Shown here one piece after another: positions 1 to 64,000 of a stretch of DNA of 64,000 nt. The stretch is from positions 18,432,527 through 18,496,526 of the forward strand of contig OX485808.1 in NCBI GenBank assembly GCA_950295325.1, written 5' to 3'. Position numbers and translations under genes: made by a program. This DNA comes from Polytrichum commune (taxonomy: Eukaryota; Streptophyta; Polytrichopsida; Polytrichales; Polytrichaceae). The first letter of the stretch is position 1; every line of letters starts with the position of its first letter. The notes below the pieces were generated by a model. The model did no database searches and had not been told where the DNA came from. It saw only the letters and a list, made by a program, of their open reading frames with translations.

Positions 1-280
1 GTATCCAATATTCAATATTTAGAGTACTTTTATATGATTGTGCTAACTTTTCTAATGACACTTTTATGAACAAGTTTGCAAATATTGTCATCTCAATGTA
101 CTTTTGGTTTAACCAATTTTACTTTGGTAAATTCTGCATCCTCACATTTATGTAATGAAATATTATCATATTTCATCAAAAATGGATGAGAAATCACATA
201 GTAAGTGATAATAATTGTAACACTATAAATCTATAATTCCCAAATTTTGATACAAGAAATGACAAATAATGTTAGCTCTA
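1..280. repeat. AT-rich TIR-type repeat, left part (interrupted copy)
   Basis: This stretch is homologous to 5640-5935 and, inverted, to about 10860-11040; all share the phrase around TTTTCTAATGACACTT. The copy is split by two retroelement insertions and resumes at 1330-1425. No coding potential was seen. The ends carry the palindrome-like AATATTTAG motif of the family with TATTTAGTGTCAC ends. Confidence 0.6.
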
Positions 281-876
281 GATAATAATAATAATAACTT
301 CGGTCTCCGAAGGAGACCGACGTGATTTAAGTGTCTGTTCGATCCACCTCCAATCCCATGCCCACATGACAAAGGTATGGAGGAAAAGATCTACTCCCCC
401 CTTTCGAGAGTAGACACTTTGAACACAAGAGACCAGTAGCACGGAACCACGACTAACATTACACCCATTGCCCCTTACCCGTAACTTTTAAGTTTTGAGT
501 TATGGGGGATCTAGAGTGTGGGGAAGCGGCTGGTGGTTTTCTATTCTCCTTTTGTGGAGGAGGATAGACATGGCATATTGTATTGTGATGGTGTTAATAT
601 TTTTAAATGTATTTTTGATGGTGAGCATAGGCATTTTGAAATTAGTCTCGAGTGATTTCATAGATGGGATGTGAGCAGTAGCTCTGGCACCAGCAGTGAT
701 GACAAGAAGTGGTTCGATTTTCCATCCTCTAGAAGCAATACTAGCAATAAGTGGTCTGTATTTGTTATTTTTTGCCTCAATTGCTTCTGGGGAGAATCTG
801 TCATTGTAGTATGTGAATTCAATAAATTGTATGGTGAGGTTAGGGTCAATGTCAACGGGAGGGTTGTTTTGATATG
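281..876 (-). mobile_element. 5'-truncated non-LTR retrotransposon (LINE 3' end)
   Basis: Read on the minus strand, the element starts at 876 inside an open reading frame that stops at 500. A roughly 220-bp 3' UTR follows, then a stem-loop at 319-301 (8 paired bases, 3-base loop) and a TTATTATTATT tail ending at 281. It is flanked by the same 10-mer, GTTAGCTCTA, at 271-280 and 877-886, the expected target duplication. The last 140 bp match copies at 887-1031 and 39546-39690. A reading-frame end, structured 3' end, short tandem-repeat tail, 5' truncation and target duplication together indicate target-primed retrotransposition. The clade is not resolved. Confidence 0.75.
500..874 (-). pseudogene. 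C-terminal fragment of LINE ORF2-like protein
   Basis: The frame is open for 124 codons from the truncation point at 874 to a TAA at 502-500, with no start codon because the 5' part is missing. It contains a mixed-composition block near fragment residues 17-33 (IEFTYYNDRFSPEAIEA), then LLVITAGARATAHIPSMK near residues 56-73, and a basic end with HKRRIENHQPLP. This has the look of the region following the reverse transcriptase in some non-LTR elements, but no catalytic motif remains. The absence of stops suggests a young insertion. Identification is by position before a LINE-like 3' UTR and by general appearance, not by a named match. Confidence 0.55.
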
Positions 877-886
877 GTTAGCTCTA

Positions 887-1319
887 GATAGATAAATAGA
901 TATGAACTCCGGCCTTCTTTCGAGGCCGGCGTGAATAAAGTGTTTGTTCGTCCTGACAATGAGCTAGTGCCCACATGATAAAGGGCCATTGGTATAAGAC
1001 TACTCTCCCCTTTCGGGAATAGACACTTTAGTAACCATGGATAAGTACTAGTAACATTAGTAGCATTGATTGGTTAGATATCATGTGGGTATAAATTGGT
1101 ATTTGTTTTTGTTGGTGGTCACCAAGTCATGGTTCCAAGGTTGGTTGGAGCATTTGTGTTACAATTATACGGTCCAAGTTCGATCTCCGTTGACTCCGTT
1201 TGAGCGTTATTGTGATATACATGACTTGGTACTGCTAGTGACTTTATCATAGGCAGGAAAGTTTGTTACATACTAGTCGGCTCTGTCCCCTCTTCCTGAG
1301 ACAAGTGTTTACTTTGATT
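887..1319 (-). mobile_element. Second retroelement with the same LINE/SINE 3' end
   Basis: The minus-strand 3' end has the stem-loop at 929-909 (7 perfect G/C-rich pairs) followed by a TATCTATTTATCTATC tail. It is flanked by GTTAGCTCTA at 877-886 and 1320-1329. Positions 900-1031 align with 297-420 and 39550-39690. The 5' part (about 1040-1319) does not match the first copy and I do not recognise it. A tRNA-like promoter head is not clear here. It may be another SINE subfamily or a shorter LINE derivative. Confidence 0.6.
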
Positions 1320-3950
1320 GTTAGCTCTACATTTAGTGTCGGTGACGTTACAAGGGCGGTTTAGAATTAGTATCGAGGAAGGCAAATGGAATTGGTTACA
1401 CTAACATATTTAGTGTATCTTGGGTTTCATATTTACGTGTTTCTACCAGACCACAATGCATTGGAAAGGGATGCTAAAGTTTGCCAATGGCGTCAAAGAA
1501 CACTAGAATGAGTTCCTTTGGGTTTTGAAGGAGATCCCACAATAACTCACAAAGCAATTCACAAACCATGACATGCGCAATTAGGTTGCCCCACACTAAT
1601 TTATCAACAATTTATACTAATTTGAATATTTGTTATAACAATAATAAAAAACAATAAATGTGTTTTGTTTAGACTATAGTTGCCATAATGGATTTCTAAG
1701 TGTGTCTCATCAAGGCCATGTGAGGTGGAATTGTTGATAAAAACTCTCACATAATAATAGTACCAACGTATATGGTCGTTAAGTTGTGCCACAAAGATCC
1801 CATAAATTGACTTGTCAACTTGTCTTTTGTGATGGGAATTATTGTCTACACTGATATGTGCAATTAGGTTGATCCATGCTCATTTGTCAACATTCCACAC
1901 TATTTTGAAAAGATGATCACCATAATAACAAAACACGTGTTTTAGGAAAAAAATTGTGAGTAGAGCGTCATATCTATCGATTAGCCAACAACGACCTTGA
2001 GCATGAGATGATGGTCATTTATCCTTTCATATTGGTTCATTAAAAAATTATGGTTGTGTGATGTCGTTCAACTCTAACTTTGTATTTTACGGTTTCTTCC
2101 TTGTGGTCCCCCTCCAAACCTCAACTTGGGGAAACTTGGTGCATGTTAAGTGTATTATGTTTTTCAATAAATAAATAAAACTAGACTTTTGAATCCCAAG
2201 AGGGAAGGGAAAAGGAATTGAAAACACAAACCAATGAAGTGATCCCCACAACTCATGAGATCCACACCAATTTGCACTTTTCACTTTTGGTTTGGAAGCC
2301 TTTTGTGGTAGGTTTACATTAGGATTTGGGTCCAAGAACTTAGGATTTGTGTACAATGGAGCTCATGGTGGTGGGAGTCTACGAACAATGGACACATGTC
2401 CAATTAGGTTTTTAAAGAAGAAGGGCCACGTGTGAAAACATTCTTTCTCAAAACAAACATATGACAAAGGAAAGAGGAAACAAATGTCGAAAGGTAGGGG
2501 ATTACAAGTGCAGAAGGTGGGCACCATGAAGCCAAGGTGGCGACATGGCATGGAGAATAAGACAAAATAGGACTATTAATTTGAAAGAGACAAGTTTTTA
2601 TTTCCTATCCTATTTTTCTTAGCGCACTCCATGGGGGCATGGTGGCGGGCCACGGGGTGCTTATGAACATGGGCATGGCATACATGCATATGGTGGGCAC
2701 ACATGGGCATGGGCATATGGTTACATGGGTGTATGGGGTAGGGTTCATCTATGATATTGATTCAAATGCACGGGTGTAACATGCCAAGACGGCACTTGTC
2801 CATGTTAGTATAATGCACCCCTAAAATGGACCTTACTTTTGGGCTCCAGATTGAACCCGTGCTCGAAGATTAGTTTGTCAAACTGGGAGGAACGCTTTTC
2901 TTGATTGTGGATCGCCAAAACTTGGGGGGAAATGTTGCCACATTTAGCGCCACTTTGTTGTTTCATACATTGAATCTCCTTGGGTTCAAAATTTTGCTCC
3001 TGACTAATTAAGATTGTTTGATTTTAGAGTTTTATTAGTCTTGGACCCTACCATGAACCCACCATTAGTGTCATTGTGTAACAATACATGCAACTTCGTG
3101 TGAGCCACACTCCAAAACAATTGACTATATTTTACAATACTTGGCAAATAGAATAATATATGTTGCACGAAGGTCACATCCTGTATACATAACAATGGTC
3201 CAGTTATATTAGTATAGAACTATAAGTATTAGTATATTCAAACTTAACAACATTGCCTAAGTCCTAAGGCATGTCACATGAACTGACGAATACCAAAGTA
3301 CGGATTTTGCACGGAGGATCAATCCAGGCACAATCTTAGATCAATACTTGGGTGGAGAAGAGCTTGAAGAACTAAACCTAGAAGAAGAGAATGCTTTTGA
3401 CAATGATTTTCCAAGAACCTCGCAAATTGATGTCTTCGATGATTTTCAAATAACAAAAACACATTTTAGAACATATTTGATAATGCCGCCACCGACCTCT
3501 AGAATAAAAAATGCAACACCAGTCAATTTACAATGATCAATACTTTCCTCTTTCTCTTTTTGGTATAAAGCAAACGTGTTCATTTGCAAGAGGCAAACAA
3601 TATACAATGATCAATACTTTTTGCATGTGTGGAAAGAATCGAAGTGGAATCGAAAATCCAAAGGAAGACAAAGGCTTGCAACATCAAACCTAATCTTCAT
3701 TTGAAGGGCCCCTTGTGAATGGTGTCAAGGAGAAGAGACGTTGGGGGCCAACTTTCATGGGAGGTGAGAGAGACGTTGTCCTTAGAAAGCACCTCGCACG
3801 AGGAAGAAATTCTAACAAACTCGATCTCAAGGGTAAATTAATCTTATGCACTTCTACACTTAGGAAATTTCATAATTTGACTTGTATGTGCTAATGATTG
3901 ATATTGTTTTGAGAACAAAATAATAGTTTTCCCATGACTATGTAGTGAAG
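1320..3950. other. Repeat-derived intergenic DNA, no gene seen
   Basis: 1330-1425 continues the interrupted repeat of 1-280. The remainder holds only short chance reading frames with stops in all frames. Around 2640-2760 there is a purine-rich low-complexity run built on GGGCATGG/ACATGGGC. No RNA gene or recognised element boundary was identified. Confidence 0.5.
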
Positions 3951-3951
3951 T

Positions 3952-4164
3952 CGGGCGAGAGGGAATTATCGCATAGTGAACCCAATGGAAAAACCTTGAA
4001 TTATATGTAGTACGAAGGTTATTGTTTTGTTAATGTGTTGGCACCAAAACGACCCCAAATTAGTCTATCCCAACTCAATATAGATGAATAAGCCACAAAC
4101 ATATAGGGGTCGAGTTATATGTTGGATGGATGAGAGGTACATTCATATGAGAATATTCTCTCTC
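3952..4164. repeat. Degenerate copy of the 25.8-kb TIR family
   Basis: The left end (GAGAGGGAATTAT) and the right part (ATGTTGGATGGATGAGAGGTACA) correspond to the two arms of the element at 25843-26092. The interior phrase about AAGCCACAAAC is also shared with 7806-8040. The arms are diverged and the termini are not clean, so this is an old copy. Confidence 0.55.
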
Positions 4165-4321
4165 ACGGTGAAATGCTGACTCCTAGAGGAGGTAAAGTTA
4201 GTAGAGTTTCTCTCAATGAGCCTCGCGGCTCATTTGAAAAACCATGGGATCTTACTATTGGGCGATATCTATTCACACCAATTTTATACTATCCATCCTA
4301 CAACTTACTTCCAGTTACTAA

Positions 4322-5393
4322 GTACACCATTTATGGTATTTAGTGTCACGTACACTAAATTATATGTCTGGAGGTCTCAAAGAGTCACGCCCGCTAATTG
4401 CCGATATGTTTCCATTCGTCAACATAAGTGACTTCTTCAAGTGGGGGGAAATATTTATTTAAAAAAAAACAATCTACATCATGACATTTAGAGTAGCACA
4501 TACGAAATACAATAACTTTAGCTGATAACCTTGCATTTTAGTATGCAAAGTGCTTATATGATATGTTTGAGCATACTAATGGCAAGTGTCATGTGTTTAC
4601 ATTTTAGTATGCAAGAGGGAGATATTCTTGAGCATACTAAAGATAAGTGTGATTTCTATACACTCAGGGCTACTTCACACACGAGATTAAGAGCATATGA
4701 TCAGTGCACTTCAAGCACTCTGATCGTGGAAAAGGCGGAGCCAGTCCAAGTTCACTTCACACTTCACTCGAGGGACCAAATGAGTATGTGAATGCAAGAT
4801 GGATGTAAAGTCTACATGGATTCCTACATGGCATCAAATGGATCATGTTTCATGGTCACTTGGACTATTTTCGAAAACCACTTCTTCAAGGTAGGCCTAT
4901 AAAACAAAACCGGGAGACCATGGCACTATGAATGCTCACAACTGTTGGTTTATTTTATTTTATCATGTGTGAGGACCTGCATGAATAGAAACTCATTGAA
5001 ACAACATTTGGTTGAGGGCTTGGGCACTAGACTTGTTGATCCGTGACCACACTACCGGTACATGATTTTGGAGGTGTCTTGGGACGGCCTTTGCACACTT
5101 TCTTTCCAGCTCTCACAATTACATGGTCACGACTGGCTCGTGTGTGAAGTGGCCCTTAGTCAACTTGTAGACGATTGTGTAACATAGGGATGCACCTCAT
5201 AACACTACATATTAAACATACTCCTCCCAAGGTATTAGTAATTGAACGCACTTCAATACCAAGTGTCATCAGGTGACATTGATAGTGAAGTCGTTAATCA
5301 TCAATGTGACCTAACATATGCCTCAAAATAGGGCAAAGTGACACTATTACACATAGGACACTATATGTGTAAATGGTGTGGTACTCCAAAATG
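4322..5393. mobile_element. TIR element (TATTTAGTGTCAC ends) carrying a nested MITE
   Basis: The left end reads ACACCATTTATGGTATTTAG and the right end is its diverged inverse (TAAATGGTGTGGT). The interior (GTATGCAA..GAGCATACTAA, then AACGC..AAGTGTCAT) matches 43152-43615 and 56357-56914. Subtracting the 4668-5154 insertion gives about 585 bp, close to the 558 bp of the 56-kb copy. Non-coding. Its ends resemble a CACTAC terminus in better copies, so CACTA type is possible but not proven. Confidence 0.65.
4668..5154. mobile_element. Harbinger-type MITE nested in the TIR element
   Basis: The ends are GGGCTACTTCACACACGAG and its inverse CTCGTGTGTGAAGTGGCCC, about 19 bp with one mismatch. They are flanked by TCA (4665-4667) and TTA (5155-5157), a diverged 3-bp duplication of the TWA kind used by PIF/Harbinger elements. 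The unoccupied site is visible in the related copy near 56685. The interior is homologous, inverted, to 47095-47713. No transposase is encoded. Confidence 0.7.
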
Positions 5394-5635
5394 ATGCAAG
5401 AATGAACTTATTCCTTCCACACTAAAATATTATTGCAAACGGTCGGGTGTTACTATGATTGGTACTTACCCCCATCGTCTTTCAATTAGTGGACCAACAT
5501 GTTGCAAAGTTTAAGTCATAATTTTCAATTAGAAGCACATGTTTTCTCACTCCATTGTACAGGGTCCCAAAAATAGTACTGCAAAATCATGCACAAGGTG
5601 CAAAGAATATGACATTTTTGTTTGAACAAGTGCTA

Positions 5636-6022
5636 CAGTAAATATTGTATTTAATGTCGTGTGATATTTTATGTCACTGTGGTTACTTTTCTAATGACAC
5701 TTCTTATTATTAAGTTTACTAAAATTGTCATCCCACTTTACGTTCAATGCATCCACTTTTGGTATATTTGGCACCCTAACATGTATGTAATGAATTACTA
5801 TCATGGACCATGGAAGTTTGGATGAAAAAATTACTTAGTTACTTATTTGGATGACAATAATTGCAACATGGTATATCAACAACGTCCAAATTTCCTTTCA
5901 AGAAATGACAAATAATCTTAGGTTCACATTTAGTTTTGGTGACACTAGATGGGCAATTTTAATTTAGTATTGAGCAAGACAAATAGAACTGACGACATTA
6001 AATATGATATTTAGTGTAATGC
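5636..6022. repeat. AT-rich TIR repeat copy
   Basis: The left part (TAAATATTGTATTTAATGTC) and right part (AATATGATATTTAGTGTAA) are versions of the same palindromic terminus. The interior matches 1-280 plus 1330-1425 and shows the sequence of that site without the LINE insertions (near 5906-5960). Non-coding. Confidence 0.6.
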
Positions 6023-7250
6023 AAACACCATCAAACAACCTCTTTTTTTAATAAAAAATACGTTTGTCATGACAAATGGTTGCACTAAATATTTTATTTA
6101 GTGTCACTCATAGTTTGGAATTACGCAATGTTACATATGTTTATTGTATATCTCGTAAAATTACCAACAAATGTCAAATTGGTAGTTTGGACACTATAGA
6201 ACATTAACAACCTTACGTGGTAAAAAAAAGCGCATCAATAGTAAAAACATATAGCGATGAGTAACTCCAAATAGTAAGTGTCACGAAATGTCACATTTAG
6301 TGTAGCATACGAAGGTCTTTTGGTTCACGAGTCAATGCTAATATAGTAACACAAAACGAGGTCACAACGAGAATCTAGCAACCCGGTCATAGTTGACCAT
6401 ATTGTATTCCATTATTTACACTCATCATTCGATCCATCCATCGCCCAACTCCAATTTTACTTTACACCAACCGATGTGAAGGAACTTACCCCAATGATTT
6501 TCAAATCGAGTAAAAGGAAACGGAATCTTCCATTACTACTTTTTTCATGTTTTCCATCAATGAAATCATCAAAACCTCCTACAAATCATGGAATCTACAT
6601 GGAATCTTCAAATTTCGAGTTCATAGTTTTTGTTGGCGGTCACTCGTGTACATGCACACGGGATAGTGTTTTTGAAAGCATGATTTGTTGTTGTTGTTTA
6701 TTGTGATATGACACCTTTGATTAGATCTCTTTCGCGTCCACTTTACAGTAGACACACATGAAATTTATATGCATATATTTATTTTTTAATAAAGAAAAAA
6801 AGAGCTAACGTGTCGAGGATGCCCAATTATTGTAGGTCTTGAGATACGCATGATGCTATAAAAGTATCCGAGTTACAGGTGTCATGTGTAATTTAGATCA
6901 ACATAAAGTGAACTCCAAAACCTACCTCGAGTGGAGTGTGGGTTGATTTGGGATCTAAGGTTGAGGCATCTATTTCCGATAAAAATAAGAGGGTTTGCTT
7001 ATAGTGCTCCTTTTTGATGGGTCCACCTTCGTTTGATGTGATGGGTCACTTTCTTCTTCTTTTTAATCCTTTTTAATGTGACCGATAAACATCAAAAACT
7101 ACACTAAATGTGGTATTTAGTGTCACCTACTCTAGTTGTAATGTCCATTGAGTACAATGGATATGAAAATCTAGAATATATGATTGGTGAATGGTAGGTC
7201 AAGAGATTATATGGAAAACTTGTAAAATGTGCAGAAAACTTATAAGTGTT
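6023..7250. other. Repeat-derived intergenic DNA with TATTTAGTGTCAC-type ends
   Basis: Palindrome-like termini occur at about 6084-6110 (CACTAAATATTTTATTTAGTG), 6285-6300 and 7100-7130 (CACTAAATGTGGTATTTAGTG). They mark several fragments of the TATTTAGTGTCAC family. The 76-codon frame at 6476-6706 has no supporting motif and is treated as chance. Confidence 0.45.
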
Positions 7251-7254
7251 GAAG

Positions 7255-7620
7255 TTGCATTATACATCTTAAGTCAATGTGATGTCAAAGCATGGTTTAT
7301 ATATTACAAAATACAACATTATTTGTCCATAGTTATGAGATATGGTTGATGGACTTTACCCTTTCCATGTGACAAGCATTTTTCATTTTCGTTTTTCTTT
7401 GGATGGGCAAGATTGATTATAGACTTTGTATGCCTTTCTTCTTGCTTGTGATGGGTGCAAAAAATGAGATTTCTTTGCATATGTTTAAGAGAGGCAATAG
7501 CGAAGATTTTATTTTTATTTTTGTTGCAAAGGGAAATATATTTTGATATAATTATAACACAAGAAACATCATTGCAATTGATAATGTTTTGTGGCACTTA
7601 CCTAGGGTGAGAGACCCCGA
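7255..7620 (-). repeat. Dispersed repeat, inverted relative to 33841-34100
   Basis: Minus-strand translation includes the phrase FCTHHKQEERHTKSIINLA, and the copy at 33856 on the plus strand gives FCTRHKQKEWHIKFEINLA. DNA similarity continues into the flank (AATATATAAACCATGCTTTG against AATATAAGCCAAGCTTTGAT). The product, if there ever was one, is not recognised. Only two copies are seen here, so this is either a low-copy repeat or remains of a transposon protein. Confidence 0.45.
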
Positions 7621-8299
7621 TTTATAGTCTATATGGACCTAGTGAACTAACAACAAACTTGGAAGGACGTTTTTACCCCCCCCCCCCACACACACACAAT
7701 TTGTAATTGATTTTAGTGCATGTGAAACTCATTGCAACTGTGGTGTTATTTGAAGTACGCAAACCCTAATATTAAATTAGTGTAGCCTTCGTTTTCCACA
7801 CGCAAAGTACCACTAGGGCAAGATAGAATAATCACATATGAGTATGCTTCTCATTTATCCAATATAAAAACCATGGAATAGTATGTAGTTCGGATGTAGT
7901 TTCTTTTAGTTGGTTTGACACCAAAATGTGCTTCAAATATTCCAAAATCGTACACTCCACGTCATCTTAGACGACTAAGCCACAAACTTATTTCAGGACA
8001 AGTTTTTATAATGCACACTTATGAGTGACAATCCCCTATCACCTCATAGGCAAGTTAACAATTTGAATATAAAAAAAGGTCCATGATTTATATGCTACTC
8101 ATGACTTTAAAAAATAAATTGGAAAACATGCTAGTGAACACTACATAAAATTTTGAAAGCCAATCGGATTGGTTTTGTCCCACTCTCCCCCACATATTTT
8201 GAGGATGTCTCTAAATATACGGTGGGTGTCATTATAAAGTCTCTCACACTTTGTTTAAAGAGAGCTTCCATTTGAAAAAGGAGCCACCGCCTTTGAGGG
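7621..8299. other. Non-coding, with poly-C/CA tract and a MITE relic
   Basis: A C-run followed by (CA)n lies at about 7677-7698. 7806-8040 is a degenerate relative of the 25843-26092 TIR family (shared interior phrase TAAGCCACAAACTTAT). No gene was seen. Confidence 0.45.
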
Positions 8300-9062
8300 A
8301 TGGCTATTTCCGGTATGAGTGGACTCGGTGATCGTGGTCCCAAGAAGACACAAATTGACCTCCTCTATGCTAAACTCACGCATTTGGTTTTTGATTCCGA
8401 GTGTGATGCTTTGAGATTTCCTTCTTTACTCTTCTTCAAAAAGGAAGAGGCTCCCTTATGCCTCACATCAACTAGCAAGCCCGTTGCAAATGAATTGGTG
8501 TGGTTTGCTCCCCAACAACCTCAATATATCTTGAAATTTGATGTGGCATAAATCCACACTCCAAAAGCAAGCAACTCTTTGTTGGTCTTGTATGCATTGT
8601 GTAATTTGATGTCAACGAGTCTCCCCCCACCTTGGATGCCATATGTACATGTTGCCAGCATAATGTGCTTGAGTCCCAACTTCATCGCCTTTATTATTTC
8701 CCTTTTATTCAAAAAGGTTCGGAACGATCTTCTAATGTGATTCACCGACTTAAGATTTTTCCTTCTGATAATGGTCTATGGAATGTCTTTCAATGAGAAA
8801 ATGTCTCTTTGAAGATTTATTGCCTTTTTGTTTTTAAACCTTTAGGATTATATGCTATTTGATTTGTAGTTGAGTACCATGGATGGTGTGGAAGGCTAGG
8901 AATGCCATAGTCTTCAATAAAGAGTAGTATGATGGTCATGTCAGTAAGATTATGTGGGTTGGTTTGTTGGACTACGGCAAAAGTCATTGGCAAAGATTGC
9001 ATGAAGCTTATTTGAAACCACATGAGGTTGCTAGGTCTTTTTTTTTTTTTTTTTTTTTTAAT
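8300..9062 (+). pseudogene. Degenerate LINE-like fragment ending in poly-T
   Basis: The frame from 8878 reads PWMVWKARNAIVFNKE, a stop, then YDGHVSKIMWVGLLDYGKSHW. A W..WKARN..VF pattern is typical of the zinc-binding C-terminal part of plant LINE reverse transcriptase proteins. Upstream, an 83-codon frame (8300-8551) and further frames are broken by stops and shifts. A run of about 22 T closes the segment at 9039-9060. It has no start, no catalytic motif and internal stops, so it is dead. The assignment rests mainly on the WKARN pattern. Confidence 0.4.
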
Positions 9063-10640
9063 AAATTCACCATCTAGCCATCGGTACTCCGCATCTTCAC
9101 ATAGAGTTCAATTTCACTAAGATCTTGGGGTGTTAATCACATGATCTTCAATGGAACAAAGTTGAGTGTCACCTAAAAACCATGCAATGCATATGCTTGT
9201 CTAAGGTTTAGGCAAACATGGGGTTGCATGTTAGTTGCAATGGTCCCATGCTAGCTGCATTGGTCCATGTTAGCTATGTTGTTCCCTATTTTTAGGTTAT
9301 GACAAGCTCAATTTGGGAGGGCATATTTTTTTTACCATTATTGTCTCGCTAGTTACCTCTACAAGGGACATTTCAAATGTACCCAAGAAGATTCTTCCCA
9401 AAACTATCCTTTGTTTCAAATAGAATCCCAAAATGAAGATTTCCATACATATTGGTAGTTTATGAAACATTATAATCTCCATTCAAGTCACATAGGAGGG
9501 ATGCTATTACACCAATCATGAAAGTGTGATAGATAAGTTGCCTAAATTGCAAGTCAATCCTTAAACGTTGCTAGCATGTTCATATTGATTGCATATTCTC
9601 TATTATTGGATGATATAAAATCATTATCAAAGTCTTTTCAAATCACTCTAAGTCCGTATGTCAAGTAGAAAAATCTTGCAAATCAAATTAACAATCAATA
9701 TCTACCAAAAGACACACCACAATTTATGTTCACACTCTACAATTTCAAAGTATTGTATGTAAGAGAGACCCAATCAGGGTCCAAAAACATTTAGGACGTT
9801 AACATTGTCGTTGAAATAGATTTCTAAGATGTTCTTAACGAATTCGATTTGACTTGGGAGATCAAAGGTCTCATTGTGGTCTGGAGTAACTTAGTGGTCA
9901 CCTAGAAGCTTAGACCCCAAATGGACATTGTTTCTTGATTTCCCCTCAATTTGCACTGGTTCTCCCAAGATGGTTGTGTTTTCCGTTCCTTTTCTTGCAA
10001 TTGAATCTTCAATCTGTGCCTATATATAGAGAGAGAAAAACAAATTGAAACATATATTTATGTAGGTGTAGAATACAGTTTTTAAATTAGGAAAAACACA
10101 TATTCAAATACATAGCGTCAGTGGGGCCATCTTGGGACATTTTGAGGGTTGAAGACCCAAAGTGATAGAGCATAAAATAATTATACCTGATACACGTGGA
10201 AATAGTGTGGCTTGCTTCGATTTCAACAAAATGGGAGGAGACTGCACCACAAGCATCACCATTATTAGAGTGGAGTTTGATCGATTCTTTGAATGCCTCA
10301 TAACCACGAGTCGACATAGATATGATAATATAAAGTCTCGTTTAAAGTAACACATAATATAGATTTGACAATATAGTATCTACACTAATTTTGAGGGTAT
10401 CGCATACGAGCGTGTCACTTAATTTCCTCTCACACACTCCTTAATCACCATCTCCGATGAATTGACAAAGAAACGGTCTTTGGTGGAGCATCTCATCACC
10501 CTAAGAGAGAGCCCCGCGTGCATGGGGCAAACAATTTGATCACCAAATTGGGAAATAATACACGCTCTTTTTGACCGATTTGGTGTAGAGTTTCCACAAC
10601 CCATTATATTTTCCCAAAAACATGGGGTCACTACCGCACC
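9063..10640. other. Intergenic, no gene recognised
   Basis: Overlapping short frames on both strands at 10087-10355 are open but share no recognisable motif and are mutual shadows. A short phrase at 9993-10018 (TTGCAATTGAATCTTCAATC followed by TGTGCC) recurs at 13600 and 14150. Confidence 0.4.
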
Positions 10641-11042
10641 ACTACACTAAATGTTGTATTTAGTGTCACCAATTCTAGTTGTCTTGCTCGGTGTTGATTA
10701 TAAACTGCTAGTGGAGTGTCACCAACATTAATTGTAACTCTGCCGTTAGATGTCGTTCCTTGTAAAAAAAAATGTGGGCATAAATCTGGATTTACAACGT
10801 TGCGAGTATTGTCACTTACTAAGTGATTTGTATCCAAATTTCAGTCACCCATGACAATCTTTTATTACGTAATTGTTAGAATGTAGAATATACCATAATT
10901 TGTTTCAATATTTGAAAACTTGGATGAACTAAAAGTAAGCTGGGATGATGATGCTTGTAAACTTGTTCATAAGAAGTGTCGCTAGAAAAGTTACCTAATG
11001 ACATCAAATATCATGTGACACTAAATATAATATTTAGTGTCT
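10641..11042 (-). mobile_element. TIR element of the TATTTAGTGTCAC family
   Basis: It begins CACTACACTAAATGTTGTAT and ends in TAATATTTAGTG, giving imperfect inverted ends that each contain an internal palindrome. The interior is the inverse of 1-280 and 5640-5900. The terminal CACTA pentanucleotide would fit a CACTA-type MITE. No coding capacity. Confidence 0.6.
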
Positions 11043-14000
11043 CGAGCTTAGATAATCAATATAAGTGTGTGCCAAGGAGGTCCACCACCTAAGTCTCAAT
11101 TTTTACTTCTTCCACATCCATACACAAATTTATTTGAGATTTAAGCAATTATTCTCCTCCTATGGTCTTCTACTTACATATTTCTAGATTCTAAGACTCT
11201 AACATATAATACCTACTTAACTAGTTGGCAAAGTCACGTACATGCCAAACCCCAAAGAAACCCACAAGATGACCAAATCAAGGTCAACCGCTAACATGGG
11301 CAAATCTAGTGTTTATGAGAACCGGGCACCTACGTAAAAAATAAACAAAATCATGTGTGAACACAACATGGCCACCTCGATTTGCTTTGTGCTAGACATC
11401 TTCATAAATACTTGGCCATTTTCTTAAAGTAGATCCTCACACAAGGCGAGGATGCCTTTGGCATTCCACACACACTAATTGTTTAGCTATTTTTTTGAAG
11501 ACTTTAGTGGAGGGACATACAATTCGGGGGAAGGAAAAAAAACAAAAACATATGTATTTGCTCGAATATGAGCTGCATCAATGTGTTCAATGTTTAGGCA
11601 CTTTGGATTCTAAATGTTTAAAATACCAAGCAAAATTTTGTTACCAAAATAATAAAGCTATAAGGGAGTCGCCAAAATACTTAATTTTTGCATGACCTGC
11701 CCTTGAAGTAGGGTATAAACACATGCCCTTTACATACATAGTAGATATATACGTCTCTTTTCTTTTATGTGTCTTGGTCCAACCCTCTCAATCCATGGCT
11801 CTTTGTGGGATTCTAGTTTCATGGTTGTATTTGTACATACTTGCGATGGAAACTTGTTTGCCTAAGATTCGAAAGAAGACAATGATACCATTTTAAGCAT
11901 TCTACAAGAAATGTTGGTCACTCTAACATTTTAAGCACAACAAGTGTCGTCTTCACCAATAGGTCTAGCAGTTATTGTAGTCCCATGACAATTTCTACAT
12001 ATATTTATCAAATAGCTAACTCATTTTCAATAATTTATTATGCCATGCATAATATTTTATCATAGTCTCGTGTATTCTTTAAAAAATTGGATTTCAAAAT
12101 TTCAACAAATCTCAAAATAATTTGATTAATGCCAACACCGCCTTCATACTATGGTAGTGTAAAAAACAACGACCCAATGGTGGTTGAAGTGCCATATATC
12201 ACCCACATGTGTCATTCCATTTCATGGATAGGGTGGGCCGGTGGAAATGTCGCTCAAGTGACATGCATGGAATAGTTGTCATAATGTTCCACGGAAGTGT
12301 GTATGACCTACGAACGCACATCAACTTTAGACCCTATACTAGATACTACGCCATTTATGCTCTTTAGTGTTACCTACTATTTGGAGTTGCGTTGTGCTAC
12401 AATGGAAGTATTTTTCACATAAAGGTGTTCTTGTTTTATAATGCCCAACCAACCTATTGAACCTCTCAATTCTTTTAAGTATGGAACCTATAGTGAAATA
12501 TCCTAGATGTAGATACACACACATGTTATAAATGTTCAAGGTACTCTTGACCTACATGCTCTAAACATCTATCTAGTTGGATATGCAATTAACTTTTCAA
12601 AGGTGGCGATAAAAATCATCAAAGTTGCGTTATTCATAGAGGGGCTTCCAAGGTCAATTTAGGTGCCCAATTGATTATACTAACTATAAATCCCATATTA
12701 ACCCCTAAAGGCCAAGAATGACTATTTGGTCTAGGCAACCACCTTTGCATGTCCATAGTAGTCTACACGTTTACATCACAATCTCATGAATCATGACAAA
12801 TGGACAGTGAATGTTTTGTGGGAACAAAGTTAATGCTGCAAACATGCCATCCGGAAAGTCATATCCACCATTGGAAGTATATGTTTTTCTTTATTAAGAC
12901 GTTGAATTGGAATGAACTTTCTTAGAATGTCTTTGGAAGATTTGGACTTGGGACTGTATGTTTAATCATGTGAGATATAAATATATTGCTTAGGAACTAT
13001 TTAGACGGTATAAACATTCACCATAATTCTTAGGCACACATGTGTTAATAGGATGGTTGGATTTGCACCCACTTCTCGTAGCATATAAAATATGTAATCA
13101 ATGCAAAATGATTAGCAAATCCAAATTGTGCCCGTAGCCATTTGGCTTATAATTTTCAGAGCTCACATGATCTTATTCACTATCAAAACAAAGATATTTG
13201 TGCTCATTGAGTGGTTATATAGGTCTCCCATTCATGTCGACCATTAAGCCTAGAATAGCTAGCATATTTTGAGCGTGTAGTGCAAATTCTTTTTAAAACA
13301 ATTATTTTGGGTATCCATTCTTAGACCCACGCCTCACCACATACCAATCAAACATATGTGTATATTTAAAGAAGTTTTATTATTCTCTAGCCATGTGTGG
13401 AAACCATGATATATTTCTCATTCATACATATATTCTACCACAACTCCTCAATGTCCAACTAATTGCTACACTATTTATGGCATTTAGTGTCACTTGCATT
13501 ATAGTGTCACTTATCCGAATATGAGGCATATGTTAGGTTACACTTCCGACCAACAACTTGATAAGTGTAACCTTGTAACACTTGATGTTTGTGTGGTTTC
13601 TCTTGCAATTGATTTTTCAATTTGTGCCAAAAAAAAGAAAGATGTCTGTGTGCTTGGTAACACCTATTATGAGGTCTATGCTTAGGTTACACAATGATCA
13701 ACAAGTTGACCGTAAGTATAAACTTATAACATTGCACATTCATATGCACAATAATATCCTCCACTTGCATACTAAACATAAAACTATATTCCCAAGCACA
13801 CTCCAAAGTGTTAAGCTATATATCATATTGTAATAGTCATGCATTTCAAGTAACTACTCATGTTGACAAATACTGGGTATACTTATATTGGACAAATACT
13901 TATGTAAAAAATACCTCCCGTATCAAGAAACGAGACTCGCAGCCTTGCAGTGCGGATCGGAAGGTCGATGATTACCGCCGCAGTAACTGGATGAAATAAT

Positions 14001-14090
14001 GATAATCCCGCAAGCAACTCACCGTCAACCCAACCACGTCCAACTTAGACCCAACCAGCCAGGGAAGCCACATGAGCGGTTGCGGGCAAC
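11043..14090. other. Intergenic repeats, no gene recognised
   Basis: TIR-family ends occur at 12343-12370 (GCCATTTATGCTCTTTAGTG) and 13465-13492 (ACTATTTATGGCATTTAGTG). 13040-13370 is homologous to 59470-59730 (shared TTAGCA..ATCCAAAT.GTGC and GTAGCCA). All reading frames are short and unsupported. Confidence 0.45.
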
Positions 14091-14399
14091 ATGCAACCTG
14101 CTCTCGACAACGACAAAGAGTCCCGGGGTGGTTGTACTTGGGTTCCCTTTTTGCAACTAGTTTTATCAATTTGTGCCAAAAAAAATAACAGGAAAAAGAC
14201 AACGACAAAGAGAAGGGCTGAACACATGGCTGGGCACCAACCAGTACACGAGTTCCTTGGAGACAAGAGTTTCGGCATCCAACAAAGAATGAGTGTATGG
14301 GTTGGTTCGCCCAAATCGACTTCCAAGACCTGGGGTAAACCCCCTTGAAAGACCCGGGCCGAAAGAGTAAAAACAAAAACCGAACACGGCAATAAAACA

Positions 14400-15222
14400 A
14401 ATCGGTAAAAAATGTTTTATTACCGTGTCGAGTTAAAGGCACTCAGTGTGTGTGGGGTAAAACACAAGAGTGAATTTTATTACCGCATTGTGCAGCTTGC
14501 GCGGTGGCTTGGCTTGGCTGTGGCCACTTTACCTTTTGTTACTGCGTTGGTGGGCCGGCTGGCTGGCTGGCTCGGAGGGGCTGGAACAGGAGGTGCGGGG
14601 CAGCAAAGGTGGGAATGTGGGGGAGCTTCGACTCGGTGTGTGGCGGTGACTTTCGCAGCAAGCGGCAGGGGGCCTGACGTTGGAGTCCAGATTGGGAAGA
14701 GTTTCCTCTAGTCGTCGCCGTCTCCCTGTGCACTGATGAATGGTGAGCAGGCTTACGATCCCTAAGTGGGGAAGTAAGTAAGTAGGTAAAAGACTGTTGG
14801 AAGTATTTGGCGTTGCCTGCATCTCCCGGCTGGCGTGCGAGGGGAATCTTGGGCCACGTCTTCCCATCACAGCTGCTGCTGCTGCTGCGGCTCCCACAAC
14901 CGAAACCAAAACAAAGCAGCAGACCAGGAGGAGGAGCTCAGCTTGGAATCTAAGTAGATCTCCCATCACAGGCTGCGGGGTTGCTCATTCCTGCGGGACG
15001 GCTGCCCGCGAGCTTGGAGGAAGAGTGTGTTGGGAGAAGGTGGTGGATGGTGGGACATTCATTCATTAGCAAGGAGTGGAAATTATTATGAAGGGCAGGG
15101 TGGTGGTGGCTGCTGATGCTGCCGTGGAGACTGCGAGAGAGTCATTGAGTAAGTGGTCGCGATTTGGTGCAACTGCTATATGAGTGAGTGAGTGAGTTAC
15201 TGGCGATAGAACGTAAGTTGCG

Positions 15223-15291
<69 letters not shown>

Positions 15292-15560
15292 GGATTACCT
15301 AGACTTGAGCCTGGCGAGTTGCGCGCACGTTGTTGAGTGGCCCGGAATTTGTGGCAAGGCAAGAAGAAGAAGGGGGAGAAGAAGAAGAAGCTGCTTTGTA
15401 TGTGTGTTGGACGTGGGCATCTGCATCTGCATTTTGGGTTTGAGAGGAGAGAGAGAGAGGAGGGAGCGTTTGGTACTTTTACCGGTGCACGACGTGTTAT
15501 TGTGTTCATCTCCTACCGAGGTAATAAGTTATTTATAGATCCCGCCTGCCACTTTTGCTT
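14400..15560 (+). promoter_or_regulatory. GC-rich upstream block and probable promoter of the O-fucosyltransferase gene
   Basis: Base composition rises sharply at about 14450-15750 relative to the AT-leaning flanks. The block holds a CTG/CAG-rich run near 14872-14892, GAGT repeats (15180-15197), a 70-bp GA tract (15222-15292) and a TATA-like TTATTTATAG at 15529-15538. Long frames here on either strand (for example 14529-14969 minus and 15188-15538 plus) come from low-complexity sequence and are not called. GA-rich tracts beside promoters are common in plants. The transcription start is inferred, not seen. Confidence 0.4.
15222..15292 (+). repeat. GA microsatellite
   Basis: An almost uninterrupted (GA)n run with two AAA interruptions. 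It probably belongs to the core promoter or transcribed leader region of the downstream gene. GAGA-type tracts are known binding sites for plant BBR/BPC factors; the link here is inference. Confidence 0.9.
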
Positions 15561-15587
15561 CCGGGCCGTTTGAGCTTTTTGCTCTCG

Positions 15588-15755
15588 ATGGTAGGTAGTG
15601 GTGTTTCTTCTTCTTCATCTCGCCCTCCTGCCCTCGCTCCCACGCTCCCTCCTTCCTCCCCTCCGCAGTTTGGCACAGATTTGGCAGATCCCGCGAGTTT
15701 GCATCAGCAGTGCATGATTGCATGCGGGGGTGCTGGCGAGAGATCTTGGTGGTGA
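15588..15755 (+). other. Possible upstream ORF in the leader
   Basis: ATG at 15588 opens a 55-codon frame (Ser/Pro-rich, MVGSGVSSSSS..) that closes with TGA at 15755. It lies just after a TATA-like box and in CT-rich leader-like sequence. If the transcript begins near 15560 this would be the first AUG of the unspliced leader. It may instead be partly intronic. No conservation can be judged. Confidence 0.25.
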
Positions 15756-17815
15756 AGCTACCAATTTGGTGAAGCTCCAAACTTTTCATGTGTGCATTTT
15801 CAGTCTGCCTTACAAATGCACCTCGTTTTGAATCACCAATGAGGGTGACTCCTTCCCCTAGTCCCTCAGATAGCGAGGGATTGTTTCCTGGAGTTGGTTA
15901 TGTTACTTTTGGTAAACATTTCAAGGTCAAGATGAAAGTCTTAGATTTATCCCCTCACCTATCCCAGTGCCACATCTGCACTCTCCTCCCGAAGCTCAGA
16001 CAGAAAATTAGAGCCTTCAAAATTGCTCCTACCACACCAACCTCGGAATCGATGTGTGTAACGTGTAGGATTAGTCTTCGAATCACAGTTACCACCTTAT
16101 TTTCTAAAGACATGTTGGTGATGGTCCACTAGACATGATTTTCATTAACCAACCCTAGGTGGGGGAGTTTTCTTACTAGAGTGAGCTTTAGTGGTGTTTG
16201 ATACCCTTATGATCCCTTTTTGGAGGTCAGATCGGCTCTCATTTTTGACTTCTTGTCATTATGACAAGATATTCGCTTATGGGATAGTGTCAAGTATTTG
16301 ACCCCTGAAGCGCCCGCAGTTTGGATTCTAATAATCCTTTGTGCCCACTGGATTTCTTTTCCCAGGCTTGATCGGTGCACATTCTGCTGTAATCATGACG
16401 AGAAGGAGATGATGATGTGCGTTTTTTTTGGGTGGTCTCACGCACTCCATCTCTGAAACGTCCACACATTTCCCCTAGCTATGTATCAATGATTTTATCT
16501 AGGCTTGGTGCAGCTGGCAAGGACATCCTGGTGACATTCCTCTTGATTTAAGAATTCTTTACCTGCCAGCAAATGGGGTTTCTCGATAGTTTACATTACT
16601 GCTTACATCAAATCCTAAAAACACTCTGAAACCCTTTTGGCAGATCTTAGATCTTACTTCCACTAGTTTCCTGAATTCTGTGACTACATGAGACTCAAAA
16701 TCCAAGTCTTTGCGTCCCATTACATCTGGCTGTCCTTCTATGTTTCGGTCTGCACTGCCCCATTTGTGGGTTGGAAATACAACCTTTTCATAAGCTAATG
16801 AAGTCAAGTTTGATTGACTTCATTAGTGATGTTAACAGATCTTTGGGTTTCTCTTCATCTGTGAGCTTCCTGGGAAGTGACCCGTGGTCATTTTCTGTTC
16901 ATGCTTCACTCTCATCTGGAATCAGCAGTTCTTCAAATTTTTTTTCATGCAGGTTGCAGAGACTTTGTACCTTTAATTTGCCACCTGAATCTTATCGCAG
17001 AAGTAGTCGTGCACAGCAATGCTAGTTGTTGAAGACATCAATTTCGCTGACGCTAATTCCTGGAGCTTATCTCTAGCTTGATTTTTTGGCAATGTGCAGT
17101 TTGCGAAGCACTCGCGCAGTGAGGATCGGATTCTCTCAACCTTCAAAATCATGATTGTCAACATAAACCACGTAAATGCCACCAGTGGAACTTGGAGCTA
17201 AATGCAAGTGCTACAACTCTTGCTGTATTATTTTTCTGGTGGATTTCCTATTAAGTTAATTCTTAGCATATTTGATAGCGCTGAATGCAACTGAAATGTG
17301 TCTTCGTCGCCCCGTGCGCAGACTCCTTTGCTGATATAACGTTCTGATAGGGGGTTATCTCGTTGGATGGTGACCCTTGTCAATCTAATGAGTTGGAGCA
17401 TCATCTTCTTCTCACTTCTTTAAAATTTTAGCTTTGTGACTTATCTCAAGGGCTTAAAACATTTTGGAATTGGTTTACTGAGCATGAAGGGTGGTATGTA
17501 TGCTACAGTTTCGACTGGACACAATATAGAGAGACGTCGAGTATATCTGTAAATTGGTGGATGGTGCACCTTCAGAATCACATCATTTGCAACAGAATTG
17601 AAGATTGCTGTGCTCAGTAGAATCAGTTATTAGTTATTATGTGATCAAATTCTGTATTGGGCAGATAGATAGAGTAGTATTTTGTGTAAACGCGATTGAA
17701 GCGTGCTGATTAGCTGGAGCCCACTTTGGTCATAAACGTCCAACTGGATTGTCAGTACCCACCAGTCTGTGCCGCGGGCACGGGGGTGGGAGAAGACACT
17801 GGAAACTCCGAGGAG
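15756..17815 (+). other. Leader or leader intron of the O-fucosyltransferase gene
   Basis: About 2 kb lies between the GC-rich block and the first coding ATG. Many pyrimidine-rich AG acceptors (for example before 15803, 16952, 17098 and 17323) and GT donors (15521, 15591) are present, so a spliced 5' UTR is plausible. Exon boundaries cannot be fixed without transcripts. The 114-codon frame at 15788-16132 has no recognisable domain. Confidence 0.35.
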
Positions 17816-20800
17816 ATGGGCTCAACATGGGGGTCTTCCCCCAATAATAATACTTCGGAGGTTGCATCCTCCTTAGCTAATAATAACAATCCCAGAGGAG
17901 ACTTTGCTCATGTGCTCCTGAGCCCTCGAGTTGGGGGTGGCAACACCCCCATGCATCCCATGAGCAGAAGGGCCCTGTCAGCAAAGCGGATGCCTGTGCC
18001 TGAACCCTTTCTTAAATTGTTCAAAACCAGTTCTAGTACTAGCACTAGTCCTAGTAAAGATGGGGGAGGAGATGGGGGGAATGGCTCTACATTTGAGTCA
18101 CTCCCGCGAGGTGATAGTAAAAAAATGCCCAAGAAAGAGCAGGGCTTTATGACAAGGTTGGTTGAATATGTTGGTGGCCTCAACTCAAGCAGGGACTTTC
18201 CAGCGTCGAGTACCAAGAGGAACTGGCGACATTCGGCTTTTTTCCTCTCTGCTCTTCTCGTCTTTACATTTTTATTGGTGAAAGTACTCTCTGCTGCATG
18301 GCTCGGTGTCGAGCAGCAAACCTCATCAATCACCAAGGTACCTATTTTGAAGAGTTCTTTCTTGTTAAATTGTGCAAACTTAGCAAGTATGTTGTCTACA
18401 TATATATAGAAGTATGTTCTAGCTCATAACAATGCAATTCGGTCAATGGGTTCTGTGGTCTTTAATGAGATCTTGTGATGATGTCTCGTGCTGTGGTGTA
18501 TGAATACCCTTGTCTCATCTTGTGATGAATTTGCAGTCAATTACCAGGTGTAGGGTATAATTTGCTCATATGAGATTTTCTTGTGTTTGGAGCTTATCTG
18601 TCAATGTTCACAGCTATATTGCTTCATATTTTTTTCTTAATGTATTCCTGACATGTTCTTCGCCTACACAGTTCAAAGAGGAAGTCATTCTTCTGAGTGG
18701 GATTAAGGTGGACGTCATGAATTCAATTGAGGATAAGGGAAGTCATGCATTGGCGCTCACCTCTGATTTGAAGAGTCACCGAAAGGGGCATAAAGGGAAT
18801 CACTCGAAGGTATTTTTCAATCTATATGTGCTATGTCCAATTGGTTCAATTAGGCTGTTGACTGGGAATTGGTCTCAGGTAATTGGCACAATTTCCTCTT
18901 GTCTAGGAAGTGTTGTTATTTACCTCTTTTGTTGTGTATCTTGTGTAGAGATTTTTCTCACTACAAAGTGGGCTTGTGATTTGCAGGCAAATATATTATG
19001 GGCTGGTGAGCTTTGGACAAAGCCAGACAGCCACAAATTTGAGCAGTGCATTGAACATCCCAAGGGCTCAAAGAGTAAGAAATGCAACTCTATGTTTTCT
19101 GGACCACCTCACATATGTACATGTGCAAAAACATGCCAAATTCAATCGGCAGGATTTTGTTTCTGTTATGATTCCGATGAGGCAGCCTGGAAAAGAAATT
19201 AAGGATTGTAGGATGCTGCCTTCTACATTCTTTGCAGTGTTATAGACAAAGTCCTTACGTTTTGTAATTCTGATTTACAGGACCTGGGAAGAAATCAAAT
19301 GGATACCTACTTGTCAATGCAAATGGTGGTTTGAACCAAATGCGAGCAGGGGTGAGTGCTGATACTAATTAACAATATTTCTTGAGTTGCAGTGTTTCCC
19401 CTTTTTAGTATGCTTAAATATTGTTGACAATTAGTTGGCTCTCATACTGGTAGTTCATGGTTTGCAGATTTGCGATATGGTGGCCATTGCTAGACTTATG
19501 GGTGCCACACTTGTTGTTCCCACTCTTGATCACAGCTCTTTCTGGGCGGATCCTAGGTAAGCATTATATCTGGTGCAGGGCAGATTTGAACTTTTGTTAT
19601 TTCTTTTTTGCAAGAATTCTCACAATAATTAAGGTAAGGTTTGCTTTATGGGTTACTGTAATTTTGTGGCAACATGGTTCTGTATTGAAAAAAACAATTC
19701 TCTAGAAATGACTATCTTTTGTTTGTGATGTTTGTTTGTGCAGTGAATTTAAGGATATCTTTGATATGAAGTATTTCATTCAGTCACTCCAGGACGATGT
19801 ACATATTGTGGAGGCATTGCCTGCAGAATTTGCCAACATTGAGCCTGTCACAAAGGCTCCAGTTTCTTGGTCAAAGGTAATTTCGGAGAAACTTGCACTT
19901 GTCAAAGTCTGTTGAGGCATTGTTTTAGGGTAACCCTAAACCACATATATTTTATTTTAAATTAAGGAATAATATCCACATGTAAATGTGGGAATATGAT
20001 CGTTTTTTCTGACATTGCAGAGTACCTGATATTCTGATTGTTCCTATGTGCACCAGGCACCCTACTATTGGGATGAAATAACTCCAATACTGAAAGAGAA
20101 CAAGGTCATTTATTTCACCCATGCGGACTCAAGACTTGCAAATAATGATTTGCCAGATGACATCCAGAAGCTGCGTTGCCGTGTCAATTATGGGGCTCTC
20201 AAATATGCAGAGCCCATAAGACAGCTGGCGGATACTCTTATCAACCGCATGCAAGAAGACAGTCCTTACATAGCTTTGCATCTCAGGTGCGGAGAACTCA
20301 CTTTGGAGAAGTATTAGAGTTATGCTCTAACTCAACAAGACTTTCGGTCCGGTGTTCGTAGTTTGGTATACAAGACCTTCCTTGTTGGGTAACTTTTTCG
20401 TACATGCTCACAGGTAGTATGGAGTGTTGAATGAATTCTATATTGGTTTATTGAGGTCCAAACTCAGTTTGTCATGCTAATAGGTGCTAACATGAGTTTG
20501 TCCACAATGAATCAAAATAGGTTGCTTCTCATTCAAATTAACACTACCTTTGAGCATTCAACACAAGCGTAAGCATATTATTGATATAGCATGCAAAACA
20601 ACCCATGGATTCTTAGGGGATCAATTCTTGACGAAAAGTCCCATTGAGTTTTAAGTATTATTTTTTTGTTACTAACCTCTAATCCCCATATGCAGGTTTG
20701 AGAAAGACATGCTAGCCTTCACAGGGTGTGCACATGGGCTTTCCAGTGAGGAAGCGGAGGAGCTAAAGCAGATGCGTTATGAAGTGAAGCATTGGAAAGA

Positions 20801-22034
20801 GAAGGAGATAGATGGGGAGGAGAAACGTAAGCTAGGAGGTTGCCCCCTTACCCCGCATGAGACAGGGCTACTACTGAAAGCGTTGGGTTATCCTTCGTCA
20901 ACAAAAATCTACATTGTTGCAGGTGAGATTTATGGGAATGGTAGCATGGATTCTCTTGTGAAAGCATTCCCAGAAATCTACAGTCATGCCACGCTTGCGA
21001 CTCCCATGGAGCTTGAGCCTCTTAAGAAGTATCAAAATCGTCTCGCGGGGTTGGACTACATGGTGGCATTGGAGAGTGATGTTTTTGTATTCACCTATGA
21101 TGGGAATATGGCCAAGGCTGTCCAAGGGCATCGGCAATTTGAAGGATATAGGAAAACTATCAACCCTGACAGGTAAAATTGCATTTCGCTGATCATTGTC
21201 TTGCACATGCTGAGGAATATATTCTATGGTTTAAACTAGTTGTTATCTTTAGTATTTGCAGGTCTTTTAGGCCACAGAAGGCGGATTGGTAGCATGTTTT
21301 GTGCATATTAGAGTTATGAATTTCCTACATGTCTACTTTTGTGTATTAGGTCTGTGGCCCTAAAATGGAAACTTTTAGGTCTGCATCCACTTCTAGGGTA
21401 TAGTAGGAGATGATGAGCTGATCCAAATGGATGCCGTACCCATTTTCCTCTTAATTTCTGGAGTTCATATGATTATTTTTCTTCATTATTGAAGAGAAGA
21501 TTCTCTTATGTCGTAAATGATCATGTATGTCCGCCCAATTATGTCCTCTATTGATCTTCAAAAAGTTTTTAGCACTTACTTCAATCACTTTTAAAAAGGT
21601 CTTCTTGGTGTCTGGTCTTGGATCCACACACATGCACCAAATTTGACCTGTGTACATTAAGTGGCTCAAATGCCTGTTTTGTTCTTTTTTTGTTTTGTCC
21701 ACCTTGATTACAGAAGGATCAGAGGTATGTGCGAGGTAAGTTGTTTGTTTCAGGTCTGGCACCCTGTTTTTGTTGAGTTGTCTTTGACATGAGAATGGAT
21801 TCTTTGTGCAGAGAGAAATTTATAAAGCTAGTAGACCAATTTGAAGCAAGTGCAATTCAATGGCAAGAATTTGAGAAGGAGGTGCGGAAGATCCACATTA
21901 GTCGAACGGGAGCCCCACACTTTCGGGAGGTTGGGGAGCTTCCTAAACTAGAGGAGAACTTTTATTCCAACCCATATCCAGGTTGCATCTGTGAGAAGAA
22001 ACCTCACAGTCGGCGGCTTCTCAAGAGGCCTTGA
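17816..22034 (+). CDS. O-fucosyltransferase family protein (GDP-fucose protein O-fucosyltransferase fold)
   Basis: Nine exons: 17816-18337, 18672-18809, 18987-19074, 19281-19351, 19468-19556, 19744-19876, 20057-20286, 20696-21172 and 21812-22034. Every intron is GT..AG, the phases match and the sum is 1971 nt (656 residues plus TGA). ATG 17816 is the first in frame after the stop at 17711. A Ser/Asn/Gly-rich N-terminal region (about residues 1-135) is followed by a single membrane segment near 140-163, giving a type II Golgi-like topology. The family blocks follow: [18 protein letters not shown] (256-273), [29 protein letters not shown] (422-424) with [49 protein letters not shown], and the C-terminal NPYPGCIC. 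In the family the HLR arginine and GGLNQMR loop bind GDP-sugar. Donor and acceptor for this member are unknown; plant relatives include rhamnosyl- and fucosyltransferases acting on wall glycans. No damage is seen. Confidence 0.93.
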
Positions 22035-22498
22035 TCAGGGATTTGCAAGCAAACAATCCAAACATTTGCAAACCAAGTTGCCTACTAAGGTTGTACTTTA
22101 TCTATCCAGTCAGATAACAACATTGGGAGCAGGGCTTAGGACTGACGGATCTTACAGAACAATCAATGCGAGGGTTGGAAGGGGTTTATAGCTACAATTT
22201 GCACGACAAACAAAGCCGCAGTTTCTAGCTATGTATTCCTTCAATCGCGACATTTTTTCGTAGGTTTAGCACAAAAAGCTTACTGCCTCGTTACATACAT
22301 AACGGTCTCGATGATGTGTCGCTGTGCCCCCAACGCCCCCAACACGATGAGTCTTCTAGTTTTTAATTCAGTGCTGACCAACCGCCACAGCCAAGCTATG
22401 GGTTGAGGGCTGGTGTTGGTCAATAGCAGTTGACCCCTTCCTTGAGCACTTTGTGCTCATCTCAAGCATTTGTTCCTGCCCACTTCAAGTGTACATCA

Positions 22499-22504
22499 AA
22501 TAAA
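22499..22504 (+). terminator. Candidate polyadenylation signal AATAAA
   Basis: AATAAA lies 465 bases after the TGA at 22034, in AT-rich 3' flank of the O-fucosyltransferase gene. Plant signals are loose, so this is only the best canonical candidate. Confidence 0.35.
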
Positions 22505-22806
22505 AGGGCTCAAATTGTCGTCCAAGGGCACAAACACAGTAACCAGCTCCAGGTTATTCTTCACTTGTGTGTTTTTGTTTTGTTTGCTGCAATCAGCTTG
22601 GTCTTTAGTTTTGACATGCCTATCTTGCTTTGTGGAGTACATTTTGGTACATATATTCAAAACCTTCACCTGATATGTTATCCTATTTACATTTAGGGGG
22701 CTTGAAATGCTGGGTAAATAATCTGGGTTTAGGGTTATGTGTTGGTTTTGGGTGTGATCACCTCAATATTTTCAAACTTTCTAGAGCTCTTTCTGGTGAC
22801 TGTATG

Positions 22807-23150
22807 AGGGTATGCGGTTGTTATTCGGTTAGTTTTTCTTGTTTTCCATCTTCTATTATCAGATTTAGGTCGTCAAATTTGTGCTGCATAAGCAATTCTT
22901 TGGTGAAACATCAACAAAAACCAGATATAAAAACCAAGGTCTCCTGATTTAGTTATGCCTATCGCAATTGCACTTTTGTTGATTTCTTAACTGAATACAC
23001 GGGTTTCCTCGACTGTGTTCACTATGGAGTGTGGAGTACTTCATAAACTTGAAGACGTGGTCCGATCTCTTGTAAACAAAAGTCTTCTATGGTGTTTGTT
23101 TTCTGATCCCCACCTAACCACGTACCAATCAAGTATAGGTGCCCGATTTC
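22807..23150 (+). repeat. Dispersed ~340-bp repeat (GTGGGTG..TTCGGTT family), copy 1
   Basis: It shares order and wording with 39221-39532 and 40158-40510 (+), 50110-50430 (-) and partial copies at 33690-33845, 35460-35600, 41204-41315, 48905-49080 and 53519-53610. Landmarks are GAAACATCAACAAAAACC, TGTGTTCA, TGGTGTTTGTT and ACCAATCAAGTATAGGTG. No inverted ends, tRNA-like head or coding frame is apparent, so the class is unknown. Confidence 0.65.
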
Positions 23151-25842
23151 ATAATTGAATGATACCCGCATTACTTTTGTCGCAGGGAAGGAAGTCATGG
23201 ATACTAATTGAAGCCTGTACTTTCTCTGAGCTAATGTCTGATGAGTTTCACATCTTACCATTATGAGAGTAACCTGTCACAGTACAAAGTTACTTAGATT
23301 TATGAGGGCTTCAAAAGGACCTGAAGGGCACTGATGTGTGGCCTTTCATGGCATTGCGATCCCTTGTGCTGCAAGTCTTTTACATGTCTGTCTTCTCTGT
23401 CAAGCCACATTAATGGATGTAAACATGTTCAACCTTAGGCCATAGAAATATACTGAGAGCTATAAAGGGTCCAACCACAGTAAAGTATTTCATCCGTAGT
23501 CTGTTCCATAGGCTTCAGATCTTTCCTTGTCACTTGGAACTTAAGATGTGGAAAACCAGAACCAACACTGCGAACTACAGTCAATGATTTGGGGCTTTAA
23601 ATGTATGACAATGCTACATAGGGCTAGTTTTGGGTGTGCCTTCCTCACTTTGAACTCTTGTTTTATGTGTTTTTAGCATGATTGACAAGGAAGGTTTGTT
23701 TTGGATGTCTTGTCCTGTAAGTCTTTGTTGTGATGATTCATACTTACATCTGGTCATATTGCCACTATTGTCAATTCTGGAGTGTAGGTAATAATCCCAA
23801 GAAGGTCCACATGTTCAATTAAGAGAAGGATTGGCTGTTGACATTGTTTACATCCATTTTAATGTGGCTTGGTAGAGATGATAGAGAAGATAGAGAAGAT
23901 AAAAAAGATAAGACATGACAACGATGAGAAGACTTGCAAGACAAGGGTTGGCAATGCAATGCAAGGTATTCCACAAAAGAATGGTTTGGGAAACCCTATT
24001 ATTGATGGGCTGAACAATGTATACTGTAATAGGTTGGAATTGAATCTCCTTATATGATGTGCTAATTTTTTGAAATTTTGTGCAAAATCTCTTAAACATG
24101 TTCAGTGCTCAAAAGTGTGGAGTTATAGATGCTTTTACTTGATTCTATTGTGTCCAGATAGAATCTTAGAATCTTAACAATGAGTCTAGACACAATTATG
24201 GTACACGAACCTGAGGTTCATATAGAGATTGTGTGAGGATTTGTTTTTGGAGATACATCTTGTATTTTGTACTCTGGTGCTTGAGGTTCTGTGTTTTGGC
24301 ATAACTAAGAGAGTGTATAACATCAATAAGCATTTGTGATTCGTATGAGTACTGGAAGTTGTTGCATGTGGATCTTGCCGATTTAAGCAATAGTGGATTC
24401 AAGATCAAGTTTTAATTCTCCATGCTGACATGCTTGAAGTCATCTTTGAAGAGATCATTGTCACAAATTTCCAAAGGGGGATACCATACAACAATTTGCT
24501 TCATAACAGCATAATGCGGCACATATTGAAATTTAACAAATTTATGATATTATCAATGATGGCATCAACTAGGAATTTATGATGTTTTTCCAACATTTTA
24601 ATGCTTTTACATAACAATTTTTCCATTAGAGGTTTGTGATGATGACGTCTTACTAGCCTATTGACGTTGTCTTCAATAACCTTGTGTTTGTTGAGGTTCC
24701 AACATGTTTTGGTATGGTACATAGAGGGCATATCATAACATCACGTAAACATTTGTCATACCAGTCTACACTCGAGTTTGCATGACTGGAAGAGTTAAGT
24801 TCTATTTTAGATCGTTGAGAAGTACATTGAACTTGGTAGGCTAAATGATCTTGCAAATCTCATGTGTCACCACTTTTTGAAGTTGGCCACTTTGAGGGGG
24901 CAATCTTTGGCCCGTTCACATTAGAGAGATTGAGAGGTTGCAAGAAGGAGCGTTTTCACTTGAGACTATCCATTTTTAACCGGACTTATAATGGTGCCTT
25001 GATGGACCCCATTCTGGGATCACGATGACCATCTCTTGGTCCAAGTCATATACTTAGAGGCGAGTCATGGGATTGGGATTTGTGGCGTTTGTGTAAACTC
25101 ATCCACCATGGATGAAGGGGCTCCACTAAAATCAAGTCTCCACCAAGGTTAGTGGCCGATTCATTCCAACATGATTTTCTAGACCAATTCAAGGTCTTTG
25201 GTTCTATCTCTAGAGTCTAATTATCTAAAAATGATTAGTTCTGTGCTATACTACAACTCATTGCATTTCGACCTTTGCTATAAATAAGTTTACGTAGACA
25301 TCATGAATCCCTAGCTAGATCCATGAGACATGCAAGATTTAGAATGGCGGGATGCTTATATGAGCGCCTTATATGGTCGCTTAGATGACATGGTGGTTAA
25401 ATGGAGTTGTCATGGATCCCATCATATCATATACCACTCAAATATAGGCATTCGATTAAGAATAGTGACTGCATTATATCTACATATTTTAGCCACAAGT
25501 GCTCTTTCGTTCACTTCTAAACTATGTGTATTTGAAGAGTACAGTGTCATGCTCTCTAAATACTTGAGAGGTATATTATACAATTCGTAGGTACAGTAGG
25601 TCCAATGTGCATTTTTATGAGCCGCAATTTACTTCTGCGATATGAAGGAGTTTGTTTGGTAAGAAACCATAAGATAACTCAAGACAATAATTTATGTATT
25701 GAAGTGTTGTGTAGGCTTCTCTCCAAAAAGCAATTGCTGACTTGTATTCCTACCAACATTTCAGATAGGAAACTGGAAGATCAAAGTTGCTGGAATATTA
25801 AGTCTAATGAGGTGTTCACATACTGATGATGTTGGGGATCCT
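23151..25842. other. Intergenic, no gene recognised
   Basis: AT-rich sequence with only short frames. 23876-23915 is a GATAGAGAAGATA-type purine-rich low-complexity run. No RNA gene or clear mobile-element boundary was found. Confidence 0.45.
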
Positions 25843-26092
25843 CTAGCAGGGAGAGAGGGAATTATTGCACGAGTGTACCTCTCATTCATCCAACATAAAA
25901 GCGATTGAGATAGTATGAGGTCGAGAGGTTACTTTTTTAGTTGATTTGACACTGGAATTAGCATTAAAGATCCATAATTGGTGTAGTTCAAGTCATTTGA
26001 GATGTATCAACCACAAACTTATAGGGGGTCAATTTTTATGTTGGATGAATAAGAGGTACACTCGGGTGTAATAATTCCCTCTCTCCCTCTAG
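25843..26092. mobile_element. 250-bp MITE with ~58-bp terminal inverted repeats
   Basis: The left arm is 25843-25900 and the right arm 26034-26092. They are inverse copies with a handful of mismatches, containing GGGAGAGAGGGAATTATT and TTCATCCAACATAAAA. The ends read TA-GCAGGGAG and CCCTC-TA, so a TA target duplication (Tc1/mariner type) is possible. The spacer between arms is about 135 bp and non-coding. Degenerate relatives lie at 3952-4164 and 7806-8040. It is positioned 500 bp beyond the 3' end of the minus-strand gene. Confidence 0.75.
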
Positions 26093-26580
26093 TAGTGGTC
26101 AAAGTGACTTTTACTGTACAGTAAAATTCAAGATAAATTAAGCAGTAGATTGAAAATGACGTCCATGTCCAAAACGTTGAACTGCAATCGCCGCCCTCAC
26201 AAGGAAGGCGGAAGAGGATGCCGGAATAATACCAAGATTTACCATGAAATGTGTGAGTCATTCTCATTCAAAAAACTTTTACCGAAGACTTCATAATCCC
26301 AAACCCTTCAGTCTTCATGAAAATCCCTGCTTCATAAACCTTAGACTCATCTCAAAAGATGAGAATCAGAGAAGGACATAAGTCTGACTACGGTTACCGA
26401 GATATGTAACCTGACCTCCAGACTCTCTGTCGTTCTCCACCAATGTCATTGAAAATGACTGGATTTCTTAGCTCATATGTCCAATTCCACTGCCATCAGC
26501 CACCGGCTCGACAATTCCATCATGCCAGGTGGAAGAAAGAGTGCCAAAAAGAGAGGAAGTACCAATGAAAATTCCAAGGG

Positions 26581-26586
26581 TTTATT
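26581..26586 (-). terminator. Candidate polyadenylation signal of the minus-strand gene
   Basis: TTTATT on the plus strand is AATAAA on the minus strand, 30 bases past the TAA at 26618-26616. The position is close but plausible; a longer 3' UTR is equally possible. Confidence 0.4.
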
Positions 26587-26615
26587 GGAAAGCTCAAGCT
26601 CAGGGGGTTTTGGGT

Positions 26616-29600
26616 TTATGATGGAGGTGGAATGATAAGAGCGTTGCTTCTCGAGGTCTTCCCTTTGAACTTGGCCGCCACTCGCTGCGACGTTTTCCGA
26701 TACACGACAACATCTTTCCCGACCCGAAGAGGCACCTGTTGCACACACGTTGTGTATACCTTGATTTCAAAATTCCAATCCAGTCTGCCATGTAACTTCT
26801 TCACCATGTCACAGGGAACCTCCCAAGTGGCTTCACAGATCTCTTCCAAATCCCTGAACCGAATGACTTCTGGATTCGTAAAAGGCAGCTCAGGAACATT
26901 GCTGCCCAACGCACAGTCGGCAGGATCCTCTTCACAAAACACTTGTCCATCACCCCAAGCGTTCATCTTCCACCCCCACTCCACCGACTTCTCGGCGCTC
27001 GCGGGATCAAATACCGCTGACATCCACCTGTGCTTCACCACTGCCACATCATTCTCAACATCATCCGGTCTGATCTGATCCACCCTATGAGATTCAACCT
27101 CCTCTTCACTGAGCTCAGGCAGCGACAGCTTCGAGAGCCGTTCCGTGACCCCGAGCGTGTTGTGTCTTTGCAACGCAATCGTGTCCTCTTCGGCGACGGG
27201 TTTTGCAGAGATTTGCGTGCAGTGGTGAGCCCATTTCTCTGAAGGCGAGACCTTGATTTCAATGTGGTAGACAAAGTGGCCGCGCGTGTTTTTGTCGTTC
27301 AAGGTTTGTGTGACGCCGAATTGTACCTCTTCCAACATCAAGTGAAGCTCCAGGCGAGGGACATCCACCAACCTGTCCCCAGAACAAAACAAAGAAAAAA
27401 CAAAAATCAGATTGGTTCCAACTTCCAACAAAGTTAAAAAGAAACAGATCATTCCGCAATCCTCATCTCAAATGGTTTCTGCTCCACGCAAACCCATCTA
27501 CCAGTGAAGAGGGAGTAATTTGAGGCAACTGAACCACAAGATATCCTTTTGGCTAATCATTGCAATGCTTGGGTTAATCCTTGTAGTTTTACATGAAAAA
27601 AGACAACTTATGAATTATGGTTTGTTGAATTTCTTAGATTTTTACATTTTGAAACTGCAAATTGAACCGGCCCATCTGTAACTAATCCCGGGTCATACAC
27701 ATCTATAACGCTCTTGCAGTAACTATCATAAAGACACAAACTCCATCTGCATCATCGAAGTCGATATGGCCGAGTTGGTCTAAGGCGCCAGTTTCAGGTA
27801 CTGGTCCGAAAGGGCGTGGGTTCGAATCCCACTGTCGACACCTGGGTTGCACCAAGTGATGCCTAATTCACTTTTTTGCATTGGCTTGAACACAATCACA
27901 ATTTTAGAGCAAACCACTAAAACTCCCTATTTCAGATTTTATGTAAGGGTGTTTCTGGTGTTTGAGCAATTTGAAATGCCCAAGTTCTTCAGATTGTGAC
28001 TTACTCCACCTTGGATACCACAGCAGCCTCTCTACACTATATAATAATCGGTGGGCAATGGGAATTTTATATACTGTTAAGATATCCCTATTCTGACATG
28101 TAAGCAAAAACCAGTGCCTCAAATCGTACCATGTGTTAGTCCTACATTGGCTCAGACTCACTTCACTCGCACATGGAAACTACATCCTGGCACTATACAG
28201 CGCCCTAAACAGTATTGTGGTTAGGATGAGCTTTGCCCTGTACTGTTAGGGGAAGCCCGCCCAAGTCCCTGGTTGAGGCATAAATGCCGTATCTACATAA
28301 CAAACTCTCCCTCATTTGTCCAAATTTTGCACTTGCAGATGCGGATACAGTGAATTCTCACACTGGTTGCTGTATCCAAATCTGCTTTCAGGAAAAAAAC
28401 TTTACGAACATAGCATTGTCTGGCAAAAAGAAGTGAGAAAGAGGCTATCTACTAAATCATCCTATATCATGAAAAGCAGATGACACACCTTTAGGTGGAA
28501 ATGAGCCACATTAATGTAAATGAGTCACCTTTAGGCGATCATCCAAGGGGAATTAAGGGCATTGTGTCCTCATCTCATTATGTTTGTGGTGAGTTTGTGG
28601 TGGCCACAAATGGATGGCCACAAATGGACTCATCTTGTTGGAAAATGTGGAGGAACATATCCACTTTCAGCAAATATTTGCAGATACAGCAATGGGTTGG
28701 GGAGCCCTCACTTGTGCTGCAATTTTTCCAACATAATGCCGCAACGGGTAGTCTTACCCTAAGGCCCTAAATAGCCGAGGAGAATAGAGAGGAAATTAAT
28801 GACTCAAAAGTAACATGACGTTACCCACACTCTTCAACTACCAGGTGTCAGTCCTAAGTTGGCTGAGACCACTTGATTCCCACGTGGATACCCCAATAAT
28901 AAGTAAAACCTGATGGGTATCCCGAGGTGCGGGCCATGCTACTTTCCAACTTATTAGGTGTGGTGACTCAGCACAACTGCTGCACTTGGTTTCAAGAGAC
29001 TGGTGCGTGAGATGATCACTCCCTAATCACTTATAACAGAATATATAATTCAGTGTACTTATTCCCAAAAATAAACTGCCTCGATGAATGTTGACTGATT
29101 GAATCAACGGATAGATAGACGTACAGGAAAGCCTCATGAAGTGGTTCCCTGCCCATATCCAATCCGTGTCTTTATGTACTGGACGACCCCGCAAGGTAAC
29201 ATGGTATCCTTCATCGGCACAATGATTTGAGGACTTTTAGGTTAACCCCTAAAAAGCGAGCAGTTGAGGACAAAATTTGTCCTTGAGGCCGCAGGACCAA
29301 ACTTGTGTTATAATTCAGCAACAACCGACTTGTGGGAGATAATTTGCTTCAGAATGTACTTGTGCACAAATGTACATAGATCGAACAGCGGAATTTCAAG
29401 TTAGATCTGCTCCTACTTACGGAATGTACACAAGTGGGATCTCACAAAACTGTATGTTTTTGCAAAGAGTGTATAGAAGTCGTTGCTATACTATGAGTAA
29501 AATACACTAAAAGGTTGTAGTACATACCTCGTATATGCTGCTCGAAATCGCACATCTGCGTAAACCTCTTGCTCACATTTCTCATGGGTGACGAGATCCT

Positions 29601-32600
29601 CCACCGTCTGCATAAATTCTTGCTCGGAAGGACTTTGCATGATGATCTGCTGTGGAGCCGAAATGCGAGCTGGAGATATATATCCCACTCAAACAGTTCA
29701 AAGTCGGCAATGTTCTTCTGTACTCATCTTCATAACTATAAGAAGTGGAACAGTAACTACGCACTTATTGACAAGTGTAACTTCTAAGTAGGAGCACCAT
29801 GTGCACACCGATATCGATCACTCTCCTCCATGGCAAGGCTCTTGTACTGATTTTTGGATTGTGGTGATAAAAATTGTTAACTGAGTTTCATGATGCAAAA
29901 CCAGACATCAGATTATGCTAAACTTACATACCATGTTCAAAATTCTTAAGTTTGAGGAAATAGAGGGTTACTTGAGGAAAGTCAACTTTTCAAGTCAACT
30001 AAGTGAGAAATGCACCGGTTCAATACAGGGTTATTGACTGCTAGCTTTTCAATTTCCACGGCAAGGCTCTTATACTGGTATATCAATTGGAATGATAGAG
30101 TTTGGAGAAGATTTATGATGCAAAATCAGACATCAGATTATTCATGAAAAATCAACTTACATATCATGTTCATAATTCTTAAGGATAAGAAAATGGAGGG
30201 TTAAGTACTTAAGTACCATCTCTCACAAGCTCTTGGGCAAAAGGATGAGCCTTGAAGCTTTTGGGGCTGTAAGGTGCATAGGCATCCACCACCAGACTTT
30301 GCATTCTCTCCAATTCATGGTCACGCGGTCTGCATTCAGCTTTGTGCAGGATGATTTGGCCTTCTTTGCCATCCCCAGTCACTATGAAACCGTGTTTGAG
30401 AAATTCATCGGCAAGCTCATGGTTGTCCAGTGACAGCACCCCACAATCTGTGACAAGCTCTGCTAGCTCCTCAACAGAAACTTGTTGCAAGCCCTGAAAA
30501 TCTCAAAATTGGTGGTTTGATTTCAGAAGATCATAAAGATTGCAAATAAAAAAGACACAGGTTTGAAATCTCCAAGTTGGAAAGTACTACTTGCTTGAAT
30601 GACATAGGTGGTGCACTAGTTTTCAACTACCTCCAGAAAGGCTAGCTAGAAATTCAAGATGCTCCTTTGAAGACTATAAATGATTGAGAATTCCATATCG
30701 TCAAAATCTAAATTAAATTACTGGGAGTACAGCAAATACGTATACCGTTCTTCACTAACAGATCACTGGTAGGATTTTGAATATATAAATGATTCTTACT
30801 GGTAGGTTTTTCTTTTGATGATCGATGTGTGTCAAGACATTTTCTCTTACTTCCTTATATCTTACTCGCTCAGTGGCCATCTCCATGAAAGGAACTGATG
30901 TTTGGAATCTGCATCCCAACATATTCTATCGAGATACAGAGGATCCAGATGAAGTAAATTATAGAACAACACTACCACATTCAACACCTCCCGGAAATTT
31001 AAGAATATTTTTTTTAGAACACTAAAAGGAGAATTAAAAACCTGTCCTTTTTTGAAGATCCTCGGTTAAAACCCAAAATTAAATTACTGGAAGTACGGCA
31101 AGCTTACTGACAATCTTCTGGAAATTAGAGTTTTCCATTTTACAAATGCACATAGAAACTACCAGATGATTCTTGATGGTAATCTTCATTCAATGAATAA
31201 TGTGCAAGCCATGTTTTCATATTTCCAAGTATCTCACTCACGCAGTGGTCATCGTCCCGTGGGAAATTTAATTTGTCATCCGCCCCCCAACATATCCTAT
31301 CGAATCGTATGACTTTATAGTGTCGGAGAAATTAGGGCAGCTGCAGGAATGTGACGTAAATTATAAAACAACGCTCCCACTCTCAAAACCTCCTGGAAAT
31401 TCAAGAATCTCCTCTGAAGAATACTTATTAAATTATTAAATTTATAATGTAAAAATGCCGATCCTCGGTCAAAAGCTCAGAATTGAATTACTGGAAGTAC
31501 AGCAAGCTTACTGACAATCTTCACGAAATTAGGGTTTTATATATACATAGAAACTACCAAATGAGTCTTAATGGTAATGTTCATTCAATGATAGATGTGC
31601 AAGCCATTTTCTCATAATGCCATAGATCTCACTTTCGCAGCAGTCATCTCCATGGTAGAAATTGAATTTGTCATCTGCACCAGTGTTCAAGATTGAAGCC
31701 CTCATATGAGTTTCATTTTGAAGGGCTCTCAAATTTCAGCCCTTCAGTTGAAAGGCTCATTTAAATCCAAGACGTCAATCTAAGAATATAGAAATGAAAT
31801 ACAAAAACTCATATTAAACTTGTGCATGGATTATATGGTACATGTTTCTAGTACAATGTGAAGAATTAAGTTTAAAGGGCATTGAAGACTTCAATCTTGA
31901 ACACTGATCCGCACCCCAATACTTCCTATCGAGCCAGAGGTGACCTTACAGTGTCGGAGAAATTAGGGCAGGTGCAGGGATGTGATGTATATCAAATCAC
32001 AGGACTGAGGACATGAGTACTCCCCAGATCCCTACGACTACTGTTCTGAGCGACAACGATGTTCTTAACTTAAAATTTATATTTCTGCTACACCTACAAG
32101 TTACGACGATGTCCTAGCCTCAGGCATTCGCGTACCCAACAACCTACGATCCTCCGTTACAGTTAACAGGAAGATCAAAAATAATAAACACAGGTGTCCA
32201 AAGGTAAGGCAATGGAAGTAGTACCTCCAGATCTTGCTGCTTCCCATACGTTGATCTCATCTCTGCAGGGTCAAGTGCTGTACGCATCGCCGATCGATCG
32301 GTCCTCAGTACCTGATGAAGGAGACTTAACTCCTCGCCGCCCCCTCTTTAAATCTCTCTTACACCTGATGAAACAACCAGAAGTGGATTTCCTCATCACT
32401 AAGTTAACTATTTGGACCTTACCCCTAACCCTCAAACCCTAAACCCTCAACAACCTGAAGGGACTCGTCTTCTCTGTTGCAGCAGTTGTAAGTTAAGTTC
32501 AGCCACACTAATCAACTGAGCCGCAAACTATGACGGACAATCTGCAAGATTTTTTTTTGCTGTGTATCTCACCAGCCCCAGACTCAACTCCCAACACAGT

Positions 32601-33649
32601 TGACTGAAAATCCCTTCAATTTCAAAATCTGCATTAATACCTCAAATTCGGTGTTGGTGAGATGAAATTAACCTTAAACCCTTAACCCTTAACCCTTAAA
32701 TCCTGAACAAACTGAAGGAACTCATCTTCTCTGTTGCCTCAGTTGCAATGTAACTTCAGTGACACAAATCAGACTGTAACTAACAATCTGCAAGAATATA
32801 TTGCTGTGTACCTCACTAACTTCAGATTCAACTCCCAACACAGTTGACTGAATATCAATTCAATTCTAGCTGAAGCAGCTATGCATTAAGGTACCTCAAA
32901 TGCGGTGTTCTTAAGATTAAACGAACACCTATCCCCTATCCCCTATCCCCTATCCCCTAAACCTTCAACAACCTGAAGGAACTCATCTTCTCTGTTGCAT
33001 CAGATGTACGTTAGGCTCAGCAACACTATTTAAGAAGACTATAACTGACAATCTGCACGAGAAAAATTCTGTGTACCTCACTAGATTTCAGTTTCAATTC
33101 CCAACACAGTTGACTGTAAATCCACTTCAATAACTGTACCTCAAATTCAATGTTTGTCACGAGATAAAACCTTTACTGAATCCCTAAGTCCTAGCTCCGG
33201 ATCCCTCAACAACCTGGAGGGATTCTAGTCCTCTGTTGCATCGATGTAAATTAAGCTCAGCAATTGAGCAGACTGCTGGAGTCTGGCAATGAACTATCTG
33301 CCAAAATTAAAAATAAAAGTTATTTGCTCAACATCCAACACAGACAGATTTACTGAAAAAATCCACGTGAATTCTAGCAGCTGAAACAGGTGTGCATTAA
33401 GCTAATAGTACCTCAAATTGGGTGTTGGTGAGCTGCTGATCAAACCTTGTGATCTACAGTATTGTGTGCAAGTAAGTACTCATTAAGTATCTGGGATTTG
33501 AGAAGCCTGTCGGTTACAATGCAAGCTGCTGTTGCGAGATCGATTACACTTGGCTGCTTGAGCAAGTTCTGCGCAGGCCACATCACCAGCCTTGATGTCA
33601 AGCATGCATTCCAAGTTAGTAATTTCATCACCACCGATGAATGGTTCAT
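26616..33649 (-). CDS. Unrecognised multi-exon plant protein (459 residues predicted)
   Basis: Exons on the minus strand: A 33649-33446, B 30493-30217, C 29669-29528, D 27372-26616. All introns are GT..AG, phases agree (0, 1, 2) and the total is 1380 nt including TAA. B-C-D are well supported. Exon A (68 codons, ATG after an in-frame TAG, donor AAG/GTTTGA) is less certain. B holds a helical-looking stretch (VSVEELAELVTDCGVLSLDN), then IILHKAE and a region rich in His/Pro. D is rich in alternating beta-like segments (LVDVPRLELHLMLEEVQFGV, HFVYHIEIKV), an acidic middle (LPELSEEEVESHRVDQIRPD) and a basic end (KFKGKTSRSNALIIPPPS). No signal peptide, membrane segment or catalytic motif is evident. 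I cannot name a family. Intron C/D contains a tRNA gene, and introns A/B and B/C contain tandem duplications. Uncertain only in its 5' end. Confidence 0.65.
27760..27840 (+). tRNA. tRNA-Leu (anticodon CAG)
   Basis: The gene is 81 nt and can fold fully. The acceptor is GTCGATA with TGTCGAC plus discriminator A, including one G-T pair. The D arm contains the A box TGGCCGAGTTGG. The anticodon stem CCAGT/ACTGG surrounds the loop TTCAGGT, with CAG at 27795-27797. A long variable arm is present as expected for Leu, and the T arm GTGGGTTCGAATCCCAC has an intact B box. No intron, and no CCA is encoded. It decodes CUG. It lies inside the last intron of the minus-strand gene, in the opposite orientation. 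No defect seen, so probably functional. Confidence 0.96.
27841..29527. other. Intron C/D remainder of the minus-strand gene
   Basis: Intron 27373-29527 (2155 nt). Apart from the tRNA gene it shows only short frames and no element with clear termini. The phrase GGTGTCAGTCCTAAGTTGGC (28844-28863) resembles the sequence near 28132 (TGTTAGTCCTACATTGGC), a weak internal repeat. Confidence 0.45.
27872..27877 (+). terminator. RNA polymerase III terminator of tRNA-Leu
   Basis: A run of six T begins 32 bases after the tRNA 3' end and is the first T4-or-longer run downstream. A slightly extended trailer is implied. Confidence 0.7.
29826..30210. repeat. Local tandem duplication in intron B/C (~235-bp unit)
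   Basis: Two adjacent units, about 29826-30059 and 30060-30210. They share GGCAAGGCTCTTRTACTG, then TGATGCAAAAYCAGACATC and CATGTTCA.AATTCTTAAG. The second unit ends next to the donor site of exon B. Divergence is moderate, so the event is not recent. Confidence 0.65.
30706..32014. repeat. Threefold tandem repeat in intron A/B
   Basis: Units start at about 30706, 31070 and 31488, each with AATTACTGGRAGTACRGCAA. Further in, each has CGCAGTGGTCATC-like, CCCAACATATCCTATCGA-like and AAATTAGGGCAG-like landmarks. The third unit contains a 226-bp hAT MITE. Unit length is about 364-418 bp without the insertion. Non-coding on both strands. Confidence 0.75.
31681..31906. mobile_element. hAT-type MITE (CAGTGTTCAAGATTGAAG ends)
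   Basis: A 226-bp element with perfect 18-bp inverted ends, CAGTGTTCAAGATTGAAG and CTTCAATCTTGAACACTG. It is flanked by ATCTGCAC (31673-31680) and ATCCGCAC (31907-31914), an 8-bp target duplication with one mismatch. CAGTG termini plus 8-bp duplication are the hAT signature. The two sister tandem units lack it, showing the empty site. Non-coding. Confidence 0.9.
32430..33440. repeat. Fourfold tandem repeat with variable CCCTAA-like spacers
   Basis: Units start at about 32440, 32697, 32960 and 33200. Each has CTCAACAACCTGAAGG-type sequence, TTCTCTGTTGCA, GACAATCTGCA, CCAACACAGTTGACTG and ACCTCAAATTCGGTG. Before the units lie short repeat runs: telomere-like CCCTAA variants (32417-32446), AACCCTT (about 32676-32697) and CTATCCC repeated four to five times (32931-32958). 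On the minus strand each unit shows a GAG/GTA donor-like site. Probably intronic (intron A/B). Confidence 0.75.
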
Positions 33650-33840
33650 GCCATATAAGGTAAGTAAGCAGGCCTAATTCGTTTACTTATATTAAAATAG
33701 ACACTCGAATATATATGAGTGATGCATGGTTAGGTGTGGATCTAGTAAGAACAGACGCTCGAAAAAAAATCATGTCTTTCAAAGAGATTAGACTATATGT
33801 TCAAAATTTGTTCACCATTCTAGACTCGGCTCAATAGGCA
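33650..33840. repeat. Upstream flank of exon A; partial dispersed repeat
   Basis: 33690-33845 is a diverged piece of the 340-bp dispersed family (ATGGTTAGGTGTGGATC, AAATTTGTTCACCAT). On the plus strand AAG/GTAAGT at 33658-33665 looks like a strong donor after an open frame from 33519, so an antisense exon cannot be excluded. Confidence 0.4.
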
Positions 33841-34100
33841 ACATGAATGAGCAAGCTCAAGGTTCCTTTTTGCACCCGTCACAAGCAAAAAGAATGGCAT
33901 ATAAAGTTTGAAATTAATCTTGCCCAAACTCGAAAAAAACGCAAAAAAGGAAAAATTTGCAGGTCACATGGAAAGGCAAAAAAGAATCAGCCCATCAAAA
34001 GAAAGGTTCCCTCAACCATAACCCGTCAACCATATGTTGTATCTTGTAATATAAGCCAAGCTTTGATTTCATAGTGACTTAGGAGATATGAGTCAACTTT
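33841..34100 (+). repeat. Dispersed repeat, copy of 7255-7620 in the other orientation
   Basis: Open for 75 codons from 33847 with a strongly basic stretch (TRKKRKKGKICRSHGKAKKN). The relation to the 7-kb copy is visible in both protein and DNA. It is not assigned to a known family. Confidence 0.45.
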
Positions 34101-34336
34101 TGCACCTGTAAGTGAACCCAATTTGAGTTTATGTTGAGTTTTGTGATGTACATGCTCCCATGCTAGATTGAACTATATCTACGATGGCAAATTTCACTTT
34201 CCGATCTCAATTTATTTTGGGTGATTGCAAGCAAATGAGATTACAAATAGGAGTTGAACATATATTTTGGTTTGGCTAGAAATTGCTTTTGTTGGAGATT
34301 CTTGAGTGGAGGTAAGTGTTTTTTTCAAGCACAACT

Positions 34337-34618
34337 TTATTCTTGTACACTAGCAGTTTGTAGAGAAGAAGAGACCCCAAAACATGTTGTATAGGCGTGC
34401 ACAAATATGCTCAAAAAACTCTTAGTGGTATAGACTGCACCCCCCTCCCCCCATTTTGCTTGAGCTTTAGCAATAGCAGTGTCCATGACATGCAAACCTT
34501 CTCCTTGGGCATGTAAAAACCATTCTCTCTTCATTTCTCTGAAGTAATATGTATCATCTACAACCATACCAGCTATGGTGTCAAACTTGAAGTTATCATG
34601 TTGCTTTGGTTTTTCCAT
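34337..34618 (-). pseudogene. Open frame of unknown origin, 93 codons
   Basis: ATG at 34618 (MEKPKQHDNFKFDTIAGMVV..) runs to a stop at 34337. Composition looks protein-like (DDTYYFREMKREWFLHAQGE), with an Ala/Lys-rich middle. No domain is recognised and the flanks contain no matching exons. It may be a fragment of a host or transposon gene, or chance. Confidence 0.3.
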
Positions 34619-34619
34619 G

Positions 34620-36100
34620 GAATCTTTGAGTTACAAATTTGTAGGAGCTTTGATTACACTCTACAAGTCACCCACTTGGTTCTAATTTGATGTATTCTAT
34701 GTGAGGGTGATACAAACTTAGGTTGACTTGGATCTTTTGCCTGCAAATCCTAGAGTAACTATTTCTATATTTTTTGCTTGGGATGGTGGCTTAGTTGTAC
34801 ATTGAGGGCTTTAAGACGTTTGTATGTTTCCAATTTCAGGGTTCTCTATAATTGAAGGAGGAACAAGTTTTGCATTCTTTCATCATCAACTATAGCTTGC
34901 TATGTCAAAGTTTTTGTACCTTCATTTGGACTTTTATGTAATGAAGTCCTTATAATCACTACCTCAACCTTGAAAACTTCTGAGGTTCCATGGTCAAGTG
35001 TATTCAACAACTGAAACACTCCTCATAGATATCCAAGGGTTTAATCGCACATTCAAGCAAATGCATGATCAAGTCATGGACTACACGATGGGCGAGAGGA
35101 GAGTGGATGATGATTTGCAATAGCAGCGAGACATCCATCGTCTCTCACCCGTTATGGGACATAAATGGTTTGCTCATGGATGTATATGGTAGGTTATGGA
35201 TGAAATGCTCTTTGTGCGCATAGAAGAGTGCAAGAAAGTCATTGGAAACCCCCTCCACTTGGACGAGTGACCGGTCATGGCTCCTTGATCGTCACCTTTA
35301 ACAATTCACATGAATTCTGGCTGAACCCCAAATTCTTTGTGATCAAACTTACCTTCTCCACCCACATTTGTCGTTCAACTAAACTTCAAACTTCGCAAAT
35401 TATAGTCGCATTTTATAACACACATAGAAAAAAGAAAACCATCAGTCACCTATCCTAAACAGACACCTATATTCATGTCGTGTGTATGGATCTAAGAACA
35501 AACACTAAAAAGACATGTATACAAAAAAAGATCGAACTACTACACTCAAAATTTGTTAACCATCCTAGACAAAACCATTAGCAAAGTATTCCACATCATG
35601 CATACCAGGCAATGGTGGCAAAATCCGGCTGGTTGATTGCAAAGAGGAAAAGGTAGAGAATACATTTATAATACATCAAGAGAGGGGAGAGAATTGCATA
35701 CATGCCTTGATGGGAGTCCGTCCAGGTTAGGACAGAAATGAAGTCGTTGGACTTGATGATGTTTTTAATATTTGTTTATTTGGGAACGAGCATATATATA
35801 TATATATGTTCCAAAGTAAAGGAGCAAATGTGGTAGCAGCATCATGTGAACTGGGAGGAGGAGTCCAGGGTATAAGCACACTGCAGCTCGACCCAGTGAT
35901 AAAGTGGCTGTAACATCCAGTGGGACCAAATTGAGTACACACACAGAGCAATAAGTGAAACCCCAGTACTTCCACGTCAACGAAGGAAGTAAGTTAGATG
36001 CGTCCATTAAATGGGCCAACAAAGGGCTTCAACTGCAGCAGTGCGAGAGCGTCAGCTTCTCGAGAAGTTGACATGTTAATTGCCCATACATAAAAGAGTG
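34620..36100. other. Intergenic, no gene recognised
   Basis: 35460-35600 is a partial, diverged copy of the 340-bp dispersed family (ACACCTATATTCATG, AAATTTGTTAACCATCC). An (AT)n run lies at 35793-35806. Other frames are short and unsupported. Confidence 0.45.
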
Positions 36101-36103
36101 CAT

Positions 36104-36305
36104 CAGTGATCGATCGGGGAGATTTTTGGGCATAATCGGTTGAGATCCTGGTGTTTGCAAGTCCAGCCGGTTACATGTTGACATCCTCCGGTTTTCCTTT
36201 TATTAAAATGGGGTATATTCTATAAATTCCTCTAAAATGATGAGTAATGTTCCTGCAGTCTTGAATTTCAATCGGTTATCTCTCAAACTCAACCGGTTCA
36301 TGTCT
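36104..36305 (-). mobile_element. hAT MITE (CAGTGATCGGGGAG family), truncated copy
   Basis: It starts CAGTGATCGATCGGGGAG, continues with TTGGGCATAATCGGTTGAGA and runs to AACTCAACCGGTTCA, where the family sequence stops and the next element begins. The inner 200 bp match 41496-41721 and 52551-52777 inverted. Confidence 0.75.
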
Positions 36306-36307
36306 TT

Positions 36308-37039
36308 CAGGGCTGGTTTACATGAAGTCTCAAGTCCCAAGTCCCACTCATGTTATCAAGTCCTAACATGGAGGCAAAGTCCTAACTTATGAGCCTTAAG
36401 AAACTGTTAAAGTATGGTTAATAATCATTGAGGTCGGATCTTGATTATTTTATGTAAATTATTTGCAGAAGTTGTGTTGAGAGTTGGGTCTAGTTTTTTT
36501 GCTCGACCCAACTCCTCAACACAAGTCCTGAGTCTCGCCTCCAAAAAGTGTTATCATGTAGGCATCCATGTTATACTTGGGACTTAGAACTTGGAACCCC
36601 GTGTGAAGTTTCAAGGCCGGTTTACATAAAGTCCCAAGTCCCAAGTCCCAAGCCCCACTCATGTTATCAAGTCCTAACATGGAGGCAAAGTCCTAACATG
36701 GAGGCAAAGTCCTAACTTATGAGCCTTAAGAAAACGTTAAAGTATGGTTTATCATCATTGAGGTCAGATCTTGATTATTTTATGTAAAGTATTTGCGAGA
36801 GTTGTTTTGAGATTTGGGTCTAGCTTTGTTGTTCGACCCAACTCCTCAACACAAGTCCTCAGCCTCACCTCCAAAAAGTGTTGTCATGTAGGCATCCATG
36901 TTATACTTGGGACTTAGAACTTGGGATCCCATGTGAAGTGGTGAGTCCCAACTTCCATGCTCTCGATGGCTAAGATTGCATGGATTGATCTCAAGTGACT
37001 TGGGACTCAGGACTTGAGACCCTGTGTGAACTGGCCCTC
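36308..37039. repeat. Tandemly duplicated TIR element (TTTACATGAAGTC..)
   Basis: Unit 1 begins GGGCTGGTTTACATGAAGTC near 36311 and unit 2 restarts at about 36615 with GGCCGGTTTACATAAAGTCC. The array ends near 37038 with an inverse terminus (ACCCTGTGTGAACTGGCCC). Inside unit 2 a 22-bp phrase (about GCAAAGTCCTAACATGGAG) is repeated again. The end sequence resembles the Harbinger-type GGGC..TTCACAC elements. Non-coding. Confidence 0.6.
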
Positions 37040-37215
37040 GGAGTCCAACCCATTACATGTTATAATCTTTCGGTCTGTCTTTATTAATTCTAGCATACAT
37101 TCTATAGATTCGCCTAAAAAGATCGGCGATTTTCTTGAAGTCTTGAACCTCAACTAGTTATTTCTCAAACTCAACCGGTTCATCTTTAACTACTAGTTGA
37201 TTCTCTCTGTTCATT
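37040..37215 (-). mobile_element. hAT MITE (CAGTGATCGGGGAG family), internal fragment
   Basis: Contains ATTACATGTTATAATCTT, CGCCTAAAAAGATCGGCGAT and CTCAAACTCAACCGGTTCAT, in the same order and orientation as 36104-36305 but without the CAGTG terminus. It follows directly after the preceding tandem element. Confidence 0.6.
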
Positions 37216-39220
37216 GCTTTGTTAAATGATTTTGTGGTACCTACTTATATGGGAAAAGTAGATGATACGAGGTTTTTCCATCAATTGTTGCCATGTTATG
37301 CTGCAACCCGCAATACAAGGACACAATAATAAGATGTTGACCTTAGACATCAACTAATGAAGCCCCATTGTTGGGCCTTAACATTATCCCACGTAGTACT
37401 CTTCAAAGCAAGCCCAACTCTCGATGCACTTGCTAGCTCGTGTTGCTACACAACTTGCCCTAAGAAATTCAAAAGTGATGATTGGTGGAGAAGGCCATTA
37501 CCATCCCAAGGGTGTGTTTGCATGTTTCTCTCATGTGGTACAATGTCATAAAAGTGGAAGTTGTTCTCAACAATTGATTTTAGGATGGTTCATTCAGATT
37601 TAATGAAGGTTATTTGTAGTTGCTACTTACAAATTGCTCTAATTTAAAATAAAATGATCATGTTGGCACTCGTATTTGTACACTTAATTCATGTTGGTTA
37701 AGACTAACCTCCTATGCAAATGGATTATTTTATGCTAAGGGATTTGGATTCCTTTGACCATCAACTTCTCTTAACCTAAGTTACATTTTAACCTGTGTTA
37801 AACCCCATGGTGGATTTTGGTGAGGTGTCGGCTTAGACTGATCCAATGTTTCTTGTGTTCCAAGGCTTGAATGTCGAAGGCAAATATACAAGGGTTGGCA
37901 TGTGTTGCTTATTGAACTTCATCCCTCAACATTCAAGCCTTTTGCACATGGTAACACACATTTGTTCATGTGCTCTATATTGAAGGTGGCAAGCCAAGGA
38001 AGTAAAAACGTTGTGAAGTGAACTTGTTGATATCTATTTAAAGATCACATCCATGTAGTTGGTGCTCTATAATAACTTGGTGAGGTCCATGCAAGCATGT
38101 TGTGGCTTAAAATTTAATAAATTCCTCCTAAATCAAGAATAATGAGTTTCAAGTCGAAACTTTTTTGGTGTTTTGAGCACATGTAGGTTTATGATGTATC
38201 ATTGCATGAATAAATATGAATATTCATGGATGATAAATAAAGAAAAAAACACTTAAATGAAAAGTGAGACTAATTTAAGACATGTATGGGTAAATATTTT
38301 AATATTTCACAAAATAAGAAAAAGGAATATTTTTGTCAAGGTACATTCAATTGTCATATGATGTGCATTTCTAATGAACATAAAAGTTCAAATAAGTTCA
38401 AATCGATTTTGGGACAAAGGGTTCAAGTCATGCATAGATTAGATGAATGTCCTATACTAAAAGCCTTGCTTCTAGTCCTTGCTGGTACCAGTGAAGTACT
38501 CTACCAAGTCATTTAAGTTGTATTGCTTCTTATGAAACAATATCTTTATAAGACATTTTTTTAGAAGTTAATTTCGGACATGGGAACCTTTATTTATCAA
38601 GGGATTTTTGTCATTCTGTTGCCTTCAACCAACAAAAATATAGTCACTAGTTGCACACCAATTTACAATATTTTTGTGATGAAAATGATATTTCAAATTG
38701 GATTTTTTGATTCATTTTTTTGTTTTTCACAAGTAGATATGTTCACACAACAATTGAACATAGTTGATTTCATTTGCATCCCCATCCACCCTTCAAACAT
38801 TCTCATGTGGACTAAAACATCCTCATGGAACATTGGGGGTTGAACAAGTACCAACCAATTATATCTTATATACGTTCTTAACTCTAACATTCATTGGTTG
38901 CAAAGGTCTAGATACATAAATAAATTATAAATTTGCGTATAACCTCCGCTTGGCATTTGTAGAATCGCCACATTTGGCACTAAGAGCACCAAAATCAAGA
39001 ACTACAACGAATTACACAAACGAAGGCAACCATACACTCATAATATGGAGATTTGTGCAAGTAAGTTGCCTTTCCGAAAGCTTGAGCAGCTCATTGAATC
39101 CAATAATCAACCTAAAGGGAATCGAAACAATGTCACTCTAACCTCAAATGTACTAGTTCCTCAGAAGATTTGCATGAGCATGTCTTCATATAGTATTCAA
39201 TCATGGCATTTTGAACGAAG
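37216..39220. other. Intergenic, no gene recognised
   Basis: AT-rich, with reading frames up to 91 codons but no recognisable domain, element terminus or RNA gene. Confidence 0.4.
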
Positions 39221-39532
39221 GTATGTGGGTGTTACTCGGTTCGTTTTTTCATGTTCGCCAACTTCTTCTTAGTAGATTTACACAGAAAGAACTTGTGTTG
39301 CATTAGCAAATCTACGATGAAGCATCAACAAAAATCGGATTGATGTAGTTGTAGTTATTGGGATCCTTAACTAAATGGATAAGTCCTCCCAGTTGTGTTC
39401 ATTATCGTGTGTGTAGTTATTAACACATTTTGAAGTCAAGCTCTGATCTCTTATAAACACGTGTCTTTATGGTGTTTGTTTTATGATCCTCACCAATCGA
39501 ATATAGGTGCCCAGATAAGAAAAGTAACTTAA
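39221..39532 (+). repeat. Dispersed ~340-bp repeat, copy 2 (SINE target)
   Basis: Matches 22807-23150 from GTATGTGGGTGTTACTCGG to ATATAGGTGCCC. The SINE at 39546 is inserted just after this repeat's right part, at ACCCGCAT. The corresponding unoccupied sequence (ATGATACCCGCATTAC) follows copy 1 near 23160. Confidence 0.65.
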
Positions 39533-39545
39533 GGAAACCCGCATA

Positions 39546-39913
39546 GATAGATAGAAACTCCGGTCCCTTTTTAGCAAGGGGTTGGCGTGAATAAAGTGTC
39601 CGTTCGTAATGCCAATGACCCGATGCCCACTGGACAAGGGGACATTGGGACAATACTACTCTCCCCTTTCGAGGATGGACACTATAGTGACACACTATAC
39701 TAGTTCCTAGCTAGCCACTAGTGCCTTGAAGATACCGGACATGGTATCCCCCCAAAGGGCTTTGAGGTACCCATACAACAAGGTCCAAGGACCCCCCACC
39801 ATAGTTGGGTGGACTAAGGTGGTGAGCACCACGCCGGCATGGGGAATAGAACCCACAACCTCCTCATTGGGGGCCATGAGCCCTAACCACCAAGCCAAGG
39901 CCCGTGGTGCCTT
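39546..39913 (-). mobile_element. tRNA-derived SINE with LINE-like 3' end
   Basis: A 368-bp element flanked by a perfect 13-bp duplication, GGAAACCCGCATA, at 39533-39545 and 39914-39926. On the minus strand the 5' head has an A box (TGGCTTGGTGG, 39897-39887) and a B box (GGTTCTATTCC, 39853-39843) about 35 bp apart, as in a tRNA-derived Pol III promoter. A unique body follows. The last 140 bp match the 3' ends of the elements at 281 and 887, including a partly paired stem-loop (39585-39560) and a TCTATCTATCTAT tail. It is complete by structure and fairly young because the duplication is perfect. It needs a LINE for movement. Confidence 0.85.
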
Positions 39914-39926
39914 GGAAACCCGCATA

Positions 39927-40157
39927 CCTTACACCCAAATGACATATGGTGAGCTGAATCTCCAAGAGACTACTGCATAGGAGTAGTGACTGACTCGACA
40001 AAACATACATTCTAAAGGCGCCAAAATCGAACGTTGGATTTTAATCAAGGCAAGGCCCATCAAGTTAAGCACTGTGGAAATCTTGGGCCATCCATGCCTC
40101 TGGGCTAGAGCTTAATTTTCAAGAAAGTCCTTCCTTTGATGGCCTTACCCTTTAAGG
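39927..40157. other. Non-coding spacer
   Basis: A short stretch between the SINE target and the next dispersed repeat copy; no recognised feature. Confidence 0.4.
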
Positions 40158-40510
40158 TACGTGGGTGTGATTCTGCTCAGTTTTTTATGTTCTTCATCTT
40201 CTACATATTATGTCTAGACAATGAAACTTGTGTGTGCATTAGCAAATCTATGATGAAGCATGAGCAAAAACCGGGTTGAAAATCAGATCTTTCTTGGTTG
40301 AGTTATGGTTATTGGAAGTGCATGTTTTGTTGATTCATTAACCAAATACATAGGTCTCTCCATTTATGTTCATTATTGAGTGCGGAGTAGTTAATGGAAT
40401 TTGAAGACGTTGTCCAATCTTTTTGAAGCGTTTGTCTACATGGTGTTTGTTGTTTGATCCTCACTTAACCACACACCAATCAAGCATAGGTGTCCGTTTG
40501 AGAATCATAA
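40158..40510 (+). repeat. Dispersed ~340-bp repeat, copy 3
   Basis: GTACGTGGGTGTGATTCTGC to CAATCAAGCATAGGTGTCCG, in the same order as copies 1 and 2. It keeps the ATGATGAAGCATGAGCAAAA and TGGTGTTTGTTGTTTGATCC landmarks. Confidence 0.65.
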
Positions 40511-41495
40511 CCAAATATGTAACTCCCAGATACCCTACACAAAGCACGGTCACTTAAGAACAATAACAACAACACGATTCAATTTAAACCGTTATAAAAA
40601 TAGCATAGGAGAGAGACGTAAAAAAGAAGAAGACGACTTCAATGTTGTCGCCAATGTGAATTATGGTGGCGTTTCGTATTCAAACTGGCCTAATGTCATA
40701 TATAGTGTCAGAATATACATCATGAGAATCAGAAGGCCCTTGAAGATACCACCTCCTTCAAAGATGAGCACCTTGAACGAGCAAGGACAACTTGGCATGC
40801 ATCTCTTCTCCCCCATGGTCAGTTGCCCTAGATACTCTCACTATGATCCCACGATGATTGGGTGGACGACAATGATAGGGTGCACCAAAAATCAAGGGTT
40901 AGGAAGGTCACCCATTAAACCATTAGAGAGAGACACAACAACTTGTTATATGGAATAGTAACTCATAGGGAAGTGAATTGTGGCTCACAATTCAGTGGTT
41001 TCTAGTAAAATTTGGAATGATGGCCCAAACCTGCATAGTGGCCAAGTGTCAACATGGTGACACTAATTAATATTCTCTTTGATGAAATACAAATGGATAA
41101 CTCACATTATTTTGTTAATGATATTAATAAGAATCGTAATGCACTTGTTGCTTTGTGACTTAAGGTAGATGTGCCTAATGCGGTTACTTATCTTAATCAT
41201 ACACCTATATTAGAGTGGTATGTGGTTTGGCGTGGTTCTAAGAACGGATACCATAAAGAGGTTGGACTGCATGCTCAAAAAATGATAACCATTATAGTTT
41301 CAATAGTCAACATAATTGGGGGGGGGGGGGAGACCTATATGACCATTTGACAAGCATGAAAATCTTCGCTCAAATAATGAATAAGATATCCATACAAGCT
41401 CCAAAAATCATGAGGAAAGTGGCTACGGCCTCGATTTGGATTTGCTAACCATCTTGTAGTGATCACGTGTTTCATATCCTAGGAGAAGTGGGCCA
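40511..41495. other. Intergenic with partial repeats
   Basis: 40656-40958 has an unsupported 100-codon frame. 41204-41315 is an inverted partial copy of the dispersed family. A G-run of about 13 lies at 41321-41333. Confidence 0.4.
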
Positions 41496-41721
41496 CAATG
41501 ATCGGGGAGTACCGGCAGTTACTTACAGATGAACCGGTTGAGTTTGAGAAATAACCAGTTGAAATTCAAGACTGCAAGAAAATTACTGATCATTTTAGAG
41601 GAATTTATAGAATATACCTCACTTTAATAAAGGAAAACCGGAGGATGTCAACATGTAACTGGTTGGACTTGCAAACATTAGGATCTCAACCGATTATGCC
41701 CAAAAACCTCCCCGATCACTG
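41496..41721 (+). mobile_element. hAT MITE (CARTGATCGGGGAG family), complete copy with perfect TSD
   Basis: 226 bp. The ends are CAATGATCGGGGAG and CTCCCCGATCACTG. GTGGGCCA occurs on both sides (41488-41495 and 41722-41729), a perfect 8-bp target duplication. The inner sequence has AACCGGTTGAGTTTGAGAAA and CATGTAACTGGTTGGACTTG. Non-coding. It is inserted at the edge of the TIR element that continues at 41730. Confidence 0.92.
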
Positions 41722-41729
41722 GTGGGCCA

Positions 41730-42113
41730 CATTGATTATCCCAATTAGTGCGTGTGGTATTAATTCCCGAAACACGCACTATTTCATCAAGTCTCAAAAT
41801 TATCGAGGGTTGGAATTTTTATTGAGTGATACTGAATACATGCTCATTTACCATACATTTCAAGAGAATTAGTGTATGCTCTAAGGTGCTTGTAGAGCGA
41901 TAAAAACAAATTTACATGCAAAGCCATGCTTGTCGGTGAATAATGCCGGGATGAATAGTGCCGCAACTTTCGGTGAATAGTGGCAGGATGAATAGTGCCT
42001 CTACTTTCGGTGGATAGTGCCAGGATGAACAACACTTCCTAGATCTTTCGGTAACACTAAACTCCCACATGCACTATTAACCCTCCTCACCATTCGGGAC
42101 AATCAGTGTAGTT
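41730..42113. mobile_element. TIR element (GATTATCCCAATTAGTG ends)
   Basis: The left end CATTGATTATCCCAATTAGT and right end (GGGACAATCAGTGTAGT) are inverse versions of the ends of 55615-56318. The interior carries repeats of GAATAGTGCC. Non-coding; the CACTACACTGAT-like terminus suggests CACTA type. Confidence 0.6.
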
Positions 42114-42712
42114 GCGGGAAAGGAACGATTTTAATCCGCATCCACCTATCAACCAAAGAGGGGAGAGATCTTCAAGGGGAGCATTGAAGGCGCACCGGTG
42201 CTATTATTTTGTTCTTCAATTTCGTGGGCTTGTGCTTGTCCCTTTCTGTCTATCCGTTGCAGTTGACCGCAAACCTTTTTGTGGGCCTCAAACGAACAAC
42301 ATTGCCCTTCGAATATAGCCAGCGGTGGCTTTAATATTGTTCACAACGACATACACTTGGCCGCCAATAGAAGCAAGCTGTTCTTATCCGAGGTTTCGGC
42401 ATTTTCTTCTTGAAGGCGATCCAAAGGCTTAATTGGCATGTGAGAGGTGTGGACTCTCCTGGTTGGTTTGCGAATCAGCAGGAATCTTGTTTTGTGGACT
42501 CGCCATTGCTAAAAAGCGTTCATAAGAAGAGGAAAAAGTAGAGGGCTTCCATTTAGGACATTCGAGTATAGGTGGCTCATAATTATCATACTCCAATTAT
42601 ACTCGTCTATAAATTGTATGATTTTATGAGCCAATCCAGCAGTGTGTAGCTTCTACGAATTTTCATCGAAACCCTGAACCCAAGTTCAGTATACATATCA
42701 TTCAGTGGCCGG
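42114..42712. other. Intergenic, no gene recognised
   Basis: Only short frames. 42112-42318 is open for 68 codons with no recognisable motif. Confidence 0.35.
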
Positions 42713-42942
42713 GACGTTAGTAGTGTTTGGGCATAGTCGGTCAAGATCCTCGTGATTCTAAATCCAGCCGGTTACATGTTGACATAATCTTCCAGTTTTG
42801 CTTTCTTCATTTGAGGCATATTCTCTTGTAGATTCCTCTAAAATGATCGGTTAGTTCTGCTGAAATCTTTGAACTTTGACTGGTTATTTCTCAAACTCAA
42901 TCGGTTCATCTGTAACTAACTATCAGTTCTCACCGTTCAATG
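42713..42942 (-). mobile_element. hAT MITE (CAGTGATCGGGGAG family), diverged copy
   Basis: Both ends are recognisable (CAGTGGCCGGG and CCGTTCAATG). The interior GGGCATAGTCGGTCAAGATC and CTCAAACTCAATCGGTTCAT match the family. No convincing 8-bp duplication remains. Confidence 0.75.
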
Positions 42943-43151
42943 ATACGGAGCACCAAGTTTCACTTGAAATGATAACTGATTTCAGAAACATGTTGTGAGC
43001 ATTTTTGCTACCTGCATCCAATTTCATTAGTGCTTTACACAAGCAGATTCACGGAACTTACAACTAACTTCAATTCATGAGCAATGGAGTTCATCATGTA
43101 CGAGGCTCTCCGATTGCTCCCAGAGACTAAGGTAGGAAAACCGAATACAGT

Positions 43152-43615
43152 GAATGAGCACTACACCGTTTATGGTATTTTGTGTCACTATTTGTAAAAG
43201 GCCTAAACTAGATGCCTAGAGTTTTCAAAGTGTCACGTTCGTTATTTGTCAATATGATACTATTCGTCAACATAAGCAACTTTTTACAGTGAGAATTATT
43301 TGCATTTATGACATTCAGTATAGCACATTGGGATGCTTGAGATGATAGTTGCGCGTTTTAGTATGCAAAGGGAAGATATTATTGAGTGTGCTAATGGCAA
43401 TTGTCATGTGTGTACATTTTAGTATGCAAGAGAAAGATATTAGTAAGCGTACTTGAACGCCAAGTGTCATGAGGTGGCACTAATGGTGAAGTTGTTGGTC
43501 ATTAGTGTAACCAACAGTAGCATGTGCCTCAAAATAGGGTAAGTGACACATACACCTAGCATACTCACTACTATGCATGTGACACTAAATACCATAGACA
43601 ATGTATTGGTGCACT
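43152..43615. mobile_element. TIR element (TATTTAGTGTCAC family)
   Basis: The left end is CACTACACCGTTTATGGTAT and the right end is its inverse in diverged form (ACTAAATACCATAGACAATG). The interior matches 4322-5393 and 56357-56914. Non-coding. Confidence 0.65.
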
Positions 43616-45895
43616 AGACTAGGGGTAGAATGATTCTTATGTAGACCCAAAATGGCTAATTGGTAAAAAGTTGGTCCGAAAAGGATGTAGTGATAGGTGG
43701 GATGCAACGATTGGCTGGATAGGTGATGTTTGACACCACTTGAGATCACTTTTGGGTGCCATTGAGCTAACCGTTTTGTGTGGATGCATATACATAGTAG
43801 GATATTTTGATGCTCAAATGAGGTAGACTCTACTATACAAGTAGGGGGCTTGACTTACTTGCCTCTTTTGGGAAAATGTAACTAATTATTTACAGGGAAT
43901 AAAATTATGAAACAACTTGCATTCCTCATAATTTCCTCTACTCCATCTCTGAAAATTATTGCACAAATTTCAAGCCGTTCTTTTTGGCCGAATCAACTTA
44001 TTTTCACCGTTTTCCATGTTTCTACCTTAGCTTTTAAATTTAAAAACAAAACAAAAAAACAAAACAAAACAAAAAATAAATGACCTCTCTTATCAACCTC
44101 TCTTACAATTGAGTTATATTGTAGGAATTGCTTGTACATCATGATTGACATGACCCACAACACGATTCTTGCATAAAAGTGGCTCACTTGAGGGTTGGTT
44201 TAAACTATCGTGAAGAAATGCACCAGTCGAGAAGTTGAGGGGAATGGAGCAATATGATTGGCTACGAAATGGGTTCTTCATTGGTCAAGGTTTACACTAC
44301 AGCCAATACTTCTCCCGTGGAGAACTTCAAGCATGGGTGAAACAAATGACATGGATGTCAATATGGCAACCCTTTTTGCTAGGGGAGTTCTCCAAAGGTC
44401 AAGTTTATTGGGCACCCTCAAACCCTTAGACAAGACACTTGGCCTCCAGAGAACTCCAACTTGAGGCAAAGGAAAAGAGTTATTGTTTTTTCCATCCGGT
44501 CCACCGTACCAACCGTTGCCTCGAATAACCTTGTCTTGGGCTAAAATTTTTTATTGACTGATGCACTTCTTCACTGTAGTTTGTACCGGTATATAGTATG
44601 TGGTTATACAACATTGTATAATATCTACACGGACGACTACGCATTGTTGTACTACACGGGCTAATATCATATGGCAATTCATCTCCAAGATGAGTACCCA
44701 CGGCCCACTTCGCCCTTTCTCCGTGATTTGTTTCTTTAAAAGGGAATTTTAGCAATGAGCTTCGTTAATTTGAGATAATGTATCTTCAACTTGCTCAATT
44801 CCCTAGGTAATGGGAATGAATGTTTGCTCAATGACAACCTTTGGCATGTCTCCAAGCTTCACAAAATCATTTTGGGGGGCTCTAGTTGATTATGACACAG
44901 TCGAGTGCCAGAAAACCAAGGAGGATTTGGAGAAAGCCCTCGAGGTCGCTTAGGCGTTGTATTTTAAGAGTTTTTTTATAATAATTTGGTCTTTTAGGGT
45001 GTTGATTGCATGCAGGAGAAACGTTGCGGTTATTTGGAAACTCAAAGGTCCGGTGATGGGTAGTATTAGTATTATCCGGTGATGATTGTAATGTTTCTTT
45101 GTTCCAAAGAATAAAGAATCCCCTCTTTTCCGGATGTAGGAATCTCAGTGCTTCATACTAAATTTGAAGTCAAGACGGATAAACATAACTCATCAGCTGA
45201 GTAATGTTATGATATTACGATGATTATTGAAAAACATTACGATATCAATATAAAATGTTTAAGAAAAAAATCTCAACAACATGTATATTGATAGAATACT
45301 CCCATAGTATGCCATTATATCATATTCCCTATGGATAGTGAACTCTTCAGGATAGATACATAGACCCTCAATGGTATTAAAAATTCATATATATCCTCAA
45401 GTACCCCCACCTACTTGTTAATAAAAAAAGAAGGAAAACAGAATATAACATACTTGAGTGGTATTAAACTGTTTTCTTTATTTCTTAAAAAGTGAGGTGA
45501 TGTATAGGTAGCCCATCCCCCTTAAAACACATGCTGATTGATTTTTCTGGCATTTGGGAGCCTGGGATTAGTTAGCATTTCCTCCACAAACTCATCATGA
45601 GCCTCGACTTCACCAATAACTATAACCCCTGCCACATTCCCTGGCCACTGACACGGCTCATGGGTTTCCTGTTTTCGCAATCTTCGTAATGATATGATAT
45701 AATATACCAAGTTCGGTCACACTTATATATCATTATTCTTTCTCCCTCTCACTGGCACCTTCTGCCACTCTTTCACCGGATTCTACAAAAAAAAATTCGC
45801 CCCCCCCCCCCCCCCCATTTCCCCTGCCAGCGGCATCTCGTCGAAATAAGAGTCTACACTGATTATCCCGATTAGTGCATGTTGCGATTCAGAGC
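43616..45895. other. Intergenic, no gene recognised
   Basis: A poly-A/AAAAC run lies at 44041-44079 and a C-run of about 17 at 45800-45816. Frames at 44235-44469 occur on both strands and are mutual shadows. 45855-45879 is a lone end of the GATTATCCC..TTAGTG family. Confidence 0.4.
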
Positions 45896-46541
45896 TATCG
45901 TAGACATGCTACTAACCGTGCATATTTGGGTTTCAAATGGTTTTCCACAAGGTGGGTTAAACCTTTTTTAATTTTTTTTTAAAATTTGTAATTAGTAAAT
46001 GAGATGAGAGTATTGTGGTAAAATGAAATGACAATTGTATTTGAAAAGTTGTAACCTTTCTACAATCAAGTTCACAACTATATGCATCAATGTGTGATCA
46101 ATGTGCCATTCACTAACCGTGCATGTTAGGTTTCACTAAAGGAGCTACAAATGTTGCCCTCTTCTTTGTAGGCATAGGAAATTGATGAGGTTTTGATATT
46201 GTCCTTTTGACTTGTGTAGCCATTTTCTTCTCAAGTTGTTGTTGAAATTTTTGCTTCTTTTTTGGCCATGGCAAGGTCTGCTCTTTTCATCTTCATCAAA
46301 TTGCTACATCTACACCTTGCTATGTGATTCGACTGAAGGAAACTCCATGATGAGTGTGAGTTGACAGTGATGTTTTATTTCATTGGCGCGGTCATGATTG
46401 AGTTTGAGAGACATCGGATGGTTGAGATTGCATGTGATATAATTTGACGGCCGAGATTATAAGTACACGGTAAGTGGCATGGTGGAGTATCGTGACATGC
46501 ACGGTAAGTGGTGCTGCACGGTTAGTAGCATGTCTACGATA
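45896..46541. mobile_element. TIR element with perfect 27-bp inverted ends
   Basis: The ends at 45896-45922 and 46515-46541 are exact inverse complements (begins TATCGTAGACATGCTACTAA). The outermost TA on each side may be the target duplication of a Tc1/mariner-type element. A second, partial copy of the inner end (ACTAACCGTGCATG) occurs at about 46111. No transposase frame. Perfect ends suggest recent activity. Confidence 0.82.
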
Positions 46542-47094
46542 TATATGCAGTGGCTATAACTATGTGATGATAATGTAATTTATTCTACAATGCATTTTAT
46601 GGTGGTCAATGGATGAAAAACTATCCATTTTCAATCCAAATTCCCGAATGAGCTTAGATGTTCATATTTTTTATTTTGGTGCTTCTCTCAAGTTTGCTTG
46701 CTTCAAGTTTGTTTGATTTGAACATTGTTTGATGTATGTTTTGGAACAATAGGAGGTCCTAATAATGCTTCAAGTTTTTATGTTTTGGTACATTGTTTGA
46801 TGTCTTCAATCTAGACATGGTTTATTGAATTTTCACTACAAACTTTCAAGAGTCCTATGATTTGTCATTCATAAGGTCAAATATAAAAATTATAAGGAAC
46901 ATAGGGTACTAGAAACTAGTTCACTTGCGACTTTATAAATACAAATAGGGTCATCTAAAATGACAAAATTTAGATTTATCTGTATTGATAGGGTGTAAAG
47001 AATTCCAATTTCTTAGATAAATAGCCCCATGATAAATACCCTTACGTCGCAGATGGGTTATTAAATACATGTATGAATGCCCTACCCGGGAAAC
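46542..47094. other. Intergenic, no gene recognised
   Basis: AT-rich sequence without element termini or supported frames. Confidence 0.4.
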
Positions 47095-47713
47095 CAACAG
47101 TTGTGAGCATTCGGAGTGCCATGGTCTCCCGGTTTTGTGTTAGGCCTACCTCCACTAGTAGAAAACATGGTAAAAAAGAACCGCAGTCGTTTTCCCATTG
47201 CGGTTCTTTTGACCACCCTGATCTGCAATCACCAAACAACTGTGGATTTGTTTTTTTGGTTTTACGACTGTAATTTTGAAATTTTGGGGGCTTATAGTAT
47301 ACCGCTAGATAGGTCTTGAAAATACCTTTCCAACGGTGTATTACATGCCCCCATAATCTCAAAATTGCAGTCATAAAACCAAAAAAACAAATGTGCAGTC
47401 GTTTGGTGACTGCAGATCAGAGTGGTCAAAAGAACCGCAATGGGAAAACGACTACGGTTCTTTTTTACCATGTTTTCTACTAGTGCTCCAAGAGGTGGTT
47501 TTTGAAAATAGTCCAAGCGACCATGAAACGTGATCCATTTGATGCCGTGTAGGAATCCGTGTAGACTTTACATCCATCATCTTGCATTCACATACTCTGT
47601 TGGTCCCTCAAGCGTAGTGTGAAGCGAACTTGGACTGGCTCCGCCTTTTCCACCAATGAGAGTGCTTGAAGTGTAATGGTCACGGGCTCTCAGTCTCGTG
47701 TGTGAAGTGGCCC
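47095..47713 (-). mobile_element. Harbinger-type MITE copy, truncated and interrupted
   Basis: Inverse of 4668-4950: TTGTGAGCATTCGGAGTGCC, TCCCGGTTTTGT, GCGAACTTGGACTGGCTCCG and the terminus CTCGTGTGTGAAGTGGCCC, then TAA. It is interrupted by the CACTA MITE at 47153-47485 and lost its other end near 47095. Confidence 0.75.
47153..47485. mobile_element. CACTA MITE, near-palindromic, with 3-bp TSD
   Basis: 333 bp. The ends are CACTAGTAGAAAACATGG and the inverse CCATGTTTTCTACTAGTG, flanked by CTC (47150-47152) and CTC (47486-47488). The two halves are inverse copies over about 150 bp each, so a transcript could form a long hairpin. CACTA ends plus a 3-bp duplication define the CACTA superfamily. 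The frames inside both halves are mirror images and are not genes. Confidence 0.92.
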
Positions 47714-48181
47714 TAAGACATTATTGCATTGGATAGCACTAGAGCTTGAGGGCCCGCAACCCATGATATATACATACTATATGTGGTTGGTTGAGAGGTC
47801 GGAGACGGTTCAAGTTCACTTTACACTAAATTGAAGTCGAATGGATGAAACATCTACATGACATCAAATGGATTATGTTTCATGCTCTACCGGATATTGA
47901 GTTAGAGGTGAGTATAACCACAACACTAGGGACCATGGGAAACAATTAAAATTGCCATTGCCTCCTAGGAATAATTATATTGTCACAATGAACTCCTGGA
48001 CTATCTCCCATTTTGAGGTGTTCCATTGAACATGGTGCGGTCCCTCAATTTCACTTTACACTAAGCTTGAGGGCAAAATGGATTTCTATTTCCCACGGGA
48101 CGGCCTATGGATGATTTTTTCAAGGCCCCTCAGAATTTCATGATCCCGGCTCTCAGACATCTCTGTGTAAAGAGGCCTTAC
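47714..48181. repeat. Relative of the Harbinger-type family
   Basis: Contains GTTCAAGTTCACTTTACACT and CATGACATCAAATGGATTAT, similar to 4745-4860. It ends GTGTAAAGAGGCC-TTA. The left boundary is unclear. Confidence 0.5.
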
Positions 48182-48408
48182 CGTCGAACAGGAAGAACTG
48201 ACCGCTAGTTACAGATAAGCCGGTTAAGTTTGAGAAATACCCAGTTGAAGTTCAAAGACTTCAGGAAAAGTACCCATCATTCTGAAAGAATCTATGAAAT
48301 ATGCCTCAAACCAATAAAGAAAAACCAAAAGATCGCAACATGTAACCAGTCGGACTTGGAAAGCATAGGATTTTGACCGATTGTGCCCTAAAAACTCCTC
48401 GAACACTG
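48182..48408 (+). mobile_element. hAT MITE (CARTGATCGGGGAG family) with TSD
   Basis: 227 bp. The left end is degenerate (CGTCGAACAGGAAGAACTG) and the right end is CTCCTCGAACACTG. It is flanked by GGCCTTAC (48174-48181) and GCCCTTAC (48409-48416), 7 of 8 identical. Interior as in the other copies. Confidence 0.8.
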
Positions 48409-48419
48409 GCCCTTACTTA

Positions 48420-48900
48420 CTTAATTACTTGCTGGCAACGCGTTTATGATTGCTGCTTCTTCCACCGTATTTCAAACACGATCCTTCACCGCAAACTAAT
48501 TTAATTTTTTCACCTTCCTGACTCGTTTTGTCCGTTTCAAGTTTTGTTGACGCCAAATGATTTCTCTGCCCCCTGACACATCGAAGGAAGGAAGGAAGGA
48601 AGAGAAAGGATGTCTGCATGCTAAAATGTCTTGCAGCAGGCGCAACGCTCTCTCTCTCTCTCTCTTTCTCTTTTTCTCTCATTCTCTCATTCTCTGATCT
48701 CATGCGTGCTCTTTATCGGGAAGAAGCGCAATTTTAATTGAATGACAAGAGATCAGGAGCCCAGCGGCCAGGCCGGGATTGTTGCTTATAAGACAAGGCA
48801 CACGGACAGCAGCGCCTCCTTGGGTGGAGTGAGCTAGCTAGTGACACTGTGATTGATTGAATGGCATTATAATAATGCATGCGGGTGCTATTTGGTTACT
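48420..48900. other. Low-copy sequence with CT and GGAA repeats
   Basis: (GGAA)n at 48584-48602 and a CT-rich run at 48648-48698. A 92-codon minus frame (48703-48425) is low-complexity at its start. No promoter or gene can be defined. Confidence 0.4.
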
Positions 48901-48904
48901 TTTC

Positions 48905-49080
48905 TCTTGATCGGACACCTATACGTGAGTGGCATGTGGTTAGGTGTGAGGATCATCGTACAAACACCATAAAAATTTAAATTAAATTAAATTAAAAACG
49001 CATGGTTAAAAGTGATTGGACTGTGTCTCAGGTTTATTCACTGCACAACACTCAACAGTGACCACAGTTAACTTAGGAGG
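48905..49080 (-). repeat. Dispersed ~340-bp repeat, partial inverted copy
   Basis: ACACCTATACGTGAGTGGCA, GTGGTTAGGTGTGAGGATCA, AAACACCATAAA and CACAACACTCAACAGTG correspond to the inverse of 40380-40500. An AAATTAAATTAAATTAAA run interrupts it. Confidence 0.5.
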
Positions 49081-50109
49081 ACTTGTGTATTCATGTAAGG
49101 AATCGACCCACACACCTTTAAAACACGACGGCTACATAAAGCATGTTTCCACCCTCTTGCTTGTGCTATCAAGGCTAAAATCTGAGCTATCAATAACAAA
49201 GTCTTTCTTGTTGCAATGTTCTTCCTTCCATTCCAACGAGGCTTGTGTCTAGAGGAAGCAAAAAATATGAAAGAACGACATGGTATGTCAATACAAACAT
49301 GTATGGAGAATATGTATTTGTATGATCTACATAGCATTACTCATCCCCAACCCGGCGTTCTTTTTCATAGTTAAGTTGGGTGATACCTAGAGTGCTATAA
49401 GCATGTACATGCTCTACATTCAACGTTGAATATGGTCGGAGTGACTTAATCCCAACGCCTGAACTCAAATCCCGTGGGAACTCCAAGGTTGAGCCGTTTA
49501 AGCACTACTAAAAAGCAAAGTGGACCGGTAACCCCTTCTGCACTCAACCTTAGCCAATTAGCATAGCATGTGGTGGCTGAGGTTACTTTCTACAAATTTG
49601 GCTTGAACATGCGGATTACCATTTGGTTTATCTTACCAAAAAAGAGTATAATACTATCACCTCACCTAACAAGCTAGAGTCAATGGAACCTATGCATATT
49701 GGAACAACAAGGAGAGTTAGTGGTTTATATGATGGAAAACTATCTTGTGCATTTTCAGAGAGCAATTAATAGGCAAGAGTTAATTATCACTTCTTAATGA
49801 AGTTTGACTTTATCCACCATGGTTTTGTCTAGTATTCTTCCTGCCGAAATGGTATTTGGATGGGTGACCTTCCTGACATTTGATTTCTGGTGCACCCTAT
49901 CACCCATACAAACAAAGTGGGGATATCCAAGTGAACCATATTTTTTCAACCAACCATGTCAGAACCTAGGGGTTTGCTTTTGGGGGAGATAGGTGCATGT
50001 TGGTTTGTTGACCTTCAGAAGGAGGCAATAGCCTTCGGTGACTTCTAATTCTTGTAATGTACATGGATCTTAAGTGGCCCGTTTCCTTAATCAAACCCCT
50101 AGATTTTAT
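49081..50109. other. Intergenic, no gene recognised
   Basis: Short unsupported frames only (up to 89 codons, 49337-49068 minus). Confidence 0.35.
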
Positions 50110-50430
50110 TGGTATGTGATTCGGTGAGAATCAAAGAGCAAACATCATAGAGACACATGGATATAAGGAGAGTGGGCTACGTGTTCAAATATTAATAAAT
50201 ACTCTACACTCAATAGTGGAAACGATTGGGAGGACCTATGTATCCATTTAAGAATCAACAAACATGCACTTCCAATAACCGTAAACTAAATCAAGGGAGG
50301 TCTGATTTTCAATTTGGTTTTTCCAAAGTTTCTTTATAGATTTGCTAATGCAACATGAGTTTCAATGTGTAGATATGATCGGTAGAAGTTGGAGAACGTG
50401 AACAATGAACCAAATAACACCCACATACCT
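50110..50430 (-). repeat. Dispersed ~340-bp repeat, inverted copy
   Basis: Inverse of the 22.8-kb copy. It ends AACCAAATAACACCCACATA, the complement of the family start, and carries the inverted CTAATGCAACA and TGGAGAACGTGAA landmarks. Confidence 0.6.
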
Positions 50431-50462
50431 TAATGCATGTTTCAAGATTACATATAAACTTA

Positions 50463-50950
50463 GGGCCGCTTCACACTATGGCCGAAGGTCAGGAGGCCAT
50501 CGATTTCCACCAATCATGTTGCAAGAAACCAAGAATTCGGCCTCTCGACCCTTCACACTAGAGGCCAAAGTCCAAAGGCCATCGCAATATAAAATGTCCA
50601 CTTTTTGACCAAGGTGACGGACTCTCAAAGGAAGTTTAGGTCGGACAAGAATGGAAACCCAAACTATTGTCAAGAGGCTGTCAGTTTTTTTTCATAAAAA
50701 AAATCAATCATTGACAAGATCTTGGCCGTTGGATTGGAGGGGTTGTTTTGGGCAAGGAATAAAGTGGGATGCTCCTTTGGGTTTGGACTTTGGGCTTGGC
50801 CTTTTGGAGGCTTCACACTATGCCCGGCCAAAGGCTCCAATTCCTATATTGTATTGGTTGTTTTCAGCCCATTTCTTTGGACTCTCAACAAAGTTTGGCC
50901 ATTCAATCCCATGGCCTCTCGACTTGGACGGCCATAGTGTGAAGCGGCCC
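50463..50950. mobile_element. Harbinger-type MITE with TTA target duplication
   Basis: 488 bp. The ends are GGGCCGCTTCACACTATGGC and its exact inverse GCCATAGTGTGAAGCGGCCC. They are flanked by TTA at 50460-50462 and 50951-50953. TTA duplication with G-rich ends fits PIF/Harbinger (Tourist-like). A relative lies at 52820-53512 with the interior in the opposite orientation. The long mirrored frames here are not genes. Confidence 0.85.
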
Positions 50951-51239
50951 TTAGACCAACTTGAAAACGAAGCAACAACATAATTCACGCTAGTGGCAAC
51001 ATCTGAGTCGTCATTCTTTCTTTTCTTGAATATGGCTCTAGGTGGACCTTGGAGGACCTACGTTGGCACCACTCACAAAATATCCCCAGCCCTAGATCAC
51101 ATGAAACCTAGGCTTAGTAATGTAATGTACTGCACTAAATATACCAATGAGTGAGGGTGGTACTAACTCAAGTCACACGAACAATCTAGCCAAATATCAA
51201 AGTCAACGAGGGCTAAAGTTACTACCGAGTGACACTAAA

Positions 51240-51570
51240 TTCATGACCACGGTAAATTCTACGCTCATTTACCATAGATTTCAAGAAAATTAATGCATGC
51301 TTGTAATTAGTGCGTGCCACACGCTTGTCAGTGAATAGTGCCAAATGCCAGTAGTTTCAATGATTAGTGCCAAGTGTCGGTGCTTTAGTGAATAGCACCA
51401 AGTGCCGGTACTTTCATGCCAAGTGCCGGTACTATAAGTGAATAATGCCAAGTGCCAAGATGAACAATGCCTCCTAGACCTTTTTGGTGGCATTATTCAT
51501 AGTGTAAACGAATTTAGTACCACCTTCACTAATTTCCCACACTCACTAATTGGTATGTTTGATGTAGTAA
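51240..51570. repeat. TIR-family fragment with 25-30-bp minisatellite
   Basis: Units built on GTGAATAGTGCCAAGTGCCG lie between about 51340 and 51460 (four to five degenerate units). The right end (CTCACTAATTGGTATGTTTG then ATGTAGTA) is the family terminus also seen at 56318. Related to 41730-42113. Confidence 0.55.
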
Positions 51571-51664
51571 TGCAACCCAAGCCGTCCCGACCCTTTGCAC
51601 CTGTACATATGACACATCACCTCCCCCAACATTCCTGAACGGCAGGGCAATGGCCTCACCACCA

Positions 51665-51895
51665 CACTAGAAGAAAACTTGTCCATTACAACCATCCATT
51701 GCGACCCATGGTGAGAAAATGCACAAACAAACCATTCTAGTTGTCAACCACAGGTTTCCAGCCACAATTTTTGGACAACGTGCAACCAAAACCCCTCTAG
51801 TTCACAACCAAAACAATCCACTTATGCATTTTCTCGCCATGAATCTCAATGATCGAGCCGCAACAGATGGTTGCAATAGACAAATTTCCTCTACC
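51665..51895. mobile_element. CACTA-type MITE, diverged
   Basis: The left end is CACTAGAAGAAAACTTGTCC. The right end is an inverse version (GATGGTTGCAATAGACAAAT then TTCCTCTACC) with a decayed CACTA pentanucleotide. About 231 bp, non-coding. A (CCA)n-like run follows. Confidence 0.6.
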
Positions 51896-52550
51896 ACCAC
51901 CACCACCACCATCACCACGTTGTCCATTGCATGGTATATCATGTGGGCGTGGGAGATAAACTCCCACGTAATTAGGCGCTCGTCAACGAGAATGTCGTGA
52001 CGGAAACGCGGCAACTTGCACACACACACACACGTACGTGTCCCGTACTGATGAGGGATCATGCGTTTCGATAAAAAGCTGGAGACGTGATATAATTAAC
52101 TTCGAGGGGTGTAAGCAGCAGCAGTCAGTCAACACTAATCTCGAAGTATGGCATGCATGCACAGACAGACAGACAGACAGACAAAGGGGATGTTATAATG
52201 ATGGGACGATTTCTGAAGCAGCTCGACGATCGGTGGCTGTGAGCCGTAACTTAGTATGCATGGTATATAGTACCACTGTATGAGTTTCGCTCACCAGAGG
52301 CCTCTGACTTCCTGTGGGGTTTTCGCTCCCCTAATGATTCCACCTTCTAACTTACACAATGATCATCATCCTCGTCCGCGGCCTGTACATAGACACATTT
52401 CTCTCTCTCTCCCTGCCTGCTTGCTTGTTTGCTTGCTTGTGTTAGTTCAGAGGGCGCCAGATGCATCGACTGTTTGTCTGTTATTGAAACGGACAGGAGG
52501 CCCCAAACTTAGACAAAAGGGTCGATGAGCACCTGATGAGCACCCCCGAG
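51896..52550. other. Low-copy sequence with microsatellites
   Basis: (CA)n at 52018-52032, (GACA)n at 52161-52182 and CT-rich/TGCTTGCTTGT runs at 52400-52440. No gene recognised. Confidence 0.4.
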
Positions 52551-52777
52551 CTGTGATCGGGGAGAACTGGCAGTTCGTTACAGATGAATTGGTTGAGTTT
52601 GAGAAATAACCGGTTGAAGTTCAAGACTTCAGGAGAATTACCGATCGTTTTAGAGGGATTTAGGGGAATATACCCTGGTTTAATAAAGGAGAATCGGAGG
52701 ATGTCAACATGTAACCGGTTGGACTTGCAAACGCTAGGATCTCAACCGATTATGCCCGGAAATTTACCCGGTCACTG
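52551..52777 (+). mobile_element. hAT MITE (CARTGATCGGGGAG family) with diverged TSD
   Basis: 227 bp. The ends are CTGTGATCGGGGAG and ..CCCGGTCACTG. Flanks are CCCCCGAG (52543-52550) and TCCCCAAG (52778-52785), 6 of 8 identical. The interior includes TAACCGGTTGGACTTGCAAA. Confidence 0.82.
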
Positions 52778-52819
52778 TCCCCAAGTGTGTATTTATGTAC
52801 CTGGGAATTGTGAGGTTAA

Positions 52820-53512
52820 GGGCCGCTTCAACCTTGGCTGTCCAAGTTGAGAGGCCATGGGATTGAGTGGTCAAACTTTGTTAAGAGTTCAAAAAGAAAT
52901 GGGCTGAAAATAGATAGCCGATACGATATAGGAATTGGAGTCTTCGGCCGGGCACAATGTGAGGGTTGCTTCACACCATGGCCGTCCAAATCGAGAGGCC
53001 GTGGGAGTGAGTGGCCAAACATTGTTAAGAGGTCAAAGAAATGGGTTGAAAATAGCCAATATAGGCCGGGCATAGTGTGAAGCCTCCAAAGGCCAAGCCC
53101 AAAGCCCAAACCTTTGGCCATGAACACCCACGGCCTCTCGACTTGGACGGCCATAGTGTGAAGCCTTCCAAAGACCAAGCCCAAAGTCCAAACCCAAAGG
53201 AGCATCCCACTCTATTCCTTGCCCAAAACAACCCCTCCAATCCAATGGCCAAGATCTTGTCAATGATTGATTTTTTTTATGAAAAAAAAATTGATAGCCT
53301 CTTGACAATAGTTTGGGTTTCCATTCCTGTCCGACCTAAACTTCCTTCGAGAGTCCATCACCTTGGTCAAAAAGTAGACATTTTATATTGTGATGGCCTT
53401 TAGACTTTGGCCTCTAGTGTGAAGGGTCGATATGCCGAATTCTTGGTTTCTTGCAACATGATTGGTGGAAATCGACGGCCTCTCGACCTTCAGCTATAGT
53501 ATGAAGCGGCCC
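52820..53512. mobile_element. Harbinger-type MITE with TAA target duplication, composite
   Basis: It starts GGGCCGCTTCAACCTTGG and ends GCTATAGTATGAAGCGGCCC, flanked by TAA at 52817-52819 and 53513-53515. The interior contains further copies of the terminus (around 52973-52990, and the inverse near 53070-53085 and 53145-53165), so smaller relatives appear inserted or duplicated within it. The inner part is the inverse of 50480-50800. Confidence 0.75.
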
Positions 53513-53518
53513 TAAAGT

Positions 53519-55614
53519 ATGCGGGTGCTATTTGGTTCATTGTTCGTGTTCTCCAACTTCTACCGATTAGGTTTACACAACGAAACTTGTGTCGCATTAG
53601 CGAAGAAACTTGGCTACTAGATCACTGCTACTCATCATCAACTTCAAGGTAATCCAAAAAATAATTCAAAGAATTATTAAAATATTTGGAACATTGGATT
53701 TTTTATTTTAAGATTTTCTTTCCCTTGGAGTCAAATGTTATGTTGAGTGATGGTTAGTAGTCGAGTACTACGTCGACAACAAAATATCAATCAACATGGC
53801 AATGGACTAGGTGGTTGGATGTGTCCATGTACCCATGGGTAAACTATCGGACTTACCTCCCCCCCCCCCTCCCCCATCATTGTTAATGTGACGTTTCGGG
53901 GTCACTACATTTATAAGCTCAAATGATGAGCCAAGGTGGAGAAGTCCCTAGACAATCTCCACCTAAAGTCCCCCAACTAGCACATGGAAATGGTTGGTGG
54001 AAGCGTTCTTTTGGAGTCCAAGTGATGGAGGTTGATGATCATGTGCAATGGAAATGTTACTCAATGTAGGCTACAATATCATTCTCATCTTTTAGGCCCC
54101 CTTCAAACCACAATTCAAGGTGAGAGCTCAAACCCTCCATGGGTGCACCTTTCATAACACGTATGAGTATACGTGAGTGTACAAAAGGGGTATTAATTTG
54201 AACTTTTTTGTATTACATATATACATATGTGCTCTACAAATAATAACTCGTAGTTATGTACATGTATGGAGGACTTCTAGCAATTATAAGAAAATTGTAG
54301 TGTTGGAGAAGACAATTCAAACATGTGCGAGGATGTTGTCTAGAGAGGGCATTGATGTAGTCGCAGGTTCAAAATGATTTACATGAAGATGTGGAGTTGC
54401 AAAGTGAACTTCGACTTCGACATGCCTTGGATGTTTCAATTGATGGACTTGAAAATATTGAAATGCCCTCTCAATCTAATGTAAAGTGGCTTGTGTAAAG
54501 GTTGGGGAGTCTAGAATTCTTAAAAGTACATTTATTAATGAACTGAAGGGCAATCCAACTCTATCTAAAGATCGATTGACTTGTATATATATACGAAGCC
54601 TAAATGTCTTACCGCCACAATTCATGATACTTTATTAATTTTTGGTTGTGCTTGTGGAGTTTTTTTTTTTGTCATACCTAAAGCTAGAATTGTTTAAAAA
54701 TAATAATAACCAAGAAAATTAGCTCCAATTAAGGTTTAGTTTATTGGGAAGGTTTATAGGACGCGTGGAAAATTTGCTAAGTTTTGGGTGGAGTATAGGG
54801 ATCCAATTGACTTTACGGACTGTCCATCAAACATGAAGATTGGTTTACGTTGGTATCAAAAAGGAACCAATCATTTGATGGTAGATTAAATAAAACAATA
54901 ATTGCATTGGCTTTTATGACATATATCATAGAACTTAGATGCTTATGGTTACATCCAAGGGCTGGGAAAAAATTCAACGACTTTATTAATGAATGCTAGG
55001 AGTTTACATTATAAGATTCGTTCTTATTCAAAAGTGTATTTGTATACATATGTTAACGATTATATACGAATATAAATTTTTCTACATGTACAATTGTCAC
55101 TCATATTTTATCATTAAAATCGTACGTGTATTGCTTGATTTCACAAAAGAAAAACACTTCTACATAAGAGGTTTTTGAAGTGTGTTGTGGATGCACGTAG
55201 TTCTTGGTTTTTATATGAAAAGTTCACCCCCTCCGCTCAAGCCTACAATTTTGGAGTTTGATACTTGGTTCAACCACCACAACTTGGTGAGCTTTTCTCC
55301 GAAGCTCAAAGTATTGGGAGCCTAACCCATCAAGCTTGCAATACATTAGAAGGCATCAAACATAAAGTTGTGCGTTGCCATGCTCAAGGTGACTATGATA
55401 GCCTTCAAGGGGTAATGGTATTAACCCAAAAATGAGAACTTATAGCAAGCCAAAGTATGCTCGGCAGGGCCATTAGATTCTCTTGGTTTGCGGCCCATGA
55501 AACAAGAAGAATTCGACCTCTTGACATTCTTAGGTAGCATAGGATTTTCCAGCTCTAGAGCTAAAAACTCACATGTAAAGAGTAGTTCGTCAATAAATGT
55601 CATGCAGGGGCTCC
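53519..55614. other. Intergenic, no gene recognised
   Basis: 53519-53610 is a partial copy of the dispersed 340-bp family (GCGGGTGCTATTTGGTTC). A C/T-rich run lies at about 53859-53876. The rest is AT-rich with short frames. Confidence 0.4.
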
Positions 55615-56318
55615 AACTACACTGATTATCCCAATTAGTGAGGGAGGGTTAAGAGTGTCTTGGGAAAATTAGTGAAGGTGATACTAAATTTTCTTTACAC
55701 TATGAAACTACACAAAATATGGTATTTAGTGTTTGATTATATTTAGTGTTGTTACCACCCTACCATGCTCAACACTAATTGTCAATTCTTTGACAACTAG
55801 TGTTAGACATAAATGTGCCGCTACCTTCCCTACTGTCACCTCCCTTATTATATCATTTTTTCCCATATCTTTACTAACATTGAATTCAAACATGTAACTT
55901 CCGCATATTACCATAGTTGATGTTTAGTGTTTGAGTTTACATTTATTGTTACTTACTTTCATAGGGTTATTGATATTAAGTGTATGCGTTCGTATTTAGT
56001 GTATCAAACACTAAATATCATATTTTGTGTAGTGCTACCCAAAGATCTAGGAATTAGTGTTCATCCCAGCATTATTCACTATTCATCTTGGCATTACTTA
56101 CCGATAAGCATGTGTTTGCTTATGACTTCTTTATGTTATTCTACAAGCACCTTAGAGCACACACTAAAATTTCTTGAAATGTGTGGAATATGAGCATGTC
56201 TTCATGAATCTAGTATCACTTGATAAAATTTCAACCCTCACTAATTTTGAGACTTGGCAAATAGTGCTTGTCTCGGGAATTAGTACCATACACACTAATT
56301 GGGATGAACGATGTAGTG
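55615..56318. mobile_element. TIR element (GATTATCCCAATTAGTG ends) with a nested element
   Basis: The left end ACTACACTGATTATCCCAAT and right end ATTGGGATGAACGATGTAGT are inverse repeats of about 26 bp. It contains the smaller TIR element at 55705-56036. CACTAC-like termini suggest CACTA type; no 3-bp duplication could be confirmed. Confidence 0.65.
55705..56036. mobile_element. Nested small TIR element (ACTACACAAAATATGG ends)
   Basis: The ends are ACTACACAAAATATGGTATT and the inverse AATATCATATTTTGTGTAGT, about 32 bp with one or two mismatches. 332 bp, non-coding, inside 55615-56318. Confidence 0.7.
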
Positions 56319-56356
56319 AGAAGTCTTCCCCCCCCCCCCTCGAGCCTTCAATCTCT

Positions 56357-56914
56357 CTACACCGTTCATTATACTTAGTGTCACGTACACTATTTGTGAA
56401 GGGCCTAAACTAGATAACTAGAGGTCTCAAAGTGTCACGTTTGCTAACTGCCAATATAATACTCTTTGTCAACATCAGTAGCTTTTTAAAGTGAAAAAAA
56501 ATCTATACATTATGACATTTAGTGTAGCACATTGGGATACTTGAGATGGTAGTTTTGTGTTTTAGTTGGCAAAGGAAGATATATTATTGAGCATAGTAAT
56601 GGCGAGTGTCAGGCGTTTACATTTTAGTATGCAAGAAGATATTCTTGAGCATACTAATGCCAAATGTCAGTCGTGTACACTTCAATCATTTTGTATGCCA
56701 TTGTGTAACATAGGCATACACCTCGTAACACTATTGAACATACTCACCCATGATATTAGTAAGTGCACTTGAACGCCAAGTGTCATAAAGTGACACACTA
56801 ATGATGAAGTGATTGATCATTAAATGTCACCTAATATACGCCTCGAAATAGGGTAAGGTACACTATTACCCATGTGACACTAAATACTATAAATGGTGTA
56901 GTGTCAAGGGGACA
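56357..56914. mobile_element. TIR element (TATTTAGTGTCAC family), uninterrupted copy
   Basis: The ends are ACACCGTTCATTATACTTAG and the inverse CTATAAATGGTGTAGT. The interior matches 4322-5393 without its Harbinger insertion, so it gives the empty-site sequence (GTACACTTCAATCATTTTGT). Confidence 0.7.
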
Positions 56915-57151
56915 AAGTGAGCTTTAGATAAAAGCTTGTCAAATCCAAACATGAAGCTCTTGAAAATTTTAGCTTTGAGCTCTTAACTTGAATATTAATG
57001 ACACAATCCAAAATGACTAAAATGACACTGTGTTGTCTCAACCAGCTCACAAGATCATAACTTTGCTAAGCTGACCATAAGTTAATTCGACTCCTTATAA
57101 ACTGGCCCAAGTGACATGTTACCATTGTGATCATTTTGGATTATGTCACTC

Positions 57152-57743
57152 AACGGTTGTTTACACCATGGACCATGAAGTCGTCCCAAGGCTCTGAAAA
57201 ATCTGTGATTGGTTGTTGAATTCGTCCCAGGACCACTTCGGTTTACACCAAGGAAGAAAATGTCAGAGTGACCATGGAGTTCGAGGTCCCCAAAAGACAT
57301 ATTTTAAGACCTACATTATCCACTGACATAATCCGACAGGTTTTGCGGTGGGAGGGTCAAAAGAGGTGCTCTAGTAGAAAAAGGCAAGGGTCCATGGCAA
57401 AAAGAAATATTGTTATAATATTTTTCAATGAGATTTATTTTATGGGGAAGGGAAGATGAAGACAAGAGAAGACAAAAGGAATTATCAAACTTGAATTTTT
57501 TTTTAAACCACCCTCTTTGGACGTATATTAAAAAAATCAGCACATTCACTTTTCGGTGCATGGTCATTCCTTTCTATCCACATTCGGTTCACACCTAGTG
57601 AGGGACCCAAAGGCTTTGCAAATTGATTTTTTTTTTTTTAAAAAAAAAACCACACTATGGAAGTTAGACCATGAAGTCGGACCATGGGAAAAGGCTATCT
57701 TCCATGATCCGACTTCATGGTCCACGACGATGTAAATTGGCCC
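57152..57743. mobile_element. Harbinger-type MITE (GGTTGTTTACACC ends)
   Basis: Homologous over most of its length to 60730-61283. The right end GATGTAAATTGGCCC is followed by TTA; the left TTA is not preserved. Its end region is duplicated at 57869-58020. Confidence 0.7.
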
Positions 57744-58296
57744 TTAGACCCATATTTTTCTTGTAGTGAGTGTGAAGGAGCCTAATATAAAACCCAAGAT
57801 TTAACCTCACATTTTATCACGTGCTAAGTAATCTTATCATAAGTCCATTACATGATATAGAATGGGTACGCTAGTGAGGGACCCAAAGGCTTTGCAAATT
57901 GATTTAAAAAAAAAAAACCAGACCATGGAAGTCGGACCGTGAAGTCGGACCATGGAAAAAGACCATCTTCCATGGTCCGACTTCATGGCCCACGACGGTG
58001 TAAACCAACCCTTAGACCCATACTTTCTTGTAGTGAGGGGCTGATCACACCGGCCAGTTCAAACACCATCCGTCGGCATCTCCGGCTGTAATAGTGTGAA
58101 AAGTGGTGGGCCATCATCTATTTCTGAACATAATCCCCAACAATTTCACAGCTGGAACCGGACAGAAAGTTTGGTGTGATTGGGGCATCTGAGTGTAAAG
58201 GAGCCTAATATAAAACCCAAGATTTAACCTCACATTTGATCACGTGCTAAGTAATCTTATCATACGTCATTACACGATATTGAATGGGCACGCTAC
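57596..58296. repeat. Tandem duplication, second unit holding a small MITE
   Basis: Unit 1 is 57596-57868 and unit 2 about 57869-58296. Both run from CTAGTGAGGGACCCAAAGG to AATGGG.ACGCTA. Unit 2 is longer because of the element at about 58036-58196. Confidence 0.75.
58036..58196. mobile_element. Small TIR element inserted in a tandem unit
   Basis: It begins GGGGCTGATCACACCGG and ends GGTGTGATTGGGGCATC, with TGA repeated at both junctions (GTAG-TGA and TGA-GTGT). Unit 1 shows the uninterrupted site GTAGTGAGTGTGAAGG. The 3-bp TGA duplication fits Harbinger type. Confidence 0.7.
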
Positions 58297-60729
58297 CTAA
58301 CTATCGGCCCGTGTCCCACTAAATATAGTCGACACCACTTTACGGGATAGCGGAGGGGTATTAAATATACCTCCACCACATGACACAGAGGCCATTGGGT
58401 GTCGCCCCTTTCACCAGCTCCTCAAATAAGCTGACATTGATGATTAAGGATCCTTCTCGTGTTCACCTGCGGCCTTTCGTGTGGAGTCTTCCCGGCGTCG
58501 TCAGGTGGCCTCCACAGCCCTCCATCATTATTTTATGTTAAATTCAATGCACAAGGATGATTGTCATTTATGGCCCAGCCTAACTTAAACACGGGCTAGC
58601 TAGTGGCTACTCCAACCCTCACGCTTCTACGTTAGTCGTAACTTACTTCCTCGCCTAGTGGTGGTAGTGGGAGCAACATGGAGTGGTAGTGGGCTTTGCA
58701 AGCAACTTGGACTCCAATTCTCACATGTTGGTCACCGTCCAGGTCTGATTTTTCACAAAGTTTTTGCCTGTCCACGTCCAAAAACCTCGAATTGAAAGGC
58801 AAAAAAAAAATTGCAACCCGTCCCAAAATCAGTAATTTCTAAACCAACCCATCCATGGAAAGGTTAAAGAAAAAACAACCCGTCCCGCAAGAGGTATAAA
58901 TAAGTCTCTTACAATGTTGGTAAAATTTTAGAAAAGAAAAAAACAAAAAACCGAAAGATGTTGACATGTGACTGGTTGCACTTGGAAACAATAGGATCTT
59001 GACAAATTATGCCTTCAACGTTCGTCAGTTGTCTGTCTTTTGCTGTCGATTCTCATCTTTTCAGTACACCCCATTCTAAATTTTGTGGTTGATGAATTAA
59101 TGTATGCAGGTGAATCAAGCACTTCAAGATTGATATTTTGATTGGGTACTAGTGGTTTGATTGCATTATGCTTATATTCACATGTCATAATATAACATAT
59201 ATTTGTACCATTTCTTTTTTTGGAAAATATTAAAATAGTTGTTATTTTTAGAACCCGTCCAAAATGAATTTGACACGTCCAAAACCGGTTCATTTTCTAA
59301 GAACCCGTTCATTGGAAATGTTTTTTTTATTAACATGTCCCTGGACATGTTAGGGACCTTGTGAAAAATCACCACTGGCCACCGTCCCTTATAAAAACCA
59401 CGTTTCGGAATCCCGATCACATACTATCAAGGTAAGCGGGGGCTTGAACGGACATTTTGACCTCCGCGCTCATTTCTTGTGTGATGTGGAAACGTGCAAT
59501 TAGAGCGAGGTGATTAGCACATCCAAATCGTGCATGTAGCCACTTTCCTCGTAATTTGGTAAAGCTTGTATGAATATCCTGTTCATTATCAAAGTGAAAG
59601 ATTCTTTGAGTCATTAGATGATCATTTAGGTTATTTCAGTTATGTTGATTGTTGTGTCTAGGATAGTTAACAAATTTGTCCATTCTTACCTCACACATAA
59701 TCACACGACACTCACATATAGGTCAAACATTGAATTAAGTACATCTACCTTATTTAGGCCTTGTGAGAGCCATGTCATTGAGGTGTTGTGAACGCACCCC
59801 TTGTGGTCGCGGGCTAGGAAGATCTCGGCTGTCGATTGCGATCTAAGATATTTAAAGGCTCCTATGCTGCCCCAGATTATGGCTTCTCTTCCCCTCGGAT
59901 AGAGCTTGAAAAACTTCACGTTGGATGAAATCTCCATCTCCATCCACTCATGAATCTAGGATGAAAATTTTCAATCTAAGTCCTTGATTATAATCTATTG
60001 GCAACCCTTTGGGAACCTTCAAAATCCCACACAAATGCTCTCATACGATGGGATGAATAATCAATCCCTTCATCTTGCAAACATTGATTTTCATCCGCTA
60101 AAATTTCATATGTTAGGAGTTACTCTCCGGGTTGCCCGAGCAATTTCGTAGACTGTATAGGATGGGACGATGTGAATGGATGACTTTGATGTGGTCTGCC
60201 CACGAAACCACACCCTCCATTCACAATGCCTCAGTGACATGGTTGCGAGAGGATGTTGCAGGGTTGGGAATGACTTGGGTTATCTCATGCATAATGCTTG
60301 GGAGATTCTCGCATTTACAAGATTCGATGATGCAAATTTTAATAGTACCGGATTCATGATGTGCTACTATGTCGTTTTCTATGTTGTCATGTTCAAAAAA
60401 TAGTTCATAGGTCTTACCACTACATATTGACATTAGCAATATTAGCAAGGTCCAATGTGCTCTCAGCATGTGTAGTTTGTGAGAGCATGCGGCTCAATGA
60501 CCCTAGGCCTAGAGTAGACCATGTCATCACCCTCTCAATAATCCTTAGCTCACCTTGAAATGTCCTTTCCATAAATGGCAAGATTGAAGAGAATAGGTTG
60601 GAGCCTTTGAGAAAATGTTATGCAAGGCTTCAACCGAATACGGGGTTTCCCAATGTGTGCATTGCACATGCATGTATTACTAAGATGTATTTGAAACACT
60701 TTGACATGAAGGTTGTAAATTATATCTTA
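58297..60729. other. Intergenic with repeat fragments
   Basis: 58950-59013 is a partial hAT MITE (GATGTTGACATGTGACTGGT). 59470-59730 is homologous to 13040-13370. Frames at 60132-60469 overlap on both strands without motifs. No gene recognised. Confidence 0.45.
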
Positions 60730-61283
60730 GGGGTTGTTTACACCATGGACCATGAAGTCGTCCCAAGGCCATCTAAAATTTGTGATAGGTTGTCGAACTC
60801 CTCTTGGGAGTACTTCGGTTTACACCAAGGAAAAAAAGAGGTCAGAGTGACCATGAAGTTTGAGGTCCCCAAAAGACATATTGTAAGGCCTACATTATCC
60901 ACTAACATGGTCCAACGGGTTTTGCGGTGGGAGACACAAAAAAGGTGCTACGGTAGAGAAAGGCAAAGGCCTGTGGTAGAGAAATAATGTTATAATAAAT
61001 ACTAAATGAGAACTTTCGGGGGAAGAGATGAGGAAGACAAGAGAAGACAAAAGGATGGTCAAACTCGAATAAATTTTTTCAAAACTGCCCTTTTTGGGGG
61101 TTATATTAAAAAAAATCAGCACATTCACTTTTTGGTACATGGTCATCCGTCTTGGTCCACGTTCAATTTACACCTAGTGAGGGGCCCAAAGGCTTTATAA
61201 GTTGATATTTTTTGAGGAATTGGATTGTGAAGTCAGACCATGGAAAAAGGCCGTCTTCCATGCTCCATGGTGTTAACCAGCCC
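60730..61283. mobile_element. Harbinger-type MITE with TTA target duplication
   Basis: 554 bp. The left end is GGGGTTGTTTACACCATGG and the right end CCATGGTGTTAACCAGCCC. It is flanked by TTA at 60727-60729 and 61284-61286. The interior matches 57152-57743. The frame running through it compares with its relative mainly by amino-acid-changing differences and is not treated as a gene. Confidence 0.82.
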
Positions 61284-61633
61284 TTATATTAGTTGCCATT
61301 TTAGGTGCATTTCCATGCACACAACTTTGGTAGACACAACTCCTATATACCACATCAACATGATTGTGTATAATGTGCACAAACTACATGAATGATGAAT
61401 GGTGACCTCGAGAAGCCCTGTCAAGTCCAGTAGCCTATCTCGCAGTGCTGTCAAGAGCACATTAATATTAATGAGTTCGATATCCATCCAGGTGGCACTC
61501 ATGGCACAGTTGTGGTTGTCAACCACTACCACATTTTATGCTACATCCACAATCAATTTAGTCCTTCACACATTACTTCAAGCCTCGGTACCCTACCACA
61601 AATGCAAATCGTGGCCGAGTAAGTATTGCCATG
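61284..61633. other. Non-coding spacer
   Basis: Short overlapping frames on both strands; the phrase GTTGTGGTTGTCAACCACTA resembles 62011-62035. No gene recognised. Confidence 0.4.
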
Positions 61634-61956
61634 TATAGTAGTGGTGCCTATTCCCGATCACGACCCCATCGGCAATCTATAGGGTATCATAATTTTGATT
61701 AGACCGGAACCAATAGTGTCATGACACGTGTCCTAGTTTTGAGTGCTAATATGAGGAGGAATGAGCGGTTATGGCATGTTGAAGACATTGGTAATATGTT
61801 TGGGTCAACTTTTGACTTCAAAAATTCACATATTATTGAGAAATTTGCAATCTTTTTTATTCCTATCTTCCTACACATGATAAATTTGCATTGCCTTATA
61901 CTTCAGATTTGGCACAAAATCTCTTAAGTGATCGGTTATGGGTGCCTCTACTCTAT
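61634..61956 (+). mobile_element. TIR element, copy 1 of an inverted pair
   Basis: The ends TATAGTAGTGGTGCCTATTC and the inverse ATGGGTGCCTCTACTCTA form about 27-bp imperfect inverted repeats. The whole element is repeated in inverted orientation at 62220-62580. Non-coding. Terminal TA may be the target. Confidence 0.75.
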
Positions 61957-62219
61957 TATATGCACTACCGGGTGGCAAGGGCATGTGTGTTAAGGGCAAC
62001 CCCACATGGCAATTGTCAACCACTCTTGCACATGCCACATTAACAATGATTTTGTCCAAGCAATTACATACAAGCCCAATAGCTCACAACCACATCAACA
62101 TCATTGCATATATAATTTTGGTTCCAACCCAACCTTGTGGATGAACCTACACTAAATGTGGTCAACAACTACAATTGTCAACGTTACTTCATCCTTTCCA
62201 AAATCCCTCCCACAAGTAT
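61957..62219. other. Loop between inverted elements
   Basis: 263 bp separating the two arms. Contains ATGGCAATTGTCAACCACTC, similar to the sequence before copy 1. No gene recognised. Confidence 0.4.
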
Positions 62220-62580
62220 GTAGAGTAGAGGTGCCTAAAATCGATCACTTAAGAGATTTTGCGCCAAATCTGAAAGGCGGTGCATATATTTCATGTGTAT
62301 GAAGATAGACTCAAGAGGAGTGCACCTTTTTTTGTACTATTGTTCCTTAAATTGAAACTAATGTGAATTTTTGAAGCCAAAAGTTGGCCCAAACATATTA
62401 CAATGTCTAGAGTATGCCATATCCGTTCATTTCTCCTCACTTTAGCACTCGAAACCAGGATATGTGTCATGGCACTATTGCTTCTGCCCTAATCAAAATT
62501 CAGTCCCAGCTAGATCAAAATTCTGGTACCCTATAGATTGTTGATGGGGTCTTGATGGGGAATAGGCGCCTCTACTATAC
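62220..62580 (-). mobile_element. TIR element, copy 2 of an inverted pair
   Basis: Inverse of 61634-61956 along its length (CTATAGATTG, ATGGCACTATTG, CATATTACAATGT, CACTTAAGAGATTTT). It has a small extra segment relative to copy 1 (about 62485-62515). Together the arms could form a hairpin of about 330 bp. Confidence 0.75.
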
Positions 62581-64000
62581 TAGGGGCCCACCCACCACTT
62601 GTATAGTCCACATCAACAATTGTGGTTTGCAATCACATGGTTCTTTACCAAGGCAACAAAGAGGGAAGGTGATAAGAGTCATTCCACCCACACCTTATTA
62701 GTGGAGGTTAATATGTTATCGTCACTTCTTCATTCAAAGATGACAGATGAGAGTTATCGACCTGTTAGTGTCGATTTTTTTGTAAATTAAGTTAAAGATT
62801 GATGTCATCTAAACCCTATGAACATTGTGTCCATTCCAATTTAATCAAGCTTGAATCTGCTTGTTTTGTTTACATGAAGAGACAAATTATTGAGAAATCA
62901 GAATGAGGTTGTAAGCGGGAGATTTATCATTTCATCATCCTTGTGCTGAAATGTTTACTAATCTACATCAAAACACATTAGTACTCTGGTGATTATTCAT
63001 CCTAACAATAAACTAAGCCTTACTTTTCCATCCTTCACTTTTGGACCACTATACAACTTAGAAGTTTAAAGAATGACTTTGATATAAAATGTGAATGGTG
63101 GATGTGATCGAATTGGTTTGGTCAAATAATTCCATCATCCAGTCACACATGTCATGAGTATGAAAGCCCACCAGAAGCATGTATATATATATAAGACCCT
63201 TGAGGCATTTATCATGTTCTCACATGCACATAACTTCTTAAAAGTTAGAATCTTTGGAAAGTGAATTCTACGAGTGGTTTTACGAGTGGTAGAAATTTCA
63301 ATGACTTATGACACGTTATTCTTGGTTGTCTCAAGTGATTGGTTTTCTTTTCCGTTTCCTTTCTCAAATACTGATGAAAGTGTAGGAATATCTTTGAAAG
63401 TTGGTCATCATGAAATGGACTTTTCCATGTGAACAAATTTTAGGTTGTACATCAAAAAAATAAAGTTCATGCAGTTGAAATAACCCGTGCCACTACATGT
63501 TTCTCATCCTTTGTGTTGTCCTTTATAGAGACAAGGCGCACAAGCCAACCGTTGCCGCCAATGTCATCAACCAAAATTCGACACAATCTCCTTCACCTTC
63601 ACTTGAGAAGGTCGTTGTGCCAATGACCACACCATTGGAAGGTGAAGCTCGAGAAGCCGAATCCACATAAACTCAAAATTGCAACCGGACAAGGAGGTGG
63701 ATTGGGAACTTGAGCCTTTAGACAATAACTTCTATCACACCCAAGTTTTCTTTTAGAAACTAATGATGGTGGTATCATTGTTGTGGTTGCATACACCCAA
63801 CCACTAGAACGGGAGCATTAGGCTAACCATGGATGCCAAGTGTTTGGAATTCTCACGAAATGGCTCATTAGGCAACCTTTACACGTGAGCTCGAGTTGAT
63901 AGATCTAACTTGTGATTTCTAGGAGTTTGATACTTGAAGGTGACAAGCTCTCATCCAACTCTCAAACTATTGAGAGCTTCTTCAATCCTCGAGCTCAAAT
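62581..64000. other. Intergenic, no gene recognised
   Basis: AT-leaning sequence with frames of up to 65 codons. An (AT)n run lies at 63184-63192. No RNA gene or element terminus was identified. Confidence 0.4.

Follow-up and report, generated by a model that had tools for sequence, protein, structure and literature searches.

Three retroelements lie on the minus strand of the window, the stretch of 64,000 nucleotides of Polytrichum commune DNA analyzed here. An earlier note on this DNA had taken them for LINE-like elements and a SINE which share one structured 3′ end, and the question raised by this locus is what these elements are and how they came to have this end in common. The answer that we favor, with a probability of about 0.88, is that the first two (e1 and e2) are 5′-truncated LINEs of the Dualen/RandI type and that the third (e3) is a SINE transcribed by RNA polymerase III (pol III) which captured the LINE 3′ domain and would be copied in trans by an ORF2 protein recognizing the fold of this domain. 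The features of the window are given below, with the boundaries of all three elements defined via target-site duplications.

285–876, minus strand: e1, a 5′-truncated Dualen-type LINE of 592 bp with a (TTA)n tail
500–874, minus strand: e1 ORF of 124 codons plus stop, C-terminal part of the ORF2 restriction-like endonuclease
296–420, minus strand: e1 structured 3′ domain (z −5.46; matched by the lineage-II model R1, see below)
297–323, minus strand: e1 terminal stem-loop (predicted fold)
271–284 (3′ copy) and 877–890 (5′ copy): e1 target-site duplication, 14 bp
887–1318 (about), minus strand: e2, a 5′-truncated LINE 3′ UTR of another subfamily with a (TATC)n tail
905–1029, minus strand: e2 structured 3′ domain with its terminal stem-loop at 906–932 (matched by the lineage-II model R1)
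270–280 and 1319–1329: e2 target-site duplication, 11 bp, TAGAGCTAACA
39546–39913, minus strand: e3, a full-length SINE of 368 bp with a pol III-box head and a LINE-like tail
39691–39913, minus strand: e3 head of 223 bp, matching none of the LINE copies compared
39887–39897, minus strand: e3 A box, TGGCTTGGTGG
39843–39853, minus strand: e3 B box, GGTTCTATTCC
39556–39685, minus strand: e3 structured 3′ domain with its terminal stem-loop at 39557–39588, the lower stem being broken
39533–39545 (3′ copy) and 39914–39926 (5′ copy): e3 target-site duplication, 13 bp

The likeness of the three 3′ ends was recovered by blastn within the 64 kb, with matches between e2 and e3 (76%; E 5e-24 and 2e-23), e1 and e2 (73–75%; E 1e-11 and 2e-10) and e1 and e3 (72%; E 1e-6). 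Over the 125-nt domain the pairwise identities of e1–e3 are 65–77%. In all three elements the end consists of a stem-loop followed by a short tandem repeat, as the earlier note had described. Its limits for e3 agree with the flanking 13-bp duplication, and its end of e1 at 876 is kept, while the start of e1 moves from 281 to 285 according to the 14-bp duplication. The end of e2 at 1031 has to be given up, since the 11-bp duplication places it at about 1318. The insertion site of e1 is the 3′ flank of e2.

The ORF upstream of the e1 tail, likewise noted before, was found to be 87% identical to residues ~2501–2625, the end of a 2625-aa ORF2, and hence its 124 codons represent the ORF2 C-terminus. 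Searches of the three reading frames of e1 against Pfam yielded nothing useful. Among 2272 candidates from a genome search with e1, the best 40 (e1 among them) were 86–100% identical; the uniform length of ~595 bp of these matches is due to the query itself ending there. An independent 595-bp element was rejected, as relatives extend into longer ORFs of up to 2625 aa. For e2 the corresponding search gave 83–100% for the best 40 of 1344 candidates (e2 among them), and its alignment to the LINE 3′ UTR shows 68% over 369 columns. Because four of the nine relatives compared (L078, L079, L080, and L082) continue to match beyond the 5′ end of e2 at 92–98%, e2 is a 5′-truncated LINE; a 145-bp unit and a SINE were both rejected for this element, which runs to ~1318.

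The 3′ similarity is not limited to the three copies of the window. A core pattern located just 5′ of the terminal stem, GAACRRACACTNNATTCACG, had 1633 matches in the genome and none for the reversed control. All 64 LINE loci inspected end in the shared domain, 44 of which (L021–L024 and L028–L067) had been picked by protein similarity alone and 20 (L001–L020) by DNA similarity including the tail. A further 60 of 60 loci, picked by tail similarity or tail pattern, match one of four reference tails, with nine being truncated or degraded. The 100 core matches listed lie within the initial 21.6 Mb of C1, and the sample drawn from them comprised 40, namely 34 new ones differing from the commonest variant and six of the commonest.

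Searching with the e1 ORF led to the parent element. Among the best 150 of 3610 candidates, three rows lie in open frames of 2625 aa, so that full-length relatives do encode a reverse transcriptase (RT) in one open frame with the 124-codon tail. The parent LINE has a length of ~10.7 kb and contains, stop to stop, a 747-aa ORF1 and a 2625-aa ORF2. Copies A (on C1), B (on C5), and C (on C2) have a common 5′ end and are 99.1–99.5% identical over the DNA compared, which for copy C is the first 3.7 kb. No Pfam family was found over its cut-off in ORF1. The features of ORF2 are the following:

561–8438 of L021, minus strand: ORF2 of copy A
ORF2 aa 277–285: 2A-like motif GDIEPNPGP
ORF2 aa ~500–760: APE-type endonuclease
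ORF2 aa 1122–1387: RT (Pfam 2.6e-29)
ORF2 aa 1871–1966: PCIF1_WW (3e-10, over cut-off)
ORF2 aa 2139–2279: RNase H (Pfam 4.6e-13)
ORF2, motifs of the restriction-like endonuclease (RLE) region: a zinc knuckle starting at aa 2402, the RPD motif at 2491, and the KNNKY motif at 2536

RT (PF00078) and RNase H (PF00075) are both over the Pfam cut-off, and the nearest solved RTs are those of R2 proteins (6.6e-30). The APE domain (Exo_endo_phos_2) is over the cut-off in the related element L128 (9.7e-8) and below it in copy A (1.2e-4), and the region contains the motifs QETK, GDFN, and SDH. An AlphaFold2 (AF2) model of the copy A APE region, of low confidence (pLDDT 56, pTM 0.59, alignment of four rows), matched ExoIII (3.3e-8) and APE1 (4.7e-8) among 145 matches at E≤0.001. 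By sequence, the RLE region gave no relevant Pfam or PDB match, and a profile match to R2 had an E-value of just 0.28. Its AF2 model, also of low confidence (pLDDT 55, pTM 0.56), had four matches at E≤0.001 in a Foldseek search against the PDB, all of them R2 proteins (best 1.5e-5). Given the low confidence of both models, it is the specificity of the matches, together with the motifs, on which the assigned folds depend. Plant L1 and RTE LINEs are, to our knowledge, without an RLE, and a classification as either was rejected on account of the (TATC)n, (TTA)n, and (TTTTC)n ends and the RLE-like fold. According to its predicted domain architecture (APE, RT, RNase H, and R2-like RLE), ORF2 is of the Dualen/RandI type. 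A polyprotein combining APE and restriction-like endonuclease is named as the hallmark of this group in the available text of two studies (PMC4640811, PMC3636483).

In contrast to SINE copies and e1–e3, no target-site duplication was found at the common 5′ end of the full-length copies A (L021/L025) and B (L022/L026); large LINE copies may integrate differently.

Several further observations were made on these proteins. PCIF1_WW lies between RT and RNase H of the LINE, and genome-wide the domain was recorded at all of the 150 places scored, the best of 698 candidates. Where PCIF1 chains have the NPPF motif, the LINE proteins have AHPH, AFPT, or AHPK, and the domain may therefore not be an active methyltransferase. 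In the part of the literature seen on PCIF1 in retrotransposons, no paper carries such an element in its title. ORFs with PCIF1_WW of 2919, 2924, and 2663 aa at C1:40948585, C4:34924404, and C1:51770977, respectively, probably belong to further LINE subfamilies, and the first of them (C1:40948585–40948977) is followed ~2.2 kb downstream by an e2-type tail at C1:40951167. Motifs of the type GDI(E/Q/H)xNPGP are present near the ORF2 N-terminus in copies A, B, and C as well as in L128, L129, and L130, lineage I having one motif and lineage II (see below) having two, with one L128 site being outside the long frame. We take GDIEPNPGP-type motifs to be 2A-like and associated with ribosomal skipping, and their position suggests such skipping near the ORF2 start. 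Apart from the LINEs, a region of ~95 kb (C5:1751760–1846160) holds 14 genes for chlorophyll a/b-binding proteins, all having the same domain scores. The gene content points to a moss as the probable host, and a flowering plant was rejected. The K-box domain has a single match in the genome, compared with dozens in flowering plants. In a comparison of an LHCII protein with solved structures (best 60 of 74 rows), the top matches after a multi-part chain of 620 aa (9vfj_2, 548 bits in total) were 8htu_U and 7xqp_a with 482 and 480 bits, and the others reached 447 at most. The structure 8HTU is of moss origin, and 7XQP is from Physcomitrium patens (PMC12589708). A moss with seven chromosomes would agree with Polytrichaceae.

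A second LINE lineage (L128, L129, L130, and others), here called lineage II, shares about 44% protein identity (42–47%) with ORF2 of copy A. Its member L128 has an open ORF of 2372 aa, aligned to ORF2 of copy A over 2396 aa, in which RT, RNase H, and APE are over the Pfam cut-off and PCIF1_WW is below. The lineage-II tail pattern AACGGGCTCNNATTCACG has at least 502 genome matches (control 0), and the tails finish in (TTTTC)n-like repeats. By blastn, the four lineage-I tails had no match in L128–L141 at E≤1e-3. Among 20 lineage-II tails no SINE partner was found: 16 have ORF2 upstream, L151, L154, and L161 are cut inside the domain, and L147 is the remaining one.

In both lineages the 3′ domain can be folded into an outer stem enclosing a short and a long hairpin, followed by a linker with UUCACG, the terminal stem-loop, and the simple repeat. 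The outer stem is AGUGU/ACACU in lineage I and GAGCCC/GGGCUC in lineage II, and the short hairpin of lineage I has a GAAA-type loop. With few exceptions the tails lead into a short simple repeat, the unit of which varies between subfamilies. The predicted pairing in the terminal stem amounts to nine contiguous plus two outer pairs in e1 and to seven pairs, an additional one across a bulge, and two outer pairs in e2, and is partial in e3. Compared to dinucleotide shuffles of the 125–130 nt domains, the fold energies gave z −5.46 for e1 (0/200 as good), −2.55 for e2 (2/200), and −3.31 for e3 (1/200). The range was −2.55 to −5.46 in lineage I (five sequences) and −6.68 to −8.79 in lineage II (four sequences).

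Covariation was examined within each lineage. The lineage-I alignment A2 has 89 rows (124 loci reduced to 98 distinct domains, 12 removed, three window rows added); L092, L093, L110, L111, L114, L117, L118, L123, and L125 were removed as cut or degraded and L007, L082, and L087 for insertions. The lineage-II alignment A3 has 25 rows from 34 loci, without L131 and L140 (no tail), L151, L154, and L161 (cut), and L139, L157, L158, and L160 (duplicates). In A2, 95.6% of the cells are paired versus 88.6 ± 0.3 after shuffling, there are 197 double-change cells versus 71, and the covariation score is 0.297 versus at most 0.145 with slid partners. Neither the count of A2 pairs showing double changes nor that of pair types was above the shuffles (179/500 and 500/500), and the A2 rows fall into few subfamilies. 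For A3, 96.4% are paired compared with at most 36.7% in slid versions, and 12 of 34 pairs have double changes versus 5.7 ± 1.6 in shuffles (0/500); for further pair types the figure was 21/500 shuffles. Under a tree-based null, in which substitutions were re-scattered on a FastTree tree (200 nulls), the covariation summed over all structure pairs exceeded 200/200 nulls in A2 as well as in A3. Individually, pair 42–70 in A2 was the only significant one, and no single pair of A3 was. For the lineage-I terminal stem alone, 5/200 nulls reached the covariation sum and 2/200 the paired fraction. The fold as a whole is thus supported by the covariation, and the terminal stem by itself, for which the earlier note had reported retained pairing, only moderately so.

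Since blastn found no similarity between the tails of the two lineages, covariance models were used for their comparison. Model R1, built from lineage II with structure and searched against 86,366 bases (the window and seven chosen loci), hit six places, all of them lineage-I tails (E 3e-4 to 5e-3). Its matches in the window were e1 (E 7e-4) and e2 (E 3e-3) only. In the sources searched it missed e3, L059, and L099, and the intact SINE copy L068 was matched. With the structure removed from its alignment (model R3), no match at E≤10 was obtained from these eight sources, and shape is therefore most of what both lineages share. In the other direction, the lineage-I model (model R2), searched against 15 tails of lineage II and four control loci, recovered 11 of the tails (E 2e-6 to 0.018; L132, L133, L134, and L141 were missed) and none of the controls. 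These cross-lineage E-values are rough, and the sequence-only counterpart R3 is one of R1 alone. In the window, model R2 recovered the three members of its own alignment, e1, e2, and e3, at E 4e-36 to 5e-32, and one further match at chance level (E 0.38).

These results bear on two other explanations of the conserved domain. One could regard the terminal stems as chance or GC-driven folds of recent families and the double changes as few inherited events. The small number of independent substitutions, the lack of significance of single pairs other than 42–70, and the values for the terminal stem would fit such a view, which nevertheless appears highly improbable given that the aggregate covariation was reached by 0/200 nulls in both lineages, that z goes down to −8.8, and that the models match across lineages with zero matches for the sequence-only control of R1. 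The 3′ domain might also be kept at the level of DNA, or as a signal at the transcript end (termination, 3′ processing, or stability), instead of as a recognition site for the RT, since a processing role would likewise conserve an RNA fold and would serve a SINE as well. We consider this unlikely, because the lineages share structure more than sequence (R1 vs. R3) and the tails mostly lead into a short simple repeat with a unit that differs by subfamily. In addition, experiments on fish L2 LINEs are reported to have shown that a 3′ stem-loop is bound by the ORF2 protein and is needed for retrotransposition (PMC4176376).

The preferred reading, recognition of the domain by the LINE enzyme, is also consistent with the structure of e3. 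The domain of e3 is 89.6% identical to that of LINE copy A over 125 aligned columns, and over 146 columns the SINE tail shares 86–88% identity with four LINE 3′ ends, to none of which the SINE head gave a match. In the head, A and B boxes with typical spacing agree with 16/19 consensus positions, which 1/1000 dinucleotide shuffles equaled. A search of the head against the Rfam tRNA model yielded no match at E≤10, and the term “tRNA-like” previously used for it is borne out only in part, because the boxes are present but a tRNA match is not. Among the rows obtained with the head from the best 40 of 1033 candidates, 40/43 (e3 included) were 100% identical over 222–223 bp, and the amplification of the SINE is therefore very recent. 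With the e3 tail, the best 40 of 1668 candidates (e3 among them) had 98–100% identity. Terminal duplications of 7–13 bp and one fixed 5′ end were observed in 15 of 17 SINE copies; for the other two (L095 and L069) the script clipped the tail wrongly or too short. The 15 insertions have 15 different duplications, so that there is no single-site target. In the SINE family form L068 the terminal stem is fully paired except for internal mismatches, which shows that the lower stem of e3 was broken by mutation in that copy.

Alternatively, the SINE could be moved by another LINE, for instance an L1-like one, its tail being a LINE fragment inherited by descent and its fold going unrecognized. The genome does contain an L1-like element that encodes APE and RT (L131), and tail identity alone is no proof of recognition. 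This explanation is still very unlikely, as the SINE copies terminate at the shared domain plus (TATC)n like the A-type LINE and not in poly(A), and as the fold was kept despite the sequence turnover between the two LINE lineages. The L131 locus (C5:10508000–10517900) contains ORFs of 723 and 1845 aa with DUF4283, Exo_endo_phos, RVT_1, and zf-RVT and is plant L1-like.

With a shared 3′ end, an unrelated head, a tail spread genome-wide, and a covarying fold, the interpretation as a LINE and its parasitic SINE is supported. The mechanism is likely to be a stringent, structure-guided target-primed reverse transcription, as judged from sequence comparisons and predicted folds. The ORF2 protein would bind its own RNA at the folded 3′ domain and nick the target DNA, and reverse transcription would begin at the simple repeat following the domain, where slippage at the start probably makes the variable (TTA), (TATC), and (TTTTC) tails. 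A SINE RNA transcribed by pol III would present the same domain and thereby be copied in trans. The unit recognized is probably the whole 125-nt domain. In a broader sense, it seems fairly probable that a land plant has retained dual-endonuclease LINEs of two or more deep lineages, with 44% protein identity between them, that their RT reads a conserved multi-helix RNA shape and not a sequence, with nearly all of the tail sequence replaced and the fold kept, and that a pol III SINE acquired its tail from one of these lineages and is multiplying at present.

Near-identical LINE and SINE copies in one plant constitute a natural test of the RNA choice of a LINE enzyme, and the two lineages, which have the fold in common but differ in sequence, provide ready-made swap variants. 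The same system bears on why a LINE keeps two different endonucleases and on the time at which plant LINEs exchanged structured tails for poly(A).

Among known systems, R2 elements also use a structured 3′ RNA; we know of no APE in them. R2 proteins (PDB 8gh6, 9dou, 9nl2, 9nl3) are the nearest solved structures for the RT (6.6e-30) as well as for the RLE fold (1.5e-5), and the P. commune system differs from R2 by the presence of an APE and by SINE insertions without a single-site target. The stringent pairs of animals (UnaL2 and ZfL2; PMC4176376, as far as its text was available) are alike in having a common 3′ tail, a stem-loop, and a simple-repeat end. They belong to the L2 clade and have a small stem-loop, whereas the LINE of the present pair, as predicted from sequence, is a dual-endonuclease element and the shared domain has several helices in ~125 nt. 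The L1-type LINE of maize and sorghum with ZmSINE2/3 is likewise a plant pair in which a 3′ hairpin is accompanied by compensatory changes, but it is of the L1 clade and has a common end of ~50 nt, and the P. commune LINE is of another group (PMC3747384, in the sections available).

In those same sections, three LINE/SINE pairs are named for flowering plants (two from maize, one from tobacco), none of them RandI, with mosses unmentioned there; flowering-plant LINEs are given as almost exclusively L1, and the ends of plant L1 and RTE elements as poly(A) or (TTG)n (PMC3747384). The accessible part of a review lists land-plant LINEs as L1 and RTE (PMC9033089). Dualen/RandI elements are described as being present only in green algae among the genomes compared in one study (PMC4438587, partial text) and, in excerpts of others, are noted in cryptophytes (PMC12747079) and in relatives of Chlamydomonas (PMC8226300). 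The open-access literature on Dualen/RandI, to the extent that its text was accessible, contained no land-plant report; earlier Repbase entries are possible. Among the closest known systems is that of Chlamydomonas, where SINEX-1, -2, -4, and -5/6 share the 3′ ends of RandI LINEs (PMC3747384, same sections). Both systems combine a two-endonuclease LINE, SINEs with its 3′ end, and repeats other than poly(A), which are (ATT)n or (CTATTT)n in Chlamydomonas and (TATC), (TTA), and (TTTTC) in P. commune. In contrast to the Chlamydomonas pair, the present one has a land plant as host and a multi-helix 3′ fold across two lineages. Its LINE also has a PCIF1-like domain and a 2A-like motif, which the algal elements may or may not share. 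Tail sharing between LINEs and SINEs, including RandI, is already known from Chlamydomonas, and measured against the literature as far as it was accessible, what is new is its presence in a land plant together with the conserved fold.
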